This document shows, one piece after another, positions 1-61,540 of a DNA stretch of 61,540 nt. The position numbers and the translations under genes were made by a program. The first letter of the stretch is position 1. The number at the start of each line of letters is the position of its first letter. The stretch lies in NCBI GenBank assembly GCA_015711795.1, contig JACVJC010000013.1:1-61540 (forward strand), in the 5' to 3' direction. The notes beneath the pieces were generated by a model. It was not told where the DNA came from and ran no database searches. It saw nothing but the letters and a program-made list of their open reading frames with translations. Source of the DNA: Candidatus Geothermocultor quzhuomuensis. GTDB taxonomy: Bacteria > Actinomycetota > Aquicultoria > Geothermocultorales > Geothermocultoraceae.

Positions 1-251
1 CAACGAGAGCAAGCAATAGCTAACTCAAGGTGCCTTTGATGATTGAAGCGGGGATTTTCCCTCTTCTTTCGGTCAAGATTGATGTGGCAAGGATAACAAC
101 TCCCCATGTTAATTGGGTGAGAAATACGCAACGAGAAAGGGTCAGGAAGCTCTCTTTCTCTCTTTTCCCGAGAGGCTAATGAATAACTGGTTAATGTTAA
201 TAATATTAAAAATAAAAGCAAAATGAGTAAAAGAAGGAAAAATCTTCTCAT
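1..251 (-). CDS. Small multiheme cytochrome c, 3' end cut by window edge
   Basis: The gene starts at ATG 251 and runs off the left edge, so only about 83 codons are present. The N-terminus is M-R-R-F-F followed by a long Leu/Ile stretch and TSYSLA, a good signal peptide or membrane anchor. Two haem sites are visible: CYPCH (residues 52-56) and CSRC at the edge. From Pro46 onward the DNA is identical to the preceding gene (248-691) over 116 bp, while the N-terminal parts differ. Its ATG overlaps the TGA of that gene as ATGA, so translation is probably coupled. It is likely an exported electron-transfer cytochrome; full length and haem number are unknown. Confidence 0.75.
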   Translation of the reverse strand, partial: MRRFFLLLLILLLFLILLTLTSYSLASREKRERELPDPFSLRISHPINMGSCYPCHINLDRKKRENPRFNHQRHLELAIACSR

Positions 252-691
252 TTTCTAGCCTTCTTTTCAAATAATAAGCCAATTTGATGAAAGGTTGGAA
301 TTTTCTTCCCTTCATACCCAGGTGGATGGCAAAGAAAACACTTTTTGCCCATCGTCCCAAAGGGACGGTGACAAATAAAACATCTTTCTTTAGGAACAAA
401 TTCAATTTTATCTCCTAAATGAGCAAATTTTAAATGGCAACGAGAGCAAGCAATAGCTAACTCAAGGTGCCTTTGATGATTGAAGCGGGGATTTTCCCTC
501 TTCTTTCGGTCAAGATTGATGTGGCAAGGATAACAACTCCCCATGTTAATTGGAATATTTTCTGAGAAAAGTAAAGCTTTAGCTTCAGTTGGAAGGAACT
601 TTACCTCTTTCGCCCCCTTTAAGGAAAAGAAAAACCAACCTAAGATAAACCCAAATAAAAAAGGCAAAAGGAATATCGCTAACTTTCTCAT
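248..691 (-). CDS. Small tetrahaem cytochrome c (c7/NapC-like)
   Basis: This 147-residue protein has an N-terminal hydrophobic segment (residues 4-24) serving as anchor or signal. Four haem motifs follow: CYPCH (53-57), CSRCH (82-86), CFICH (104-108) and CFLCH (118-122). His72 and His75 in FNHQRH are candidate distal ligands. The size and spacing resemble small multihaem relay cytochromes of the c7/class III type. It lies 6 bp after the larger cytochrome and overlaps the next small cytochrome by ATGA, so all belong to one operon starting with cytochrome b. The role is inferred to be electron relay at the outer face of the cytoplasmic membrane. Confidence 0.85.
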   Translation of the reverse strand: MRKLAIFLLPFLFGFILGWFFFSLKGAKEVKFLPTEAKALLFSENIPINMGSCYPCHINLDRKKRENPRFNHQRHLELAIACSRCHLKFAHLGDKIEFVPKERCFICHRPFGTMGKKCFLCHPPGYEGKKIPTFHQIGLLFEKKARK

Positions 692-697
692 AAAAAA

Positions 698-1714
698 TCA
701 CTTCTTTTCGCGAAGAGAACTGGGGAAGAAAAAGCGCAAAATTTTCTGGAAAAAACTCACCTTTTCTTCTTTAGGAGAAGGTTTGGGAAAAGTTTTTGAA
801 AATTGGGCTAAAGTCTTTCCAATTAAATTGACCAAAGGAACTTCCGCCTTGGTAGTTACATGAATTAAAGGAACATAAGTTAATAATGCATTCGATGCAT
901 CTGGATGACAACGGGCACAGGTTTTAGCTAAGTTCTTTTTTGAGATAGTCGAAGATGGGGAAGAGCGAGGTAAAACCAGATGATAATCATGGCAATCCCA
1001 ACAGGCTGGGGAATCTAAAGATTTAGTTTTATAGGCACGACCGTGATAATAATCACTATAGTTTTCATACTTATCGGAGTGACAACGGCTTTTTCCACAA
1101 ATGTTTTTACCGTCAAAGAAAAAACTTTCACGATAAGCTTTATCTTTCTTAAGACTCTTTATGCTGTGAGAACCATGGCAATCACCACAAGTAGGGGCTC
1201 GAGCAGCTGGAGAAACGGTTGAAGTTACCTCGCTTAAAGCAAAATGGCCATGAATACTTTGAAGATAAGGATAATATTGCTTTTTATGGTCTTTACAGCG
1301 AATACAAGAAAGCCCGGCCGTGCGGCGGTAATCAGGTTTAGTTTCCATCTGATGAGCCTGATAAGAAAAGTCAGAATGGCAATCAATGCAAGCAATGTTT
1401 TTATGGACAGATTTTTCATAAACCTGGGGATTAACATAAAAAGATATAGCTTGACCATTGACTCTCTTTTTTAAATTGGGGTCAGCATGACAAACCAGAC
1501 AACCAACCTGAGCTTCAAACCTTGAAGCTAAACCAGAAGGAGCAAACGATGGAGTTAAAGGAGAAGTAGTTTCAAGAGTAATCTCTTTTCTCTCCAATTT
1601 AACGGGAACTAAGGGACCAAAAATACCAATCTTGAAAGCTGTAAAAAGAAAACCAATTAAAATGAGGATGAGAAGAAAAGAAAAGACTAAAATTTTAACT
1701 GTAACAAACTTCAC
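698..1714 (-). CDS. Multihaem cytochrome c with six CXnCH sites and one CX2CK
   Basis: This 338-residue protein has one N-terminal membrane segment (residues 8-30). Haem sites are CLVCH (72-76), CIDCH (109-113), CGDCH (176-180), a CX4CH site (206-212), CWDCH (238-242) and CARCH (266-270). In addition CIRCK (137-141) is followed by Asp-His, so it is either a CX2CK haem site of the NrfA catalytic type or a degenerate site. The protein otherwise shows no NrfA similarity that I recognise. It sits 18 bp after cytochrome b, which suggests that it accepts electrons from the quinol pool through that protein. A CX2CK haem would need a dedicated lyase not visible here. Confidence 0.85.
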   Translation of the reverse strand: MKFVTVKILVFSFLLILILIGFLFTAFKIGIFGPLVPVKLERKEITLETTSPLTPSFAPSGLASRFEAQVGCLVCHADPNLKKRVNGQAISFYVNPQVYEKSVHKNIACIDCHSDFSYQAHQMETKPDYRRTAGLSCIRCKDHKKQYYPYLQSIHGHFALSEVTSTVSPAARAPTCGDCHGSHSIKSLKKDKAYRESFFFDGKNICGKSRCHSDKYENYSDYYHGRAYKTKSLDSPACWDCHDYHLVLPRSSPSSTISKKNLAKTCARCHPDASNALLTYVPLIHVTTKAEVPLVNLIGKTLAQFSKTFPKPSPKEEKVSFFQKILRFFFPSSLREKK

Positions 1715-1732
1715 TCCATTTCCTCCTCATTT

Positions 1733-2689
1733 TTAAATTTCATCTTCAGAGTGAGGTGGTTCTGAGGGTTTAGGTGGCTCAGATGGATAAGAGGGGAAAC
1801 CCCCTTCTGAGCTGGTTCCTTCATAATCTCCTTCTCTTGGAGTTTCAGGTAAATGAACCTCCCCCAAACCAGGCTCAAAGTGCTCTTCTAAAATAACAGG
1901 CTTTTCTGGTAAGTGTGATTCTTCATAGGTAGCATGTTCAGAGACTCCATGTTCCCTATGTTCTCCATGGGCTCCATGTTCAGCTGGAACAATTCCAAAA
2001 AAGTCTAAAAGAGCACTAAAACCTTCAGTAGATGCGAGATATACATGAACCGTGGTTAAAATGATAAAAAGCCAAGCAACAATATAGTGAATTAAGCGAG
2101 CGTAAGCAACTGCCCCTGAAAAACCAACTAAGGGTTGAAAAATAAAAAGAAAGGTCTTGGGCCAAACAAGGGAAAGCCCAGTCAACCCCTGAACAATCAT
2201 TAAGAGCGGGAAAAAAATACCGTAAGTCATTTTTTGCATTGGATTATACTTAGCTAAATGTGGCTTATCAGAAGCGAGGAAGGCATAATATTTTATAGTG
2301 GCAGGCATTGCCTTGATATCTTGGAAAGTTAAAGTAAATTCTTTTTTATCCCTAATGAAAGCGTAATAAACCCGAAGGATAAAGTTAACACCAACTACAT
2401 ACATAGCAACATAATGAATATACCGAAAGGGAGTGCGGTCTGTAATGGGGAAGCGGATTAAAAAGCCTGAAAAGGCAAGAAAAACCATGCAAATAACATG
2501 AACAGCATGCATGATTTTGGGAGCAGGTGGGATAATTTCTTCATGAGCTGGCCATTGCCAGAGAACAAATCTTTTGTAAGCACGCCCTGTTAAAATATTG
2601 CCAACGAAGTGAAGGGCAAAAGCTCCTAAAACTACGAGGTAGAGAGCGAAAAAAATTATATCAGCATATCTATTAAGTAACGCAATCAT
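1733..2689 (-). CDS. Membrane di-haem cytochrome b (b561/formate-dehydrogenase-gamma-like)
   Basis: This 318-residue protein has about five membrane helices in residues 1-225, with candidate haem-b histidines at H27, H61 and H64, H92 and about H211 and H220 (RLIHY..., TTVHVY). This matches the general architecture of quinol-oxidising b-type subunits. Residues 235-318 form a soluble tail rich in His, Glu, Pro and Ser (AEHGAHGEHREHG), which might bind metal. It is the first gene of the cytochrome operon. A GAGG ribosome site lies about 12 nt before the ATG. Inferred role: quinol oxidase feeding the downstream c-type cytochromes. A hydrogenase or thiosulfate-reductase b subunit is the alternative, but no such catalytic subunit is nearby. 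Confidence 0.8.
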   Translation of the reverse strand: MIALLNRYADIIFFALYLVVLGAFALHFVGNILTGRAYKRFVLWQWPAHEEIIPPAPKIMHAVHVICMVFLAFSGFLIRFPITDRTPFRYIHYVAMYVVGVNFILRVYYAFIRDKKEFTLTFQDIKAMPATIKYYAFLASDKPHLAKYNPMQKMTYGIFFPLLMIVQGLTGLSLVWPKTFLFIFQPLVGFSGAVAYARLIHYIVAWLFIILTTVHVYLASTEGFSALLDFFGIVPAEHGAHGEHREHGVSEHATYEESHLPEKPVILEEHFEPGLGEVHLPETPREGDYEGTSSEGGFPSYPSEPPKPSEPPHSEDEI

Positions 2690-3032
2690 TTAATTCTTAT
2701 TCCTCAATTTTTTCTTTTTGCCCAATCTCACTAAAAAATTATCCTCGCTGAAGCTTTGAAACTTTCACTTTTATTTTTCTTCAGCTCCTTGTTCCTAGCT
2801 CAGAACCAAAAGTTATTTTGCCTTAGCCTTCAACACTATTTTATATTGTAATGGTGACATTATAGTCTAGATAGTCTGAACAGTCAAAAATATTTCCCTT
2901 CACCAAGCTCTTAGACTGAAGAGTTAGCTCAGCTTTAAAGTCTTAAGCTTTGAAGTTAGAACTACTAATAAGTTAGCAGATAGGAATTAAAATCAAGCAT
3001 CGTGTTTATTTCCTATTGCTTACTTCTTACCT
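2690..3032. other. Intergenic region carrying the cytochrome operon promoter
   Basis: No gene is visible. It holds the minus-strand promoter at 2859-2887 and an about 160-nt leader. GCTGAAG and CTTCAGC form a 7-bp inverted repeat with a long loop around 2754-2786. The part near 2970-3030 resembles degenerate intergenic repeat sequence. Confidence 0.5.
2859..2887 (-). promoter_or_regulatory. Near-consensus sigma-70 promoter for the cytochrome operon
   Basis: On the minus strand TTGACT (2887-2882), a 17-nt spacer and a perfect TATAAT (2864-2859) lie about 170 bp before the cytochrome b start. It is the strongest vegetative promoter seen in the window. The long leader leaves room for regulation. 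Confidence 0.75.
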
Positions 3033-6000
3033 TTAGGGTACTGTCGTCGTCAGCCAAATTCCTACCTCATGGCAGCCTGTCCCAGAGCAACTATTATCAG
3101 TTACCAAGTAATTTCCTTGAGTAGAGGTGATGTAACCCCGATTAAACAAATGTTCCTGGTGGGAACCATGGGAAGCATGACAATATCCACAATAGATGCT
3201 ATGGGTTGGAATATGTTGCCAGTTGCTATCGGTTAAACCGTCAGCTTGAGCATAATAATCATCAGGGTCATGACAATCAGCACAAAGAGCAAAATCGCTA
3301 GTGGTGGAGGATTTTAGGTAAGACTTTTTCAAAATATACCGATTGGCAGAGCCATGAACACCAGCTGGATTAAAGCTATTTTGATTACCATGACAATCGG
3401 CGCAGTAAACGAGAGAAGAAACAGACCAAGGAGGGACAAAAGCCCCTGGAAAAATCGATTGATTTTTGCCCACTCCTTCTACAGGGTGATAAGAAAGATT
3501 AGAAGTTGCAAATTCCCAAGATTTATCCTTTTGCCAGGTTGGTGTAGTTGGCCTTAAGGTATATGAAGAATGGCATTTATAGCAAATCTCATACTCATTT
3601 TGAGCAGAAGCAGTGGGAACTAACTCACCACCTAATCTTCTAACTCCTCCAACCCCAATAAGAGAACCAGTTACACTGGGAGGAATTCCTGCGGTTAATC
3701 TTGCCCGATGGGGATTGTGGCAATCAGGACACTCGGAATGGCGCTTCGAGTTAGAATAGGAAAGATTCTCAGTATTTTCAGTATCAAGATGAATCCCAGA
3801 AGATGCAATTGGATGGGTGTAAGCCTCTTCAAACTCCCCTTTAATATCAGAACCAGCCTCTCCTCCTGCCCGATGACAACTGAAACAAAGCTTTTCCTCC
3901 GCAGTTGCGGTAGTATTGTTATAAGCATTAGTTCCAGAAGAGTAAGTAGCTATCAAGCGTTTATTGTAAGAACCATGAGGATGATGACACTGGTTACAAT
4001 CGTAGCTTAAAGCATGGCGACTTTGATAATAAAAAACTTTATTCCACCCAGGAAAAAAAGGCGAATAAGTTGGAGAAATAAGGGGAAATGAAATGGTGTA
4101 AGGAACAACTGTTTGGGAAGTAGCTCTCCATTGAGGGGGATTATTTGTATGACACCTAAGGCAAAACTCAGTTAGAGAAAGAGAGATAGGCCAAAGATTT
4201 TTAGTATTTCCAGGGTCAGAGATTATCGCAGTTAAAGTAGGTTTAACAATATGAGGACCATGGCAGCTAGTGCACTCGACCTTGGTCTCGGAATTTGACG
4301 AACTTACTTGATGATGAGATTCCAAATTAAATTGCTCTTTAACATTCCAACCTTTAAGAGAAGAGGTAGTAGTGTTGTGGCAAGAAAAACAAAGGTTTTC
4401 CTCGAATTGAGTTGTTAAGCGGTAGTTATCGCTCCCGTGAGGAGTGTGACAAATAGAACACTTTATTTCCGTTCCTGAAGAGGGTGTTGGAATATTAATA
4501 TCATGAGCAGCCTGAGCAGTGTAACTAGTAATGTGGTCACCCCCTAAAGCATACCCATAACCTTTATCATTAAAGCCATGACAAATACCACAAAAATCAT
4601 TTCCCCGATAAGAAACGGTAGCAATTCGACCAAAAGAATTATAAAAGGTCGCTCTAAGAAGTCGGGCATAGTAACTGCTGGTTGTAATTTTATCTCCGTG
4701 GGGGTTATGACAGTTAGAACAGTTTAAATTGTGACTCTCATCACCACTATAAAAAACATCCCTAATAGGATGGTGAAAAGAGTAACTATCAAAAAACCAG
4801 CGAGTTGGGAGGTTAGTTCCAGCCACTGAGGTTACTTCATGGCAATAATAACAAACTTCAGATTGAAAAAAGGTTAAATAAGGCTCAAGAGCTCTAGTTG
4901 GGACAAATAAAAGGGGATTCATAAAAGAATAAATGCTACTTTCTCCAAAAGAATGGTGAGCCCGGTGGCAAAGAGCGCACATATGAGTATCGGCTTCATA
5001 ATTTCGATGAGGAGGAAGTGGTGGTGTCGTTTGACGAACCTCAAGGTTAACCGTATCAGTAGCTAAATTTCCTGCTTTATCAAGAGCTGAGAGCTTAAGG
5101 AGATAGGTGCCGGTTGGAATAACTAAGGAAGTTGCTTGCTCAAGGACACCATCAATATCTTCATCCTTGTGAAGGGAGCCAATCTTATTCCATAAGGTAG
5201 GAGTAGTATCTCGTGCTAACTCAAGCCAGTAACTATCATAGTAACGAACTGTTCCTTTAATGGGAAATCTTCCCCAAACAACATCGCCTGGAATGCTTTG
5301 AAGAACTGCAATGGGAGGAGTATTATCAACTGATACTGAAGTTTCAGCAGATAATCCCTCATTACCAGCCCAGTCAATTGCTTTGGCAATTAGGAGATAA
5401 GAGCTATCAGTTGAAGGAAAGGTCCAATTATATTCCCAAAAAGTTGTTCCTGAGGCAAGATTCCAAGTGCTTCCTCCATCAGTACTTACTCGAACTTCCT
5501 TAATACCCGACCCCCCAGGGTAGTCTTGGGAAATTCCCCTTATAGTATAAGTCGTTCCTCTTAGAGAATCTTCATTTAAAGGCTGGGTGATAAAAATTTC
5601 TGGCTTTTCATCTTCGAGTATGTAACTTATTTCAAGCTTGGGAATAAGGGTAAAATCAGGATAATTCGATGAATAAAAGTTAGCCCCATTAGTTACTTCT
5701 GTTGTCTCTTCCGAAATAATAAGAAAACCTAAATTGGGAACTTTTCTTTTTACCCAGTCATCGACTACTAAACTAACATCCCAACTAACCCAGCCAGTAA
5801 AACCTCCAGCTATTTCCGTTGTCGCAATCACTTCTTCAAAGCTTGGTTGCTCAACCCAGTTGGTATTCTCTGACCAGTCAGAACTCACTCTGCGCAAAGT
5901 AAGAGTACTACTTAAAGGAGAAGAAGTAGTAACAAAAAGAGAGAGGGAAGCAGCAGTAACTTCACTGTAAACTGGGACTGAGCTTTCCACACCAAAGTAA

Positions 6001-6254
6001 ATTAAGGAGCGGGTCTTTTCTAAGCTTAATCTACCTTCTTTACTTTGAGCCGACAAAGAAGTTTCACTCCCAAAAGGAGTAGTTGAACTGGAACCATCAA
6101 CATAAGTATCCTTCGTCGGATAAAGAGTAACCGTTTGAGGTGACCCACTTTGAGATAATCCTTGATGAATACCTAAAAACTCAAGATAAACTATTAAAAG
6201 CAGGGCGGCTATTATTATTTGCCATTTTTTATCATCTATAACAAAGAGCTTCAT
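3033..6254 (-). CDS. Secreted 16-haem cytochrome with DNRLRE and Ig-like domains
   Basis: This 1073-residue protein starts with a signal peptide or anchor (residues 10-35). Residues 40-215 look like a DNRLRE domain (TVTLYPTKDTYVDG...). Residues 217-312 and about 313-405 look like Ig-type sandwich domains (WAGNEG, DKAGNLATDTV). The remainder carries 15 CX2CH motifs plus one CX4CH (CSGTGCH, 1056-1062), the first at 426-430. Many are doubled-CXXCH style, CHxPHG. No C-terminal anchor is seen. The ATG follows GAGGAAGCAGGAG. The front domains suggest surface attachment or extracellular partner binding. Inferred role: outer-surface electron conductor. It lies downstream of its own extended -10 promoter, separate from the cytochrome b operon. 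Confidence 0.9.
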   Translation of the reverse strand: MKLFVIDDKKWQIIIAALLLIVYLEFLGIHQGLSQSGSPQTVTLYPTKDTYVDGSSSTTPFGSETSLSAQSKEGRLSLEKTRSLIYFGVESSVPVYSEVTAASLSLFVTTSSPLSSTLTLRRVSSDWSENTNWVEQPSFEEVIATTEIAGGFTGWVSWDVSLVVDDWVKRKVPNLGFLIISEETTEVTNGANFYSSNYPDFTLIPKLEISYILEDEKPEIFITQPLNEDSLRGTTYTIRGISQDYPGGSGIKEVRVSTDGGSTWNLASGTTFWEYNWTFPSTDSSYLLIAKAIDWAGNEGLSAETSVSVDNTPPIAVLQSIPGDVVWGRFPIKGTVRYYDSYWLELARDTTPTLWNKIGSLHKDEDIDGVLEQATSLVIPTGTYLLKLSALDKAGNLATDTVNLEVRQTTPPLPPHRNYEADTHMCALCHRAHHSFGESSIYSFMNPLLFVPTRALEPYLTFFQSEVCYYCHEVTSVAGTNLPTRWFFDSYSFHHPIRDVFYSGDESHNLNCSNCHNPHGDKITTSSYYARLLRATFYNSFGRIATVSYRGNDFCGICHGFNDKGYGYALGGDHITSYTAQAAHDINIPTPSSGTEIKCSICHTPHGSDNYRLTTQFEENLCFSCHNTTTSSLKGWNVKEQFNLESHHQVSSSNSETKVECTSCHGPHIVKPTLTAIISDPGNTKNLWPISLSLTEFCLRCHTNNPPQWRATSQTVVPYTISFPLISPTYSPFFPGWNKVFYYQSRHALSYDCNQCHHPHGSYNKRLIATYSSGTNAYNNTTATAEEKLCFSCHRAGGEAGSDIKGEFEEAYTHPIASSGIHLDTENTENLSYSNSKRHSECPDCHNPHRARLTAGIPPSVTGSLIGVGGVRRLGGELVPTASAQNEYEICYKCHSSYTLRPTTPTWQKDKSWEFATSNLSYHPVEGVGKNQSIFPGAFVPPWSVSSLVYCADCHGNQNSFNPAGVHGSANRYILKKSYLKSSTTSDFALCADCHDPDDYYAQADGLTDSNWQHIPTHSIYCGYCHASHGSHQEHLFNRGYITSTQGNYLVTDNSCSGTGCHEVGIWLTTTVP

Positions 6255-6303
6255 CTCCTGCTTCCTCTATTCAATTTTATTTAAAAGCTCTTAGCTTTGA
6301 GTA

Positions 6304-6312
6304 ATTATATCA
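6304..6312 (-). promoter_or_regulatory. Extended -10 promoter for the 16-haem cytochrome
   Basis: The minus strand reads TGATATAAT (6312-6304), a TGn-TATAAT extended -10 element about 50 bp before the start codon. No good -35 box is present, as is usual for this class. Confidence 0.5.
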
Positions 6313-6373
6313 TCTTTTATTCAAAAAAACAGGTAAGAATAAGATTCTTTAAATATTTCCACTTCAAATAGCT

Positions 6374-6403
6374 CTTTGTCACTTTCTCGAGAAAGTGACA
6401 AAG
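6374..6403. repeat. 30-bp perfect palindrome, REP-like family
   Basis: CTTTGTCACTTTCTC is followed directly by its exact reverse complement, centred on CTCGAG. A second copy with one wobble position is at 55843-55872. The shared core GTCACTTTCTCG(A/G)GAAAGTGAC in two distant intergenic regions marks a dispersed palindromic element. Confidence 0.7.
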
Positions 6404-6941
6404 GTCACTTATTAAAATTATCGCAAGTTTACCTTTGGCTAGTGTTTAATCCAGAACAAGTGTCAGGATGGAAACTATCATCAAATTTACATCAGTTCAG
6501 CAAGTTCAGCGAACCCCTAACTACACTCACCCCAGGTGCCCTAGACCTCCCTAAATCCAAAGCATGAAATCCTAGTGCTTTAAACTGTTAAACATAAAAG
6601 TTTAGAATTTAGGACATTAGAAATTGTTTTGGATTTAGTGCTTCAAATTTCATCCTGTGAACAGGTTTTACTTAGCCGACCTACAAAATAAAGAAGATTT
6701 AAATAATTGGGAAATTTTGGGAATTACTATGAACTATTCGTAAATTTATTAAATTCGTAAATTTATTAAATTGGAGAAGATAAAATTTGGAAAAATTTCT
6801 CCAGTATTTTCAGTTAACTTATTGGAGAAAAAAAGACTTCCTAGTAATCGCATTAAAAAAGATAAAAAATACCATTTTGGTTAAGAGGAGAAAGATGTAA
6901 AAAAGTAATTTTTAAAAGAAGCGGCTGATATGTCGCTATTT
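6404..6941. other. Gene-free AT-rich stretch
   Basis: No coding sequence is supported. Around 6595-6660 there are runs such as AGAATTTAGGACATTAG and GGATTTAGTGCTTC, typical of degenerate intergenic repeats. ATTCGTAAATTTATTAA is tandemly duplicated at about 6727-6763. Confidence 0.4.
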
Positions 6942-8903
6942 TTACTTTTTAGAGGTTAGTTCTTGAGCTTTTTGAAGCCAATTTTGAGCTTCTTTTTCCT
7001 TTCCCATCTTCTCATATGCCTTAGCAATATTAAAATAAGCTTCGACAAATAAGGAGTCCACCTGAATAATTTTTTTCCAGCTTTTTATTGCTGAACTGTA
7101 ATTTTTCTGCCTAGCATGGACTAAGCCAAGGTTAAAGCGACTTTCCAAATCGAGAGGGTCAAGCCTAATCGCTTTGCGATAATTATCAGCCGACTTAAGA
7201 TAAAATTTCTCTCCAAAGACTTGAGCTCCATCAAGATAAAGATTACCTTGAAAGTAAAAGATTTCCCTTTCCCAAGGATTAAGCTTTTGAGCATTCTGAA
7301 AAGCCTTTTCTGCTAATTGAAAGGTGCTTTCTTCTCTGTTCATTTTAAACTTTAAATGATTAGCTTCACCTAACCACATAAAATAACTAGATTCACCTGA
7401 GTTAAACTCCACAGCTTTCTCAAGATGATTAATGGCTTCATCAAATTGAAAATTATTAAGCAAAGTGAGACCAGTCTTAAAATGACTCTCAGCCAAAAGA
7501 GCTTTTAAGCCCGTTACAAGAGACAAAACTCCAATTAGGAAAAGAGCAAGATAAAGCCCCCACCTTCTGTGTTTATTTGTCAACCAGCTAAAAGAAAAAT
7601 GTTCTTTTCCTTTAGGGGAAAAGAAAAAACCTGAAAAGAGCCAAAAAATAGGAGTGACACTAATTATCCCAAAGCTAAATTGAACCTGGATGAGATATGC
7701 AAGAATTGAAGCGAAAAAGCCAACTTTCAAAAAATCGTTTCCCTGACTTGACAAATTTGGCTTCTCTCCCATCTTTTGAAAACCTCTCCCCAAAATTAAA
7801 GTGATGAGCCAGAGATAAAAAAGCATACCCAAAAAACCTTGAGCTGATGCAACCTGCAAAAATTCATTATGAGTTTTATCAGTTACGCTTTTTTCCCCTA
7901 CTTTCCTGAACCAGTCAAATGGTTTCTCCTGGTTAAAAGGAAATCTCAAATTATCCAAACCGAAACCAATCAAAGGACTTCTTGATAATAACTTTAAAGT
8001 TAAATGCCAGATAAAAATCCTTGATTTAATACTACCTTGAGAAACCTCAAGGAAAGAAAGGACTCTCTGAGATAGGAAACCACTTGGAAGCTTGGGTGAA
8101 GGCATAAAACAAAAAAATGAGAGTAAAATGAAAAAAATAAGGAAAAAGGGAATTAAATCTTTTTTAAAATTTCTTCTCCATTTATATAAGAGAAATAAAG
8201 ATGAGAAAAAAATGGCTAACCAAGATGCCCGAGCGTAGGAAAAAATGAGAGCAGAAAATTGAATTGCTAGCAAAAAAACAAGGCTAAATTGAGTAACTGC
8301 TTTTCTTCCTAAGGAGGTTGCCTCTTTTTTAAGGAAATAAGAAAAGGTTAAAGGGATAACTAATGCAAGATAAGCCCCTAAAAAAACGGGATTGCCAAAA
8401 GTAGAAAAACTTCTCGATAAATCCATTTCTTGAGGATTCCACTTAAGAAAATCCCAGCCAAAGTGTTGCAAAATGGCATAAGCTGAAACCAAAGATGAAG
8501 AAAGAAAAATACTGTAAATGACCCAATTGCTCCCCTTAGAAAAGGAATAAAAATTATAGCCAAGATAAAAAAGAAAAAAATAACAAAGAAATGAAATAAA
8601 ACCCTCATAGCGATAAAGGTCACCATAAAAAGAGGTATGGATATTGTAAGCAAAAAGGGTTGAAAGGAAAGCGGAACCTAAAAAAAGGGAAATTGGAAAG
8701 TCAAAGGAAGAACGATATATTTTAACCTCACCTTTACTGGCTTGAAAAGCTAAATAAAGGAGGGAAAAAAGGACTGTGAGGCGAAGGAAAATATTCTTAG
8801 TTGGTTCAAAAACAACATAATTAGTCGGATTAAAAAGCAAAGGTAAAAAAAAGAGAAAGAAACTAAAAATAATAATCAAAAAATTACCTTTATCTTTCCT
8901 CAC
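6942..8903 (-). CDS. O-antigen-ligase-like membrane protein with C-terminal TPRs
   Basis: This 653-residue protein has about 12 hydrophobic segments between residues 8 and 470. The Wzy/WaaL signature lies around residues 300-350 (RSPLIGFGLDNLRFPF, then THNEFLQVASAQGFLG with the conserved His). Residues about 480-650 hold TPR repeats, for example AEKAFQNAQKLNPWEREIFY and AIRLDPLDLESRFNLGLVHA. Fusions of an O-antigen ligase or polymerase core with TPRs are common in polysaccharide clusters. It is the last gene of a minus-strand operon with a TPR protein, an NHL protein and a glycosyltransferase, supporting a role in building or attaching a surface glycan. The exact acceptor is unknown. Confidence 0.85.
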   Translation of the reverse strand: MRKDKGNFLIIIFSFFLFFLPLLFNPTNYVVFEPTKNIFLRLTVLFSLLYLAFQASKGEVKIYRSSFDFPISLFLGSAFLSTLFAYNIHTSFYGDLYRYEGFISFLCYFFLFYLGYNFYSFSKGSNWVIYSIFLSSSLVSAYAILQHFGWDFLKWNPQEMDLSRSFSTFGNPVFLGAYLALVIPLTFSYFLKKEATSLGRKAVTQFSLVFLLAIQFSALIFSYARASWLAIFFSSLFLLYKWRRNFKKDLIPFFLIFFILLSFFCFMPSPKLPSGFLSQRVLSFLEVSQGSIKSRIFIWHLTLKLLSRSPLIGFGLDNLRFPFNQEKPFDWFRKVGEKSVTDKTHNEFLQVASAQGFLGMLFYLWLITLILGRGFQKMGEKPNLSSQGNDFLKVGFFASILAYLIQVQFSFGIISVTPIFWLFSGFFFSPKGKEHFSFSWLTNKHRRWGLYLALFLIGVLSLVTGLKALLAESHFKTGLTLLNNFQFDEAINHLEKAVEFNSGESSYFMWLGEANHLKFKMNREESTFQLAEKAFQNAQKLNPWEREIFYFQGNLYLDGAQVFGEKFYLKSADNYRKAIRLDPLDLESRFNLGLVHARQKNYSSAIKSWKKIIQVDSLFVEAYFNIAKAYEKMGKEKEAQNWLQKAQELTSKK

Positions 8904-9000
8904 ATTATTTAAATATTTTAAGTTTCTCTCAAAAGATATCTGAAGTTTTAAATCATTGTAATTTTGGTTTTTATTTTGAATTTTTTCTTATTTCTATGCC

Positions 9001-10020
9001 CTATCGGCTCCCTACTCTTTGCGCTTTTCCCCTCACTCTTTGGAGATTTTCCCAATAAACCTCTTCCCAAAGGTGAACATTCTTCTCAATTGTTCTTTTC
9101 TCCGCTACCTTGCGAGCATTTTCACCAATCTCTTTTCTTAAATCTTCATCTTCAATCAACCGCTTTAAATATTTAAGCCAATCTTTGGGATTTTTAGCTA
9201 AAAATCCAGTTTTACCGTGTTCAACAGATTCAAGATAAGGCTGAACTGGAGAACCAATCATAGGAATACCTAAAATGCCATACTCAATGAATTTAAGGTC
9301 ACTTTTACACCGGTTAAATTGGTTGTCAATTAAAGGTGCTAGCCCAATATCAAAGCGGGAAAGGGTTTCTTTAGGATAGTTTTCAACTGTTGAAACTTTT
9401 AACATCCTTATTCTAGATTGACTTTTAAATGGATAACTGGGCATACCAGCTAAGTTAATTTCTACTTGCGGATAATCATCAAGGATTTGCTCAATTACTC
9501 CCCTTAAGATTTCCAAATCGGAAAAATGTTGAGCTCCTCCTGCCCAACCAACTATTACTTTTCCTGGATGCTTTTCCCTTTCAACCTGCCAAAACTTTGA
9601 TGGAAGCATGTTAGGTAAAAGATTAATGTTTTTATTTAAATGACTAATAACTTTGCCGAGATAATTTGTAGAAACAGTTACAATATCAGAAGCTTTAATG
9701 CAGTCAATCACCCCTTGACTAACCTCAGGTCTTTTCCAAAAAAGACTGCTTGGATTTTTGGGATCAAGGTGCCAAAGATTGTCATCAAGGTCATAAACGA
9801 TAAGTTTTTTTAAATCTTGTGCTTCCCTAATAAATTTAAGGGTTGAACTTTGATGTTCTCGATGAATCACAATAACATCAAAATAAGATACAATCTCAGA
9901 AGAGATAATTGATCCCATCGCTACTCCGTGGCTAAGAAGTTCACTTAAAGCAACTCCTGGTGTTTGGCAACGATACCAACGGGAAGCGGAAGTATCTTTA
10001 GTTAAATAAAAAATCTTCAT
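9001..10020 (-). CDS. GT4-type glycosyltransferase
   Basis: This 339-residue protein has no membrane segment. The C-terminal half carries the GT-B fold donor-site features: GWAGGAQHFSDLE near residue 160, DIGLAPLIDNQFNRCKSDLKFIEYGILGIPMIGS around 225-260, and a GKTGFLA loop followed by the terminal helices DEDLRKEIGENARKVAEKR. The N-terminal YxTKDTSASRWYRCQTPG stretch is like glycosyltransferases associated with exopolysaccharide and S-layer clusters. Its ATG overlaps the TGA of the NHL gene. The product should transfer a sugar from an NDP donor in the cytoplasm; the substrate cannot be deduced. Confidence 0.85.
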   Translation of the reverse strand: MKIFYLTKDTSASRWYRCQTPGVALSELLSHGVAMGSIISSEIVSYFDVIVIHREHQSSTLKFIREAQDLKKLIVYDLDDNLWHLDPKNPSSLFWKRPEVSQGVIDCIKASDIVTVSTNYLGKVISHLNKNINLLPNMLPSKFWQVEREKHPGKVIVGWAGGAQHFSDLEILRGVIEQILDDYPQVEINLAGMPSYPFKSQSRIRMLKVSTVENYPKETLSRFDIGLAPLIDNQFNRCKSDLKFIEYGILGIPMIGSPVQPYLESVEHGKTGFLAKNPKDWLKYLKRLIEDEDLRKEIGENARKVAEKRTIEKNVHLWEEVYWENLQRVRGKAQRVGSR

Positions 10021-11546
10021 TTCTTATCCTTCTTTGGAAGAGATTTGTCAATTTTAAAAATATCGGAAAAGCTTTTAAAATTCATTCTTAGCTTTTGAGC
10101 AACTTCTTTTTCATCTTCCCCTTCCAATAAAAGTAAAACCCTTGAGAGAAATCTCCTTTTTTCTGCTGCCACAAAAAGTTCTGCTTTTTCCTTTTTAATT
10201 TTAAACTTTTGAACAAACTTTTCCTTCTCTTCTTCAGAAGAAAACACAGGAAAAAGAAATTTTTTGCTGAAAAAGTCAACGAAGGTTTCATATGCTTCTT
10301 CGCTAACAAAAACTTTTTTTAGTTTCTTTTCAGCTTGATTAGTCATTCCTTCTCTAACCACTCGAGCTAAGAAGTCCCTTGAAGCAAACTTCCTTGCTTT
10401 CAGGAAGAAAAGTAAAAAGAAAACCAAAAATAAAAGCAAAAGAAAGCCAAGGGCCAAATACCATTGAAAAGGAATTTTTCCCACCGGAATAAGAATAGTC
10501 ACTGGCCAAGCCCAAACTTGAATTCGATTATTAAGGCGATCGGCAATGTAAATTCTTCTTCCATCTAAAGCTAATCCATTAGGATGTTGGAATTCCCCAT
10601 TCTCAACTCCAACTTTTCCAAATTTAAGGATGAGTTTCCCATCAGTGGTATAGACTTTGCAAACATTTTCAAGAACATCAGCAACGATAATTCTATTTTG
10701 GGCATCCACCTTAATGCCTCTTGGTAAACCACCCGTGTTAATAAAGGAGAGAAACTTTCCACGCGAGAGGTCAAATACTTGAATTCTTCGATTATTACTA
10801 TCAGAAATGAAAATCTTCTCTCTCCAAGTTGAAATTCCATTGGGGAAATAAAATCCACCTGGCATTTCATCCATTGCTTTTGCTTTAAACTTTCGCCCAA
10901 ATTGAGCTACCGTCCTCCCACGAGCATCAATAACTAAGAATTGATGCTCTTTAAAGATACTAGTTAAATAAAGGTTGTTATACTGGTCAAAAAAGAGAGC
11001 AGTTGGTCCCCAAATTGGATTTACTTCATCTCCATAACGAGCATCACCATTAGGAAGGAACTTTTTGATAAAGCGTCCGGCGGGAGAAAAGACAAAAACG
11101 CTTTTGAGCTTACGGTCAGCTACAAAAACTTCGCCTTTTAAATTAATTGCAAGGTAAATAGGCATTAGCAAAGTCTTGTCCTTTTCGATTTCTCTGAAAG
11201 AAAAAAGATATCTCCCGTAACGATCAAAGACTGCAATTCTAAAATTCCCTGAATCAGCAACATAAATATTTTGATTAAGTGGATTTACGGCTACATCAGT
11301 TGGTTCTTTTAATGAATTGTTCTTTTCTCCATAAATTGAAAAAAGAGGAACAGGCGAAGGTGCAGGAGCATTTATAGTTTGAAATTTTAAGATGGGCAAC
11401 TCTCTAACTAGCTGGTAGCGAAGAAAAGAAATTATTAAAAAAGTTAAGAGAACTAAGAAAAAGATGAGCAAAAAAACTTTCTTGATTTTTTCACGGCTTA
11501 CATAGAGATGAGCCAGCGCCGAAGTTTCTTCTTCGGTCTTCTTCAT
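10017..11546 (-). CDS. Membrane-anchored NHL beta-propeller protein
   Basis: This 509-residue protein has a short cytoplasmic N-terminus, a membrane helix at about 25-45, an NHL-repeat propeller at about 70-345 (blades such as NQNIYVADSGNFRIAVFD, KIFISDSNNRRIQVFD, RRIYIADRLNNRIQVWA), a second helix at about 355-382 and a charged helical tail of about 125 residues. The propeller would sit outside and the tail inside. NHL domains bind protein or glycan. It overlaps both neighbours by ATGA, so it is co-translated with the TPR protein and the glycosyltransferase, pointing to a scaffold or sensor role in the surface-glycan machine. Confidence 0.8.
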   Translation of the reverse strand: MKKTEEETSALAHLYVSREKIKKVFLLIFFLVLLTFLIISFLRYQLVRELPILKFQTINAPAPSPVPLFSIYGEKNNSLKEPTDVAVNPLNQNIYVADSGNFRIAVFDRYGRYLFSFREIEKDKTLLMPIYLAINLKGEVFVADRKLKSVFVFSPAGRFIKKFLPNGDARYGDEVNPIWGPTALFFDQYNNLYLTSIFKEHQFLVIDARGRTVAQFGRKFKAKAMDEMPGGFYFPNGISTWREKIFISDSNNRRIQVFDLSRGKFLSFINTGGLPRGIKVDAQNRIIVADVLENVCKVYTTDGKLILKFGKVGVENGEFQHPNGLALDGRRIYIADRLNNRIQVWAWPVTILIPVGKIPFQWYLALGFLLLLFLVFFLLFFLKARKFASRDFLARVVREGMTNQAEKKLKKVFVSEEAYETFVDFFSKKFLFPVFSSEEEKEKFVQKFKIKKEKAELFVAAEKRRFLSRVLLLLEGEDEKEVAQKLRMNFKSFSDIFKIDKSLPKKDKK

Positions 11547-12316
11547 TGACTCAATCTTTCCTTTACTCTTTTTAAACCTTCTTTAGCAAGTTTAAAACCT
11601 TTATCTAGAGATAATGCTTTCTCATAATCTTTCATTGCCTCAAAGTATCTTTCCTTCTTTTCCAAGGTAAGACCCCGATAATAATAAGCTAAAGAATAGG
11701 CAGGGTCAAACTTTAAAGAAGTTTCAATATTTTTTAATGCTTCATTATAGTTTTTTTTGCCTAAATGAGCTCGACCTATGTAAAGATAAGTATCAGCACT
11801 AGAAGGATTGGTGAGTAAAGATTCTTTCAGTCTCTCAATTGCCTCATCGTACCTTTTCAGCTCAAGAAAAATTGCCCCAGAAAGAAAGCGAGCTTTTTCT
11901 AAGGCAATGTTTGATTGAGCTTCTTTTTGGGCTTCGGCATAAGCAATTTCTTTATTGCACCACTTTAAAGCTTCTTTGAAGTCACCTTTGTAAAAATTAG
12001 CATAAGCTAAATAAACCAAAGCCAGTGAATTTTTAGGGTCTACTTCGATAACTTTCTTAAACTCCCTTATAGATTGATTGAACTGACGGCGCTCCAAATA
12101 AAAAAGACCCTTTCTAATTATATCATTGGGGTCAGTTAGCTTTCCTTCATATTCCTCCTCTTCAGGAGGGATTAACTTTCTACTAGGCTGATTTAAGATA
12201 GTATAGCGGTCATAAAGATAATAGCTTAAAAAGAAAAGTGAAAAAACTAAGGTTAAAATACCCACTAGCTTAACAGAACGGTCTAGAAATGTTCCCCTCA
12301 AAAACCAGCGCATCAC
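11543..12316 (-). CDS. Membrane-anchored TPR protein
   Basis: This 257-residue protein has one membrane helix (residues 16-34) and about five TPR units from residue 65 to the end, for example FKKVIEVDPKNSLALVYLAYANFYKG and LLTNPSSADTYLYIGRAHLGKKNYNEALK. It is the first gene of the surface-polysaccharide operon and overlaps the NHL gene by 4 bp. TPRs in such operons usually organise protein assemblies. No catalytic motif is present. Confidence 0.8.
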   Translation of the reverse strand: MMRWFLRGTFLDRSVKLVGILTLVFSLFFLSYYLYDRYTILNQPSRKLIPPEEEEYEGKLTDPNDIIRKGLFYLERRQFNQSIREFKKVIEVDPKNSLALVYLAYANFYKGDFKEALKWCNKEIAYAEAQKEAQSNIALEKARFLSGAIFLELKRYDEAIERLKESLLTNPSSADTYLYIGRAHLGKKNYNEALKNIETSLKFDPAYSLAYYYRGLTLEKKERYFEAMKDYEKALSLDKGFKLAKEGLKRVKERLSQ

Positions 12317-12841
12317 TTTTCTCCTCGCTCCTTTTTATCCTTAAAGGATAATTTATATAAGTCCTCTCGATAAGACCTTTATCTAGATTTCTTAAACTTG
12401 AAATCTCAACTACGAAACAGGAGAAGAAATCACGGCCCCAAAATTTCAAATCTTTTATTGGAAACTTTTATTGGAAAAATTGAAATTAAAAATTAGAATT
12501 TGTTCCCCTTCCTGCAGGCAGAAATTTCGGTATTTGAATTTTTCTTCAATTTACTTCTGGAATCTACTACTTATACCTTTCCATCTTTATAGATACACAA
12601 ACGCTTTATACCTTACCTTGTATATCTTTTAAATTAGGGTAATCCTAAGAGAGATTAAAGAGATTGTCAAGCTTAATTGCGAAATAGCTTATTAGCTTGT
12701 TCATTGGGTTAAAATTCATTAAAAAGACTTAAAATTCTCTTCAAGAATTTGTTTCTTAATTATAAATATTTTTTATCTCTTTTTTAGTTTTTTTTTATCT
12801 GGTATCATTCCAATAGTAAACCAGGAAAAGGAAGATAAACA
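12317..12841. other. Divergent intergenic region
   Basis: The region separates the polysaccharide operon (minus) from the selenium operon (plus) and should hold both promoters, but I see no convincing -35/-10 pair. AAGGAAG lies 7 nt before the ATG at 12842. A dispersed repeat occupies about 12431-12545. Confidence 0.5.
12431..12545 (-). repeat. Dispersed AT-rich intergenic repeat, copy 1 (inverted)
   Basis: CCAAAATTTCAAATCTTTT followed by ATTGGAAA matches the reverse complement of the elements at 25240-25315 and 29315-29411. The match is imperfect, so this is an aged copy. Confidence 0.4.
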
Positions 12842-13987
12842 ATGATTTATTTTGACAATGCTGCAACTTCATACCCTAAGCCCCCTCAGATGCTCAAGGG
12901 AATGAAATTTTTTATCGAGAAGATAGGCTCAAACCCTGGTCGTTCTGGACACCGCCTTTCTTTAGCAGGTGGTCGAATTATCAACCAAACTCGGGAAAAT
13001 TTAGCCCAATTATTCAATATCAGTGACCCATTAAAAATAGCTTTTACTCACAATGCTACTCATGCACTTAACTTTGCTCTCTCAGGAATCCTTGAACCTG
13101 GTGACCATGTAATTACCTCCAACATAGAACATAACTCCATTGCCCGTCCTTTAAGATACTTAACAGAAAGAGGTATAGAGTTTAGTCAAGTTAAAGTTGA
13201 TGAGAAAACCTCTCAATTAAATCCTGAAGATATTAAGAAAAAATTTAAAAAAAATACCAAGATGATTGCTCTTATTCATGGTTCCAATGTTACAGGCATT
13301 ATTTTCCCCATTAGAGAAATTGGCAAGATAGCTCGGGAAAATGGCGTTTACTTTCTAGTTGATGCTTCTCAAACGGCTGGAGCTTATCCAATCGATGTTG
13401 AGGAAGATAAAATTGACCTTCTTGCTTTCACTGGCCATAAGGCTCTTCTTGGCCCCCAAGGAACAGGTGGTCTTTATGTCCGTCCAGGCATAAGTCTTAA
13501 GCCAATAATTTTTGGAGGAACTGGGAGTCACTCTGAAGAAGATAGACAACCCCTTTTCATGCCTGATGTCTTGGAATCAGGTACAGCTAACACTGTTGGC
13601 TTAGCTGGCTTAAAAGAAAGTGTAAAGTTTATTTTAAAAACTGGAGTTGAGAAGATTAGAAATCACGAGAAAAAGTTAACTCAAAGATTAATCGATGGAT
13701 TAAAAGAGATAAAAGAAGTCATCCTTTATGGGAGTGATAATCTGGAAGAACATCTTCCTGTTGTTTCTTTTAATATTAAAGGATTTTCTCCCTCTGAAGT
13801 CGGGGAAATACTTGATAAAAAATATCAAATTTATGTGAGAGTAGGTCTACATTGCGCTCCTTGGGCACACCAAGCAATAGGAACTTATCCTGAAGGAACC
13901 GTCCGATTTAGCCTTGGTTATTATAATACGGCAAAAGAAGTTGACTTTGCCTTAACTGCTATTGAAAAAATTGCAGGAAAAAGCTAA
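12842..13987 (+). CDS. Cysteine desulfurase/selenocysteine lyase family PLP enzyme
   Basis: This 381-residue class V aminotransferase-fold enzyme has the PLP lysine in FTGHKALLGPQGTGG (near residue 200), the substrate-binding histidines in SNIEHNSIARPL, and the catalytic cysteine in VGLHCAPWAHQAIGT (near 337). It matches the subfamily, often annotated as a cysteine desulfurase, that travels with selenium genes. It would release sulfur or selenium from cysteine or selenocysteine as an enzyme-bound persulfide or perselenide. The next gene is a DUF3343 putative carrier and the convergent genes are yedF and yedE, which supports selenium trafficking rather than general Fe-S assembly. No suf or isc genes are near. 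Confidence 0.85.
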   Translation: MIYFDNAATSYPKPPQMLKGMKFFIEKIGSNPGRSGHRLSLAGGRIINQTRENLAQLFNISDPLKIAFTHNATHALNFALSGILEPGDHVITSNIEHNSIARPLRYLTERGIEFSQVKVDEKTSQLNPEDIKKKFKKNTKMIALIHGSNVTGIIFPIREIGKIARENGVYFLVDASQTAGAYPIDVEEDKIDLLAFTGHKALLGPQGTGGLYVRPGISLKPIIFGGTGSHSEEDRQPLFMPDVLESGTANTVGLAGLKESVKFILKTGVEKIRNHEKKLTQRLIDGLKEIKEVILYGSDNLEEHLPVVSFNIKGFSPSEVGEILDKKYQIYVRVGLHCAPWAHQAIGTYPEGTVRFSLGYYNTAKEVDFALTAIEKIAGKS

Positions 13988-14049
13988 CAGGTAATTTGCT
14001 AGCTGCTATCTCTTTAAGAGTTTATAGAACCTAAGGGAAAGGTAAGGAA

Positions 14050-14280
14050 ATGGAAGATTATAAGGTTGTTACTTTTTATTCAACTAGCCATGCTTTAAGA
14101 GCAGAAAAAATTCTTAAGCAAGCCGCTATAAAATTTTGGGCAATCCCCACTCCCCGCTATCTCTCCTCAAACTGCGGAATCGCCTTCAAGTTTGCAGCGA
14201 CAGATGCCGAAAGGGTGGGAGAAAACTTAAAACAAGCCAAAGTTGAATACGAAGGCATCTATCCTCTTGAGAAGGAGTAA
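14050..14280 (+). CDS. DUF3343 small putative Se/S carrier protein
   Basis: This 76-residue protein has a compact alpha/beta pattern and a single conserved cysteine in YLSSNCGIAFKF (near residue 41), the hallmark of DUF3343. The family is found with YedF, YedE and SelD and is proposed to hand over sulfur or selenium on its cysteine. It lies 62 bp after the PLP enzyme with AAGGAA before the ATG, so the two are probably co-transcribed. The chemistry is inference from context. Confidence 0.8.
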   Translation: MEDYKVVTFYSTSHALRAEKILKQAAIKFWAIPTPRYLSSNCGIAFKFAATDAERVGENLKQAKVEYEGIYPLEKE

Positions 14281-14342
14281 AAAAATTTTTATTTTCTAGC
14301 TCATGCAGCCTCACTCTTTACTTTAGTAACTTCAGTCAATTA

Positions 14343-14957
14343 TTAGCTCCAAGCCAAAATTTTCTTAGCAGTGAGAAGTGTATTAAGAATCTCATAAGCA
14401 TTGGATACTTTGCCCGCTCTCAACTTATCAGTTAACTGAAAATAATTGAGGCAAGTACCACAAGCTAAAAGCTTAGCCCCTTTGCTAACAATTGTCTGGA
14501 AAGCTTCCAGAACATCAGACCCCTCACAAGCTAATCCTACTCCAGAGTTAATTAAAACTATTTTTTCTGGCAAGCTTTCATTTTCCGAAAGAGTGTTTAA
14601 AAGCACTTTCATCAGCATCCTGCCTAATTCCTCGCTTCCTCGACCTAAGGAATCAGTTGAGATTAAAAGAACTTCCCCTTTTAGCAGTTTCCAGCTCCCA
14701 GCCTCGCAGGTTGTCTCAGCTTCCAAAGGCTTTTCAGTTGAACCCTCACCTTCTTTTTTTAGCAAAACTTTAAAATCTCCCCTTACTTCTTCAATTTTTA
14801 CTTGATAACCTGCTTTTTCCCCAAAGCGAGCTACATTTTCAGCCGAACCGCGGTTGTCAACCATAACAACTATTTCTTTCTCCCCATCCTCAACCACTCT
14901 TTTAGTTAGTAAAACTGGCTGAGGGCAAGGATAACCTCTCGCATCCACTTCTTTCAT
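14343..14957 (-). CDS. yedF: Selenium metabolism protein YedF
   Basis: This 204-residue fusion has an N-terminal TusA/SirA-like domain (residues 1-70, VDARGYPCPQPVLLTKR with the CPxP cysteine near 11) and a C-terminal DsrE-like domain (about 95-200, VLINSGVGLACEGSDVLEAF and LLACGTCLNYFQLTDKL). This order and length are those of YedF. The cysteines would carry sulfane sulfur or selenium. It follows yedE by 21 bp on the minus strand, so the two form one operon. It converges on the plus-strand PLP enzyme/DUF3343 pair. Confidence 0.9.
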   Translation of the reverse strand: MKEVDARGYPCPQPVLLTKRVVEDGEKEIVVMVDNRGSAENVARFGEKAGYQVKIEEVRGDFKVLLKKEGEGSTEKPLEAETTCEAGSWKLLKGEVLLISTDSLGRGSEELGRMLMKVLLNTLSENESLPEKIVLINSGVGLACEGSDVLEAFQTIVSKGAKLLACGTCLNYFQLTDKLRAGKVSNAYEILNTLLTAKKILAWS

Positions 14958-14978
14958 CTTTTAAATCACCACCAAAAG

Positions 14979-16079
14979 TTATTTTTCTTTCACTAAATTG
15001 AAGTAGCCAACTACTAAGGAAAAGATTATGCCAGCAATTACCGCTACTTTCCCATAGATTAAAACACCAGTTGGCCCAAGAGCAGGTGGAGTGGGAGGCG
15101 GAAAGCCAACCAGCATAAAATTATGAGCTACCCCTGCTCCAACAACGTAACCAAGAACAGTTAAAGCAGAATCCCCACTTCCCTGAGCTGCCAAAACAAG
15201 CTGGCGCAATGGACAGCCTCCAAGCAAAACAGCATTTAAGCCAACTAGACTCATTCCTAAGAAGTTCCACAGGTGAACAGTATGGGCAATTGGTTGATTG
15301 ACAAAGCCTATCCTAAAAAAGCCAAAAAGTAAATCTCCACCCAAGACTGTGAAAAAAATAGCGATAAAACCAAGAAGAAGATAAAATTCACGGAAGAGAA
15401 TTAAGTCGCGAATCCCTCCAGCAAAGCAAAGGCGGGTTCGCTGAGCTAAAAAACCAACCACCAACCCAGCGGCCAAACCTATTAAGGGAAAGACATGCTT
15501 CGACCCAGGACCTTCAGTAGAAAAGAAAATTGGCCCCCCCGCTTTAGGATTGAAAACTGGTTTTAAAAAAAGTAAAAGAAGCAAAACTAGTATAATCAAG
15601 GGAAAAATGAAAGATTCCAGATAAGAAGCTTTCTTTGCTTGACCTAAATCAAAATTAGACTTTAAAAAGAGAGTGCCCACGGTAATACCGACAATAAAAC
15701 CAAAAAGAGCAACCAAGGCATTGAGGTCACCTCCGGCTAACCTAAGAGTCATTCTTAAAGGACAACCAAGAAAGACTAAGGCACCTATCATTGAAGTCAT
15801 TCCCAGAAAAAAACGAATAGTAGGTGAAGAGCCTGAAGTTGGCTTAAATTCCTTAAAGATAAAGGCAGCAATTAAAGCACCAAAAACTATCCCAATTATT
15901 TCTGGACGAAGATACTGAACCAGCGCTGCTCGATGTAAGCCAATGGCACCGGCAATGTCTCTTTCAAAACAAGCAATACAAAGACCCATATTAGGTGGGT
16001 TCCCAGTCAACATTAAATAAACAGCAATTGCTCCAATGACTACTCCAGCCAAAATGATTAAAAAATAATCTTTTTTCAT
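14979..16079 (-). CDS. yedE: YedE-family selenium-associated membrane transporter
   Basis: This 366-residue protein has about nine membrane helices and paired YeeE/YedE repeats. The signature half-motifs are visible: GCPLRMTLRLAGGDLNA (about residues 105-121), RTRLCFAGGIRDL (about 210-222) and GGCPLRQLVLAAQGSGDSA. An extra conserved segment, LCIACFERDIAGAIGLHRA, lies near 33-51. This is the subfamily linked to selenium metabolism, thought to import selenium- or sulfur-containing compounds. AGGAGGTAAAG directly precedes the ATG. It leads the yedE-yedF operon. Confidence 0.88.
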   Translation of the reverse strand: MKKDYFLIILAGVVIGAIAVYLMLTGNPPNMGLCIACFERDIAGAIGLHRAALVQYLRPEIIGIVFGALIAAFIFKEFKPTSGSSPTIRFFLGMTSMIGALVFLGCPLRMTLRLAGGDLNALVALFGFIVGITVGTLFLKSNFDLGQAKKASYLESFIFPLIILVLLLLLFLKPVFNPKAGGPIFFSTEGPGSKHVFPLIGLAAGLVVGFLAQRTRLCFAGGIRDLILFREFYLLLGFIAIFFTVLGGDLLFGFFRIGFVNQPIAHTVHLWNFLGMSLVGLNAVLLGGCPLRQLVLAAQGSGDSALTVLGYVVGAGVAHNFMLVGFPPPTPPALGPTGVLIYGKVAVIAGIIFSLVVGYFNLVKEK

Positions 16080-16348
16080 CTTTACCTCCTATAATTCTTA
16101 AAAATCTGAAATTTTACCCTGCTCAACTTGTAACTTAATTTGTAATTAGGTCACTTCTTTCTACTCAATCACCCCCTCTGAGTTTTTAGCTTCAAACCTA
16201 AGCTCACTAGGGACTTACCCTTAAAGTTCTTGAGCTAACCAATTCTCCACCACACCTCAAATAAGTATGCAATAATTAGAAAACTTATAGTTATGGTAGC
16301 AAAAGGATAAATTATATTTCAAATAAAAATTTCTTATAATAGAGGAAT

Positions 16349-17428
16349 CTAAATGATTAGAATTTTTGAAGGAGTGCCCTCGATGACTTCGCCTACTATT
16401 GCTGATATTGGGGTCTTGTTCTTTTTGAGGTTTTCTAAAAGCTCATCAAGGTGATGAGGGGAAACAGCAATTAATAGGCCACCTGAAGTTTGAGGGTCAA
16501 AAAGGAGGTCAAGAAGGGAAGAGTTAATCGAAGAGGGAAAAGATAACTTCCCCTCTAAAAATTTTTTATTTTCCTGTAATCCAGCCGGCATCATGCCAAT
16601 ATCCGCAAATTCAACAGCTCTTTCCCAAATTGGCACTTTGTTTATCTCAATCTTTGCTGAAACACCGCTGGATGAAATCATTTCGTATAAATGACCGAGC
16701 AAACCAAAACCAGTAACATCAGTACATGCTCTAACTTCAGCTTTTTTGGCAGCGTCTTTTGCTCCTTTGTTTAAAGTGACAACAGTCTTTATAACTTCTC
16801 CCAAATCATCTTCTGAAATGGCTCCTCCTTTTAAAGCAGTTGCTAAAATACCAATGCCAATTGGCTTGGTTAAGACCAATATATCCCCTGGACGAGCTTC
16901 TGATATTGTCATAATTTCAGAAGGATGAGCTATCCCAGTCACGGCCAAACCGTATTTTGGTTCGTTATCATCGACCGTATGCCCACCAATAATGATCGCT
17001 CCAGCTTCTTCAACTTTATTCCTTCCTCCTTCAAGAATTTTCCTTAAAACATCAATCCCAATTTGGCAAGGAAAGGCAACAACATTTAAAGCTATCAGTG
17101 GATCAGCTCCCATAGCATAAATATCAGATAAGGCATTAGCTGCTGCTACCTGCCCAAACATATAAGGGTCATCAACAATGGGAGTGAAAAAGTCAACTGT
17201 TTGAACCAAAACTAAGTCTTCCCTAAGTTGATAAACAGCAGCATCGTCTTTTGTTTCTAAACCTACCAAGAGCTCTTCTGCCTTTTCAAAAGGAAATCCG
17301 TTTAAAACTTTATATAAGTCCGACGGACTTATCTTAGAAGCTCAGCCAGCCTTTTTAACTAACTTGGTTAATTTGACCTTGCGGTTCACTATTGTGCTTT
17401 TCTTTGAAAATAAATCTTTCCAGTCCAT
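16349..17428 (-). CDS. selD: Selenophosphate synthase with in-frame UGA (selenoprotein)
   Basis: The visible open frame begins at Met 17269, but the same frame continues upstream through a TGA (17344-17342) to ATG 17428. The added N-terminus reads KLTKLVKKAG-U-ASKISPSDLYKVL, matching the SelD active-site region where the residue is Cys or Sec. With read-through the protein has 359 residues, near the usual SelD length, with Sec at residue 29. A hairpin 9 nt after the UGA is a candidate SECIS. The rest has AIRS-fold motifs (DIYAMGADPLIALNVVAFP, DVTGFGLLGHLYEM, LFDPQTSGGLL). The enzyme makes selenophosphate from selenide and ATP. The start is uncertain because no clear ribosome site is seen; a GTG 39 nt downstream is the alternative. 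Confidence 0.92.
17314..17344 (-). promoter_or_regulatory. UGA selenocysteine codon and candidate bacterial SECIS hairpin in selD
   Basis: The UGA is 17344-17342. After 9 nt, ATAAGTCC-GTC-GGACTTAT (17332-17314 on the minus strand) gives a perfect 8-bp stem with a 3-nt GUC loop. Position and size fit a bacterial SECIS recognised by SelB. The hairpin lies inside the coding sequence and encodes ISPSDL. Confidence 0.75.
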
Positions 17429-17519
17429 TTTTTCAATAAGGGTTTTAAAATCTTTAATTTTATTTTATAGTATAAACAAAAAAATTTTATTAAAACAAGT
17501 CAAAAAAGGAGAAAAGAAA

Positions 17520-18407
17520 ATGAATCTAAGCTATTTTAAAACCTTTGTCAGCGTCGTTGAGAAGAAAAGCTTTTCTCAAGCGGCTAAAGATTTGAATTTA
17601 ACTCAACCAGCTGTGAGTTTTCAAATTCAAGCTCTTGAGAAAACTTACCAAGAAACTTTTATTAATCGAATTGGTCCTAAAATTAAGTTAACTGAAGCTG
17701 GCAAAATTTTTCTTGCTCATGCCAAAAAGATTCTGGAAGCTGAACAAAGATTAAAAGACGAACTCAACAAACTAGAAGGGAAAGTAACTGGCACCTTAAC
17801 AATTGGTGCTAGTAATATCCCTGGTGAATACATTCTCCCTCGTCTCCTTGGAAGGTTTAAACAGCTTCATCCCCAGTTAAAAGTAGAACTTGAGGTCAGT
17901 GATACCTCAGAAATCGTTGAAAAACTTAACCAACACCTATTGGATATTGGATTCATTGGAAGCATTCCCGAAAAAAGCAACTTAAAGATTGAAAAATTCT
18001 ATACCGATGAACTAGTTTTAATCTTTCCCCCAACTCACCACTTTGCTCAGGCTAAAAAGATAGCTTTAAAAGATATTCTTAAGGAACCTTTCATCATTAG
18101 AGAAGAAGGCTCAGGGACAAGAAAAAACTTTGAAAAGGGACTTAAGGAAAAAGGGAAATCACTTAAGGATTTAAACATAGTGATGGAACTAGGAAGTACT
18201 CAAGCAACAATATCAGCTGTCCAAGCTGGTCTAGGCATTTCAGTTATCTCCAAATTAGCTTTATCCAACCTTGGAAAAGTTCTTAAATCATCTCGCATCT
18301 CAGACTTAAATTTAAAAAGAGACCTTTACCTAGCTTATAACGAAAAGGAGGCCCTATCCTACTCTCAAAAAGAGTTTATTCGCTTTGCTTTAAAAGAAAG
18401 AGTTTGA
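17520..18407 (+). CDS. LysR-family regulator linked to selenium metabolism
   Basis: The ATG at 17520 is preceded by AAAAAAGGAGAAAAGAAA, so I choose it over the longer upstream frame; the product has 295 residues. Residues 1-60 form the LysR winged helix (SYFKTFVSVVEKKSFSQAAKDLNLTQPAVSFQIQALEK). Residues about 90-290 are the periplasmic-binding-protein-like effector domain (GTLTIGASNIPGEYILPRLLGRFK; AVQAGLGISVISKLA). It is divergent from selD with 91 bp between starts, the typical layout of a LysR regulator and its target, and it resembles the LysR group found next to selD/yedF. Effector unknown. Confidence 0.85.
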   Translation: MNLSYFKTFVSVVEKKSFSQAAKDLNLTQPAVSFQIQALEKTYQETFINRIGPKIKLTEAGKIFLAHAKKILEAEQRLKDELNKLEGKVTGTLTIGASNIPGEYILPRLLGRFKQLHPQLKVELEVSDTSEIVEKLNQHLLDIGFIGSIPEKSNLKIEKFYTDELVLIFPPTHHFAQAKKIALKDILKEPFIIREEGSGTRKNFEKGLKEKGKSLKDLNIVMELGSTQATISAVQAGLGISVISKLALSNLGKVLKSSRISDLNLKRDLYLAYNEKEALSYSQKEFIRFALKERV

Positions 18408-18425
18408 GGTTTAATGAAAATTCTT

Positions 18426-19748
18426 TCAAGCTTCTTTATCATCAATGGTTAAAGGAATTACTCTTTCGGGCAACGGCCTAATTAAAATATCTTTTTTAAA
18501 ATTTCTTGATCCGTGATATTTTATCTTATTAGTAAAGTTCAAGATTAAAGGCATTAAGTCATTCCCACTAATTTGGCCCAAACAACCTTGAATGCATGAA
18601 ATTTCATCAAATTTCCTAACTTGGTCACGTCGGATGTTCTTGCCCCAAAAAAGTAAGGGAACAGCTTCCCCTGAGTGAATAAGAGTGCCTTCACTTGGCG
18701 TTGAATGGTCAGCTGTAATAACTAAAAGTAAATCCTCCTTAAAAAACTCGTCTTGAAGAATTTGAGAAATAGCTTTGTCTATTTTTTCAATGACTTCTTT
18801 TTTTAAAAGGGGGTTTTTAGTATGAGCAGCTTCATCTGGTGCTTTAGTATGAAGGTGAACAAAATCATAATCGCCTTGGAGAAATTCTTTAGCTTTTTCT
18901 AAACGTCTTTTCATATCTTCTCCAGCATCGCTATGGTTGTTTAGCTCAAAAAAGTCCAAGCCAATTTCTTTAGCTAAACCTCGGAGAAAAGGACTGGAAG
19001 AAATAGAAACTCCTTTAAAACTAAACTTCTCTTTAAAAGAAGTGAGCTTTCTTTTTCTCCCTGCCCATTTAGTAACTAAAAAATTAAGAGGAAGGGTATT
19101 TTGAGATAAGCGCTTAAGATTAACTGGATGTTCTTTTAAAATGTGGTAATTCTTGACCAAAAAATGATTTAAGGCAACTGCAGTTTTCTCCGCTTTTTTT
19201 CTTTCAGCTGCTTCTAAAAAAGGTTGAACTAATACTATTGGAAGATTATTACCAAAAGGGTCAGAATCAGTTATTTCTTGACTCACTTCCCCTTTTAAAA
19301 ATAAAAGTCCCTGCCTTTTACCTGTATAAACAAATTTTATTTCTATCCCATCAAAGATTTCTTCCTTAACTATGCGGGCAAGAGCTTTAACCTCTTCTTC
19401 ACTTACTTCAATTGCTCGGTCAACTATCCAAAGCTTACCTCCACATTCTTTAACTGAGATAAAACTTGTTCTTAAAACAACTTCTTCTTCAACCTTAAAC
19501 CCTTCTCCAGTTGCTTCAAGAAGACCTCGACCAGGAAACTCATTAAGGGAATAACCAAGAAGAAGAAAATGAGCTAAGTCACTAGAGGGTGCCAGCCCTG
19601 GCGAAAGTGGATACATCAGCCCATTCATCCCCTGGAAAGCTAACTTATCGAGAGAAGGTGTAAAAGCACTTTGTAAAGGTGTCTTAAAACCAAGCTCCTT
19701 AACTGAGCGGTCGCCTAAGCCATCTAAAATCATTAAAAGAACCTTCAT
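18426..19748 (-). CDS. apgM: Archaeal-type cofactor-independent phosphoglycerate mutase (ApgM-like)
   Basis: This 440-residue alkaline-phosphatase-superfamily protein has the N-terminal metal motif LLMILDGLGDRSV, the phospho-acceptor serine region SPGLAPSSDLAHFLLLGY, and later metal ligands in FVHLHTKAPDEAAHTKN and ITADHSTPSEGTLIHSGEAVP. It is somewhat longer than typical ApgM. The expected reaction is 3-phosphoglycerate to 2-phosphoglycerate. It overlaps the preceding PP-loop gene by ATGA, an unusual partner, so a different phosphotransfer substrate cannot be excluded. The genes converge with the LysR regulator. Confidence 0.82.
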   Translation of the reverse strand: MKVLLMILDGLGDRSVKELGFKTPLQSAFTPSLDKLAFQGMNGLMYPLSPGLAPSSDLAHFLLLGYSLNEFPGRGLLEATGEGFKVEEEVVLRTSFISVKECGGKLWIVDRAIEVSEEEVKALARIVKEEIFDGIEIKFVYTGKRQGLLFLKGEVSQEITDSDPFGNNLPIVLVQPFLEAAERKKAEKTAVALNHFLVKNYHILKEHPVNLKRLSQNTLPLNFLVTKWAGRKRKLTSFKEKFSFKGVSISSSPFLRGLAKEIGLDFFELNNHSDAGEDMKRRLEKAKEFLQGDYDFVHLHTKAPDEAAHTKNPLLKKEVIEKIDKAISQILQDEFFKEDLLLVITADHSTPSEGTLIHSGEAVPLLFWGKNIRRDQVRKFDEISCIQGCLGQISGNDLMPLILNFTNKIKYHGSRNFKKDILIRPLPERVIPLTIDDKEA

Positions 19749-20548
19749 TTTAATCCTCGCAATGTTTCTCTCACCACTCCATCAAAATCTTTTTCTCCTT
19801 CAAGTAATTGGAAAACTATTCTTTTGCCAACGGGAATAATGAATTCCTGAATATACCTTTGAAAAGCTTTTGGTTGGAAAAGAATTTTTCCTTCTAGGTC
19901 AAGATAATTTCCACTTAAGACGCAGCTGAGTTGCCTTCCATTCGATTTCCAGCTTTTCCCTAAAATTTGGCTAATCTCTTCTTCTAAAAAGATTTCTCTT
20001 ACTGGTAAAACTAAATCAATTCCAGCCACCTTTAAAACCTTAATATAAGCTTCAATAGCTTCTCTCGTTTGATTAAGCTTTACCTTGCTACCATGATACT
20101 CTCTTTCCCCCGCAATAACTTTCTTTGTCTTCAAGCCCTTAGCTAAAGAAACTCTAACAATGTGCATGTATAAGTGGCAACCAAGGCAAGGATTATAAAA
20201 ACCAAATTTTTTAACGAGCAAAGAAATAAAGCGTCCGTTAAGAGCCGACCAGAGTTTAGAGTTGCTTAATTTAACCAAGTTGGAAAGGGAAACCTTATAC
20301 TTTCTTCTTAACTCCTTTCTTAAAAACTCGACATTTTTTTCTATCTCTTTAAAATCACCATATTCCGTAGGAGCAAAAACATAACTAGGAATAACTAAAT
20401 CAACAGGGTTTTCTTGGCAAAACTTTAGAATAGCTGCAATGCTATCCCGACCAGAAATTTCAGCCAAAACAGTTTTTTTGCCAGAAACTTCTTTTTTTAG
20501 CTTTTTTAATAATTCTTTATCTTCTTGATTACCATAAAGGAAAATCAT
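19745..20548 (-). CDS. PP-loop ATPase-like protein with altered SGRDS motif
   Basis: This 267-residue protein has an N-terminal LAEISGRDSIAAILKF (about residues 31-46), a variant of the SGGxDS pyrophosphatase loop of N-type ATP pyrophosphatases. PCLGCHLYMHIVR (about 129-141) resembles the CxxC-H segment of thiouridine-type and related enzymes. The rest is unlike families I can name. It lies upstream of and overlaps apgM by 4 bp, so the two are co-translated. Possible roles are tRNA thiolation, amide or thioamide formation, or nucleotide adenylation; none is proven. The replacement of the second loop Gly by Arg is notable. Confidence 0.6.
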   Translation of the reverse strand: MIFLYGNQEDKELLKKLKKEVSGKKTVLAEISGRDSIAAILKFCQENPVDLVIPSYVFAPTEYGDFKEIEKNVEFLRKELRRKYKVSLSNLVKLSNSKLWSALNGRFISLLVKKFGFYNPCLGCHLYMHIVRVSLAKGLKTKKVIAGEREYHGSKVKLNQTREAIEAYIKVLKVAGIDLVLPVREIFLEEEISQILGKSWKSNGRQLSCVLSGNYLDLEGKILFQPKAFQRYIQEFIIPVGKRIVFQLLEGEKDFDGVVRETLRGLK

Positions 20549-20634
20549 ACTTGGATAATGATAGCGAAAGAAAGAGAAACAGTGAAGATTAACAAGTAAA
20601 ACAAGCTACCTCCATTAAAAGGAGACAAGAAGCT

Positions 20635-21502
20635 TAAAGTTCCTCAAAAGTAACAGTATACTTCAATTCCTTCTGAGAAAGATAGTCTAGTGGCTTTCCA
20701 TCAACTTCAGCATAAGGGTACATAAAGTAATTGAGTTTTCCTCCCTTTTGAGGCAAGTTGAGAATTAGGTCTCTCCCAGTACCAAAATCAATGTAATTTT
20801 CATTTTGAGCTCCAAAGAAATAAAAACGTGCTTCTCTAACCTTTGGGTCATTAAGGGAGATTTTTCTTTAAGTATTAGAAACATCAGAAGCGTCAACCGG
20901 TATCCAGCCCGAACCAGGTAAGTAAAATTCAGCACGACAGTGAAATGCTTTAGTCATATCTCCACTTTTCCCTTTAGGAATTCTAATGCCAAAAATTTCT
21001 TTGGCATGGGCTCCAATACTCCTAGCCAGAGCGGCAAAAACAGAGTGAATATCAGCGCATTTCCCCTTTTTGCTTTTTAATATTTTACAGACAGCTCCCG
21101 TTCCGCAACCCTTGATGGTTTCATCTCTTTGATAGTTTTCGACTATATAATCATAAATGGCTTCTGCTTTAAAAAGGATAGACCTTTTTCCTCTAGTCAC
21201 TCGCTTAGCTACTTTTTTGACATCTCCACTTGTTAAAACAAGTTTGGATGGTGAAAGGAACTTCTTTGCTTCAGGTGGAATTGGAAAATAACTTTTTCTC
21301 AACAAGTTCTTCTTATTAATCTCACTCCGTTTAACATTGAAGGAAAAAGTCACCTCTGGTTTATTTGTCGGATTCTCCCACTCGAAATAAAGAATATTGT
21401 TGCCAAATTCCCCTCAACTCCCTTCTCAAAACCCAAAAACGAAAAGCCGACTAAAAATGCTGTCACCAGCCAAATGAGTAAATTTTTCCCTTTCGCCTCC
21501 AT
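20635..21502 (-). pseudogene. Transglutaminase-like secreted protein, frameshifted and with in-frame stop
   Basis: An ATG at 21502 follows GGAGGATAAAAACG and encodes MEAKGKNLLIWLVTAFLVGF, a signal peptide. The frame is lost before residue about 40; the +2 frame then gives GEFGNNILYFEWENPTNKPEV and runs into a transglutaminase-like domain with the cysteine in KGKCADIHSVFAALARSIG, His in AFHCRAEFYLPGSG and Asp in WIPVDASDVSNT. A single TAA at 20870-20868 interrupts it; the same frame continues with the family's usual C-terminus (FYFFGAQNENYIDFGTGRDL, NYFMYPYAEVDGKPLDYL) to a stop at 20637. Two lesions imply decay, or sequencing errors. Confidence 0.75.
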
Positions 21503-21729
21503 CGTTTTTATCCTCCTTTCTAATTATGTGAGAGGATTTTATTTAAAGTTTTTTTATATATAAAATAAAAATTTTTTATTATATCCGAGTATACTTCTAA
21601 GGAGCAAAGCGCAAAAGTGTAATGATGATAGCAATAACTACATATTGGGCAGGGAAGATTGTTTGGAGAGTCAAAAATAAATTTATTTTAAAACCCTCTT
21701 TATGATTATAATTCACAATTTCCTTGAAA

Positions 21730-21751
21730 CAAAAGGTTTTTAAGCCTTTTG
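21730..21751 (-). terminator. Hairpin terminator after tRNA-Sec
   Basis: The minus strand reads CAAAAGG-CTTAAAAA-CCTTTTG followed by TTTC, a 7-bp stem about 6 nt after the tRNA end. The T tract is short, so this is a weak intrinsic terminator for the selA-selB-selC transcript. Confidence 0.5.
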
Positions 21752-21756
21752 TTTCT

Positions 21757-21851
21757 TGGCGGAAGGGCGTGGGAGTCGAACCCACCTAGGGCTTATTAAA
21801 CCCTGCACTGGTTTTGAAGACCAGGGAGCACACCGGCACTCATGCCCTTCC
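21757..21851 (-). tRNA. selC: tRNA-Sec (UCA)
   Basis: The RNA starts GGAAGGGCATG and ends GCCCTTCC-G-CCA, with an 8-bp acceptor stem. The anticodon arm CTGGT-CTTCAAA-ACCAG carries anticodon TCA, and a long variable arm (GCAGGGTTTAATAAGCCCT) precedes the T arm GTGGGTTCGACTCCCAC. Length with encoded CCA is 95 nt, as expected for tRNA-Sec. It lies 34 bp after selB on the same strand, so it is probably transcribed with selA and selB. Confidence 0.95.
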
Positions 21852-21885
21852 AAAAAATCAGTTCTTAGCTGTTAGTTGATAGGCA

Positions 21886-23775
21886 CTAGTGAAGGATTCT
21901 TTTGTCACCAATCCTTTTAGTCAATTTTAATTTATCAAAGTACTCTAAAAGTGGCAAGACAAACTTCCTAGAACTACCGATAATATCACGGAATTGAGCT
22001 GGAGTTATCGAGCCATTCTCCTTTAAAAAAGAAGTAATTAGCTCCCTAGCCTTAGCAATAGCAAAACTATGAAAATAAATTCCCGAAGCCACTTTAATTA
22101 AAACTTTTTCCTCAACCAAAACTTTAAATAATTCTTCAGCCAAATCCCCATCTTTAACAAAAGTCTCTTTAACCTTTTCTAGAGAAGGAGGAGAAAAGAG
22201 GTTTTCTCGATACATCTCCACAATTTTTTCCTTAATTGATTTCTCTTTCTCGCTTAAAAAAGGTTTATGAGTAGGTAATGTAATCTTTTCCCCTTTAATA
22301 AAGACCAAACCACCCCTTTCTAGTTCTTCTAAAAGAAGAGCAAAAGTTTTTCTATCCACTTTCTTAAAACCAGTTCTCAACTCTTCCTTAAGCATACCAG
22401 TGCTTAAGGGTTTTTCATTAAAGTGACTCTCTAACCTTTTTATAATTTCTTCACGAATCTGATTGTAAAAATGGTAATGGAAAAACCTTTCTCCAATCTT
22501 AAAAATTTCTTGCTTGATTTGAAGTGACTCAACAAAACTAAAAACTTCTTGAGAAGGTAAACCTAACTTAAGAGTTATTTCATTTAAAGAAAGTCCCCCT
22601 TCTTTGGCTTCCATCAAAATTTCCTTGATAATCTCTTCAACTGCTCCACTCATTTTCATTTTCAAGTTTTCAATTTGAGAGTCATCATATCGCCTTTTCC
22701 TCTGAGCATAAGGCTCAAGCACAACCCCCCCACCAATAGTTACTAAAGGAGAAAATCTCCTGACAACAAAGCGGTCAAATCTTTTAGCAATGAGGGGCTT
22801 ACTTAATCGAAGTTGAGCAAAAACTTCTTGACCAGACCTTATCTCTTCGCGGTCTAAAAGCCTAATCACTGCTACATCTTCAGTTGTTCCAAGGTAAAAG
22901 TGAACTCGTTCTCCATGCTTCAGAGCTGGAGCATCTTGAAGAAACTTTAAATAAACATCAATCAGGGAAGTTGGCTTAAAGGAAAAGGGTTGACAAAGGA
23001 CATCTCCTCTCTTAACTTCACTTTTAGATACACCGACTAAGTTGAGGGCTAATCTTGTTCCAGCTTCCCCTTCTTTGACTTTTTCCTTATGAGATTGGAT
23101 ATTCCGGATTCGGACAGTCTTTCCTTGAGGTAACAACTCTAATGTATCCCCTACCTTAATCTTACCCTCCCACAAAGTCCCAGTAACGACTGTGCCAAAA
23201 CCAGCCATTGTAAAAACCCGATCAATTGGGAATCGAGTAGGTGAAAGCCAATCTCGAGTTGGGGTTACTGTCAACATCTCATCAATTTTTTGCTTAAGTT
23301 CGGTTATCCCCTTGCCCTTTTTAGTGGAAACAAAAACTATAGGAGCCCCTTGAAGAAAAGTCCCTTTAACTGCCTCGTTAATATCGGAAACAATGAGAGA
23401 AAGCCAATCCTCCTCAACCAAATCAATCTTAGTCACTACAATTATCCCCTTTTTGATAGCGAGCAATTCTAAAATTTCCAGATGCTCCTTGGATTGAGGC
23501 ATCATCCCTTCATCAGCGGCGACAACAAACAAAACCAAATCGATTCCAGTTGCCCCAGCCAGCATATTTCGAATAAAGCGCTCATGACCAGGGACATCAA
23601 CAATACCAACCTTTTGACCAGAGGGTAGAGTAAGATAAGCAAAGCCCAAATCGATAGTCATCTCTCGTTCTTTTTCCTCTTTAAGACGGTCAGGGTCAAT
23701 GCCGGTTAAAACTTTAACCAGAGCACTCTTGCCATGGTCAATATGACCAGCAGTTCCAATAACATAAGAAGACAT
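21886..23775 (-). CDS. selB: Selenocysteine-specific elongation factor SelB
   Basis: This 629-residue GTPase begins [19 protein letters not shown] (P-loop) and has [16 protein letters not shown] (G3) and [10 protein letters not shown] (G4). Domains 2-3 (about 175-345) are EF-Tu-like beta barrels ([12 protein letters not shown]...). The C-terminal 270 residues are winged-helix repeats that bind the SECIS hairpin. The length is typical. Its ATG immediately follows the selA stop (TAAATG). It delivers Sec-tRNA to UGA codons such as the one in selD. Confidence 0.95.
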
Positions 23776-25194
23776 TTAAACCACCAAGTGGCTTATGGCT
23801 CGTAAAATCGCCCTTTCTTCACCAGATAACAAAGTCCTTAAGTCAAAAACCGCTTTATCCTCCTCAATCCTAATAATGATAGGAGGGTTAGCTTGCCGCA
23901 GAAGCTCACTAATTTTTAAAGGAGGTAACTTATTAATTTTTAAGGTTACCACCCAAGTAGGTATCTTTACATTAGGCAATGCTCCTCCACCACTTTGAGA
24001 AAAAGATTCCATTAAACTTACCTCTCCCTTTGCCCCAATAACTTTTTTTATTTTGCTAGCCAGGTTCTTTGCTCTTTTTTTGATTTCTTTTAAATCAGTA
24101 GAGAGCATTTTTAGCACAGGGATGTTATCCCAAACATCTTCTTCTAAATAATGGCGCAAGGTTGCTTCAAGGGCTGCTAAGGTTAATTTGTCAACTCTTA
24201 ATGCTCTAGTTAAGTGGTTTTTCTTCATTTTTTCTAAGGCTTCCTTCTTGCCCACAATCAAGCCAGCTTGAGTTCCCCCTAAAAGCTTATCACCACTAAA
24301 AGTTATAATTTGAGCTCCCATTTTTACAGCTTGTTGGATCGTTGGTTCCCCAGGGAAACCACGAGAAGCAAAGTCAACCAAGGCACCACTCCCTGCGTCA
24401 TACATCACGGGCAAATGAAACTTCCTGCCTAAATCAACCAACTCTAAAAGAGTCGCTTCAGTAGTAAAACCAACAATCCGAAAGTTGCTTGGGTGAACTT
24501 TTAAGATAAGTGCAGTTTCTTCATTAATGGCTAATTCGTAATCTTCTAAGTATGTTTTATTTGTTGTTCCAACTTCAACCAGCTTAGCTCCACTTAACTT
24601 CATTATTTCTGGAAGGCGGAAGGAACCACCAATTTCAATTAATTCGCTTCGAGAAACGATTACCTCTTTACCCTTGGCAAAAGTTGAAAGGGCAAGGAAA
24701 ACAGCGGCAGCATTATTATTAACAACGAACCCATCTTCGGCTCCCGTTATTTCTCTCAAAAGTCCTGCGATGTGAAAGTACCTTGAACCTCTTTTGCCTG
24801 TTTTAAGGTCAAGTTCCAAGTTGCTATACCCATCCATCACTTCAAGAACCTGTTTTTTAGCTTTCTCACTTAAAGGTGCTCTTCCCAAATTGGTGTGCAA
24901 AATAACCCCAGTAGCATTAATTACTCTTTTTAAACTGGGTAGTGCTTCGACACTAATATAAGCGGAAAGAGATTTAATCAAGCTTGATAATTTAACCTCA
25001 ATCTTATTGAGTTCAGAATCGGTTGAATTTAAAATTTCCTCTCTTAAGCTCTCAAGAAAACTTCGAATAATATTTAAGACAAGACCTCTAGGGTAAAGAG
25101 TTATAAGTTTTTTAATCTCATCTTGAACTAAAATTTCCTCAACTGATGGGATTTTTCTTAAAAGCGCTTTTTTGTCCATCTTCCCCCCAATCAT
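23776..25194 (-). CDS. selA: L-seryl-tRNA(Sec) selenium transferase SelA
   Basis: This protein of about 470 residues shows the SelA signatures INATGVILHTNLGRAPLSEKA (about 90-110), FVVNNNAAAVFLAL, and the PLP lysine in ITFSGDKLLGGTQAGLIVGK (about 295-315). It converts seryl-tRNA(Sec) to selenocysteyl-tRNA(Sec) using selenophosphate. The ATG at 25194 has no ribosome site; an in-frame ATG at 25179 follows GGGGGGAAG and may be the real start, removing MIGGK. It is the first gene of the selA-selB-selC operon. Confidence 0.95.
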   Translation of the reverse strand: MIGGKMDKKALLRKIPSVEEILVQDEIKKLITLYPRGLVLNIIRSFLESLREEILNSTDSELNKIEVKLSSLIKSLSAYISVEALPSLKRVINATGVILHTNLGRAPLSEKAKKQVLEVMDGYSNLELDLKTGKRGSRYFHIAGLLREITGAEDGFVVNNNAAAVFLALSTFAKGKEVIVSRSELIEIGGSFRLPEIMKLSGAKLVEVGTTNKTYLEDYELAINEETALILKVHPSNFRIVGFTTEATLLELVDLGRKFHLPVMYDAGSGALVDFASRGFPGEPTIQQAVKMGAQIITFSGDKLLGGTQAGLIVGKKEALEKMKKNHLTRALRVDKLTLAALEATLRHYLEEDVWDNIPVLKMLSTDLKEIKKRAKNLASKIKKVIGAKGEVSLMESFSQSGGGALPNVKIPTWVVTLKINKLPPLKISELLRQANPPIIIRIEEDKAVFDLRTLLSGEERAILRAISHLVV

Positions 25195-25239
25195 TAATCG
25201 TAATTCACAAGGAAGTAATTTTTAATTTCGAAACTCTAA

Positions 25240-25315
25240 TTTTCAATTCTTCAAACAAAAGAGATTTGAAATTTTAGAACGATGCATTTTCCTTTTGAAT
25301 TTCGTATTTTAAATC
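25240..25315 (+). repeat. Dispersed AT-rich intergenic repeat, copy 2
   Basis: TTCTTCAAACAAAAGAGATT continues into TGAAATTTTAGAACGATGC and ends GAATTTCGTATTTTAAATC. It aligns clearly with 29315-29411, sharing CAAACAAAAGA, the TTTGAAA arm and AATTTCGTATTT. TTCAAA and TTTGAA form a small hairpin. Confidence 0.5.
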
Positions 25316-25389
25316 TTCTCTAATTCTACTTTTAGGGATTAGTCTAGCTTTTAAGCCTAGCCAAGGTCAACTCTTTGACTTCTCAATGG

Positions 25390-26508
25390 CTAAATACCAA
25401 GCTCAGACTTAACTTTTATTAATTTAATAATATCACTCTTGGTAACAATGCCCTTTATCGCCCCATCTTTTACTACTAAAAGATGGCTAACTTCTTCTCG
25501 AGCCATTTGCATTAAAGCTTGAGCAGCATCATCTTCAGGAGTGATAAAATAAACACTTTTCAAAGGACGGACAACTTCCCTTACTAAAATCTTGTCCCAA
25601 TCTTCTCTAGGAATTTCCTTAAGGTCATTTAAACTGACAATCCCTAATAAATTTTCTCCCTCAACCACCGGGAAACGCCCAAACTTAACCTTTAAAAAAT
25701 AATCATCGACCAAATCCTCTAAGGTTAAAGAAGAAGAAACAGTTAAAACATTAGGAGACATTATTTCTTCTACCTTAATTCCCGAAAGTATCTTTTGAAA
25801 AAAAATTTGCTGGTAGCTGAGGCTTGCAGCTTGATTTAAAAACCAACCAAGGAAAACCAGCCAAAGCCCAACAAAATCTCCTCTCACAGCTTGAAATAGC
25901 CCATAAAAGATGAGAATAAAAGCGACTGCCTGTCCTCCTTTAGAAGCCCATCGGGTTGCTTTTTCTAAATCCTTAGAGATGTGCCAAAGAAAAGCTCGAA
26001 AAACTCGCCCGCCGTCAAGAGGAAAACCTGGGACCAAGTTAAAAGTTCCAAGAGCAACATTAATCCAGGAAAGAAACTGAAAGGGATGATAAAAGTTTTG
26101 TTTTAAAGTGAGATTTCTGACCAAATAAGCAAGGAGAAAGAAAAAAGCTCCTAAAAGGTAACTGGAAAAGGGGCCAGCTAAAGCCATCTTTAATTCAACT
26201 ATTGGGCTTTTGGGTTCTCCTTCCATTTGAGCAATACCTCCAAAAACAAAAAGAGTAATCTTTCTAATGGAAAGCCCATTGCGCCGGGCCACTAAAGAGT
26301 GAGAAATTTCATGGAAAAGAACCGAAAAGAAAAAAAGAAAAGAAGCTAAAATCCCTTCAATGAAAGAGAAAAGGGAAGGAGCTAAGGGAGAACTAAATTC
26401 ATAGATTAAGGAAAAAGTAATTAAAGCAAAAATGATAAACCAAGTAGCATTAATTTCAATGGGAATTCCAAAAATTTTTATCAAACGAAAAGAGGGGTAT
26501 TGAAACAT
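25390..26508 (-). CDS. Site-2 protease (M50) family membrane protein with two CBS domains
   Basis: The ATG at 26508 follows GAGGAGGGCA and is preferred to the TTG 12 nt upstream; the product has 372 residues. Membrane segments surround the metalloprotease motif HEISHSLVARRNG (near residue 62) and the third ligand region NLVPGFPLDGGRVFRAFLW (near 155). The last 120 residues are two CBS domains (MSPNVLTVSSSLTLEDLV; GIVTKSDIIKL), which in this family bind adenine nucleotides. Likely role: regulated intramembrane proteolysis linked to energy state. The substrate is unknown; no anti-sigma factor is adjacent. Confidence 0.9.
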   Translation of the reverse strand: MFQYPSFRLIKIFGIPIEINATWFIIFALITFSLIYEFSSPLAPSLFSFIEGILASFLFFFSVLFHEISHSLVARRNGLSIRKITLFVFGGIAQMEGEPKSPIVELKMALAGPFSSYLLGAFFFLLAYLVRNLTLKQNFYHPFQFLSWINVALGTFNLVPGFPLDGGRVFRAFLWHISKDLEKATRWASKGGQAVAFILIFYGLFQAVRGDFVGLWLVFLGWFLNQAASLSYQQIFFQKILSGIKVEEIMSPNVLTVSSSLTLEDLVDDYFLKVKFGRFPVVEGENLLGIVSLNDLKEIPREDWDKILVREVVRPLKSVYFITPEDDAAQALMQMAREEVSHLLVVKDGAIKGIVTKSDIIKLIKVKSELGI

Positions 26509-26706
26509 TGCCCTCCTCAATTGAAATTTTTATTCTCCATTTAGTTAAAGAACTAAAGTTTAATTGCGCTTATACCGATAATAACATATAATTTAATTTG
26601 GGTATAATAACAGGAGGCAGGGTGATAAAAGAGAACAAAAAAACTACACCTTTTAAATTCTTCTTTTTTAACAAAAAAAAAATTTAAAAAAGATATTCTT
26701 ATTGCT

Positions 26707-27300
26707 TTGCTTTCCCTAATTGTTCTTTCAGAAACTATTTATGGATATTACTATCAAAGTCGATACAAAGTAGACGAAACTCGAATCAACGCTTACATGA
26801 AATCTCTCGATTTTATCCTTCATGAGGGAGGTGGCTTTAACTTCCCAAATGCAAGGAATTATATAAACCCAAGTGACCAAACAATTGTTCATTTAGCTCA
26901 AGAACTAGAAACACCAGAAAAAATTTTTGATTTTGTTAGACATTATGTTAAATATGAAAATATAACTTCGGAGGAGAATCTTTACGACTATATCGTTTTA
27001 GATTCAAAAGAAAGTAACTGTGCTGGTCAATCAAATCTTCTCTGCTCCATTTTGAGAGCTTATGGATTTCCTCCACAGGAATGCCGTATCGTTTACGGGC
27101 GGATTGTAAAAAATAAGGTAGAAGGAAATCATGCCTGGGTTGAACTCGTTTTGAAGGGCAACTGGATTGTTCTTGACCCAACTCCTTTTACTCCTTATCG
27201 AAAATTTGGCGGCTGGTTAAAGAGAGATTTTTATCGAAAATACCAAGTCGTACCTGTCTTTGAATATAATGATGCTTATGCTCAATTTCATCGCTTCTAG
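26707..27300 (+). CDS. Transglutaminase-like cysteine protease-fold protein
   Basis: This 197-residue frame begins at a TTG without a ribosome site. It carries a transglutaminase-like triad: Cys in SKESNCAGQSNLLCSIL (near 107), His in VEGNHAWVELVL (near 140) and Asp in WIVLDPTPFTPYR. AGGAGG followed by GTG at 26623 offers a much better start; that frame encodes VIKENKKTTPFKFFFFNKKK and ends at a TAA just after a run of ten A (26673-26682). One slip in the run joins it to this frame and restores a signal segment (FKKDILIALLSLIVLSETI). Function: possible peptidase or cross-linking fold, exported. A frameshift error or slippage is likely. Confidence 0.7.
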   Translation: MLSLIVLSETIYGYYYQSRYKVDETRINAYMKSLDFILHEGGGFNFPNARNYINPSDQTIVHLAQELETPEKIFDFVRHYVKYENITSEENLYDYIVLDSKESNCAGQSNLLCSILRAYGFPPQECRIVYGRIVKNKVEGNHAWVELVLKGNWIVLDPTPFTPYRKFGGWLKRDFYRKYQVVPVFEYNDAYAQFHRF

Positions 27301-27387
27301 TCAAGACTTTTGGCTCGTAATCCGTCAGCGGGTTCACTGCTCCATTTACCAACTTTTAATCTTCGTTGTTGTGTTCTAGCTACTTTT

Positions 27388-27915
27388 TCAACTACTTGGG
27401 GTTGATAATTTTTTCACAGCTAACTGAAATACTTTTTTTATCCCCTGTTGAGGGTTTTCTTTTTCTGCATCAATAATTAACTCAGGCTTTAAGGGCTCTT
27501 CATAAGGCACTTGCAAGCCGGGGACAAAAGTTGACTCGCCCTTTTTCCCTTGAGCGTAAATTCCTTTTGGGTCTCTCCGAGCGCATTCCTCAAGAGAACA
27601 TTTAACATAAACCTCTGCAAAGTTAGAGATTTCTCTCCTGGCTTTCTCCCGCCACTTCCTTTTGTTGGCAGTTGCATCAAAAATTACATTGATACCGTTT
27701 TTAACTAAAATCTTTCCTATTTCAACCATCGCATTATAAAAAGTTTCTCGCTCCTCATCAGAGTAGGAAAAATTGGGGAAAAGCCTTTTCCTCAAGTCAT
27801 CAGATTCAAGAACCTCAACGCTAATCCCTTCCTTTTTCAACTTTTTTACAAGACCTCGAGTCAAAGTAGATTTTCCCGAACTAGGAAGCCCTGTTATCCA
27901 AAGAGCAAAAGCCAA
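27388..27915 (-). CDS. cysC: Adenylylsulfate (APS) kinase
   Basis: The P-loop GLPSSGKST and the CysC motifs VLESDDLRKRLFPNFSYSDEER, FYNAMVEIGKILVKNGINVIFDAT, and DPKGIYAQGKKGE are all present, and the length (175 residues) fits APS kinase. I place the start at TTG 27915, 8 nt after AAAGGAGG; the frame is open further up to 27951 without a better site. The reaction is ATP plus APS to PAPS. No ATP sulfurylase or PAPS reductase is nearby, so it may serve sulfation rather than assimilation. It is 88 bp after the phosphotransferase gene at 28004-29083. Confidence 0.88.
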   Translation of the reverse strand: MAFALWITGLPSSGKSTLTRGLVKKLKKEGISVEVLESDDLRKRLFPNFSYSDEERETFYNAMVEIGKILVKNGINVIFDATANKRKWREKARREISNFAEVYVKCSLEECARRDPKGIYAQGKKGESTFVPGLQVPYEEPLKPELIIDAEKENPQQGIKKVFQLAVKKLSTPSS

Positions 27916-28003
27916 TCCCGCACCCTCCTTTATCATTACAAGACGCCACACACAACTATTCCCTATTTTTACTTTGACTTTTAACTATCTTCAATCCTAT
28001 ACC

Positions 28004-29083
28004 CTACAAAAAATATTCACCTACCCTAGAAAGTTCAAATTTTTCCAAATTAAGGACATTTTGGATAAAACTAAAAATTTTCTGGCGGACGGTATTAGAA
28101 AGATTAGGATACCAAATGGGAGAGGCAATGACTAAACCGCGCCAAGCAAAAAATGGGGGGCAAACCTTTAAAGCTTCACTATCACCTGTCTTCTCTAAAT
28201 AATTTTCCCAGAAAAGCTTAAAAAGAGATAAAAATGGCTCCGATACCTTCTGATGAGCTTGGAGAGAAAAGAAAAGGTAGTTTAAGGAAAGAGCTGTTAA
28301 GTCATCAGCGGGCTCTCCCCACTCACCACGACTCCTATCAAGAACCCAAAAATCAGTATCACTATAAAAGAGGATATTCCAAGGATGGTAATCGCCATGA
28401 ACTTGACTTAAACGGTGAGTCATTTCTTTTAGCTTATACCGCCAATCAATGCACTTTTTCTCTAAATCCTTAAAGTAACCTGAGGGCAAAAAGGACCAAT
28501 TAGAAGGGTAATTATCAATTAGCCCCATAATACACTCACCATGTCCAACAAGGTCTCTTGCTCTTCTTACATAAAGTGAAGGTTCATCTTTTTTTACCTG
28601 GTGAATCTCAACTAAATAATCGCTCAAAACTTTGGTTCTCTTTTTATCTAAAGGATCAGGTAAATTTTTATTTTTTAAAGCCTCGAGGTCATAAAAGTAT
28701 TCCTTGCCCTCAACAAAATCAATTAAGAGAAAAAACTCTTCAGCTTGACCTAACGAAATAAGTCTCTTTTTATTTGTAATTATTCCTAAATCAAGAGCTC
28801 TAACATGTCTTGGCAGCTGATTGAAGGTTTCAAAAGCAAGGACTTGGGAAGACGCTCGGTCAGCTAAAAAATCGTGACCAAAGGTATCACCTCTTAATGT
28901 TGAAATAACTGCTTTCTTTTTCTTCCCATCTATCTCAAACTCAACTAGAAGAGGGCTCCCATAACCAAACCCTTTAAGCTCATCCTTCCCCTTAGAAGCA
29001 AGCATATCGCCTACCTTAATTACCTTAACCTTTTCTTGAAAAAGACTGGAAAGATAAGTTTCAACCTCGGAAATGCGTAGCAC
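28004..29083 (-). CDS. Aminoglycoside-phosphotransferase-fold kinase
   Basis: This 359-residue protein has a protein-kinase-like lobe order. The catalytic loop is QVHGDYHPWNILF (near residue 230) and the metal motif is VLDRSRGEWGEPADDLTALSLNY (near 247-269), where Asp-Arg replaces the usual Asp-Phe/Trp. This is the APH/choline kinase fold, so it phosphorylates a small molecule or glycan, but the substrate is unknown. Pairing with an APS-kinase-like protein hints at activation of a small metabolite. Confidence 0.75.
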   Translation of the reverse strand: MLRISEVETYLSSLFQEKVKVIKVGDMLASKGKDELKGFGYGSPLLVEFEIDGKKKKAVISTLRGDTFGHDFLADRASSQVLAFETFNQLPRHVRALDLGIITNKKRLISLGQAEEFFLLIDFVEGKEYFYDLEALKNKNLPDPLDKKRTKVLSDYLVEIHQVKKDEPSLYVRRARDLVGHGECIMGLIDNYPSNWSFLPSGYFKDLEKKCIDWRYKLKEMTHRLSQVHGDYHPWNILFYSDTDFWVLDRSRGEWGEPADDLTALSLNYLFFSLQAHQKVSEPFLSLFKLFWENYLEKTGDSEALKVCPPFFAWRGLVIASPIWYPNLSNTVRQKIFSFIQNVLNLEKFELSRVGEYFL

Positions 29084-29132
29084 TCGCTCCCCTTTCTTTA
29101 AAAAATTGATATCTCAAATTCGATATGAAATA

Positions 29133-29243
29133 CTATTTTTTTTCAACTTTTTCAAACTTGGTATTTCCACACTTAGGACACTTTCTTGGTTTACAACGCC
29201 CTTCTTTTTTCTCTCCACACTTTGTGCATTTCCAAACAGCCAT
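29133..29243 (-). CDS. Rubredoxin-like 36-residue zinc/iron protein
   Basis: The frame MAVWKCTKCGEKKEG-RCKP-RKCPKCG ends KFEKVEKK. Two CxxC knuckles (C6/C9 and C22/C25) plus C17 in RCKP match the very short rubredoxin-like proteins found in anaerobes. GGGGTG lies 7 nt before the ATG. It would bind one iron or zinc and could act as a small electron carrier. It is independent of, but near, the phosphotransferase gene. Confidence 0.8.
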   Translation of the reverse strand: MAVWKCTKCGEKKEGRCKPRKCPKCGNTKFEKVEKK

Positions 29244-29314
29244 ACTAACACCCCATCTTTCTTTAAATTGTTAAATTTAATATATCTTGATAACAAATCC
29301 TAAACAAGTTCCAA

Positions 29315-29411
29315 ATCCAAATTTGCAAATTTTTCAAACAAAAGATGTTTGAAACTTTGGGACATTGCAATTTGCAATTTCGTTTCGAATTTCCTGCTTC
29401 AGATTTCGTAT
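29315..29411 (+). repeat. Dispersed AT-rich intergenic repeat, copy 3
   Basis: TTTTTCAAACAAAAGATGTT continues into TGAAACTTTGGGACATTGC and ends AGATTTCGTATTTAC. TTCAAAC and GTTTGAA make a perfect 7-bp hairpin. It aligns with copy 2 and, inverted, with copy 1. It appears to continue into the 3' end of the neighbouring PP-loop gene. Confidence 0.5.
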
Positions 29412-30446
29412 TTACTTGTTTTGGTCATTTGATATTCTTTGGTACTCTGTATTCGGTGCTTGGAATTTATTATGAGTCCCTAGAGCAACTTTCATAACTT
29501 CTTTTTCCCCTTTACTCGCCTGCCAGTACACCACTTCCACCAACTCAAGATTTCGAGCCTTACTACTATACCGTGCAGTATAGTGAGCTGCTTTCTCCAA
29601 AAGCTTTTTAGTCACTTCCCCCCTAACCAAAGTTAAAGGCCCCTCAAAATCCTTTAGTTTCACAATTACATCACGATCTTGAGCTAATTGAGCAATTTCT
29701 TTGTTTTCTCCTTGGTTTCTAGAAACTACAATCATCGAACCATTAATAAAAAAATTTCTCCCAACCTTCAAAATCTCTAAGTCGTTTTGGGTTACTCTCC
29801 TTTTTAAAGAAAAAAGATTTTTTAAACGGTCTGAAAACTGAGGGTCAGTCAAGAGACAACCCCCAGCTGGGGTTGGATAATTTTCAATCCCATAAGCTCT
29901 AGCTAAAACCATTTGTGGTTTTCTTGACCTTCCTGAAAGCCCTAAAAGGCGTGTTCGATCAATAATGCCTTCTTTCTCAGGCCAAGTTAAAGGAAGAAGC
30001 TTAGCCGAAAGTGGTCTTAGAAGAAAATCACCATAACCCGATTCCCTTGAGACAATCCTTAAAGCAGTTCGATTTTGGGACTTGGGGCGCTCCCCCAATA
30101 CTTCACCACTCACAATAAAAGAGGCACCAACTTTTTCCATTAACTCACCTGCCTTTTTGACCATTAAGATATGGCAATCAATGCAAGGGTTCATATTCTT
30201 CCCATAACCATATTTTGGATTTTTCACTATCTCAATTATTTCATTTGTAATATTCACAACCTGGTGAGGAATTTGGAGAATTTCAACCATCTCCTTTGCT
30301 TTTTTAGCTCCAAAAAAAGGGGAAACAAAAGTAAGACCTAAAACATCAATCCCTAGGTTTTGAATAATCTTTACAGCTAAGGCGCTATCCAAACCTCCAG
30401 AAAGGAGAGCAATTGCTTTTACCCTAGATTCCCTCTTTGCTATCAT
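29412..30446 (-). CDS. ThiI/MnmA-like PP-loop protein with C-terminal DUF814-like domain
   Basis: This 344-residue protein has the intact pyrophosphatase loop ALLSGGLDSALAVKI (about 13-27), PCIDCHILMVKKAGEL (about 88-103, cysteine pair) and PAGGCLLTDPQFSDRLKNLF (about 192-211). The C-terminal part, DVIVKLKDFEGPLTLVRGEV, resembles the DUF814-type module often fused to such proteins. The probable role is sulfur insertion into tRNA or a related substrate. The last 20 or so residues (NKFQAPNTEYQRISNDQNK) have the composition of an intergenic repeat, so the true C-terminus may have been altered. It overlaps the DUF523 gene by 23 bp. Confidence 0.75.
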   Translation of the reverse strand: MIAKRESRVKAIALLSGGLDSALAVKIIQNLGIDVLGLTFVSPFFGAKKAKEMVEILQIPHQVVNITNEIIEIVKNPKYGYGKNMNPCIDCHILMVKKAGELMEKVGASFIVSGEVLGERPKSQNRTALRIVSRESGYGDFLLRPLSAKLLPLTWPEKEGIIDRTRLLGLSGRSRKPQMVLARAYGIENYPTPAGGCLLTDPQFSDRLKNLFSLKRRVTQNDLEILKVGRNFFINGSMIVVSRNQGENKEIAQLAQDRDVIVKLKDFEGPLTLVRGEVTKKLLEKAAHYTARYSSKARNLELVEVVYWQASKGEKEVMKVALGTHNKFQAPNTEYQRISNDQNK

Positions 30447-30969
30447 CTTTATCCCTCAAATGCCTTTGTCTCCCCTTTGCCTCGTAGATTTTACGGGGAC
30501 TTGGTTCAGTAAATGATTGCTCTTTTCGATAAATACTATCTGACACAACTTTAATCCCTTCTCTTTTCAACAAAGTAACCAAAACGCCATCCCCTTTTTT
30601 TAAGTTCCCTTGAAAAGAGCCATCATAAATCAACCCTACCCCGCAGGAAGGACTATTGGCTTTTAAAACTGCTTTAAAAATCTCATATTTTTTAGCGATT
30701 TCAAGAACTCGATAAGCCCCGAGAATAAACTCCTGAGTAACATTCTCCCCATTCCTTGTAATCACCTTAGCCTGCCCTTCCAAAACATCAGACCCATCCC
30801 CTCCCACAATTTCTGCTATCTCTCGAGGGGTAGGAAGCCCCCCAAGTTCCTCAGGGCAAACAGGAAAAGCTTCTCCCGCCTCAACTAAAGCTTTTATTTT
30901 CTCTATAGTCCTTGGTTCCCCATCATAAGAACAGGGAAAACCAGCTAAACAAGCACTAACCAAAATCAT
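30424..30969 (-). CDS. DUF523 protein
   Basis: The start at ATG 30969 follows AAGGTGG by 5 nt and overlaps the upstream TGA as ATGA; an in-frame GTG 9 nt earlier is less likely. Conserved cysteine motifs of DUF523 are all present: ILVSACLAGFPCSYDG at the N-terminus, VCPEELGGLPTPR near residue 40, and ANSPSCGVGLIYDG near 110. The cysteines suggest metal or sulfur chemistry, but the family function is not established. The gene lies between MgtC and the PP-loop protein in one operon. Confidence 0.85.
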   Translation of the reverse strand: MILVSACLAGFPCSYDGEPRTIEKIKALVEAGEAFPVCPEELGGLPTPREIAEIVGGDGSDVLEGQAKVITRNGENVTQEFILGAYRVLEIAKKYEIFKAVLKANSPSCGVGLIYDGSFQGNLKKGDGVLVTLLKREGIKVVSDSIYRKEQSFTEPSPRKIYEAKGRQRHLRDKDDSKEGI

Positions 30970-31622
30970 TGTGTCCACCTTGCTTCATAAACCCCAGATA
31001 AGCTAGCCACTTTCTCTAAGACTTTTTCGCGCTTAGCCGCACTGGGCAACTCCAAACCGAGCCGATAAATAACTTCTCCCCCATCTAAATGCTCAATTTC
31101 AACTCCACGGGTAACAATCTTAAACTTTCCTAAAAGTGAATCAATCATCCCTAATTGTCCAGGTTTATCTTCTAGTCGAACCATCAAAATTAACCTGGCT
31201 TTTTTGATGTAGTATTCCTCAAATTTTTTAAATAAGGTCAGGATTATTAAGATAAAAAGAGTTCCTAAAAAACCAGCCCAGTAAGCCCCACAACCAATGG
31301 CTAACCCAACAGCTGCAATAGCCCAAAGGGAAGCAGCTGTTGTTAAGCCAAGAACAATATTCCCCTGTCTAATAATTGTTCCAGCTCCTAAAAAGCCTAT
31401 TCCAACCACTACCTGAGCCGCAATCCGACTCACATCAACCTGGCGAAAGTTGATGAAGGGATATATTGAAATAATCATAATTAAAGAAGAACCCAAACAA
31501 ACCAGTGAATGAGTCCTTAAACCAGCCGGTCGTTCAGCTGTTTCCCTTTGGTAACCAATTAAAGCTCCCAAAAGAGATGCAAGAAAAAGCCTTAAAGCAA
31601 CTTCTTGAGGTGCAATTGTCAT
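30966..31622 (-). CDS. MgtC/SapB family membrane protein
   Basis: This 218-residue protein has the MgtC signature ALRLFLASLLGALIGYQRE near the N-terminus and RPAGLRTHSLVCLGSSLIM with four to five membrane helices up to about residue 140 (GIGFLGAGTIIRQG, TTAASLWAIAAVGLAIG). The C-terminal 75 residues form an ACT-like soluble domain (LILMVRLEDKPGQLGMIDSLL). MgtC proteins are linked to magnesium stress and membrane energetics. It is the first gene of a three-gene operon; GGGGTGAG precedes the ATG. Confidence 0.9.
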   Translation of the reverse strand: MTIAPQEVALRLFLASLLGALIGYQRETAERPAGLRTHSLVCLGSSLIMIISIYPFINFRQVDVSRIAAQVVVGIGFLGAGTIIRQGNIVLGLTTAASLWAIAAVGLAIGCGAYWAGFLGTLFILIILTLFKKFEEYYIKKARLILMVRLEDKPGQLGMIDSLLGKFKIVTRGVEIEHLDGGEVIYRLGLELPSAAKREKVLEKVASLSGVYEARWTQ

Positions 31623-31752
31623 TTTTTTCTCACCCCTTACTTTTTATCTCATTTTAAATAAGCTTACAACATTTTTCTTCTAAACATCTCAATCCAATGT
31701 CACTACTTAAAAATATAATTTATCCCAAGGAGAAAAAGAAGGAGTCACCTTT

Positions 31753-33036
31753 ATGACAAAAAATTCTCTTAAACTACTTCACTTTGCTGATTTTCACTTA
31801 GGAGCTGGGAAAACCTATGGGAAAATAGACCCCAAAACTGGGTTAAACCAACGAATCATCGACTTTTTAAATTCCTTTGATTTCCTTGTTAATTATGCCA
31901 TTGAAGAAAGAGTCGACTTGGTTGTCTTTGCTGGCGATGCTTATGAAAATCGCAATCCCAATATCACCTTACAAAGAGAGTTTGCTAAAAGAATTCGCCA
32001 GCTTACCAAAAAAGGAATTAAGGTCTTCTTGCTCGTTGGCAACCATGATCTTCCCAACATCGAAAAACATGCTCACTCCCTTGCTGTCTTTGATGCTTTA
32101 GAAACAGAGGGAGTTACAATTGGCCGCTTGCCCCAGATTTATTTGATGGAAACCACCTTTGGCCCAATTCAAATTGCTGCTTTGCCTTCTTTCTCAAAAA
32201 GCCAATTTTTGACTGAAGAAAAAGAACCTAATGGTCTAGATGAGATGGAGAAATTGAGCGAACTTGAAAAAATCATTGCTCAAAAAATCCTTTTCCACTT
32301 AGGTGAAATGAGCCAAAAAATTAAAACAGAGTATCCCGCCATTTTAACCGCTCATGTCAGTTTAGCTGAAGCTATTCTTGGTTCAGAACAAAAGATGAGT
32401 ATTGCGTGCAGCGAGCCATTGCTTCACTCAGAGGCTCTTTTAAAAAGAGAATTCCAATACATAGCTTTAGGTCACATCCATAAGCAACAAGTAATCAGCT
32501 CCAATGAACCTCCAATTATTTATGCAGGAAGTTTAGATCGAGTTGACTTCGGGGAAGAAAGAGAAAAGAAAGGATTCTATTTAGTTGAAATAATCAAAGA
32601 AAACGGCAATTTTAAGCTAAAAGAAATGCCTCAATTTATTGAGGTTCCTTGCCGAGAATTTATTACTTTAAATATTGAAACAGCTTCAGAAAATCCTACT
32701 GAAGAGATTCTCCAGGCAATTTCTAAAAATGGGATTGATCAAAAAGTTGTGAGAGTTAAGATAAAGGTTCAGACTGGTCAAAGTGATTCTATTCAGCTAA
32801 AAGAAATTAGAGATGCTCTTGATCGAGCTTTTTTCCTTCACTCAATTGAAATTGAAACTCCAGAAGAAATTAAAAAAACAAGAAACCCTCTTTTGACTCA
32901 AGAAAAAAACCCTATTGATGCTCTCAAAACTTGGCTAAATACTCAAAATTTGCCTGAAAAGAGGAAAAATGAACTACTCCTGTGTGGCAAATTGTTAATT
33001 GAAAAATATCTTCTCGAAAAGGAGCAAAGGGAATGA
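31753..33036 (+). CDS. sbcD: DNA repair exonuclease SbcD (Mre11-like)
   Basis: This 427-residue calcineurin-fold nuclease has all phosphoesterase motifs: LHFADFHLG, VFAGDAYENRNP, FLLVGNHDLP, LTAHVSLAEA, and IALGHIHKQQ. The capping domain occupies about residues 285-427. It cleaves DNA ends and hairpins together with SbcC. AAGGAG elements precede the ATG, and its stop overlaps the sbcC ATG by 4 bp. Confidence 0.93.
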   Translation: MTKNSLKLLHFADFHLGAGKTYGKIDPKTGLNQRIIDFLNSFDFLVNYAIEERVDLVVFAGDAYENRNPNITLQREFAKRIRQLTKKGIKVFLLVGNHDLPNIEKHAHSLAVFDALETEGVTIGRLPQIYLMETTFGPIQIAALPSFSKSQFLTEEKEPNGLDEMEKLSELEKIIAQKILFHLGEMSQKIKTEYPAILTAHVSLAEAILGSEQKMSIACSEPLLHSEALLKREFQYIALGHIHKQQVISSNEPPIIYAGSLDRVDFGEEREKKGFYLVEIIKENGNFKLKEMPQFIEVPCREFITLNIETASENPTEEILQAISKNGIDQKVVRVKIKVQTGQSDSIQLKEIRDALDRAFFLHSIEIETPEEIKKTRNPLLTQEKNPIDALKTWLNTQNLPEKRKNELLLCGKLLIEKYLLEKEQRE

Positions 33037-35606
33037 TTTTTCGCTCGCTCAAGCTAACAAATTTTATGAGCTATCGTCAAATGAATGAACCAATCAACTT
33101 TGCAGGTATTAAGATTGCTTGCCTTTCCGGACCAAACGGAGCAGGTAAATCGACACTCCTTGACGCTATTACTTGGGCACTTTGGGGTAAAACTTTTCGA
33201 ATCCTCGGCAAAGGAATGACCATTGACGATTTAATTCATTCAAAAGAGACCCACATGCAGGTTGAGCTCTCCTTTGAATTCGAAGGCAACTTATATCGAG
33301 TCATTCGTTTTCGAAATAAGGCTAAACAAATTTCCCGCTTAGAATTTCAAATCTTTTCCCAAGGTAAATGGTCTTCCCTGACTGGAGGGAATATAAGAGA
33401 AACTCAAGAAAAGATTAATCAAATCCTAAAGATGGATCATGAAACATTCACTACTTCCTCCTTCATCCTCCAAGGAAAAGCTGACTCCTTCCTTGCCTTA
33501 ACTCCTGAAAAAAGAAAGGAAGTCCTCTCTGATATCTTAGGTCTTTCCATCTATGACGAACTTAAAGAAAGGGCTAAAGAAAAATCTCGCCTGGCTGAAA
33601 AGGAATTAGCTCAGATTCAAGCCCAAAGAGAACTACTTAAAGAAGAATTTGCCCAAGAAGAAACTTACCTCAATGAAAAAACCAACCTGAAAAAGAGATT
33701 AAAAGAAATTGAAGAAAAGCTTAGAAAAAAAGAAAAAGAATTTAACCTCATCAGCGAAGAAAAAGCAAAATATGAAACAAAAAAAAGTCAATTAGGTGAA
33801 CTCAACAAGAGAATTGAAGAGATTCAAAATGAAATTTTAGAAGAGAAGGAAAACCAAAAAAAGCTTAAAGAAAGAGTAGAAAAAGCAAAAAAATTGATAA
33901 ATGAAAGAGAAAGAATAATCAAAGGCTATCAAAGGCTAAAAAAATTAGAAGAAAAAGAAGCAAGCCTGAGCGAGAAAAGCAAGACTTTTCTTCACCTCAA
34001 AAATGAGCTTTCCCAAGTGGAACAAAAAATTGTTGAAAAAGAAAGTGAAGCAAAAAAAGAGCTAGAAACGCTTAAGAAACGGGCTGAAGAATTAAAAAAT
34101 GAATCTACCATAATCCCTCACCTTCTCCAAAAAGAAAAAGAACTAAGTAAAGTGCTAGAAAGGTCAAATCTTTTAAAAATAGAAAGAGAGCAACTTATCA
34201 ACAAATGGACAAAATATAAAAACAAAGTAGCTATTTTAAATGAAAAAAATAATAATTTAAATGAGAAAATTGACTTAAATTGGGAAAAAATAGAACTCAT
34301 TGATAAGGAGAAAAAATCAAAATGTCCTCTTTGCCAAAAGAGGCTTAATAAAGAAGAAAAAAATGCTTTAAAGAAAAGACTTGAAGAAGAAATTTCAAAT
34401 ATTAAAAATGAAATCAAACAAAATATCAATGAAAGCGAAAGAATAAAAAGGGAGTTAAAAAAGATTGAAGCTGAAGGGAAAAAAATTAAAGAATGGCTCG
34501 AGAAAAAGGAAAAATACCAACATGAAATAGGAAAAATCAAAGAAAAAATTAAATCAGCTAAAGAAGCAAGAGAACTTCTTCAACAAATTGAAGAAAACAC
34601 TAAAACCTTAGAGAAAAACTTAAAAGAAAAAAGGCTTGTTCAAGAAGAATTTGCTGCACTCCAGAGAGTAAAGAAAAATTTGGAGCAACTCAGTTATAGC
34701 CCTAATGAGCATGAAGAAGTGAGAATAAAAATCAATCAACTGAAGACTTTCGAGATAGAAAAATTCGAATTAGATAGCGCGGAAAAAAATGCTGTGACTT
34801 GGCAAGAAGAGATTAAAAGAATTGACCAGAAAATAAAGAGAAAAGATGAGAACCAGAGAGAGATTGAGAAAAAAAGAAACCAACTTTTAGAAGAGATCTC
34901 CCAAGGTGATAAAGTTGAAACAAAATTTAGCCAAACCTTTGAAGACCTCAAATTTTTGAGAAAAGAGAGGGAAAATATCTCTAACCAAATTGCAATTTAC
35001 TTGGATGCTTTAAAGCGAATTAAAGAAAAAGCAGCAAAAGAAAATGAACTTAAAGCTCGCTGTGAATCTCTTTCTCACGAAATCTCGATTTATGAAGAAC
35101 TATCTAATGCTTTTGGCAAAAAAGGTATCCCTGCTCAAATTATCGAAAATGTTCTTCCTGAGCTTGAAAAAGAAGCTAACCAAATTTTAAATTGTCTAAC
35201 TGAAGGAAGAGTGAAAATCCATTTTAACCCCTTAAGAGAAAAAAGAAGCGGGGGAACCATTGAAACTTTAGATCTTAAGGTTTCTGATGGAGAATTAGGA
35301 ATAAGAAATTATGAACTATTTAGCGGGGGAGAGGCTTTTAGAATCAACTTTGCTATCCGAGTAGCCCTTTCAAAACTATTAGCTAAAAGAGCTGGGGCTC
35401 GCCTTGAAACTTTAGTCATTGATGAAGGATTTGGTTCCCTTGACGATGAAGGAAAAGAAAAAATCATCGAATCTATCTCTGCCATTAAAGAAGAATTTAA
35501 AAAAATCTTTGTCATTACCCATCTTGAAGAGCTAAAAGATAAATTTGAGACTAGGTTAGAGGTAACTAAAAAAGAGGGAGAAGGGTCAATTGTCAAAATT
35601 ATTTAA
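33033..35606 (+). CDS. sbcC: SbcC-like SMC ATPase (Rad50-like)
   Basis: This 857-residue protein has the Walker A motif SGPNGAGKSTLLDAITW (about 32-48), two long Lys/Glu-rich coiled coils, a zinc hook KCPLCQKRL near residue 430, the ABC signature LFSGGEAFRINFA (about 765) and Walker B TLVIDEGFGSLDDEGKEK (about 795). It is the partner of SbcD in double-strand-break processing. The length is at the short end for SbcC. It overlaps sbcD by ATGA. Confidence 0.93.
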   Translation: MIFRSLKLTNFMSYRQMNEPINFAGIKIACLSGPNGAGKSTLLDAITWALWGKTFRILGKGMTIDDLIHSKETHMQVELSFEFEGNLYRVIRFRNKAKQISRLEFQIFSQGKWSSLTGGNIRETQEKINQILKMDHETFTTSSFILQGKADSFLALTPEKRKEVLSDILGLSIYDELKERAKEKSRLAEKELAQIQAQRELLKEEFAQEETYLNEKTNLKKRLKEIEEKLRKKEKEFNLISEEKAKYETKKSQLGELNKRIEEIQNEILEEKENQKKLKERVEKAKKLINERERIIKGYQRLKKLEEKEASLSEKSKTFLHLKNELSQVEQKIVEKESEAKKELETLKKRAEELKNESTIIPHLLQKEKELSKVLERSNLLKIEREQLINKWTKYKNKVAILNEKNNNLNEKIDLNWEKIELIDKEKKSKCPLCQKRLNKEEKNALKKRLEEEISNIKNEIKQNINESERIKRELKKIEAEGKKIKEWLEKKEKYQHEIGKIKEKIKSAKEARELLQQIEENTKTLEKNLKEKRLVQEEFAALQRVKKNLEQLSYSPNEHEEVRIKINQLKTFEIEKFELDSAEKNAVTWQEEIKRIDQKIKRKDENQREIEKKRNQLLEEISQGDKVETKFSQTFEDLKFLRKERENISNQIAIYLDALKRIKEKAAKENELKARCESLSHEISIYEELSNAFGKKGIPAQIIENVLPELEKEANQILNCLTEGRVKIHFNPLREKRSGGTIETLDLKVSDGELGIRNYELFSGGEAFRINFAIRVALSKLLAKRAGARLETLVIDEGFGSLDDEGKEKIIESISAIKEEFKKIFVITHLEELKDKFETRLEVTKKEGEGSIVKII

Positions 35607-36075
35607 AATCACCCTTAGCTTCTCACTTTTCTTCTTTTTCTTCCTTTTCCTTAGCTGCACTTTACTTAAGCCTTATCCTCAACTCAAAATCTCAAGCCGC
35701 AATTATGATAAAGAAGAATTAATTTCAACCTTCACTAAGCTCCCTCAAATAAAAAAATTTAGCCAGAGTTACTCAACCAAAGCTAAATTAAAATTAAGAG
35801 AGGAAATGATTGACTATCTTGTTCAAGAAGCAGAGAAGAAAGGAGGGAACTCCAAAACACTTAAAAGCTTTTTAAATAAGACTCTCCCACCAACAGCTAG
35901 ATCATTTTCCCTCCCTTGTTATGTTGAAAAAGCAAAATTTAATGGTAAGCCGTCTTGGATAATAGTGGAAAATTGGGGATTTAAAAAAAATGAAAAACTA
36001 AATCAAATAAGAATTTGGGTTATTGATGCAAGCAGAGGAAATATCTTATTCGCTTATTCTCTTAATCCACCTTAA
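35590..36075 (+). CDS. Putative lipoprotein of unknown function
   Basis: It starts at TTG with AAGGG 5 nt upstream, overlapping the end of sbcC by 17 bp. The 161-residue product has a Phe-rich signal peptide ending in a lipobox (LFLSC-T, Cys near residue 23). The mature part is mixed alpha/beta with a C-terminal strand pair (WIIVENWGF, IWVIDASRGNILFAYSLN). I recognise no family. Translation is probably coupled to sbcC, but a functional link is unclear. Confidence 0.7.
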   Translation: MSKLFKITLSFSLFFFFFLFLSCTLLKPYPQLKISSRNYDKEELISTFTKLPQIKKFSQSYSTKAKLKLREEMIDYLVQEAEKKGGNSKTLKSFLNKTLPPTARSFSLPCYVEKAKFNGKPSWIIVENWGFKKNEKLNQIRIWVIDASRGNILFAYSLNPP

Positions 36076-36078
36076 TTT

Positions 36079-36390
36079 TTATTCCCTCTTGCCTAAAAAG
36101 AGAGACAAGGCAAAAGCGATTGCAAAGAGAAGAACTGTATTAGTTAACTTTAAAAAACTACTAGCATTGAAATTGCCTAAAGAAACATCAAAAACTCGAG
36201 TGCCAAGAGCAAGTAAGAAACTAATGATGCCAATCAGAATAGAAATTTCATAGGCATCTGTAACTCGACGAGTCAAAAAATCAGCCAGTTTCTTATTCTT
36301 CGTTCTTAACTGGAGGCCGAAAAGGCTTAAAAGAATATAAGCTGTTTCCTCCTTTCTTGTTTTCTCTCTTTTTGCTCCCTCTTTTGCCAT
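36079..36390 (-). CDS. Small two-helix membrane protein
   Basis: This 103-residue protein has an ideal ribosome site, TAAAGGAGGTAAAG, before the ATG. A charged N-terminus (MAKEGAKREKTRKEE) is followed by an amphipathic stretch and two membrane helices (about 48-68 and 80-100). No family is recognised. It converges with the lipoprotein gene with 3 bp between stop codons. Confidence 0.65.
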   Translation of the reverse strand: MAKEGAKREKTRKEETAYILLSLFGLQLRTKNKKLADFLTRRVTDAYEISILIGIISFLLALGTRVFDVSLGNFNASSFLKLTNTVLLFAIAFALSLFLGKRE

Positions 36391-36477
36391 CTTTACCTCC
36401 TTTACTTTTCCCTAATAATTTTAACATTTTATTCTAACAAATCAATAGTTTAACTCGTTATAACATCTATAAAAAGA

Positions 36478-37485
36478 CTACCTAATGCCAATATTATATT
36501 TCTTAGCCATTTCAAGGGCTTTTTCTCTTTCTTCAAAAGTCAAGCGCCGGTTAATTTCAGGATAAAGAGAAGCTCGGTAACAAGGGTAATACTGAAACAT
36601 CAAATTAAAATAAACTTTGGGAATATTTTGACTCACCCACTCCATTATTGGTTTAGTACAGCATTCAAGGTGACCAGGGAGAACTAAATGGCGTAAAATA
36701 ACATCTGCCTGCTCATAGGCGATCTTAAAGTTGCGAGAAACAAGTGAAAAGTAATTTTTCACTTGAGAATACTTTTCAGCACACTGGTCATTTCCATAGC
36801 GAAAATCCCCCAAATAAAGGTCAATTATTCCATCGAGGAGCTCTAAAGCCTCTCGCGAAGTATACATATTGGAATTCCAAATCATTGGTATATTAATTGA
36901 GACATCCTTAATGATTTGGAGAATAGTCCATAAGTGAGGATCAGGATTTCCTCCAACAAAGTTAACATTTCGAGAGCCTTGAAGGTGGCTAAGAGTAATA
37001 ACCCCAGCTAGATAGTGAGGATTAACTCTTCGACCTGCTTTAGGGTGAATGGCAATATCCCAATTTTGGCAATAACAACACTTAAAGGTGCAGCCTGAGA
37101 AAAAAATAGTGTGAGAAGGAATAAGTTCGGGCTCCTCTCCCATGTGAAGAAATTCAGTGGAATAAAAAGAGGTACTCCCAACTCCGCAAACGCCAAGTTC
37201 TCCGCCTTTTCGATTGGCTCCGCACCTTCTTTCACAGAAATGACAATTTTCTAAGATTCGATGAGCTAACTCTAATTTGAGGTCGAATAGGGAAACTTGA
37301 GAACTTTCAGGATAAGCTCTTTTTCTTTGAAATTTTCGATAAATTTCCATTCCCTCCTTGTGAAGTTGCCAAAGTTTCTCTTGAGGAAGGCTTGAAAGGT
37401 TTCCAACCTCTACAGCAACTCTTTTTGAAATAAGATTATTTGATAACTTTTCTCTTTTAAGAATAGCAAAATAATGCTCAAGCAA
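36478..37485 (-). CDS. Radical SAM protein, PflX/COG1313 type
   Basis: This 335-residue protein has CX3CX2C at C132/C136/C139 (FFSGCTFKCCYCQNW) and an extra N-terminal cysteine set C81/C84/C88/C100 (CHFCERRCG...GVCGVG) typical of the group similar to pyruvate formate-lyase activase. The glycyl-radical-activase-like motif VNFVGGNPDPHL follows. No glycyl radical enzyme is near. It is the last gene of an apparent operon after a 60-residue cysteine-rich protein (6 bp) and a small DUF6812-like protein. Substrate unknown. Confidence 0.85.
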   Translation of the reverse strand: MLEHYFAILKREKLSNNLISKRVAVEVGNLSSLPQEKLWQLHKEGMEIYRKFQRKRAYPESSQVSLFDLKLELAHRILENCHFCERRCGANRKGGELGVCGVGSTSFYSTEFLHMGEEPELIPSHTIFFSGCTFKCCYCQNWDIAIHPKAGRRVNPHYLAGVITLSHLQGSRNVNFVGGNPDPHLWTILQIIKDVSINIPMIWNSNMYTSREALELLDGIIDLYLGDFRYGNDQCAEKYSQVKNYFSLVSRNFKIAYEQADVILRHLVLPGHLECCTKPIMEWVSQNIPKVYFNLMFQYYPCYRASLYPEINRRLTFEEREKALEMAKKYNIGIR

Positions 37486-37491
37486 AGAAGC

Positions 37492-37674
37492 CTACTCTTC
37501 CTCAGCCTTGAGGTCATTTAAATGTTTCTCATAAAGTGGGCAAACATTACAATCAGGATAATTATGACAAAGACAGCCCTTGCTAATTTCCCAACAGTTA
37601 ACACCTTCTTTAAAAGCAGGACAATTCATATAGTGACTTACTGGACAACCCTTAAGCTCAAAGCATTTTTTCAT
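37492..37674 (-). CDS. Small eight-cysteine protein, two-CW-like
   Basis: The product has 60 residues with cysteines at 4, 10, 18, 27, 34, 36, 42 and 45. The pattern CFELKGC, NCPAF, NCWEIS, CLC and CNVCPLY is like a stand-alone two-CW domain, which probably binds a metal or Fe-S cluster. It is directly followed by the radical SAM gene, so it could be a partner, substrate or electron donor of that enzyme. No membrane segment or export signal is present. Confidence 0.75.
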   Translation of the reverse strand: MKKCFELKGCPVSHYMNCPAFKEGVNCWEISKGCLCHNYPDCNVCPLYEKHLNDLKAEEE

Positions 37675-37717
37675 TGAAAACCTCTAAACCATGAGTACAT
37701 CTGGTCTTCTTAAGCTT

Positions 37718-37993
37718 TTACTCCTCCAAGGAAGTTAAAGAGGGGATAACCTTTTCAAGAGGTGCAATCATAATTATTGAGTCCCTTAAAACTGCTGCAT
37801 AAGATGATTCATGAATTACAACATCTTCTTGAGGGGCTAAAATTTTTACATCTGTAAAAGGGATAAAATCTTTAGCTTTTACGTTAAGAATATCAGTTAA
37901 GCGACTTCCTGGAATAATATGCATATCTCCTTCAATCCGGTAACTCAAAGTATAAACTACCACTCTTATTTTCTCTTTTTGAGGATAAGGCAC
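37718..37993 (-). CDS. Small DUF6812-like beta-rich protein
   Basis: This 91-residue protein is predicted to be mostly beta strand (KIRVVVYTLSYRIEGDMHI; RLTDILN; FIPFTDVKIL). It resembles short conserved proteins in which a hydrophilic N-terminal strand is followed by the motif SRLTDILN. Function unknown. It is 43 bp upstream of the eight-cysteine gene on the same strand and probably heads the operon with the radical SAM gene. Confidence 0.6.
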   Translation of the reverse strand: MPYPQKEKIRVVVYTLSYRIEGDMHIIPGSRLTDILNVKAKDFIPFTDVKILAPQEDVVIHESSYAAVLRDSIIMIAPLEKVIPSLTSLEE

Positions 37994-38173
37994 TTTCTCT
38001 CCTTTTGTTACAATTATAACTTGCTTTTACAAAAAAACAAGTAATTTAAGATGGGAAAAATTGAAAACAACCCAAAGTAACATTCTAAACTATTTCTAAT
38101 GTTCTTAAGAACATTAGAATAGCTCGAATTTGCACGAAGTTAGGTAAACAAAGGGGCACCTTTAATCGATAAT

Positions 38174-38863
38174 TTAAATAGTTAACTGAGTTAAAAATAA
38201 GTGAAGATGAAAAAATAAAAAAAGTTCGAGAAAGGTTAAGAAAAAGGTTATAGCAAGAGGGAGAATTGCTTGTAAAAATTTTTCTTGTTTCTTACACCAA
38301 ATGGGGAAAAATAAAAGAATTAAAAAATTTAAAAAAACAAAGGTGAAAATGACACTCAAAGAAATTAAAACCTTAAAAAAAGAAAAGAGAAAGGTGAAAA
38401 ACTGAGAAAAGAAAGAGAAAAACAAAAAAGGTAAAATAAAGAAAGAAAGTTTTTCCAAAGGGTTCTCTAAGATAGGAGATTCTAAATGCTCTCGATAGAA
38501 AAAAAAGTTAAAAAGAGGGATGCTAAAAACAGGAAGAGAATACCCACCCAAAAGACCAGTTAAAAACCGCCAACTATTAGAGTCCAGTTTCAGACAAAAA
38601 TAAGATAAGCGAAAAGTTGAAATAATTCCATCTAAAATGAGCAAAAGCAAAAAAGCTACTGTAACCAACATTAGTCCGGCTGAAGGATATTGACTACGTT
38701 TTTTGCTAGTTATGAGTAAAAAAAGAAGAGAAAGAAAAAAACCAATATAAAGTCCACTACACCGAGCGCACACGGGAAGAAAATCTCCGCCCTGGGAAAA
38801 AGTTCGACTGGGAATTTGATGGCAAACAGCAAAACCAATTGATTGAAAAATTTGATTAAACAT
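38174..38863 (-). CDS. DUF2085 membrane protein
   Basis: This 229-residue protein begins with the DUF2085 signature VCHQIPSRTF (near residue 13) and LPVCARCSGLYIGF (near 30). About six very hydrophobic helices follow. The paired CH and CxxC residues suggest metal or redox binding at the membrane face. No function is established for the family. No clear partner lies next to it. Confidence 0.8.
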   Translation of the reverse strand: MFNQIFQSIGFAVCHQIPSRTFSQGGDFLPVCARCSGLYIGFFLSLLFLLITSKKRSQYPSAGLMLVTVAFLLLLILDGIISTFRLSYFCLKLDSNSWRFLTGLLGGYSLPVFSIPLFNFFFYREHLESPILENPLEKLSFFILPFLFFSFFSQFFTFLFSFFKVLISLSVIFTFVFLNFLILLFFPIWCKKQEKFLQAILPLAITFFLTFLELFLFFHLHLFLTQLTI

Positions 38864-38932
38864 AATAAATTATCATATTTAATTTGAGGTTCATTAAGCA
38901 ATAAAAGTAATAATCAATATTTTGAATAGAAC

Positions 38933-39010
38933 TGGTCGGGGCGAGCCGATTTGAACGGCCGACCTCAGCGTCCCGAACGCTGCGCTCTAACCAAACTGAG
39001 CCACGCCCCG
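38933..39010 (-). tRNA. tRNA-Pro (CGG)
   Basis: The RNA runs CGGGGCGTGGCTCAG ... CGCCCCG-A-CCA with encoded CCA. The anticodon arm CAGCG-TTCGGGA-CGCTG gives CGG, and the T arm is GGCCGTTCAAATCGGCT. All stems pair. Confidence 0.95.
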
Positions 39011-39040
39011 ACAACAATTTAAAACATGCTAACCTAAGGG

Positions 39041-39093
39041 TAACCTCCTTTCATACCTTTCAGACCAAAAAAGGTAAAAAAGAAAGGAAGTTA
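39041..39093. other. Long imperfect inverted repeat between tRNA-Pro and ppcA
   Basis: TAAC (41-44), TCCTTTC (46-52) and TACCTTT (54-60) pair with AAAGGTA (70-76), GAAAGGA (82-88) and GTTA (90-93) of the same strand (offset 39000). This gives 18 base pairs with small bulges and a 9-nt loop. There is no T tract on either strand. It is in the region upstream of both genes. Confidence 0.4.
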
Positions 39094-39281
39094 ACGCCAC
39101 AAATGTTAATATAAACCTGCCCCCGGCAAGCAGGCTCAAGAAACACTCATATTGTACTGCAAAAAGAAAAGATGAGAAAGTAATTTATAAATGGGAATTG
39201 ACCCCTTCCCATTAGGTTTTATCTCTCCAGAAGAGACCGGAAAATAAGGAAATTTGCTAGAATAATCTTTAAAAAGAAAAA

Positions 39282-40808
39282 ATGAGAAGTAAAATGGAAC
39301 GAAAAATTCCTTTGGTTATGGCAACTCAACATCCCGATAATGCTAGGCACCCTTACTGGCAGGAAAATAGCTTTATCAACACCATCGAAGAAGTGGAAGA
39401 GTGTTATCGAACCTATAAAGATTTAGGATGTGACGAATATATGTGGGATTGGGAAGGAAAATTTGTTGATGAAGCTATAATTGATAAACTTTTTCGAGAT
39501 TATCTTGACTTTTTTAATCAAAATCAGCTTGGTCGAGACTGCTTTTTGACTTTTCGCATTCCTAATATCTGGCAAGAAAGAGCTTACCGAATAGCCCGTT
39601 GCTTTATGGGTATCTTAACAGCGCAGGATTTAGCAAAAGAACTAAATTTTTACGAGATGCCTGTCTTTGAGCTCATCCTTCCTATGACTGATTCAGCTAA
39701 AAAGCTCATCTATATCCAAAAAACCTTTAGAAAAACTTTTGAACTTAAACAAAAGGTATTTCGAGGGAAAAAATCTCCAAGCCATTTTGGATACATCGAG
39801 ATGATACCATTAATAGAAGGGGTAGATATTTTAGCTAAAGGAGGCAAAATACTCCATGATTACCTTGCCTTACACAAAGATGAGTTTGGTTTTACCCTCA
39901 AATATATCCGACCTTTTATTGCCCGTTCAGACCCAGCTCTCAACTCAGGCTTGGTTCCTGCAGTCCTAGCGGCTAAACTTGCCCTCTCAAAGTACTACAA
40001 ATTTGAAAAAGAAACAGGGGTCAAGATTTACCCAATCATTGGAGCTGGATCTTTACCTTTCCGTGGGGGGTTAACTCCTTTAAGAGTTTCAGAGTTTGTA
40101 AAAGAATACCCTGGAATAAGAACTGTCACAATTCAATCCTCTTTCCGCTACGACTTTAACTTTAAAGATGTAATTAAAGGGATAATAAAGCTAAAACAGA
40201 TTCTTCCAGAAACTAAGCCTAAAATTCTTTCGATTGAAGAAGAAGTAAAAATAAATGTGGTCTCTAAAATTTTTTCCCAATACTATCGCCAAACAATTGA
40301 AAAAATAGCTGAACCAATCAATGAAATTGCAAGCTTTGTTCCTCCTCGAAGAGAAAGAGTTTTACACATTGGACTTTTTGGATATCCCAGGGGAATAGGC
40401 AAAAAGAAATTACCACGGGCAATCCCCTTCACTGCAGCCCTTTACTCCCTTGGTATTCCCCCTGAGCTCATTGGAACAGGGAGAGGACTTCGTCAAGCAA
40501 GAAAGGAAGGTTTACTAGGTATCTTAGAGAAAAACTATCTTTACTTAAAAGAAGACTTAAAGACAGCTGGCAACTACCTCAATAAAGAAAATTTAAGTCT
40601 CCTAGCCAGAATTAATCCAGCCTGGAAGGCTATTCAAAAGGATGTTCGATTTATCGAAGAATACTTGGGAGAATCTCTAGGGCCACGAACAGCAGAAGAA
40701 TATATCCACCGCAACCACGCTTCAAACATCTTTTTCCTTTGGAGAGAAAATAAAGATTTGCAAGAAGATATCGTAAAAACCGCTTTGATTAGGAAAAGTC
40801 TAGGATAA
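39282..40808 (+). CDS. ppcA: Archaeal-type phosphoenolpyruvate carboxylase
   Basis: This 508-residue protein is about half the length of the usual bacterial enzyme and matches the archaeal-type family: KIPLVMATQHPDNA at the N-terminus, FGYIEMIPLIEG, PIIGAGSLPFRGGLTP, TIQSSFRYDF and RVLHIGLFGYPR. It carboxylates PEP to oxaloacetate, replenishing the TCA cycle. A second in-frame ATG at 39294 (MERKIP) is an equally possible start. No neighbour is functionally linked. Confidence 0.92.
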   Translation: MRSKMERKIPLVMATQHPDNARHPYWQENSFINTIEEVEECYRTYKDLGCDEYMWDWEGKFVDEAIIDKLFRDYLDFFNQNQLGRDCFLTFRIPNIWQERAYRIARCFMGILTAQDLAKELNFYEMPVFELILPMTDSAKKLIYIQKTFRKTFELKQKVFRGKKSPSHFGYIEMIPLIEGVDILAKGGKILHDYLALHKDEFGFTLKYIRPFIARSDPALNSGLVPAVLAAKLALSKYYKFEKETGVKIYPIIGAGSLPFRGGLTPLRVSEFVKEYPGIRTVTIQSSFRYDFNFKDVIKGIIKLKQILPETKPKILSIEEEVKINVVSKIFSQYYRQTIEKIAEPINEIASFVPPRRERVLHIGLFGYPRGIGKKKLPRAIPFTAALYSLGIPPELIGTGRGLRQARKEGLLGILEKNYLYLKEDLKTAGNYLNKENLSLLARINPAWKAIQKDVRFIEEYLGESLGPRTAEEYIHRNHASNIFFLWRENKDLQEDIVKTALIRKSLG

Positions 40809-41040
40809 AGCAAACAATAGATACTAGTGAATAATGTTCAAAACTTTGCTCTTGTGGTAATCGTCTCCACCCTTCAGAGGTTTGCTCAATGCCAGATACA
40901 ATCCTAAAATTTCACTTTTTACCCAACTTACTATTCACTACTCACTAAACAAAAAATACACCTATCAACATCAGCGAAAATCGAAATTTAAAAATCGCTC
41001 TAATCTCGATTTTCGATTCTCGAACCCACCAAAGGCAAGA

Positions 41041-41116
41041 TGGTGGCGGGACGCAGAGTTGAACTGCGGACGCAGGGCTTTTCAGGCCCTCGCTCTACCA
41101 CCTGAGCTATCCCGCC
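41041..41116 (-). tRNA. tRNA-Phe (GAA)
   Basis: The RNA starts GGCGGGATAGCTCAG and ends CCCGCC-A-CCA, CCA encoded. The anticodon arm AGGGC-CTGAAAA-GCCCT carries GAA and the T arm is CGCAGTTCAACTCTGCG. The 76-nt length is standard. Confidence 0.95.
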
Positions 41117-41372
41117 TTTAAAAAACTCCAATTGTCAAAAAGGTTGACTATTCCTTAAACTTAGTTTAACCTTCATATAATACAATCATTAAGTCAAGAA
41201 TCTCAATAACAGTAGGTTTATATCTCGACTATATTAACTTGGTAAATTTAATTCGTCAAGAAAAGTAAGATTAAAAGCTTACATTTTTAATTTTATCTTT
41301 ATTTTTAATATTAAAGAAAAACTAAAAGCTTTCCGATAATATTATAGCTATTAAAGTGGAAAGCAAGGCAAT

Positions 41373-42779
41373 ATGAAAAGAAATCAAAGTAATCAAAAAT
41401 TAAATGTCTTAATTGTTGGAGCTGGTAAGGGGGGAACAGCTCTTCTTTCTCTCTTCCGTGAAGACCCTGACATTAAAATTGCTGGAGTCGTTGACATCAA
41501 CAAAAAAGCTCCTGGTCTTAAGCTAGCTCAAAAGCTTCGTCTCCCCACTTACAACAATTTTCGAAAAGCTCTAACTTCATCGGATGTTAACTTAATTATT
41601 GATGTTACGGGAAGATCCGAGGTTCTCGAGGAACTTAGAAAAATAAGACCACCAAAATGTGAAATTGTTGGACCTAATAGTGCGAGGATGATGTGGAAGC
41701 TGATTGAAGAAAAAAAGAAGGGCATTGAAGATTTAAAAGTCCTTTACCAAATTGGTCTTCTCCTTGCTTCAGTTGAAGATATGGATGAAGTCCTCTACAC
41801 TATCGTTTCCTTTGCTCTCAAGCTTACTCACAGTCCAGCTGGCAGCTTAGCTCTTTATGACAAAGTGAAAAATGAATTTTCTCTTGCAGTTGCAATTGGC
41901 TTTAGCTCAGAATTCTCCAAAGTTTCTCGATGGACATTGCGACCAGGTGGATTGACAAGTTTCATCCTTAGTCGGGAAAATCCAACTATAATTCCTGATG
42001 TAAGTCTAGAACCTACCTTTAATAATCCAGTTATGTTAAAAGAAGGGATTAAATCTTTAGTTGCTATTCCCCTTTTAGCTCAGGAGAAAAAAATCATTGG
42101 TATTCTTTATGTTGATGATTTTATTCCTCGTTCATTTACCCTTCGTGAAATCAACATTCTTTCTCTATTGGCAAACCAAGCAACCATTGCTTTAGAAAAA
42201 GCCCAATTGCTCGAACAAATAAAAGACTTAGCTATTACCGATGGCTTAACTAACCTTTTAAATCATCGATTTTTCCACGAGCGACTTGATGAAGAGTTAA
42301 ACCGAGCTAAGCGCTTTCAGAGAGCTCTTTCCTTAATCATCTTCGATATCGACTATTTTAAAAACTATAATGACTACTATGGACACCTTAAAGGAGACCT
42401 TGTCTTAAAAAAAGTAGCTAAAACCATAGAAAACCTGGTTCGAAAAGTTGATTTAGCTGCCCGATATGGTGGTGAAGAGTTTACTGTTGTTTTACCCGAA
42501 ACAGAAAGGGAAGAAGCTCTAAATGTTGGTGAAAGAATAAGAAAGGCAATTGAGTTTACTCCTTTCCCAGGCGAAGAAATTCAGCCTAAAGGGAAATTAA
42601 CCATTAGTGGTGGGGTTGCTACTTATCCTAGAGATGCCCGAAACAAGGAAGAGCTCATTGAAAAAGCTGATAAAGCAATGTATGAAGCAAAAAAAAGAGG
42701 TCGAAACAAGGTTCTTGGCTACAGTCAACTTCTTCCTCTCAGGCCTACTAAAAAATTAAAAGTTGATTCCTCTACTTAG
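41373..42779 (+). CDS. Rossmann-GAF-GGDEF diguanylate cyclase fusion
   Basis: This 468-residue protein has three parts. Residues 10-115 form a Rossmann-like nucleotide-binding domain (VLIVGAGKGGTALLSLF, GVVDINKKAPG, IIDVTGRSEVLEEL). Residues 125-280 are a GAF sensor. Residues about 285-455 are a GGDEF domain with the active-site motif YGGEEFTVVLPE and LSLIIFDIDYFKNYND. It should make cyclic di-GMP. No RXXD inhibitory site is obvious before GGEEF. The domain order suggests control of c-di-GMP by a bound dinucleotide or other ligand. It is transcribed alone. Confidence 0.9.
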   Translation: MKRNQSNQKLNVLIVGAGKGGTALLSLFREDPDIKIAGVVDINKKAPGLKLAQKLRLPTYNNFRKALTSSDVNLIIDVTGRSEVLEELRKIRPPKCEIVGPNSARMMWKLIEEKKKGIEDLKVLYQIGLLLASVEDMDEVLYTIVSFALKLTHSPAGSLALYDKVKNEFSLAVAIGFSSEFSKVSRWTLRPGGLTSFILSRENPTIIPDVSLEPTFNNPVMLKEGIKSLVAIPLLAQEKKIIGILYVDDFIPRSFTLREINILSLLANQATIALEKAQLLEQIKDLAITDGLTNLLNHRFFHERLDEELNRAKRFQRALSLIIFDIDYFKNYNDYYGHLKGDLVLKKVAKTIENLVRKVDLAARYGGEEFTVVLPETEREEALNVGERIRKAIEFTPFPGEEIQPKGKLTISGGVATYPRDARNKEELIEKADKAMYEAKKRGRNKVLGYSQLLPLRPTKKLKVDSST

Positions 42780-42871
42780 TCTCTTTCTCCTCAAAACAAA
42801 TAATTCACCTTTCACCGGAGGAAGCTATAGGCATAAAGCTTTGGGTCGGATTGATTCAAACAAAATAACGG

Positions 42872-42901
42872 TTGACAAAGGTTAGATTATTCTGACAAAA
42901 T
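42872..42901 (+). promoter_or_regulatory. Putative sigma-70 promoter for the hexahaem cytochrome pair
   Basis: A perfect TTGACA (42872-42877) is followed after 18 nt by CAAAAT (42896-42901). The -10 is weak, but the site is about 110 bp before the 43011 start and no better candidate is seen. Confidence 0.45.
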
Positions 42902-43010
42902 ATCTTTAATTTTAAATGGTTAGTGAACTAAAGAAAATTTAAGGTAAGCCTAAAGATATTTCCCCCTCAATAAAAATTATTGTTAGTTCCATCTTTTAGG
43001 AGGTGAAAAA

Positions 43011-43379
43011 ATGATATCTGGTTCAGTAGGTTGGTTATGGGCTTTAGGTGTTTTTATCATTGCCTGTGTTGGCTTAATATTATCTTTTAATCTCTTTCGA
43101 GCAGGAAAAGAAGTTTCAAAGGAAAAAGTTGAAAAACTAGAGAAAAAGCCTCTACCAGTTCCTCCTCCGATAGAACCTTCAATCTCAACCCCTCGCTCTG
43201 AAGAAAAAACTTTTCCCGGTATCCCAGAACACGCAAAGCCAGTTTCACCTGATACCTTCCCTAAGAGAGAAGAAAAACCATCAGAAGGACCCACCACCCC
43301 TAAGGCTCCAGAAGGTTCTGAGGGAGGAGAAAGTCCTAAAACTCCTGAGGGTTCTGGAATAGGACCATTTGGAATGTAA
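43011..43379 (+). CDS. Single-helix membrane protein with Pro/Glu-rich tail
   Basis: The ATG follows AGGAGGTGAAAAA. The 122-residue product has one N-terminal helix (about 5-28) and then a disordered tail rich in Pro, Glu, Ser and Lys with repeated PEGSEGGESPKTPEGS. The layout resembles the soluble tail of the cytochrome b at 1733-2689. No family is recognised. It is 33 bp before the hexahaem cytochrome and probably forms a complex with it. Confidence 0.7.
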   Translation: MISGSVGWLWALGVFIIACVGLILSFNLFRAGKEVSKEKVEKLEKKPLPVPPPIEPSISTPRSEEKTFPGIPEHAKPVSPDTFPKREEKPSEGPTTPKAPEGSEGGESPKTPEGSGIGPFGM

Positions 43380-43412
43380 CTTTGTTATCACCATGAAGCA
43401 AAGGAGGAATCA

Positions 43413-44069
43413 ATGGAACGCCTGAGAGAAATTTGGCAAAACCCACTGCAACGATTGGCACTTTTATCTGGATTAATTATTATTGTTGTTGTTTTTTTCA
43501 TCTCTTTTCTCTCAATCACTTGCTCGCCAACATTCTGCACTACAGTCTGTCACTCAATGAAAAAAATTGGTGAGGCTTGGAAAAAGTCTTCTCATAGTGA
43601 AATTCCCTGTCTTTCCTGCCATGTTGAACCAGGATTTTTCAACCTTATCAAAGATAAAATCCTCGTTTACAAAGAACCTATTCTTGAAATTACAGGGAGA
43701 TACGAAAAACCAATTAACAAAGAAAGTGAACTTTCAAAAGAACTAAAAGATGAAATTTGTATCCAATGCCACTCTGAAAATAGAAACTATACTCCCTCTA
43801 ATGGAATTAAGATTAACCACGAAGCTCACCAGAAAATTCACCTTAACTGCGCCAGATGCCATAATCGAGTAGGGCATGCCACTAAAGACCATGAGAATCA
43901 CTTAAAAGAAAAGTGGTGCATTAAAGAGTGTCATAAAAGTAAAGCCCTATCCCTTAAATGTAGTGTTTGTCATACTGATGAATTCATTGAAAAGAATAAG
44001 GATAAAATAAAAGAAAAGGGAAAGGAATTTGAAAAAATAAAGGGAAAAGGAGGAGAAGAAGAGGAATAA
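43413..44069 (+). CDS. Hexahaem NapC/NrfH-like cytochrome with two CX3CH sites
   Basis: This 218-residue protein has an N-terminal membrane helix (residues 14-36). Haem sites are C42-T-T-V-C46-H (CX3CH), CLSCH (66-70), CIQCH (116-120), CARCH (146-150), C169-I-K-E-C-H (CX3CH) and CSVCH (183-187). Met49 after the first site parallels the Met in NapC/NrfH quinol-oxidising haem 1. Residue C37 is an additional cysteine. The C-terminus is very Lys/Glu-rich. Likely role: membrane quinol dehydrogenase feeding an outer cytochrome. CX3CH is unusual; a standard Ccm or Ccs lyase may accept it. Confidence 0.8.
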   Translation: MERLREIWQNPLQRLALLSGLIIIVVVFFISFLSITCSPTFCTTVCHSMKKIGEAWKKSSHSEIPCLSCHVEPGFFNLIKDKILVYKEPILEITGRYEKPINKESELSKELKDEICIQCHSENRNYTPSNGIKINHEAHQKIHLNCARCHNRVGHATKDHENHLKEKWCIKECHKSKALSLKCSVCHTDEFIEKNKDKIKEKGKEFEKIKGKGGEEEE

Positions 44070-44072
44070 AAA

Positions 44073-44112
44073 GGCTAACAATTAATGGATGTTTTTATTG
44101 TTTAGCTTTTTT
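44073..44112. terminator. Bidirectional terminator between convergent genes
   Basis: GGCTAACAAT (44073-44082) pairs with ATTGTTTAGC (44097-44106), with one bulge, followed by TTTTTTC. A-rich sequence precedes the left arm, so it can also act on the minus strand. It separates the hexahaem cytochrome from resB. Confidence 0.6.
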
Positions 44113-45583
44113 CATCTTTGCTTCCCAAAATTTCATCTAAGCCCCATGTTAACTCTTGAAATCTTTTTGCCGCCGACCAAAGTTTTAGCTTTTCTGTCTT
44201 AAGCCCAAAATAGAGACGATTATATCTTTCCCCAAGCGTAAAAATAAGAAAAAGCTCCTCTTGAACCCAAAAGAAGATAAAAAGAAGCCAGAGAAAAAAG
44301 CCGACAAGAAAAAGAATAGCTCCTAAGAACGCAATTGGTAAGCCCCAATCCCGAATAATCCCTAATCTAATCCAAAACCGCGTTTGAGGAATACTAATTA
44401 AATAATCCCTAAACCTTATAATTTCCTGCGATTTTACTGGCTGGTCAAAAACTTTTTTTCTTCCCTCAAAAATTTTCAACTGATAAATTGGATTTCGAAC
44501 ATCAGTAGATACAAGCCTTTCCCTCCCTCTAAAGACAGTTCCTTTTAAAATCTTAAGAGAAAATGTGTAAGAAAGACCGGAAAATTGAAAAAAATCCTCC
44601 TTCCCAATAGGAAAAATATTTAGAAAAAATGAGCCCCGACGAATATCTTCTCCGGAAAGAGTTTGAACTCTAATTTCAGGACCAATCCCAAACTCATAAA
44701 GGAAAAGGTAATGACCGTAAAAAGGAACAGGGGGATAGAGGCGGACAATCACTGGCCTTTCTTGAAAGGAGCGAGTAGCTGTAATAATTTCTGCTCTAAA
44801 ATTATGAGAGAAAATCAAACCACTGCCCTCAGGCAAAAAATTACTTTTCAAAGAAGGGTCAACCTGACTAACGGTAAGATAAGCCCAAGGAAAAGAAGTT
44901 AAAGATGCTCCTTCACTTTTTTCTTTCTCTAATCTCCATGAATAACGAATAGGTTGAGGCTTAATTTGTTGAGACTCAATAACTTGTTGCTCACCAACCG
45001 CAATGCCGCCCCCGGCTCTGGTCATCATACTCAAGGCAAAGCCAAAGAGAAAAAGGAGCAAACCAAGCTTAAAAAGAAATTTCACCCAAAATCGTGCTCC
45101 TCCCCGAGCTGCATAAAGACGAAAACCTTCTTTCTCTTTAATCAAATTAACTTTAAAGCCTCGAGATTTGATTAAATTGCTCACAGCTTCAGCTTTTGCC
45201 TCAGCCAATTTCTTTCGAGGAAAGTTCATCACAGTATAAAGAGATTGTTGAAAAACAATATCAGATGTAAGGCTCTCGAGAAATTCTTGGCTAAATCTCA
45301 AATTTCTCTCAAAAATACCTCGTGTAAGTCGAGCAATTAAATTAAGAATAAAAATTAAGAAAAAAATTTTGGGATAAATTGAAGTCGCCAGCCATCCTGG
45401 GATATCCCCACCTCGACTTGCCCAAACATCAATTCCCATAGCAAGAGTTGCCACTTCATAACCGGTTAAAATAACAACAATTAAATAATAAAAGCCAAAC
45501 ATTCCTAGCAAGTAAAGAGTCAAAGCCCTTGAACTTAAAAGTTGCCAGACTTTCGCTAACCAGCTTGTTTTCTCTCCTACCAT
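44102..45583 (-). CDS. resB: ResB-like cytochrome c biogenesis protein
   Basis: I start at ATG 45583 (AAAGGAAAGTGAG directly before it), 1 nt after the upstream stop; the frame is open 75 nt further up but overlaps the previous gene. The product has about 493 residues with four membrane segments (around 22-45, 70-90, 160-185 and near the C-terminus, 410-440) and a large extracytoplasmic domain, as in ResB/Ccs1. ResB works with CcsA in System II haem delivery. No CcsA is in the window. Its place in a metal/permease operon suggests a link with haem or iron supply for the multihaem cytochromes. Confidence 0.75.
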   Translation of the reverse strand: MVGEKTSWLAKVWQLLSSRALTLYLLGMFGFYYLIVVILTGYEVATLAMGIDVWASRGGDIPGWLATSIYPKIFFLIFILNLIARLTRGIFERNLRFSQEFLESLTSDIVFQQSLYTVMNFPRKKLAEAKAEAVSNLIKSRGFKVNLIKEKEGFRLYAARGGARFWVKFLFKLGLLLFLFGFALSMMTRAGGGIAVGEQQVIESQQIKPQPIRYSWRLEKEKSEGASLTSFPWAYLTVSQVDPSLKSNFLPEGSGLIFSHNFRAEIITATRSFQERPVIVRLYPPVPFYGHYLFLYEFGIGPEIRVQTLSGEDIRRGSFFLNIFPIGKEDFFQFSGLSYTFSLKILKGTVFRGRERLVSTDVRNPIYQLKIFEGRKKVFDQPVKSQEIIRFRDYLISIPQTRFWIRLGIIRDWGLPIAFLGAILFLVGFFLWLLFIFFWVQEELFLIFTLGERYNRLYFGLKTEKLKLWSAAKRFQELTWGLDEILGSKDEKS

Positions 45584-45584
45584 C

Positions 45585-46928
45585 TCACTTTCCTTTATTT
45601 GCTCGCTCCCAAGTGCCAATTGCTTGACGGGCATTAAAGCGGAGTTTCGAATCGTCAATTAGTTGGAAAGGGATTGGTATAGGGTTGCACCCCCCCGGCT
45701 TACCTACAGTACTAATGGGAATTGGTGTCCCACAATAAAGACAAAACAAGTCCTTGCCCATTTGAGCATAGCTTGTCGGATTTGTTGGAGGACAAATTAA
45801 GCAACAATCTAAGGTCACGGCAAAACTTCCATCTGGCTTCTTAATAATAATAAAGCGGATAGACTTATCCTCATAGTTAAAGGAATAGACATTCATCAAG
45901 CCACTAGAAACTTCGGATAAAGGCACCTCGGAAAAACCTTGACTATCAACGGAAAGTGGTTGAGGAGTTGGTTGATAAAGCCCTTCCCCCTTTTCATAAG
46001 CATTATAGCCAACTAATAATAAAATCAAGCAAGCAGCTAAAATAGAAAGCATTTGCCAATGACGGGTTTTTCTGATTTCTGCCCAGATTTTTCGGCGCTC
46101 TGCTCCTCGATTCACCCCTTTTAATTCAGGAAAAGGTTGCCTTTGAAGGTAAACTAGAAAAAAGATGCCAAGTGAGAAGATAAATGTGAGATTCATTATT
46201 AAGCTAGTATTTTTTTGGAAAAAGAAGGCAATAAGGTTCCAAAAAAACTTAGTTAGATAGACATGGTCAGGGAGAAGTAAAAAAACAATAATCCAGTGGA
46301 CAAAATCATGAAGAATGCGAGCAACAATTACTTCAATAGAGGTTACAATCATGGGCTCCCATAGTGCCTTAATAGCAATGATTAAAAAGAGAAGACTAGG
46401 AAAGGTAAAAAATCTACCTATCCTGACCATTCTAAAGAAGTAAAATAACCCAGAACCAAGAGCTAGCCCAAGGGCTAATCCTAAAAAGGAAAAGAAATAA
46501 GGGAGATTTCTTTCCTTTAAGAAAACGATTGCCTCAATATCCTGTCCTAAGTGGAGACTTTCTAAAGGAAGAAGCATTAAGCCCCACAAAAAAGAAAGAA
46601 AAATAAGCCAAACTTTCTTTCCTTTTAAAATTTTTTCTAAGCCAATAACAACGTGAGGTTCTCGCCCAGGGAGAGATAATAAGGCAAGTAAAATGAAGCC
46701 ACCACTAAGAATAAGATGCCCTTTATTGATTAAAAATTTAATATCGGCTCTCTCCCCTAAAGATGAGAAATTGAGAACAAAGCCACCTATAAAGCCAAAT
46801 AAGGAGCCAATAGCAAAAAAATGAGATAATTCCTTCTTGCCAATTTCCTTAAGATAAAAAAAGACAATCAAGGTTAAGAGAAATGCTTCAAGAGTAACAT
46901 TTAAGGTAATCTTGGTTGCTTCAAGCAT
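45585..46928 (-). CDS. COG4393 membrane protein: Ftr1-like helices plus DUF2318 domain
   Basis: This 447-residue protein has about ten membrane helices in residues 1-320, with an N-terminal helix containing LEAFLLTLIVFFYLKE that vaguely resembles the Ftr1 REGLE motif. Residues about 340-440 are a DUF2318 domain with cysteine motifs TLDCCLICPP and LFCLYCGTPIPIST-VGKPGGCNPIPI. The DUF2318 region is known from iron-acquisition clusters of the P19 type. It follows LolD by a 1-nt TAATG overlap. The likely role is metal handling at the membrane. Confidence 0.8.
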   Translation of the reverse strand: MLEATKITLNVTLEAFLLTLIVFFYLKEIGKKELSHFFAIGSLFGFIGGFVLNFSSLGERADIKFLINKGHLILSGGFILLALLSLPGREPHVVIGLEKILKGKKVWLIFLSFLWGLMLLPLESLHLGQDIEAIVFLKERNLPYFFSFLGLALGLALGSGLFYFFRMVRIGRFFTFPSLLFLIIAIKALWEPMIVTSIEVIVARILHDFVHWIIVFLLLPDHVYLTKFFWNLIAFFFQKNTSLIMNLTFIFSLGIFFLVYLQRQPFPELKGVNRGAERRKIWAEIRKTRHWQMLSILAACLILLLVGYNAYEKGEGLYQPTPQPLSVDSQGFSEVPLSEVSSGLMNVYSFNYEDKSIRFIIIKKPDGSFAVTLDCCLICPPTNPTSYAQMGKDLFCLYCGTPIPISTVGKPGGCNPIPIPFQLIDDSKLRFNARQAIGTWERANKGK

Positions 46929-47638
46929 TAACTAGTTCTCCTTTTAGGTGATGAGCGCTCTTTGACTACCTTGTCCCCAATTATTCTCCCGTCTTCAAGT
47001 CGAATAATTCTTTCCCCCCACTGAGCTACCCAGGGATCATGAGTAACCAAGATAATTGTAAACATATCCTCTAAGTGAAGTCTTTTGATAATTTCGAGCA
47101 CAATCTTAGCATTTTCTCGATCCAGATTCCCTGTAGGTTCATCAGCTAAAAGAAGAGCAGGGCTATTAATTAAAGCACGGGCAATGCCAACCCGCTGTTG
47201 CTCACCACCTGAAAGTTGAGATGGTAAGTGGTGGAGACGATGTCCAAGCCCTACTCGCTTAAGCGCCTCTTCAGCTTCAGCTTGATCAGGCAAACTATGA
47301 AGAAACTGAGCTAACATTACATTTTCCGTCGCTGTTAAATAGGGGACTAAATGGTGTTGCTGAAAAATTAACCCAATTTTTTCCCGACGGAAATGGGCAA
47401 TTTCATTATTATTTAAAGAGTTGAGGTCAGTGCGGTCAATTTTAACTTTACCTTCAGTTGGGCGGATTAAACCACCAATTAAGCTTAAAAGTGTTGTTTT
47501 GCCAGAGCCAGATGGGCCCATAACACTAACCCATTCACCTTTTTTAACCTGAAGATTAACCTTTTTCAAGGCTTTAGTTTCTCCAAAAAACTTACTTAAA
47601 TTAACGATTTCCAAAAAAGGGGACTTTTCTTTCCTCAT
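46928..47638 (-). CDS. LolD/MacB-type ABC ATPase
   Basis: This 236-residue ATPase has Walker [12 protein letters not shown] (about 41-51), a Q-loop in [17 protein letters not shown], signature [16 protein letters not shown] and Walker [15 protein letters not shown]. The length and short LTATENV insert are typical of the LolD/MacB family that powers FtsX-like permeases. It is one of two ATPases in this operon. Confidence 0.92.
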
Positions 47639-47668
47639 CTTCCTTATTCTATCAAATTAGAGCAGCCT

Positions 47669-48385
47669 TTAGAGATTTCCCTTATCCCTTTCGGTTAGTT
47701 TTCCTTCCCGCATTTCGAACAAATGGTTACCTCTAGCAGCTAATTTTAAGTTATGAGTCACTAAAATAAAGGTGATTTTTTCCTCATAATTTAGCTGATG
47801 AAGTAAATCAATAACTTTAACTTCAGTTTCTTCGTCTAAGTCACCAGTTGGCTCATCAGCTAAAATGAGCTCTGGTTGATTGATAAGAGAGCGAGCAATT
47901 GCTGCTAAACGCTGTTCACCTCCCGAAAGGCAAAATGGCAAACTAGCTTCATTTCCCGATAAGCCAACTCGCTCAATTAACATTTTGGCACGGGTTAAAA
48001 TAGCTTCTTTTGACCTTTTTCGTAATAAAAAAGAAGGTAAACAAACATTCTCCAAGACTGTTAGCGAAGGAATTAAGCTAGCAAACTGAAAGATAAATCC
48101 AATTTTCTCCCCTCTAAAACGAGAAATTTCTTCATCCCCTAGGCCCCCAAGATAGCACCCATCAATAAAGATGAGGCCCTCAGTTGGAACGGTCAAACCC
48201 CCAATTAAGTTAAGGAGAGTGGTTTTCCCACTGCCAGTAGGTCCTATAATTGAAACAAATTCACCTTTCTTAACTTCCAAATTTACTTTTTTTACTGCTT
48301 CAATTTTTCCAAAAGGTGTTTCATAAACTTTAGATAAATTTTCAGCCCAGACCAGTGTCTTAGCCGCTGAATCTGATACTTTCAT
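47669..48385 (-). CDS. LolD/MacB-type ABC ATPase
   Basis: GAGGAG lies 4 nt before ATG 48385, which is therefore preferred to ATG 48403; the protein has 238 residues. Motifs are Walker [13 protein letters not shown]-loop IFQFASLIPSLTV, signature CLSGGEQRLAAIARSL and Walker B LILADEPTGDLDEE. The signature QQR/QRL differs from the second ATPase, so the two may pair with different permeases. It overlaps the end of the preceding permease gene by 26 bp. Confidence 0.9.
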   Translation of the reverse strand: MKVSDSAAKTLVWAENLSKVYETPFGKIEAVKKVNLEVKKGEFVSIIGPTGSGKTTLLNLIGGLTVPTEGLIFIDGCYLGGLGDEEISRFRGEKIGFIFQFASLIPSLTVLENVCLPSFLLRKRSKEAILTRAKMLIERVGLSGNEASLPFCLSGGEQRLAAIARSLINQPELILADEPTGDLDEETEVKVIDLLHQLNYEEKITFILVTHNLKLAARGNHLFEMREGKLTERDKGNL

Positions 48386-49559
48386 AAGGCTCCTCGTTAG
48401 CAATCAAATAAGCAGGGTAAAATGCTCCAACTAAACCAATAACTAAAATAAGAGTAGTTGAAATCATCATCCCTAAAAGCTGAAGAGAAAGCGAAGGGTA
48501 AAGCAAAGGCATCTTTAAAGTAAAAATCACCCACCGATAAAATAAATGCTTTATTGTTAAAGCTAAGATAATTCCAGCAAAGCTCCCAAACAAAATCAAA
48601 AGACTTCCTTCGAGCAAGACTAAGGTCAATAAGTCCATTTTTCGCCCTCCCAAGGCTCGGAGCAAACCATGCTCTCGCCGCCTCATTTGGTTAAAAAGAT
48701 AGAAAACAATTGTTATCAAGAAAAATAACGCAACCGAGACAAATGAAATAAAAATAAAGAAATATCTTTGAAGGCGGGGTAATTCCTCTTTAACTTTTTT
48801 AACCAAGCCAATTGCTTTAACAGTTTCAAGATTAGGATAACGCCGTTTAATTTTCCCTTCAATTTCTTGAGCATTTACTCCTTTCTCTAGCTCAATAAAA
48901 GCAGTTGAAATCCAGCCCCTCTTAAGATTTAAGTCATAAATTTCAGGCTTAACTTTACTTTCTTGAGCCATTTTATAAACAGTTTCAATTGGCAAATAAA
49001 CAGCATTGTCATAAAAACCCACACCAGTGCGGTCAAGCTGAGCCACAATTTTAAAACGGTGTCCATAAAAGCGAAGAAAAAAGCCAACTGGTTGAATAAT
49101 ATTTGCCCCAACAACTGCATCATCCTTTCCTATTTTTCCCCTTTCTCTCAAGCTAATCCAAGGTAAAAGAGTGAAATCAGTTTTGGGGTCATAACCAATT
49201 ATAAAAACATACCCCGCTGAACAGCAAGAAGCAGCCACCGATTCCAAAAAAACTTGAGGAGAAATTCTTTTAATTCCCTTAAGGGACCTTAATTCGTCAA
49301 CAATCTTCCCATTAAAATATTGCTTCTCTGATTTGCCCAGCAAAAAAATCGATTCCATATTCCCTTTGACCTCCCTGGGAGCAACCAACAAATCGGCGCC
49401 TAAACGCGCTCGATAAGTTTCAAGTCCTCTTTCCACCCCCCAACTCACCATTAAGCCAAGAAAAAGAAGAGCTATAGCGATGGTTACACCCATGGAAATA
49501 GCCAGAGAAACTTGTTGGTAATAGCGGATATTCCTCCAAGCCAGAAAAAATAAATTCAA
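48360..49559 (-). CDS. FtsX/MacB-type permease
   Basis: This 399-residue protein has an N-terminal helix (about 18-38), a large extracytoplasmic region (about 45-250) and three C-terminal helices with the FtsX/MacB core (QMRRREHGLLRALGGRKMDLLTLVLLEG). It starts with TTG 49559 overlapping the upstream TGA; GGTGAG is 5 nt upstream. The C-terminus overlaps the following ATPase. It belongs to the three-permease operon. Confidence 0.85.
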   Translation of the reverse strand: MNLFFLAWRNIRYYQQVSLAISMGVTIAIALLFLGLMVSWGVERGLETYRARLGADLLVAPREVKGNMESIFLLGKSEKQYFNGKIVDELRSLKGIKRISPQVFLESVAASCCSAGYVFIIGYDPKTDFTLLPWISLRERGKIGKDDAVVGANIIQPVGFFLRFYGHRFKIVAQLDRTGVGFYDNAVYLPIETVYKMAQESKVKPEIYDLNLKRGWISTAFIELEKGVNAQEIEGKIKRRYPNLETVKAIGLVKKVKEELPRLQRYFFIFISFVSVALFFLITIVFYLFNQMRRREHGLLRALGGRKMDLLTLVLLEGSLLILFGSFAGIILALTIKHLFYRWVIFTLKMPLLYPSLSLQLLGMMISTTLILVIGLVGAFYPAYLIANEEPYESIRFSG

Positions 49560-49975
49560 AGCTCGCTCACCAAATTAAAGAGAGTAACTCCAATTATTAG
49601 ACCCCCCATTAACTCAAGAAAAGGCAAAGTCCCATATCGGCAAGGCATAGTTGGAGACATGCAGATACCAATTATCCAGGTGGGAACGAGAATGACCAAG
49701 ACCCCCAAAATTAAAAAAAGAATGTTAAGCAACCTACGGGATTCGCTTTCCCGAGCTATCATGAGCATAAGAGCAATAACAATGGTTAAAATACCCAAAA
49801 TTATTTCAGCTCGAGCTGTATAAGTACATTTCATTGGGGCAAAACCACCCTTTTTAACCTCTATCATCATCCCTTTATACTGGCAAACAGGAAAGAGATA
49901 GATAGGTCCGAAAATAACTAAAATACCCAAAATAATTAGCAAAGAGCTTAAAAGGATTTGTTTCTGTTTAACCAT
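49556..49975 (-). CDS. DUF4418 small membrane protein
   Basis: This 139-residue protein has four membrane helices and the conserved cysteines of DUF4418 (VCQYKG, MKCTYTARAEI, MPCRYGTLPFLE). The family typically accompanies MacB-like permeases and DUF2318 proteins. The cysteines suggest metal or redox binding. It lies between permeases two and three. Confidence 0.8.
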   Translation of the reverse strand: MVKQKQILLSSLLIILGILVIFGPIYLFPVCQYKGMMIEVKKGGFAPMKCTYTARAEIILGILTIVIALMLMIARESESRRLLNILFLILGVLVILVPTWIIGICMSPTMPCRYGTLPFLELMGGLIIGVTLFNLVSEL

Positions 49976-50022
49976 TTTCCACTCCTTTTTCCTAAAAATT
50001 TTTGAACCTTTAAATTTTAAAG

Positions 50023-51180
50023 CTACAACCCCCGAAGAGTAATAGCTGGATCTATTTTAAGAGCCGAGCTAACTGGTCCAAGACTGGCAATAATCCCTAT
50101 CGTTATGCTTGTTCCCAAGGCAACAAATATTAGCATTCGAGGAAGAGCAACCCAGGAACTAAAGGCACTTAAGGCAAAAAGTTCTGCCAGCAAGATTCCC
50201 GTTAAAAATCCAACTAAGGCACTGCCTAAGCTCATTACAATACCTTCAGCCAGAAAAAGTCCACCAATAAACGAATTGGTACTACCCAGAGCTTTTAAGA
50301 GTCCAACTTCCTGTCGTCTCTCAAGAACAATCGCCCCAAAGGTATTAATCACAGCAATTCCAGTTGCCAAAATAACGCTAATGGTAACTAAGAGCATTAA
50401 TTTAAGAATTTTATCGAGCAATTCAGCTTCCGCTTTAGCTACTTGCCGAAGAGTTTTTGGTTCAATTTCTGGTGCTTTTTGAGAAAGGTGCTCAGCAAGT
50501 GCTTCTAAAGAGACACGGTAAGAACGAGCATTAATTAGCACCTGACTAATTTTATCAGGTAAACTTAAGAAATCTTGGGCTTCCGCTAAATTCATTAAGA
50601 TTGATTTATCTTCTACCCCTCCTGTTTCAATTATCCCTGTAACCTTTAAATTTTTCCTTTTAGTCTTAGTGGCTACTCTAAGGTAATCACCTTTAGCTAT
50701 CTTAAAGCGCTCAGCAAAGCTAGCTCCAACAAGCACTTCAGAAGAATTTTTGGGCAATTTACCATCTATCTTCCAACCTCCTCCAAGACTTTTAAGTTGA
50801 TTAAAATAAATACCACAGATAGGGATAGCCTCCTGCTTAAACTGTGCCATACCATTGAGTTTAAATGAATAACTAGCAATTTCTCTTTGAAAATCAGAAA
50901 GGATGAGTTTCATTCTCGATTCAGCGAGATAGGCTTCCTCAGCCACCTGCCCAAATTCAATTCCACCACTACCAATCGGGGTGATTTTGGGATTAATGAG
51001 AAAATTGGCACCATAAATTCTCAATTCTTCACCAAGCTTCTCTCTCACCCCAAAGGTCAAGCCAACCAGTGAAGTAGCAAGTCCAGCTGCCAGTGCCAAA
51101 GCTAAAACAATCAAAAGCGTTTGAGCTCTACGCTCCAACAAAGCTCGAAATAAAAGATGGAAAAACCAGCGAATTTTCAC
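50023..51180 (-). CDS. FtsX/MacB-type permease
   Basis: The GTG at 51180 follows GAGAGG and starts 2 nt after the previous stop; the longer frame to 51261 would overlap that gene by 79 bp. The product of about 385 residues has the same layout as the other permeases, one N-terminal helix and three C-terminal helices, with the core VLERRQEVGLLKALGSTNSFIGGLFLAEG. It is the second gene of the operon. Confidence 0.85.
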   Translation of the reverse strand: MKIRWFFHLLFRALLERRAQTLLIVLALALAAGLATSLVGLTFGVREKLGEELRIYGANFLINPKITPIGSGGIEFGQVAEEAYLAESRMKLILSDFQREIASYSFKLNGMAQFKQEAIPICGIYFNQLKSLGGGWKIDGKLPKNSSEVLVGASFAERFKIAKGDYLRVATKTKRKNLKVTGIIETGGVEDKSILMNLAEAQDFLSLPDKISQVLINARSYRVSLEALAEHLSQKAPEIEPKTLRQVAKAEAELLDKILKLMLLVTISVILATGIAVINTFGAIVLERRQEVGLLKALGSTNSFIGGLFLAEGIVMSLGSALVGFLTGILLAELFALSAFSSWVALPRMLIFVALGTSITIGIIASLGPVSSALKIDPAITLRGL

Positions 51181-51182
51181 CT

Positions 51183-52409
51183 TTAACCTCTCAAAATCAA
51201 GCCAGGTTCTACTTTTTGAGCTCTCCTTAAAGGCAAAAAGCTTCCAAGTAAAGTGACACATAAGGATGAAATAAGAGCAATTGGAAGTAAGATCAGTTTC
51301 ATCTCAAAGGTTGTGCCAAAAACAGCTTGCCCAATATTCCCCGCCAGGAGAAAGCCCAATCCATAACCAAGCAGCCCACCACCAAGACCAAGGGCACATC
51401 CCTCAGCAAGAAAGAGAAAACTGATTTGAGCTGAATCCGCTCCAATGGCTTTCATTAAGCCAATTTCTTCTTGACGCTTTAAAATGTTTGTTATCATAGT
51501 AGTAGCCACTGCTAAAGAACTTGCTAAAACAGCAAGAGTCACTAGAAGACCAATGACTAGCTTCAATTTGCTAAGAATTTTTCCTTCTGCTTCCACTATT
51601 CTCCAGACAGGTCTTGCTCTACTCCCTTTTAAAACTTCCTCGATTTGGTGGGCAACTGATGGAGCATAAGCTGTGCAGTACCACTTATCATACTCCCGAC
51701 GGCTCATTAGCTTAGGATTACGCCGCCCAAAATCATCCATTGGAACTGTAACCGCACTCACCATTACTCTAGAAATCTTACCAGGTGCTTTAAGCAATTC
51801 TTGAGCAGCCTTTAGACTAACAAAAATTTGGTCATCTTCGAAACCTCCGCTACTTAAAATGCCAACAATTTTTAATTTCAAAGTTTGAGCTCCATAGCTT
51901 AAGCTAACGAGGTCGCCTACCTTTAAATTAAACTTCTTCGCTAAACTTGAACCTAACATAAGAGTCTTTCCTTTATCGCTAGCCCAGTTTCCCTTTAACT
52001 CCCATCCCGTAACCATTGGCTGTAAGCCAGTTTTAAACACACCTCCCTCAGGTAAGTTAATTGACTTTTTAAACCAAGTTCCAACTAAAACAACCTTCGC
52101 CGTTTTTCCTCTAAAATCTAATTTAACTACTCTGTAAAGGTAAGGAACAAAACCAACAATATTATGCCGCCAAAAGATTGTCTTTATTTTGGGTAAATCT
52201 TCTTCTCTAAGATAGTTTAGCCCTGGTTTAGGTTCGATAAGGATATTAGCACCATATTTACGCAGCTCTTGAGCAACTTTTCCTGAAACCTCCATTGAAA
52301 CTGCTAAAAGAGCTGAGACAATTGAAGCCCCCATTACCGTCGATATTAAAATTAAAATAATGAATTTTCGCTGGTAGTAGAAAGAGCCTCTTAAAATCCG
52401 TAGCCACAT
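51183..52409 (-). CDS. FtsX/MacB-type permease
   Basis: This 408-residue permease opens the operon. It has an N-terminal helix (about 14-36), an extracytoplasmic domain and three C-terminal helices with NILKRQEEIGLMKAIGADSAQISFLFLAEG. It shares the family core with the other two but the sequences differ well beyond recent duplication. A TTGTCA-N15-GATAAT pair at about 52472-52498 on the minus strand could be its promoter. Substrate unknown; context suggests a metal or haem-linked transporter. Confidence 0.85.
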   Translation of the reverse strand: MWLRILRGSFYYQRKFIILILISTVMGASIVSALLAVSMEVSGKVAQELRKYGANILIEPKPGLNYLREEDLPKIKTIFWRHNIVGFVPYLYRVVKLDFRGKTAKVVLVGTWFKKSINLPEGGVFKTGLQPMVTGWELKGNWASDKGKTLMLGSSLAKKFNLKVGDLVSLSYGAQTLKLKIVGILSSGGFEDDQIFVSLKAAQELLKAPGKISRVMVSAVTVPMDDFGRRNPKLMSRREYDKWYCTAYAPSVAHQIEEVLKGSRARPVWRIVEAEGKILSKLKLVIGLLVTLAVLASSLAVATTMITNILKRQEEIGLMKAIGADSAQISFLFLAEGCALGLGGGLLGYGLGFLLAGNIGQAVFGTTFEMKLILLPIALISSLCVTLLGSFLPLRRAQKVEPGLILRG

Positions 52410-52577
52410 TGGTTTTCACCACTTCTTGCAAAAATATTTTTTGATACTAATTAAGGATAAACCTAAATTATCACACCAGATAACTCTTGACAATAAGACA
52501 CCTGATATAAATCGTATATAATTTAACATAGGATAATTGTCCTTTGAACAAAATTTAATTCTGTTAGAGGTTAAAAG

Positions 52578-53003
52578 ATGTCTTTAAAGATTTCCCCAGC
52601 CAAACCAAGTGAGATGAAAATGATAAAAAAATATATCCAATCCTTTCGACTCGATGACGAAAATCTTAATTACAAACAGTTTGTAGTAGCAAAAGAAAAT
52701 AAAAAAATCGTTGGCTTTGGAAGAATCAAGCCTTATCACAAAGTTTACGAACTTGGTTGTTTAGGAGTTCTAGAAAAGTGGCGAAAAAAGGGCATCGGAA
52801 AAAAAATAGTGGAATACCTGATTGAAATCTTTCCATCTCAGGAAGTTTATATCACAACCGATATCCCAACTTACTTTGAGAAACTAGGTTTTAAAAGGGT
52901 CAAAAATGGACCTCAAGAATTAGTTGAAAAGGTAAAAAGGGTTTGTTGCTCCAAGCTAAGGGAAAATGTAGTCATAATGGTTTACCAAAAAGAGAAAAAA
53001 TAA
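52578..53003 (+). CDS. GNAT-family N-acetyltransferase
   Basis: This 141-residue protein has the GNAT acetyl-CoA motif GVLEKWRKKGIGKKIVEYLI (about 71-90) and PTYFEKLGFKRVKNGPQEL near the end. The fold pattern of strands and helices fits a short GNAT. Substrate unknown. It is divergent from the permease operon and transcribed alone; TTAGAGG lies 9 nt before the ATG. Confidence 0.85.
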   Translation: MSLKISPAKPSEMKMIKKYIQSFRLDDENLNYKQFVVAKENKKIVGFGRIKPYHKVYELGCLGVLEKWRKKGIGKKIVEYLIEIFPSQEVYITTDIPTYFEKLGFKRVKNGPQELVEKVKRVCCSKLRENVVIMVYQKEKK

Positions 53004-53371
53004 CGCTAACAAGCTAGCAGGCTGATAAGCGAATAAGGTTGAGGTAAAGGTTGAGACAAAAATGGTTCTTGGCTCCTGGCTCTTAGCTAAGAACTTGTTG
53101 CCTATCATCAATGTCTTATGAAAAAATACTTGACATAAATAAACCAGGATTAAGGTGAGGGAGAACCTAGTTTTTTTCTCACCCGCATTTCACAGACCCC
53201 ACTCCACATGAAAATTTAAAATACCAACCCTGTGTTTACTCCCCCGGTAAAGTAGCTAAAATAAAAATGCTTAAACGTTTTATATCCAAGGAAACGCAAA
53301 AAGAAGAAAATAAAGATCGATGCATAAAATTGGGGAAGTAAGAAGCTGATGAAATTTCCCAAGGAGTGCAT
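53004..53371. other. Gene-free stretch before a dead toxin-antitoxin locus
   Basis: No coding sequence is supported. Fragments such as GTTCTTGGCTCCTGGCTCTT with AGCTAAGAAC after it form a small hairpin. AAGGAG at 53361 belongs to the following pseudogene. Confidence 0.4.
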
Positions 53372-53856
53372 TTGAAAAAAATAAAGTATTACCTTGATAC
53401 AACGATATTTAATTTTGTATTCCCAGAAGGTGATATAGAAAAGAAAAACATTACCACAAACTTTTTAGAGAACTATCTTTAATAGCAGAGAAGGAATATA
53501 TATCTCAGACGAGGTAGTTAGAGAAATTAGCAGAGCATCTGAACCAAGGAAATCTCAGTTAGAAAAATTATTATAAGAGAAGTCACCCCCTTATTGCTTG
53601 AGGTAGATTTGGAAACAGAAGAATTGGCTGAGCGCTACATTAAAGAAGGAATCATTCCTGAACGATATAGAGGCGACGCTCTACACATAGCAGTAGCTGT
53701 TGTAAATGGAATGGGAGCAATTGTCAGTTGGAATTTTGAGCACATTGTAAAATTAAAAACAAGAGTCATGGTTAATGGAGTAAATAAGTTATTGGGCTAT
53801 CACGAAATTGAAATATGTTCACACCAGAGGAGGTAATTGAGTATGAAAGAGCTTAA
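53372..53856 (+). pseudogene. PIN-domain toxin (VapC-like), frameshifted
   Basis: TTG at 53372 after AAGGAG begins KKIKYYLDTTIFNFVFPEGD, the start of a PIN-domain protein. Pieces in other frames continue it: GIYISDEVVREISRASEPRK, then REVTPLLLEVDLETEELAERY, then GDALHIAVAVVNGMGAIVSW and a GVNKLLGYHEIEICSPEEVI tail that needs another shift. At least three frameshifts interrupt it, so it is a decayed ribonuclease toxin gene. The end overlaps the antitoxin start as in intact loci of this family. Confidence 0.75.
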
Positions 53857-54026
53857 GGGATTGAAAGAAATTCATAAGATAATGGAAAAGATTTATGAAG
53901 GGGAAAAAAATAAGCGTTGAGCAGAGAGTAAAAAAACTTAAAGAAGAGTCTGAAAAATTTATGCTAGAGAGGAGGCTAAATTTAAAACGGGTCAGATTCA
54001 AAGAAACAAAACATATTGTAAGATAA
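53843..54026 (+). pseudogene. Cognate small antitoxin, frameshifted
   Basis: ATG 53843 after AGAGGAGG begins MKELKGLKEIHKIMEKIYEG. At a run of seven A the frame breaks (TGA soon after); the next frame continues ISVEQRVKKLKEESEKFMLE and ends RRLNLKRVRFKET. This matches the short antitoxins that follow the PIN toxins of this kind. One single-base frameshift is enough to inactivate it. Confidence 0.65.
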
Positions 54027-54274
54027 CTTCCCCTACCTACTTCTTCTGCCTTTAGCTTCAGGTAAACTACTTGGAACTTTTATTCTAGCTTTAGTTTTAC
54101 CCCACGGATTTCGAAAAAGACTATGAAGATACCAAAAAGCGAGCTAAAAGTAGCTTTAAAAAGAATGAAGGAAGTACTATGAAAAATATAACTTGGAAAG
54201 AGCACAAAAACGTCGCACGTCGCGCGTGACTCGTAACTAACTCCCCTCCCCGTGGAAAGATTAGGATGAGAGTG

Positions 54275-54308
54275 AAAAAAGGGTAGCTCTTGCGAGCTAC
54301 CCTTTTTT
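54275..54308. terminator. Strong bidirectional terminator
   Basis: GGGTAGCTC-TTGC-GAGCTACCC is flanked by A6 and T6, a 9-bp GC-rich stem with an ideal loop (54281-54302). It ends the minus-strand secreted protein gene and could stop plus-strand transcripts as well. Confidence 0.85.
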
Positions 54309-54331
54309 GAGTTTTGCTTGAACCCTACTTC

Positions 54332-55276
54332 TCAGCGACTTTTTCTTGTTTTAGCGTAATAATACACCCGTGCCTCATCTGAGTCTTCGTCTTCACCACT
54401 TTTTGCAACAAGTTCAAAATAGTAATAGCCGCTTCTTCTAAAGATTTTTCTTAAGGACTTATGTTTTGTATTAATCATTACTCCTTTTCTTAGAAACTTA
54501 ACTCCTCCTCCGTGGACATCTTCATATTCTTTTCCATTAGGAGCAGTTATGTTTAAGACGATATCCTCAGGTTCAGGTTCGCAAAAATATGAAAGAGTTA
54601 TTCTTTCTCCTTTGTAAGCTGGTCTCGGGCGAACTCTAGTTATTCTTATTCTTATTTCGAGTTCTTCTTCCTCTTCTTCGTCCTCACCGATAGTCTCTTC
54701 CCCTTGGGAGTAATCAAGAGCTTCAATTTTATCCCACCAAAATGTTGCACTCCCAGGCCAAACACAAGTATGAAGTCGTATCTCAGTTCCTGTAGGATAA
54801 TCAGCATCAGCAGTCCAAATAACCTCGTCGACTCCGGCGCATTGGCTACCTTGCCCACCTGGTCTATTATGTAGCTTTTCGTTACCAGGGCCATAGCCCC
54901 CGACATACAAAGACCAGTTTGCAAAATTTCCTGTTTCTGTATGGGCAACCCTTACTTTTATTCTCTCCCCTCTTTTGATTGCTCTTATCGTATATTGCAC
55001 TAATGATACATCAGATGGAGCACCGCTTACCTCAACTTTAGCGCTGCCAGAATAATCACCGCTCCAGGAAATATTTCCAGGAGTTGCAAAGCAAGCTACC
55101 GGATTAATAACTATCCAGTTTGACAGACCAGAGGTAAAATTCCAGTTGTTAACAATTGCATTAGTATCATCAGGAGGTTCAAGAGCAAAAGAGATTATTT
55201 CAGTAGAGGGCAAAGTGCCAAGCAACAACATTACAAGAAGAGAGATTATCCCGATCTTAGTTAGTATCTTTTTCAC
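54332..55276 (-). CDS. Secreted two-domain protein (carbohydrate-binding-like plus Ig-like)
   Basis: The GTG at 55276 is the last unit of an 8-bp repeat. The 314-residue product has a signal peptide (KKILTKIGIISLLVMLLLGTLP...FALEPP). Residues about 40-195 look like a carbohydrate-binding-module-like sandwich (NWNFTSGLSNWIVINP, SATFWWDKIEALDYS). An acidic linker (IGEDEEEEEELE, about 201-213) leads to an Ig-like domain of about 90 residues. No enzyme motif is seen. Its role would be outside the cell, binding glycans or surface protein. Translation depends on the unusual repeat between its ribosome site and start. Confidence 0.75.
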   Translation of the reverse strand: MKKILTKIGIISLLVMLLLGTLPSTEIISFALEPPDDTNAIVNNWNFTSGLSNWIVINPVACFATPGNISWSGDYSGSAKVEVSGAPSDVSLVQYTIRAIKRGERIKVRVAHTETGNFANWSLYVGGYGPGNEKLHNRPGGQGSQCAGVDEVIWTADADYPTGTEIRLHTCVWPGSATFWWDKIEALDYSQGEETIGEDEEEEEELEIRIRITRVRPRPAYKGERITLSYFCEPEPEDIVLNITAPNGKEYEDVHGGGVKFLRKGVMINTKHKSLRKIFRRSGYYYFELVAKSGEDEDSDEARVYYYAKTRKSR

Positions 55277-55364
55277 TTTTTCACTTTTTCACTTTTTCAC
55301 TTTTTCACTTTTTCACTTTTTCACTTTCTCACTTTCTCACTTTCTCACTTTCTCACTTTCTCAC
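55269..55364 (-). repeat. 12-unit 8-bp tandem repeat between ribosome site and start codon
   Basis: On the minus strand there are five GTGAGAAA units followed by seven GTGAAAAA units, 96 bp in all. AAGGAGG lies immediately upstream (55371-55365). Each unit begins with GTG and each GTG opens GTG-AxA-AAG-TGA, whose TGA overlaps the next GTG as GTGA. The last unit reads GTG-AAA-AAG-ATA and opens the secreted protein. Copy number changes would alter the number of mini-ORFs and the distance to the ribosome site. Confidence 0.9.
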
Positions 55365-55371
55365 CTCCTTT

Positions 55372-56259
55372 CTAGACAGTTTGAGAGATTTATCTCAAGC
55401 AGTTAATTTTAAATTTTTTACCTCCCTCTCTTCACCTCCCCTTTTTTTATTAGAACTATGTATTTTTTCGGCTTACTTTCTTCAACCCTAAAGACCCAAA
55501 ATATCCTATTTTTAGTCCTAAAATGTCCCGATTCTAAAAATTTTTGTCCCACCATAATACATATAAACAAAAAAGTCAGCGCAAAATCTTTGTGAACTGG
55601 CTATTTATCCAATCTCTTTTTTGGAGTGGCACTCCTTTCAACCCCAATCTAGTAACTTATAAATGCCCTTCCGTATTCTTTTTTAAAATTACATCTTTAA
55701 GGTATACTTTTTTTTATTGTCAAGAGTTTTTTGGAAAAAATTTAAAAAGCAATTCTCAAAAACGCATAGAAACGTGAGAATTGTCAAATTCTGGGAATTT
55801 AGAAAAAATTACTACATCACCTGCCCTTGTACAACATTACCCCATTGTCACTTTCTCGGGAAAGTGACAATGAGATTGCTTCACTTTGTTCGTAATGACA
55901 CAAGAACAATGGTGGGCCTGTCAATTTGCCCATGCCTGCCCTTAAAATAAAATTCTAAATCCTAAGCACCAAATTCTAAACAAGCACAAAATCCAAATTA
56001 TCAAAATTCAAAAACCAGTGAGAAGTTAACAGTAAGTAGTTTATATTTTTTTAATTTTTTTCTGCTTTCTGCTCACTGCTTCCTACCCCCAAGCAGGCGG
56101 GTTTGCTAACTATTTTTTGAGAGTGAGTATAGTCGCGGATTCTGTCAAGTGTGGAGGGTGCAGACCCACAAAAAAGATTCTTCTTAGGCTAAAGATGACA
56201 TTTCTAATCTCATTTGTTATTCCTTTTCCACTTAACTACTTTGACCCCTTATTAAGAGT
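55372..56259. other. Gene-poor region with repeats
   Basis: No gene is supported in about 890 bp. It contains the palindromic element at 55843-55900, an inverted repeat CAATTCTCA/TGAGAATTG (55750-55783), repeat-like runs (55940-56020, TCTAAATCCTAAGCACCAAAT), and AGTAAGTAG/CTGCTTTCTGCTC sequence near 56030-56080. Confidence 0.5.
55843..55900. repeat. REP-like palindromic repeat with AGATTGCTTC-type tail
   Basis: CATTGTCACTTTCTC-GGGAAAGTGACAATG (55843-55872) is the second copy of the palindrome at 6374-6403. It is followed by GAGATTGCTTCACTTTGTTC and GTAATGAC, which resembles the GCAATCTC/CATTGCGAG type of repeats seen in many bacteria. Confidence 0.55.
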
Positions 56260-57192
56260 CTAGAGCTGGTAAATGTTTCCACCTTCATCAACTGCTTGGG
56301 CTTTTAAACATGCTGTCTTTTTGATAAACAGCATCCTTATTTTAACCAATAATTCTCCATTTTCATCATACTTCCTCACTTCAAAATAAGTCTTTTTGAA
56401 ATACTTATCCTTAGCTAAATTCAAAAGAAGATAAACATTCCCATCATCAATATGAATAAATGCTCAAAGTGCTTAAATAGTCTCTTGTTTTTATCTTAAC
56501 TTCTTTGATGACTTTTTGGTTCACTTTTAATCTTCAAATAGCTAAGATGGTCATTTTTCCACCCAGCTAGATAAGCAAACCCACCAGGTCCTATTCTTCC
56601 TTCTTTAACACTCGCCACTTGTTGAGCAGAAGGAAAGGCACGATTTGTTAAACCAATCTGGTATGTTCTTTGGTGAGCGTCAATCACAAAAACTCCTCCA
56701 TCCTTATCAAACTCAATATCAACAAGACCACTAATTTCATTGGAAATTGGAAAACTTTAGCTCCTTGAGGATCGTATTTTGTGACAGTGTTATAAGAAGA
56801 ACTAAAGAGATAAAAATTGCCTTCTTTATCAAGAGTGATAATTTCAGCTACTGGTGCCATAGCAAAACTGGAGATATATTCCCTTTTCCTCAGAAAATTT
56901 AAGAACTCTCCCATTAACAAAATCAGTGAGGTAAATTTCTCCTTGTGGACTGACTGTTAAGCCCTGAGGTCCCTTTTTCTCTGCTTCTTCGTTCAGCCCA
57001 AATTCGCCAGAACCATCGCCCCAAGAAGAAACAATCTCCTTTGAGGTGTAACTTTCCCTGCCGATAACTGCAAGCTCTTCCTTCTTTTTAAGTGATGGTT
57101 TTTTTCAGTTTGGTAATTCCTTGGTAGCCTCCAACAAGCAAAAGGAAAATAACAAAGAGAGACAACATCCCTAAAAAAATTTTCTTTGACAT
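56260..57192 (-). pseudogene. Decayed secreted beta-propeller gene
   Basis: ATG 57192 follows AAGGAGAAACGA and encodes MSKKIFLGMLSLFVILLLVG, a signal peptide that ends soon at a TAA. Fragments in several frames follow: a strand IITLDKEGNFYLFSSSYNTV TKYDPQGAKV and the piece PSAQQVASVKEGRIGPGGFAYLAG, and at the end LKAQAVDEGGNIYQL before TAG at 56262-56260. These are six-bladed propeller (NHL/6-blade) repeats. Multiple frameshifts and stops show the gene is dead. Confidence 0.7.
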
Positions 57193-57219
57193 TCGTTTCT
57201 CCTTCCTAAGGTAAATTGT

Positions 57220-58416
57220 TTACTCAATCCTGAAAAAATATAAGAGTAATCCTGAGATAAAAGCAAGTAAGGCTCCATAATAAAAGGTAGCGGAGGGACC
57301 CAGTAACTGCCAGAGGGTTCCTCCAATAACGCTAGCTGGAAGCAGAGCAAAACCAGTTAAAGCATTAAAAGTTCCCATTGCCATACCCCTTAAACCAGAA
57401 GGAACCAAATCTCCAACAAAAGCCCTCTGAACTCCCTCAGTTAAAGCATAGTAGATGCCGTAAAGAGTAAATAAAATCCAAACATGGAAAGTTCGATTAG
57501 CTAGAGCAAAGCAAAGGTAAAGGAAGGCAAAAAGAAAATAACCCAAGAGGACAACCTTTCTCCGCCCAATCTTATCTGAAAGAACGCCAGCTGGCATCGA
57601 GAGCGTGGAATAAATAAGATTAAAGAAAAAATAGGCAAAGGGTATTAAAGCCACTGATAATCCTAAATTCTCTGCTCGGAGAATTAAAAAGGCATCGGAA
57701 GAATTCCCTAAGGCAAAGATAGTGGCAATAAAAACAAAAAGCTTAAACTCTTTACTCAAAGACTTAAAACTCAAGTGAGGAAGGGAAACATCTTTGAAAC
57801 TTGAGCTCTTTTTCTCTCTTAAAAAGAAAAGGAAGACAATAACAGCCAAGACGCCAGGTAAAGCTGATAAGAGAAAGACCATTCGAACGTTATTGGAAAA
57901 CAAGAAAAGAATCAAGAAAGCTGATAAAGGACCTAAGGCTGCTCCCAAGGTATCCAGTGCTCGATGGAATCCAAAAGCTTTTCCTCTGCTTTTTTTCTCA
58001 GTCGAATCGGCAATTAAAGCATCCCGAGGAGAAGTTCTCACACCTTTACCAACCCGGTCGAGAAACCTGATTCCTAAAACTTGAGGCCAGGAGGTCGTAA
58101 CTGCTAAAAGCGGTTTTATTAAATTTGACGAAGTGTAACCAAAAATAATTAAAGGTTTTTTTCTCCCTAGCCTATCGGAAAGCCAACCCGAAAAAACTTT
58201 GAGTAAGCTAGCGGTACTTTCTGCTATCCCTTCAATCAAGCCAATAACAGATTTAGGTGCTCCTAAAACATTAGCTAAAAAAAGGGGGAGGACTGGATAA
58301 ATCATTTCGCTAGAGATATCGGTCAAGAAACTCCCGATTCCCAACACCAGGACATTTCTGGAAATCCCCAAAAATAATTTTTCCTTTAACTTGTTAAAGA
58401 TAGTCCTTTTTTTCAA
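57220..58416 (-). CDS. MFS transporter
   Basis: This 398-residue protein has 12 membrane helices and MFS loop motifs GWLSDRLGRKKPLIIFGY (between helices 2 and 3) and GVLSDKIGRRKVVLLGYFL (between helices 8 and 9). RFLDRVGKGVRTSPRDALIADS near residue 115 places it with the drug-type/YajR-like group. It starts with TTG 58416 with a weak upstream GGGA. Substrate unknown. Confidence 0.88.
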   Translation of the reverse strand: MKKRTIFNKLKEKLFLGISRNVLVLGIGSFLTDISSEMIYPVLPLFLANVLGAPKSVIGLIEGIAESTASLLKVFSGWLSDRLGRKKPLIIFGYTSSNLIKPLLAVTTSWPQVLGIRFLDRVGKGVRTSPRDALIADSTEKKSRGKAFGFHRALDTLGAALGPLSAFLILFLFSNNVRMVFLLSALPGVLAVIVFLFFLREKKSSSFKDVSLPHLSFKSLSKEFKLFVFIATIFALGNSSDAFLILRAENLGLSVALIPFAYFFFNLIYSTLSMPAGVLSDKIGRRKVVLLGYFLFAFLYLCFALANRTFHVWILFTLYGIYYALTEGVQRAFVGDLVPSGLRGMAMGTFNALTGFALLPASVIGGTLWQLLGPSATFYYGALLAFISGLLLYFFRIE

Positions 58417-58631
58417 GTCCCTTGCCTTATATTTCCTATTTTTAATAAATCTTAACCATCTCTATTTTCCTTCATTCTGAAGTAGCTGTAAACTTTTTAG
58501 ATTGTTAATGGCAAGATGTTAATTACCCATTAAACATTTGATTTTTTGAAATCTCAAAGAGAGCTGCAAAATTCCAAAGAGGTTATTGATTGAAGATTTT
58601 TAATAATTTAACTTGTTAAGCTATTTTTTCT

Positions 58632-58988
58632 TTAGGGAGAAGTTAAACGAGAGATTTCTTTGTAAAGGTCCTTTAAAGCAAAGGGTTTAACAAGGTGAGC
58701 TTCAGCCTTTAGGGTTGGCAAGGAATGAGGGGAAATAATGCTCAATGCAATAATAGGAATTTTTTTTGTCTCTGGGTCACCTTTTATTTTTTCACAAAGT
58801 TCCCAGCCATTCATCCTAGGCATCTCTAAATCGGTTATGACAAGGGCAAATTTTTCTTCTTTCAATTTTTTTAATGCTTCAAGACCATCCCTGGCTGTCT
58901 CAACTAAATAGCCTTCTAGTTCTAAGTTCATCTTTATCATCTTGCGAACTTCATCGTGGTCTTCGACATAAAGAATTTTCTTTTTCAT
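58632..58988 (-). CDS. Stand-alone CheY-like receiver protein
   Basis: AGGTGG lies 5 nt before ATG 58988, which is better than the GTG at 58997; the product has 118 residues. Receiver motifs are complete: YVEDHDEVRKMI (acidic pocket), the phospho-acceptor in LVITDLEMPRMNGWE, and the conserved Lys in HLVKPFALKDL. There is no output domain, so it relays a phosphoryl signal to an unknown partner. No histidine kinase is adjacent. Confidence 0.88.
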   Translation of the reverse strand: MKKKILYVEDHDEVRKMIKMNLELEGYLVETARDGLEALKKLKEEKFALVITDLEMPRMNGWELCEKIKGDPETKKIPIIALSIISPHSLPTLKAEAHLVKPFALKDLYKEISRLTSP

Positions 58989-59117
58989 CTTTTCCACCTA
59001 AAAACCTCTCCATCAAAATTTTGATTTACACTCACAATTTTAATAAAATTAAACCCTTTCACTTGTGAAATTTCCACCCCTCATTTGGGTATTAACATCT
59101 CCTTCTTTTTTTCAAAC

Positions 59118-60605
59118 TTAAAATCCTTTATTTTTTTCAGGAAAAAACTTGTCCTCAATACCAAATGGGTCCCTAAACTCTTGTCTTGCTATAAAGCCAA
59201 GCTTCTTTTTGCCTCGATTGTTAAGATATTTGGAAAGTTCGAGCTTTATTTCAACTGGAACATTGACACCAGCTCTGGAAAGTATTTGACGAAGCAAGCT
59301 TTCTGATTTAGAAGCAAAGGCAATGGCATCACCAGCAATCCTTCCTGCTTCAGTTGGATTATGAAAGCCTGCCGAGTTTTCAGCCCCAAGATAGACAGTC
59401 CGATAAAAAGCTTCTTCGTAAAACTTCTGGGCTTGATTGTATAACTTTTTATCTAAAGTCTTTCCTTTTGCCTGCTCTTGATGAGCCAGTTCAAAAAGCT
59501 TTGCAGCGGCAGCAGTCTGGTAACCAGCTCTAAGCATTAGGCTAATTGTCCTATCTTGTATTGCAATTACCTGTGACTTTAGCTCCTCAGCATCTTCAAT
59601 ATGACAAGGGAGACAAGCCCTCATATTATTTTTAAGGGGGCTCATTACATTATGGTCAGTTATTTTGGCCGCCTCAATCATTTCGTATGGCATATGGCAA
59701 TCAGCACATGCCACACCAGCTTTCCAGTGAACACTATTTCTCGAATAGAATTCAAATTCTGGGTGTCTAATAAAACCCAGTTTAAAACTCGTAACTCCTT
59801 GTTTCCACTCAAGATGAGATGGGTCATCGTTTATCTGCTTAATTATGTTTTCTATTGAAATATCTCCCCATTTGCTTCCTTTCCAAGGAAAAATAACGCC
59901 AGTCGAATGCATTTCAGCATCTTTGGTGACAATGTAAGTGACGTGGCACTGGGCACAAACAACTGACCTCATTTCCTGTCGGGAAAGCTTAGATTTTCCA
60001 AGGTCCCTAAGTCCTTGCTCAATTGTCCAGCGTGATACCCTGAGCGCCATTGTCTTGTTATCGTGGCAATCGATACAAGCAACACCAAGCTTGCGGTGCT
60101 CTTTGGGAATTTTATTTACCGCTTCGAGGTAAGGCATCTTGAAAAACTCCTTACCGCCTTCCCTGGCAAGCTTATTGGCATAAGGAGTCTTGCAAGTTAA
60201 ACAAACGCCACCGGCTTTGACACGGGCTGGGTCAACCTCAAGCTGGTCTATTATCATGTAGTAGTGACCACGTGGCTCGTTATATTCAATGCCAAAGCCC
60301 CAGCCATTAAAAAGAAGTGCCATATAGGGAAATTCGCTGAGTTTATCGTAGACAATCCGATCGGTGTCCCACCCTTTTTTATACTTACTTTTACCAACTG
60401 GCCTTGGATCTTTAGTTTGCAACCATGACTCGTACTCCAATGGATAAACTTTCCCCCACTTTGACGGTTCATATCCGCCATCTGTAACTGGTTTTATCTT
60501 AACTAGTTCAGACTTAGGCGGGGCACATCCAATGCAAACCAGCCCAACTAATATCCAAAGGATGAGTGGTAAAAGCGATAAACACCTAATATTTTTTATC
60601 TTCAT
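59118..60605 (-). CDS. nrfA: Ammonia-forming cytochrome c nitrite reductase NrfA
   Basis: I take ATG 60605, right after GAGGAGGGAGGCA, rather than the TTG 15 nt upstream; the product has 495 residues. It has the catalytic haem site CLTCK (135-139) and four CX2CH sites: CIDCH (177-181), CAQCH (217-221), CADCH (300-304), CLPCH (331-335). Active-site residues are recognisable: Arg in NEPRGHYY, Tyr in CHVTYI and His in IRHPEFE. The N-terminus LVGLVCIGCAPP may be a lipoprotein signal, although Cys at -3 is unusual. It reduces nitrite to ammonium with electrons from NrfH. Confidence 0.95.
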   Translation of the reverse strand: MKIKNIRCLSLLPLILWILVGLVCIGCAPPKSELVKIKPVTDGGYEPSKWGKVYPLEYESWLQTKDPRPVGKSKYKKGWDTDRIVYDKLSEFPYMALLFNGWGFGIEYNEPRGHYYMIIDQLEVDPARVKAGGVCLTCKTPYANKLAREGGKEFFKMPYLEAVNKIPKEHRKLGVACIDCHDNKTMALRVSRWTIEQGLRDLGKSKLSRQEMRSVVCAQCHVTYIVTKDAEMHSTGVIFPWKGSKWGDISIENIIKQINDDPSHLEWKQGVTSFKLGFIRHPEFEFYSRNSVHWKAGVACADCHMPYEMIEAAKITDHNVMSPLKNNMRACLPCHIEDAEELKSQVIAIQDRTISLMLRAGYQTAAAAKLFELAHQEQAKGKTLDKKLYNQAQKFYEEAFYRTVYLGAENSAGFHNPTEAGRIAGDAIAFASKSESLLRQILSRAGVNVPVEIKLELSKYLNNRGKKKLGFIARQEFRDPFGIEDKFFPEKNKGF

Positions 60606-60625
60606 TGCCTCCCTCCTCAAACTTT

Positions 60626-61093
60626 TTACTTTAATCGCTCTTCTAAAAGTTGAATTTTGTGAACCATATCACGATGGCATTCCCAACATTTCTTACCTTC
60701 AGTATTAATTCGAGAAACTGTCGTCTGGTGACATCTGATGCAGTTAGCTTTAATTGTTCTCCTGGCATGGGGAGAAGCATAAATTTCCTTAGGAACTAAA
60801 CCGCTATAGAAATAAATAAGGTCCTTTGTGCCATCAATGCCTTTCCAAAGATAGTAAGAGAATGAACTATCGTGGGGTAAATGGCAATCAACACACCAAA
60901 CCTTTTGATGAGAAGAGCGACTCCATGCTTCGTACTGAAGCTCCATTACATGACAATTAGCGCAAAACTTTGGCTTTGAAGTTTTTTCCATTAAACGTGG
61001 CGGACCAAAAGCCAAAAAAATTCCAACCAAAATAATAGCTAGGATGATCACAGCAAACCATAGGAGAAATCCTTTAAATTTTACTCTCACCAT
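60626..61093 (-). CDS. nrfH: NrfH tetrahaem quinol dehydrogenase
   Basis: This 155-residue protein has one membrane helix (about 8-30) and haem sites CANCHVM (44-50, with the typical following Met), CVDCH (67-71), CIRCH (118-122) and CWECH (136-140). The length and motif order match NrfH. It oxidises menaquinol and passes electrons to NrfA, whose gene follows after a 20-bp gap. GAAGAGG precedes the ATG. Two tRNA genes lie upstream on the same strand and might share a transcript. Confidence 0.94.
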   Translation of the reverse strand: MVRVKFKGFLLWFAVIILAIILVGIFLAFGPPRLMEKTSKPKFCANCHVMELQYEAWSRSSHQKVWCVDCHLPHDSSFSYYLWKGIDGTKDLIYFYSGLVPKEIYASPHARRTIKANCIRCHQTTVSRINTEGKKCWECHRDMVHKIQLLEERLK

Positions 61094-61175
61094 TTTGCCT
61101 CTTCACTCTATAGCATCTTGCAAAATAGCAACTTATAACTTGTTTAAAAGCTTTGCAGGATAAATTTTGTTTGCT

Positions 61176-61254
61176 TGGCGGAGCCGACGGGATTTGAACC
61201 CGCGATCACTGGCTTGACAGGCCAGTGTGTTAAACCAAGCTACACCACGGCTCC
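61176..61254 (-). tRNA. tRNA-Asp (GTC)
   Basis: The RNA starts GGAGCCGTGGTGTAGC and ends CGGCTCC-G-CCA with encoded CCA. The anticodon arm CTGGC-CTGTCAA-GCCAG carries GTC and the T arm is CGGGTTCAAATCCCG. Its 79-nt length reflects a slightly enlarged D loop. Confidence 0.93.
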
Positions 61255-61362
61255 GCAAAAAATCTGAAATAAAGTCAAATTATAACCCAGAATATAAAAT
61301 TTAAAAAACCACCCAATTCTCAAATTTTCAATCTCCAATCTCAAGATTGCCAAGAGCGAGCT

Positions 61363-61437
61363 TGGTGGGCGATAGAGGAGTTGAACCTCTGACCCCGTGC
61401 TTGTAAGGCACGTGCTCTCCCACTGAGCTAATCGCCC
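61363..61437 (-). tRNA. tRNA-Val (TAC)
   Basis: The RNA runs GGGCGATTAGCTCAG ... ATCGCCC-A-CCA with encoded CCA. The anticodon arm CGTGC-CTTACAA-GCACG gives TAC and the T arm is AGAGGTTCAACTCCTCT. It lies 108 bp before tRNA-Asp in the same direction. Confidence 0.95.
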
Positions 61438-61540
61438 ATCCTTTCACTCCTCACTGACTTTAGTTTTTTAATTTAGAAATAAACTAAAGCTAACCTGAAA
61501 GCTTTATTACAAATCTCCAGTTTTTTAAAACTCACCAACT

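What the first reader, a model, noticed from the sequence alone, without database searches (positions are those of the whole stretch)
55269..55371. Ladder of overlapping four-codon mini-ORFs between ribosome site and start codon
A perfect AAGGAGG is separated from the true GTG start of the secreted protein by 12 tandem 8-bp units (five GTGAGAAA, seven GTGAAAAA). Every unit is a GTG-codon mini-ORF (GTG-AxA-AAG-TGA) whose TGA overlaps the next GTG by GTGA. Because 8 is not a multiple of 3, all three frames meet a TGA, so ribosomes loading at the SD site must terminate and re-initiate stepwise to reach the gene. Repeat number would then set expression, a possible phase-variation switch unlike frame-switch or promoter-spacing designs. 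Sequence facts are direct; function is inferred.
Basis: partly seen in the sequence, partly recalled or inferred. Interest (0 to 1): 0.78.

Follow-up and report, generated by a model that had tools for sequence, protein, structure and literature searches.

The report
Octamer repeat displacing a ribosome site
In one uncultured bacterium an 8-letter DNA repeat has grown between the ribosome-loading site and the start codon of a gene for an exported protein, so that ribosomes meet a row of tiny start-stop frames before the gene, which could set how much protein is made; no relative or measurement yet shows that it does.

Summary
On the minus strand AAAGGAGG (55371-55364) is followed by 12 head-to-tail octamers, 5 GTGAGAAA then 7 GTGAAAAA; the twelfth is the GTG-AAA-AA of the ORF 55276-54332 (signal peptide, no known family). 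None is expected by chance, and it is the only such array in its genome. Collapsing it to one unit of each type restores an ordinary gene start, AAAGGAGGTGA-GAAA-GTG-AAA-AAG, with a 7-nt spacing normal in this genome. The simplest origin is slipped-strand expansion of the GTGA shared by an extended Shine-Dalgarno and the start. This puts 87 nt of unstructured RNA between SD and start, tiled by GTG-NNN-AAG-TGA mini-ORFs with 4-nt overlaps. The first GTG lies inside the SD, so a ribosome loading there would pass ten mini-ORFs. 'Must re-initiate' is too strong: weak initiation at the last GTGs, each with GUGA in SD register, is not excluded. Copy-number control would be graded, not a frame switch. 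No homologue, strain or read data bear on variation. GTGANNNN arrays are widespread elsewhere, mostly at gene ends or in hairpins; none examined ends in a credible start codon. Best filed as a new variant of a known kind: simple-sequence repeats in 5' leaders.

The parts
55364..55371 (-). Shine-Dalgarno AAAGGAGG, extended to AAAGGAGGTGA by the first repeat unit
   Evidence: Sequence; predicted duplex with a standard anti-SD tail -17.8 kcal/mol upstream of GTG 55356 (the 16S gene itself is missing from the assembly). GGAGG 4-9 nt before starts is the usual arrangement in sampled stretches of this genome.
55325..55364 (-). Five GTGAGAAA units (5' block); mini-ORFs GTG-AGA-AAG-TGA
55269..55324 (-). 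Seven GTGAAAAA units (3' block); the seventh (55276-55269) is the start of the gene
54332..55276 (-). GTG-start ORF, 314 aa, signal peptide MKKILTKIGIISLLVMLLLG, beta-rich body, acidic linker, Ig-like C-terminal domain
   Evidence: coding score 0.21 in frame against 0.06/-0.03 out of frame; no Pfam family even at E=10; no homologue in 99 relatives; AlphaFold without alignment, pLDDT 48, C-terminal domain about 70-87
54275..54308 (.). Perfect 15-bp hairpin with T/A tails, a candidate bidirectional terminator 23 nt past the stop codon
55372..55700 (-). Upstream leader/promoter region; promoter not located, no RNA family
   Evidence: No sigma-70-like hit at 55230-55950 on the minus strand; Rfam only sub-threshold noise elsewhere in the region

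Best explanation
The array is a slipped-strand expansion that began inside an ordinary ribosome-binding site. The ancestral start was probably AAAGGAGGTGA-GAAA-GTGAAAAAG: the GTGA ending the extended Shine-Dalgarno and the GTGA at the start codon form an 8-bp direct repeat, and slippage multiplied it to 12 units (inferred from sequence). This moves the SD 80 nt further from the start. Ribosomes loading at the SD would translate formyl-Met-Arg/Lys-Lys mini-ORFs and could pass on by termination-reinitiation at successive GTGA overlaps; a minority may initiate directly at the last GTGs, each carrying a weak in-register GUGA. The expected result is low, graded expression of the exported protein that falls with unit number and can change whenever the array slips: a translational rheostat, not an on/off frame switch. 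Shown: anatomy, register, uniqueness, lack of structure. Inferred: slippage origin, ribosome route, dependence on unit number. Not shown: variation or selection.
For: Array and register. Collapsing to 2 units gives a textbook RBS; GGAGG spacing 4-9 nt, including 7, is normal in 461 kb sampled from this genome. The unexpanded geometry exists in the same window: 43003 AGGAGGTGAAAAAATGA with an ORF at 43011; in the sample few starts (3 of 367) carry GTGA at -8 before an RTGA start, so the seed is present but uncommon. The two unit types form two pure blocks, as slippage produces. -17.8 kcal/mol pairing at GTG2 against about -4 at the last GTGs. Leader less structured than 199 of 200 shuffles. 4-nt overlaps couple efficiently while about 20 nt of spacing nearly abolishes coupling (PMC10666635; PMC6728339). 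The ORF has a signal peptide, coding bias and a candidate terminator.
Against: No homologue and no second genome of the same genus or family is held, so neither the ancestral state nor copy-number variation can be checked. Ten consecutive reinitiations would yield little unless each step is efficient (0.5^10 is about 0.001, 0.9^10 about 0.35; toy model). 16S rRNA is absent from the assembly, so the anti-SD is assumed. The neighbourhood contains a frameshifted gene remnant, so the locus may be under weak selection.
Confidence: 0.5

Rival explanations
1. Passive spacer: the expansion is neutral or mildly harmful slippage. The displaced SD is useless and the gene is translated weakly, if at all, by direct initiation at the last GTG(s) on an unstructured A-rich leader. 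Unit number hardly matters beyond the first few units.
For: Leader unstructured; each GTG has GUGA in SD register with about -4 kcal/mol pairing; no known family for the gene; degraded gene remnant next door.
Against: Coding bias, signal peptide and candidate terminator suggest a live gene; exact tiling by 4-nt overlaps makes some reinitiation hard to avoid for ribosomes loaded at the SD.
Confidence: 0.33
2. The array belongs to the widespread GTGANNNN octamer satellites, and the gene's start was recruited from its last unit, the SD-like AAGGAGG being a unit variant.
For: At least 115 GTDB loci match an extended GGAGGTGA-plus-octamer pattern; units are purine-rich around GTGA; such arrays occur in 5 of 35 other genomes of the class; (GTGAAAAA)6 stands alone in a viral contig, L171.
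Against: Those arrays lie at gene ends, between genes or in hairpins (inverted copy in 36 of 118 against 6 in control); none examined ends in a credible start codon. The window array has no inverted arm and is alone in its genome. The gene's own MKK start matches the unit exactly.
Confidence: 0.13
3. Minus-one slippage ladder: AAA-AAG followed by TGA could let ribosomes slip back one base per unit, reading (GTG AAA AAG)n straight into the gene and adding Val-Lys-Lys repeats to the signal peptide.
For: 8 nt = three codons minus one base, so one -1 slip per 3'-block unit keeps the frame open into the gene (sequence; A-AAA-AAG is a known slippery heptamer, own knowledge).
Against: Here the heptamer is G-AAA-AAG; the five 5' units (AGA AAG) are not slippery; every unit would need its own slip.
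Confidence: 0.04

Closest known systems
TAACTGA heptamer repeats of Beggiatoaceae, Cyanobacteria and Bacteroidetes (MacGregor 2015, PMC4679880)
   Same: Short tandem units with stop codons in all forward frames, no predicted RNA structure, in Beggiatoaceae mostly just upstream of start codons; translational role proposed.
   Different: 169 sets of 2-6 copies in one genome; units contain no start codon, so no mini-ORF ladder; usually no SD. Here a single 12-unit array fused to both SD and start.
Moraxella catarrhalis uspA2 (AGAT)n 5'-UTR repeat (as summarised in PMC4679880)
   Same: Tandem repeat between promoter and start of a surface-protein gene, copy number tuning expression without changing the frame.
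   Different: Tetranucleotide; experimentally shown with strain variation; not described there as an SD-start spacer of stop/start overlaps.
Synthetic SD-start spacer repeats (Egbert and Klavins 2012, cited in PMC3749727)
   Same: Repeat in the spacer between SD and start; spacer length tunes translation.
   Different: Engineered in E. coli; acts through SD-start distance. Paper not held; read only through the review.
Termination-reinitiation at overlapping gene pairs (Huber 2019, 2023; PMC6728339, PMC10666635)
   Same: 4-nt stop/start overlap as the coupling device.
   Different: One overlap between two genes; here eleven in series between 3-codon frames.
GTGANNNN octamer arrays found here in GTDB species
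   Same: Period 8 with GTGA in every unit.
   Different: Gene ends, intergenic, often with an inverted copy; no credible start codon in the array.

Membership tests
5'-leader simple sequence repeat controlling expression (uspA2-like) | Tandem repeat between promoter and start codon | tested here: inconclusive
   Array lies between SD and start; promoter and transcript start not located
5'-leader simple sequence repeat controlling expression (uspA2-like) | Copy number varies among strains or cells | not testable with these tools
   No strain, relative or reads; 99 relatives lack the gene
5'-leader simple sequence repeat controlling expression (uspA2-like) | Copy number changes expression | not testable with these tools
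   Needs reporters
Termination-reinitiation coupling | Stop and start overlap (-4 or -1 nt) | tested here: met
   GTGA at every one of 11 junctions
Termination-reinitiation coupling | Downstream translation depends on upstream translation | not testable with these tools
   Needs SD-mutant reporters
TAACTGA-type repeat family | Unit TAACTGA, period 7 | tested here: not met
   Period 8, GTGARAAA
GTGANNNN octamer satellites | Period-8 GTGA units | tested here: met
GTGANNNN octamer satellites | Usual placement: gene end, intergenic or hairpin with inverted arm | tested here: not met
   Abuts SD and start; no inverted copy within 400 nt

The most novel reading that the evidence does not exclude
A natural multi-step termination-reinitiation rheostat: ribosomes load at one strong SD and hand over through ten overlapping three-codon frames, so each added or lost octamer multiplies expression of a surface protein by a fixed factor without altering its reading frame, giving heritable graded variation.
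Probability: 0.22. Interest if true: 0.75.

Novelty: new variant of a known kind. Interest (0 to 1): 0.45.

Why it matters
If real, it would show that the usual SD-start geometry (extended SD ending in GTGA, start codon followed by A) is itself a seed for a slippage-prone octamer whose every copy is a self-contained stop/start overlap. That offers a graded way to vary translation by repeat number, and a simple construct series for measuring per-step reinitiation efficiency in bacteria.

Tried and rejected
Frame-switch phase variation: rejected, the array lies wholly before the second codon boundary of the gene's own start unit, and unit changes occur upstream of the start codon. Structured leader or riboswitch: rejected, no Rfam family and unusually low structure. 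Second SD inside the array: none strong; best pairing near the real start is about -4 kcal/mol. Alternative start at ATG 55231: would lose most of the signal peptide and has weak SD pairing. Recurrence: GTGARAAA triplets in 0 of 296 other genomes of the phylum; SD plus octamer ladder in 397 phylum genomes gave only this one and a gene-end match in L187; viral contigs gave arrays or chance matches with no clear slippage ladder feeding a start. Protein identity: no Pfam, no convincing PDB sequence match, low-confidence model with no fold hit at E<=0.001. Literature searches for repeats between SD and start with slipped-strand mispairing returned nothing.

Full report
OBSERVATION. The window reads on the minus strand ...CTAGAAAGGAGGTGAGAAAGTGAGAAA.... 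Twelve octamers run from 55364 to 55269: five GTGAGAAA, then seven GTGAAAAA; the twelfth is the first 8 nt of the ORF 55276-54332 (GTG AAA AAG ATA CTA). Tandem Repeats Finder gives 12.1 copies at 98% and the top score of the window. The three-unit pattern is absent from 100 shuffles and from the rest of the 1.76-Mb genome. In 461 kb examined with TRF (20 stretches plus the window) it is the only array of that length and purity with a unit under 10 bp.

LADDER. Units 1-11 each read GTG-NNN-AAG-TGA, and each TGA overlaps the next GTG as GTGA; frames cycle 0, 2, 1. The first GTG lies inside the SD, so the first usable start is at 55356, 7 nt after GGAGG, with -17.8 kcal/mol predicted pairing to a standard anti-SD. 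The real start at 55276 is 87 nt from GGAGG, with about -4 kcal/mol from pairing that includes its in-register GUGA. The 16S gene is missing from the assembly, so the anti-SD is an assumption, though strong SDs are common in this genome (182 of 367 sampled starts under a caller that favours SD). The leader is less structured than 199 of 200 shuffles.

THE GENE. The ORF has a clear signal peptide that requires the GTG at 55276, an in-frame coding score above the other frames, and a perfect 15-bp hairpin with T/A tails 23 nt past its stop. It matches no Pfam family, no PDB sequence convincingly and nothing in 99 relatives. An alignment-free AlphaFold model is poor apart from a beta-rich, Ig-like C-terminal part, and Foldseek found nothing at E<=0.001.

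ORIGIN. Removing ten units leaves AAAGGAGGTGAGAAAGTGAAAAAGATA, a normal start. The GTGA closing the extended SD and the GTGA opening the gene are 8 nt apart, a ready slippage seed. The seed geometry occurs unexpanded in the same window at 43003-43014, AGGAGGTGAAAAAATGA, and GTGA at -8 before an RTGA start in 3 of 367 sampled genes. A at the fourth coding base is enriched in nearly all bacterial genomes (PMC5850271), so RTGA at starts is common. Two pure blocks of unit types fit stepwise slippage. This origin is inference, since no relative carries the gene.

WIDER FAMILY. These are GTGANNNN arrays, purine-rich at positions 5-8, often with an inverted copy within 200 nt (36 of 118 against 6 in a reversed control), and frequently supplying the stop codon of the upstream ORF. 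Inspection of the cases with a long ORF starting close behind found no array whose last unit is a credible start codon. In the window's own class 5 of 35 other genomes hold octamer arrays, and the five inspected lie at gene ends or between genes. The SD-ladder pattern was seen in the window and in one other of 397 phylum genomes, the latter not at a gene start. The window array thus shares period and core with these satellites but not placement.

MECHANISM. Coupling by termination-reinitiation is strong at 4-nt overlaps and nearly lost at about 20 nt (PMC10666635; PMC6728339), and 15 nt of upstream coding sequence was enough. An inert 80-nt insert would therefore be expected to disconnect the SD from the gene, whereas this insert offers a 4-nt overlap every 8 nt. 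A toy model (arbitrary entry rates) shows the outcome depends on per-step efficiency: at 0.9 a 12-unit array keeps about 0.4 of the 2-unit output; at 0.5 the SD signal is lost and output sits on the floor set by direct initiation. Both routes predict reduced expression; only the first predicts continued dependence on unit number and on the SD. Unit changes never alter the gene's frame, so any variation is graded.

COMPARISON. The nearest natural cases are TAACTGA repeats just upstream of starts in Beggiatoaceae (PMC4679880) and the uspA2 AGAT leader repeat described there; the nearest engineered case is the SD-start spacer repeat (cited in PMC3749727). None is described there as a chain of stop/start overlaps. 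The array is a new variant of 5'-leader repeats; function remains untested.

Noticed in passing
L021-L135 (loci), L158, L163: GTGANNNN octamer arrays often begin at a gene's 3' end and supply its stop codon: about 33 arrays end the upstream same-strand ORF with one of their own first stops, in any of the three frames; a moaC-like gene in L158 is one example. I know of no description of this family.
   Followed up: partly
L030, L034, L035, L116 and others: Many of these arrays are accompanied by an inverted TCACNNNN array, forming long imperfect hairpins (36 of 118 against 6 in a reversed control).
   Followed up: partly
window 56250-57195 (-): Frameshifted remnant of an exported protein gene that reads as beta-propeller-like pieces in several frames; not mended.
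   Followed up: partly
window 55843-55872: Perfect 13-bp hairpin CATTGTCACTTTC/GAAAGTGACAATG within a stretch resembling a dispersed palindromic repeat.
   Followed up: no
window 43003-43014 (+): AGGAGGTGAAAAAATGA: an unexpanded SD/start with the same 8-nt GTGA/ATGA geometry.
   Followed up: yes
L171 (viral contig), minus strand 883-934: (GTGAAAAA)6 array roughly 80 nt upstream of a gene that has its own SD; same unit, no start-codon role.
   Followed up: partly
L175, L185, L186 (viral contigs): GGAGGACTTTTTATGATAC.ATGA...ATGAATCCATG recurs upstream of a related ORF; a run of ATGANNNN with non-identical units.
   Followed up: no
L151:12385-12457 and 11692-11773: Degenerate heptamer array around CTGTCTA in the same genome.
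   Followed up: no
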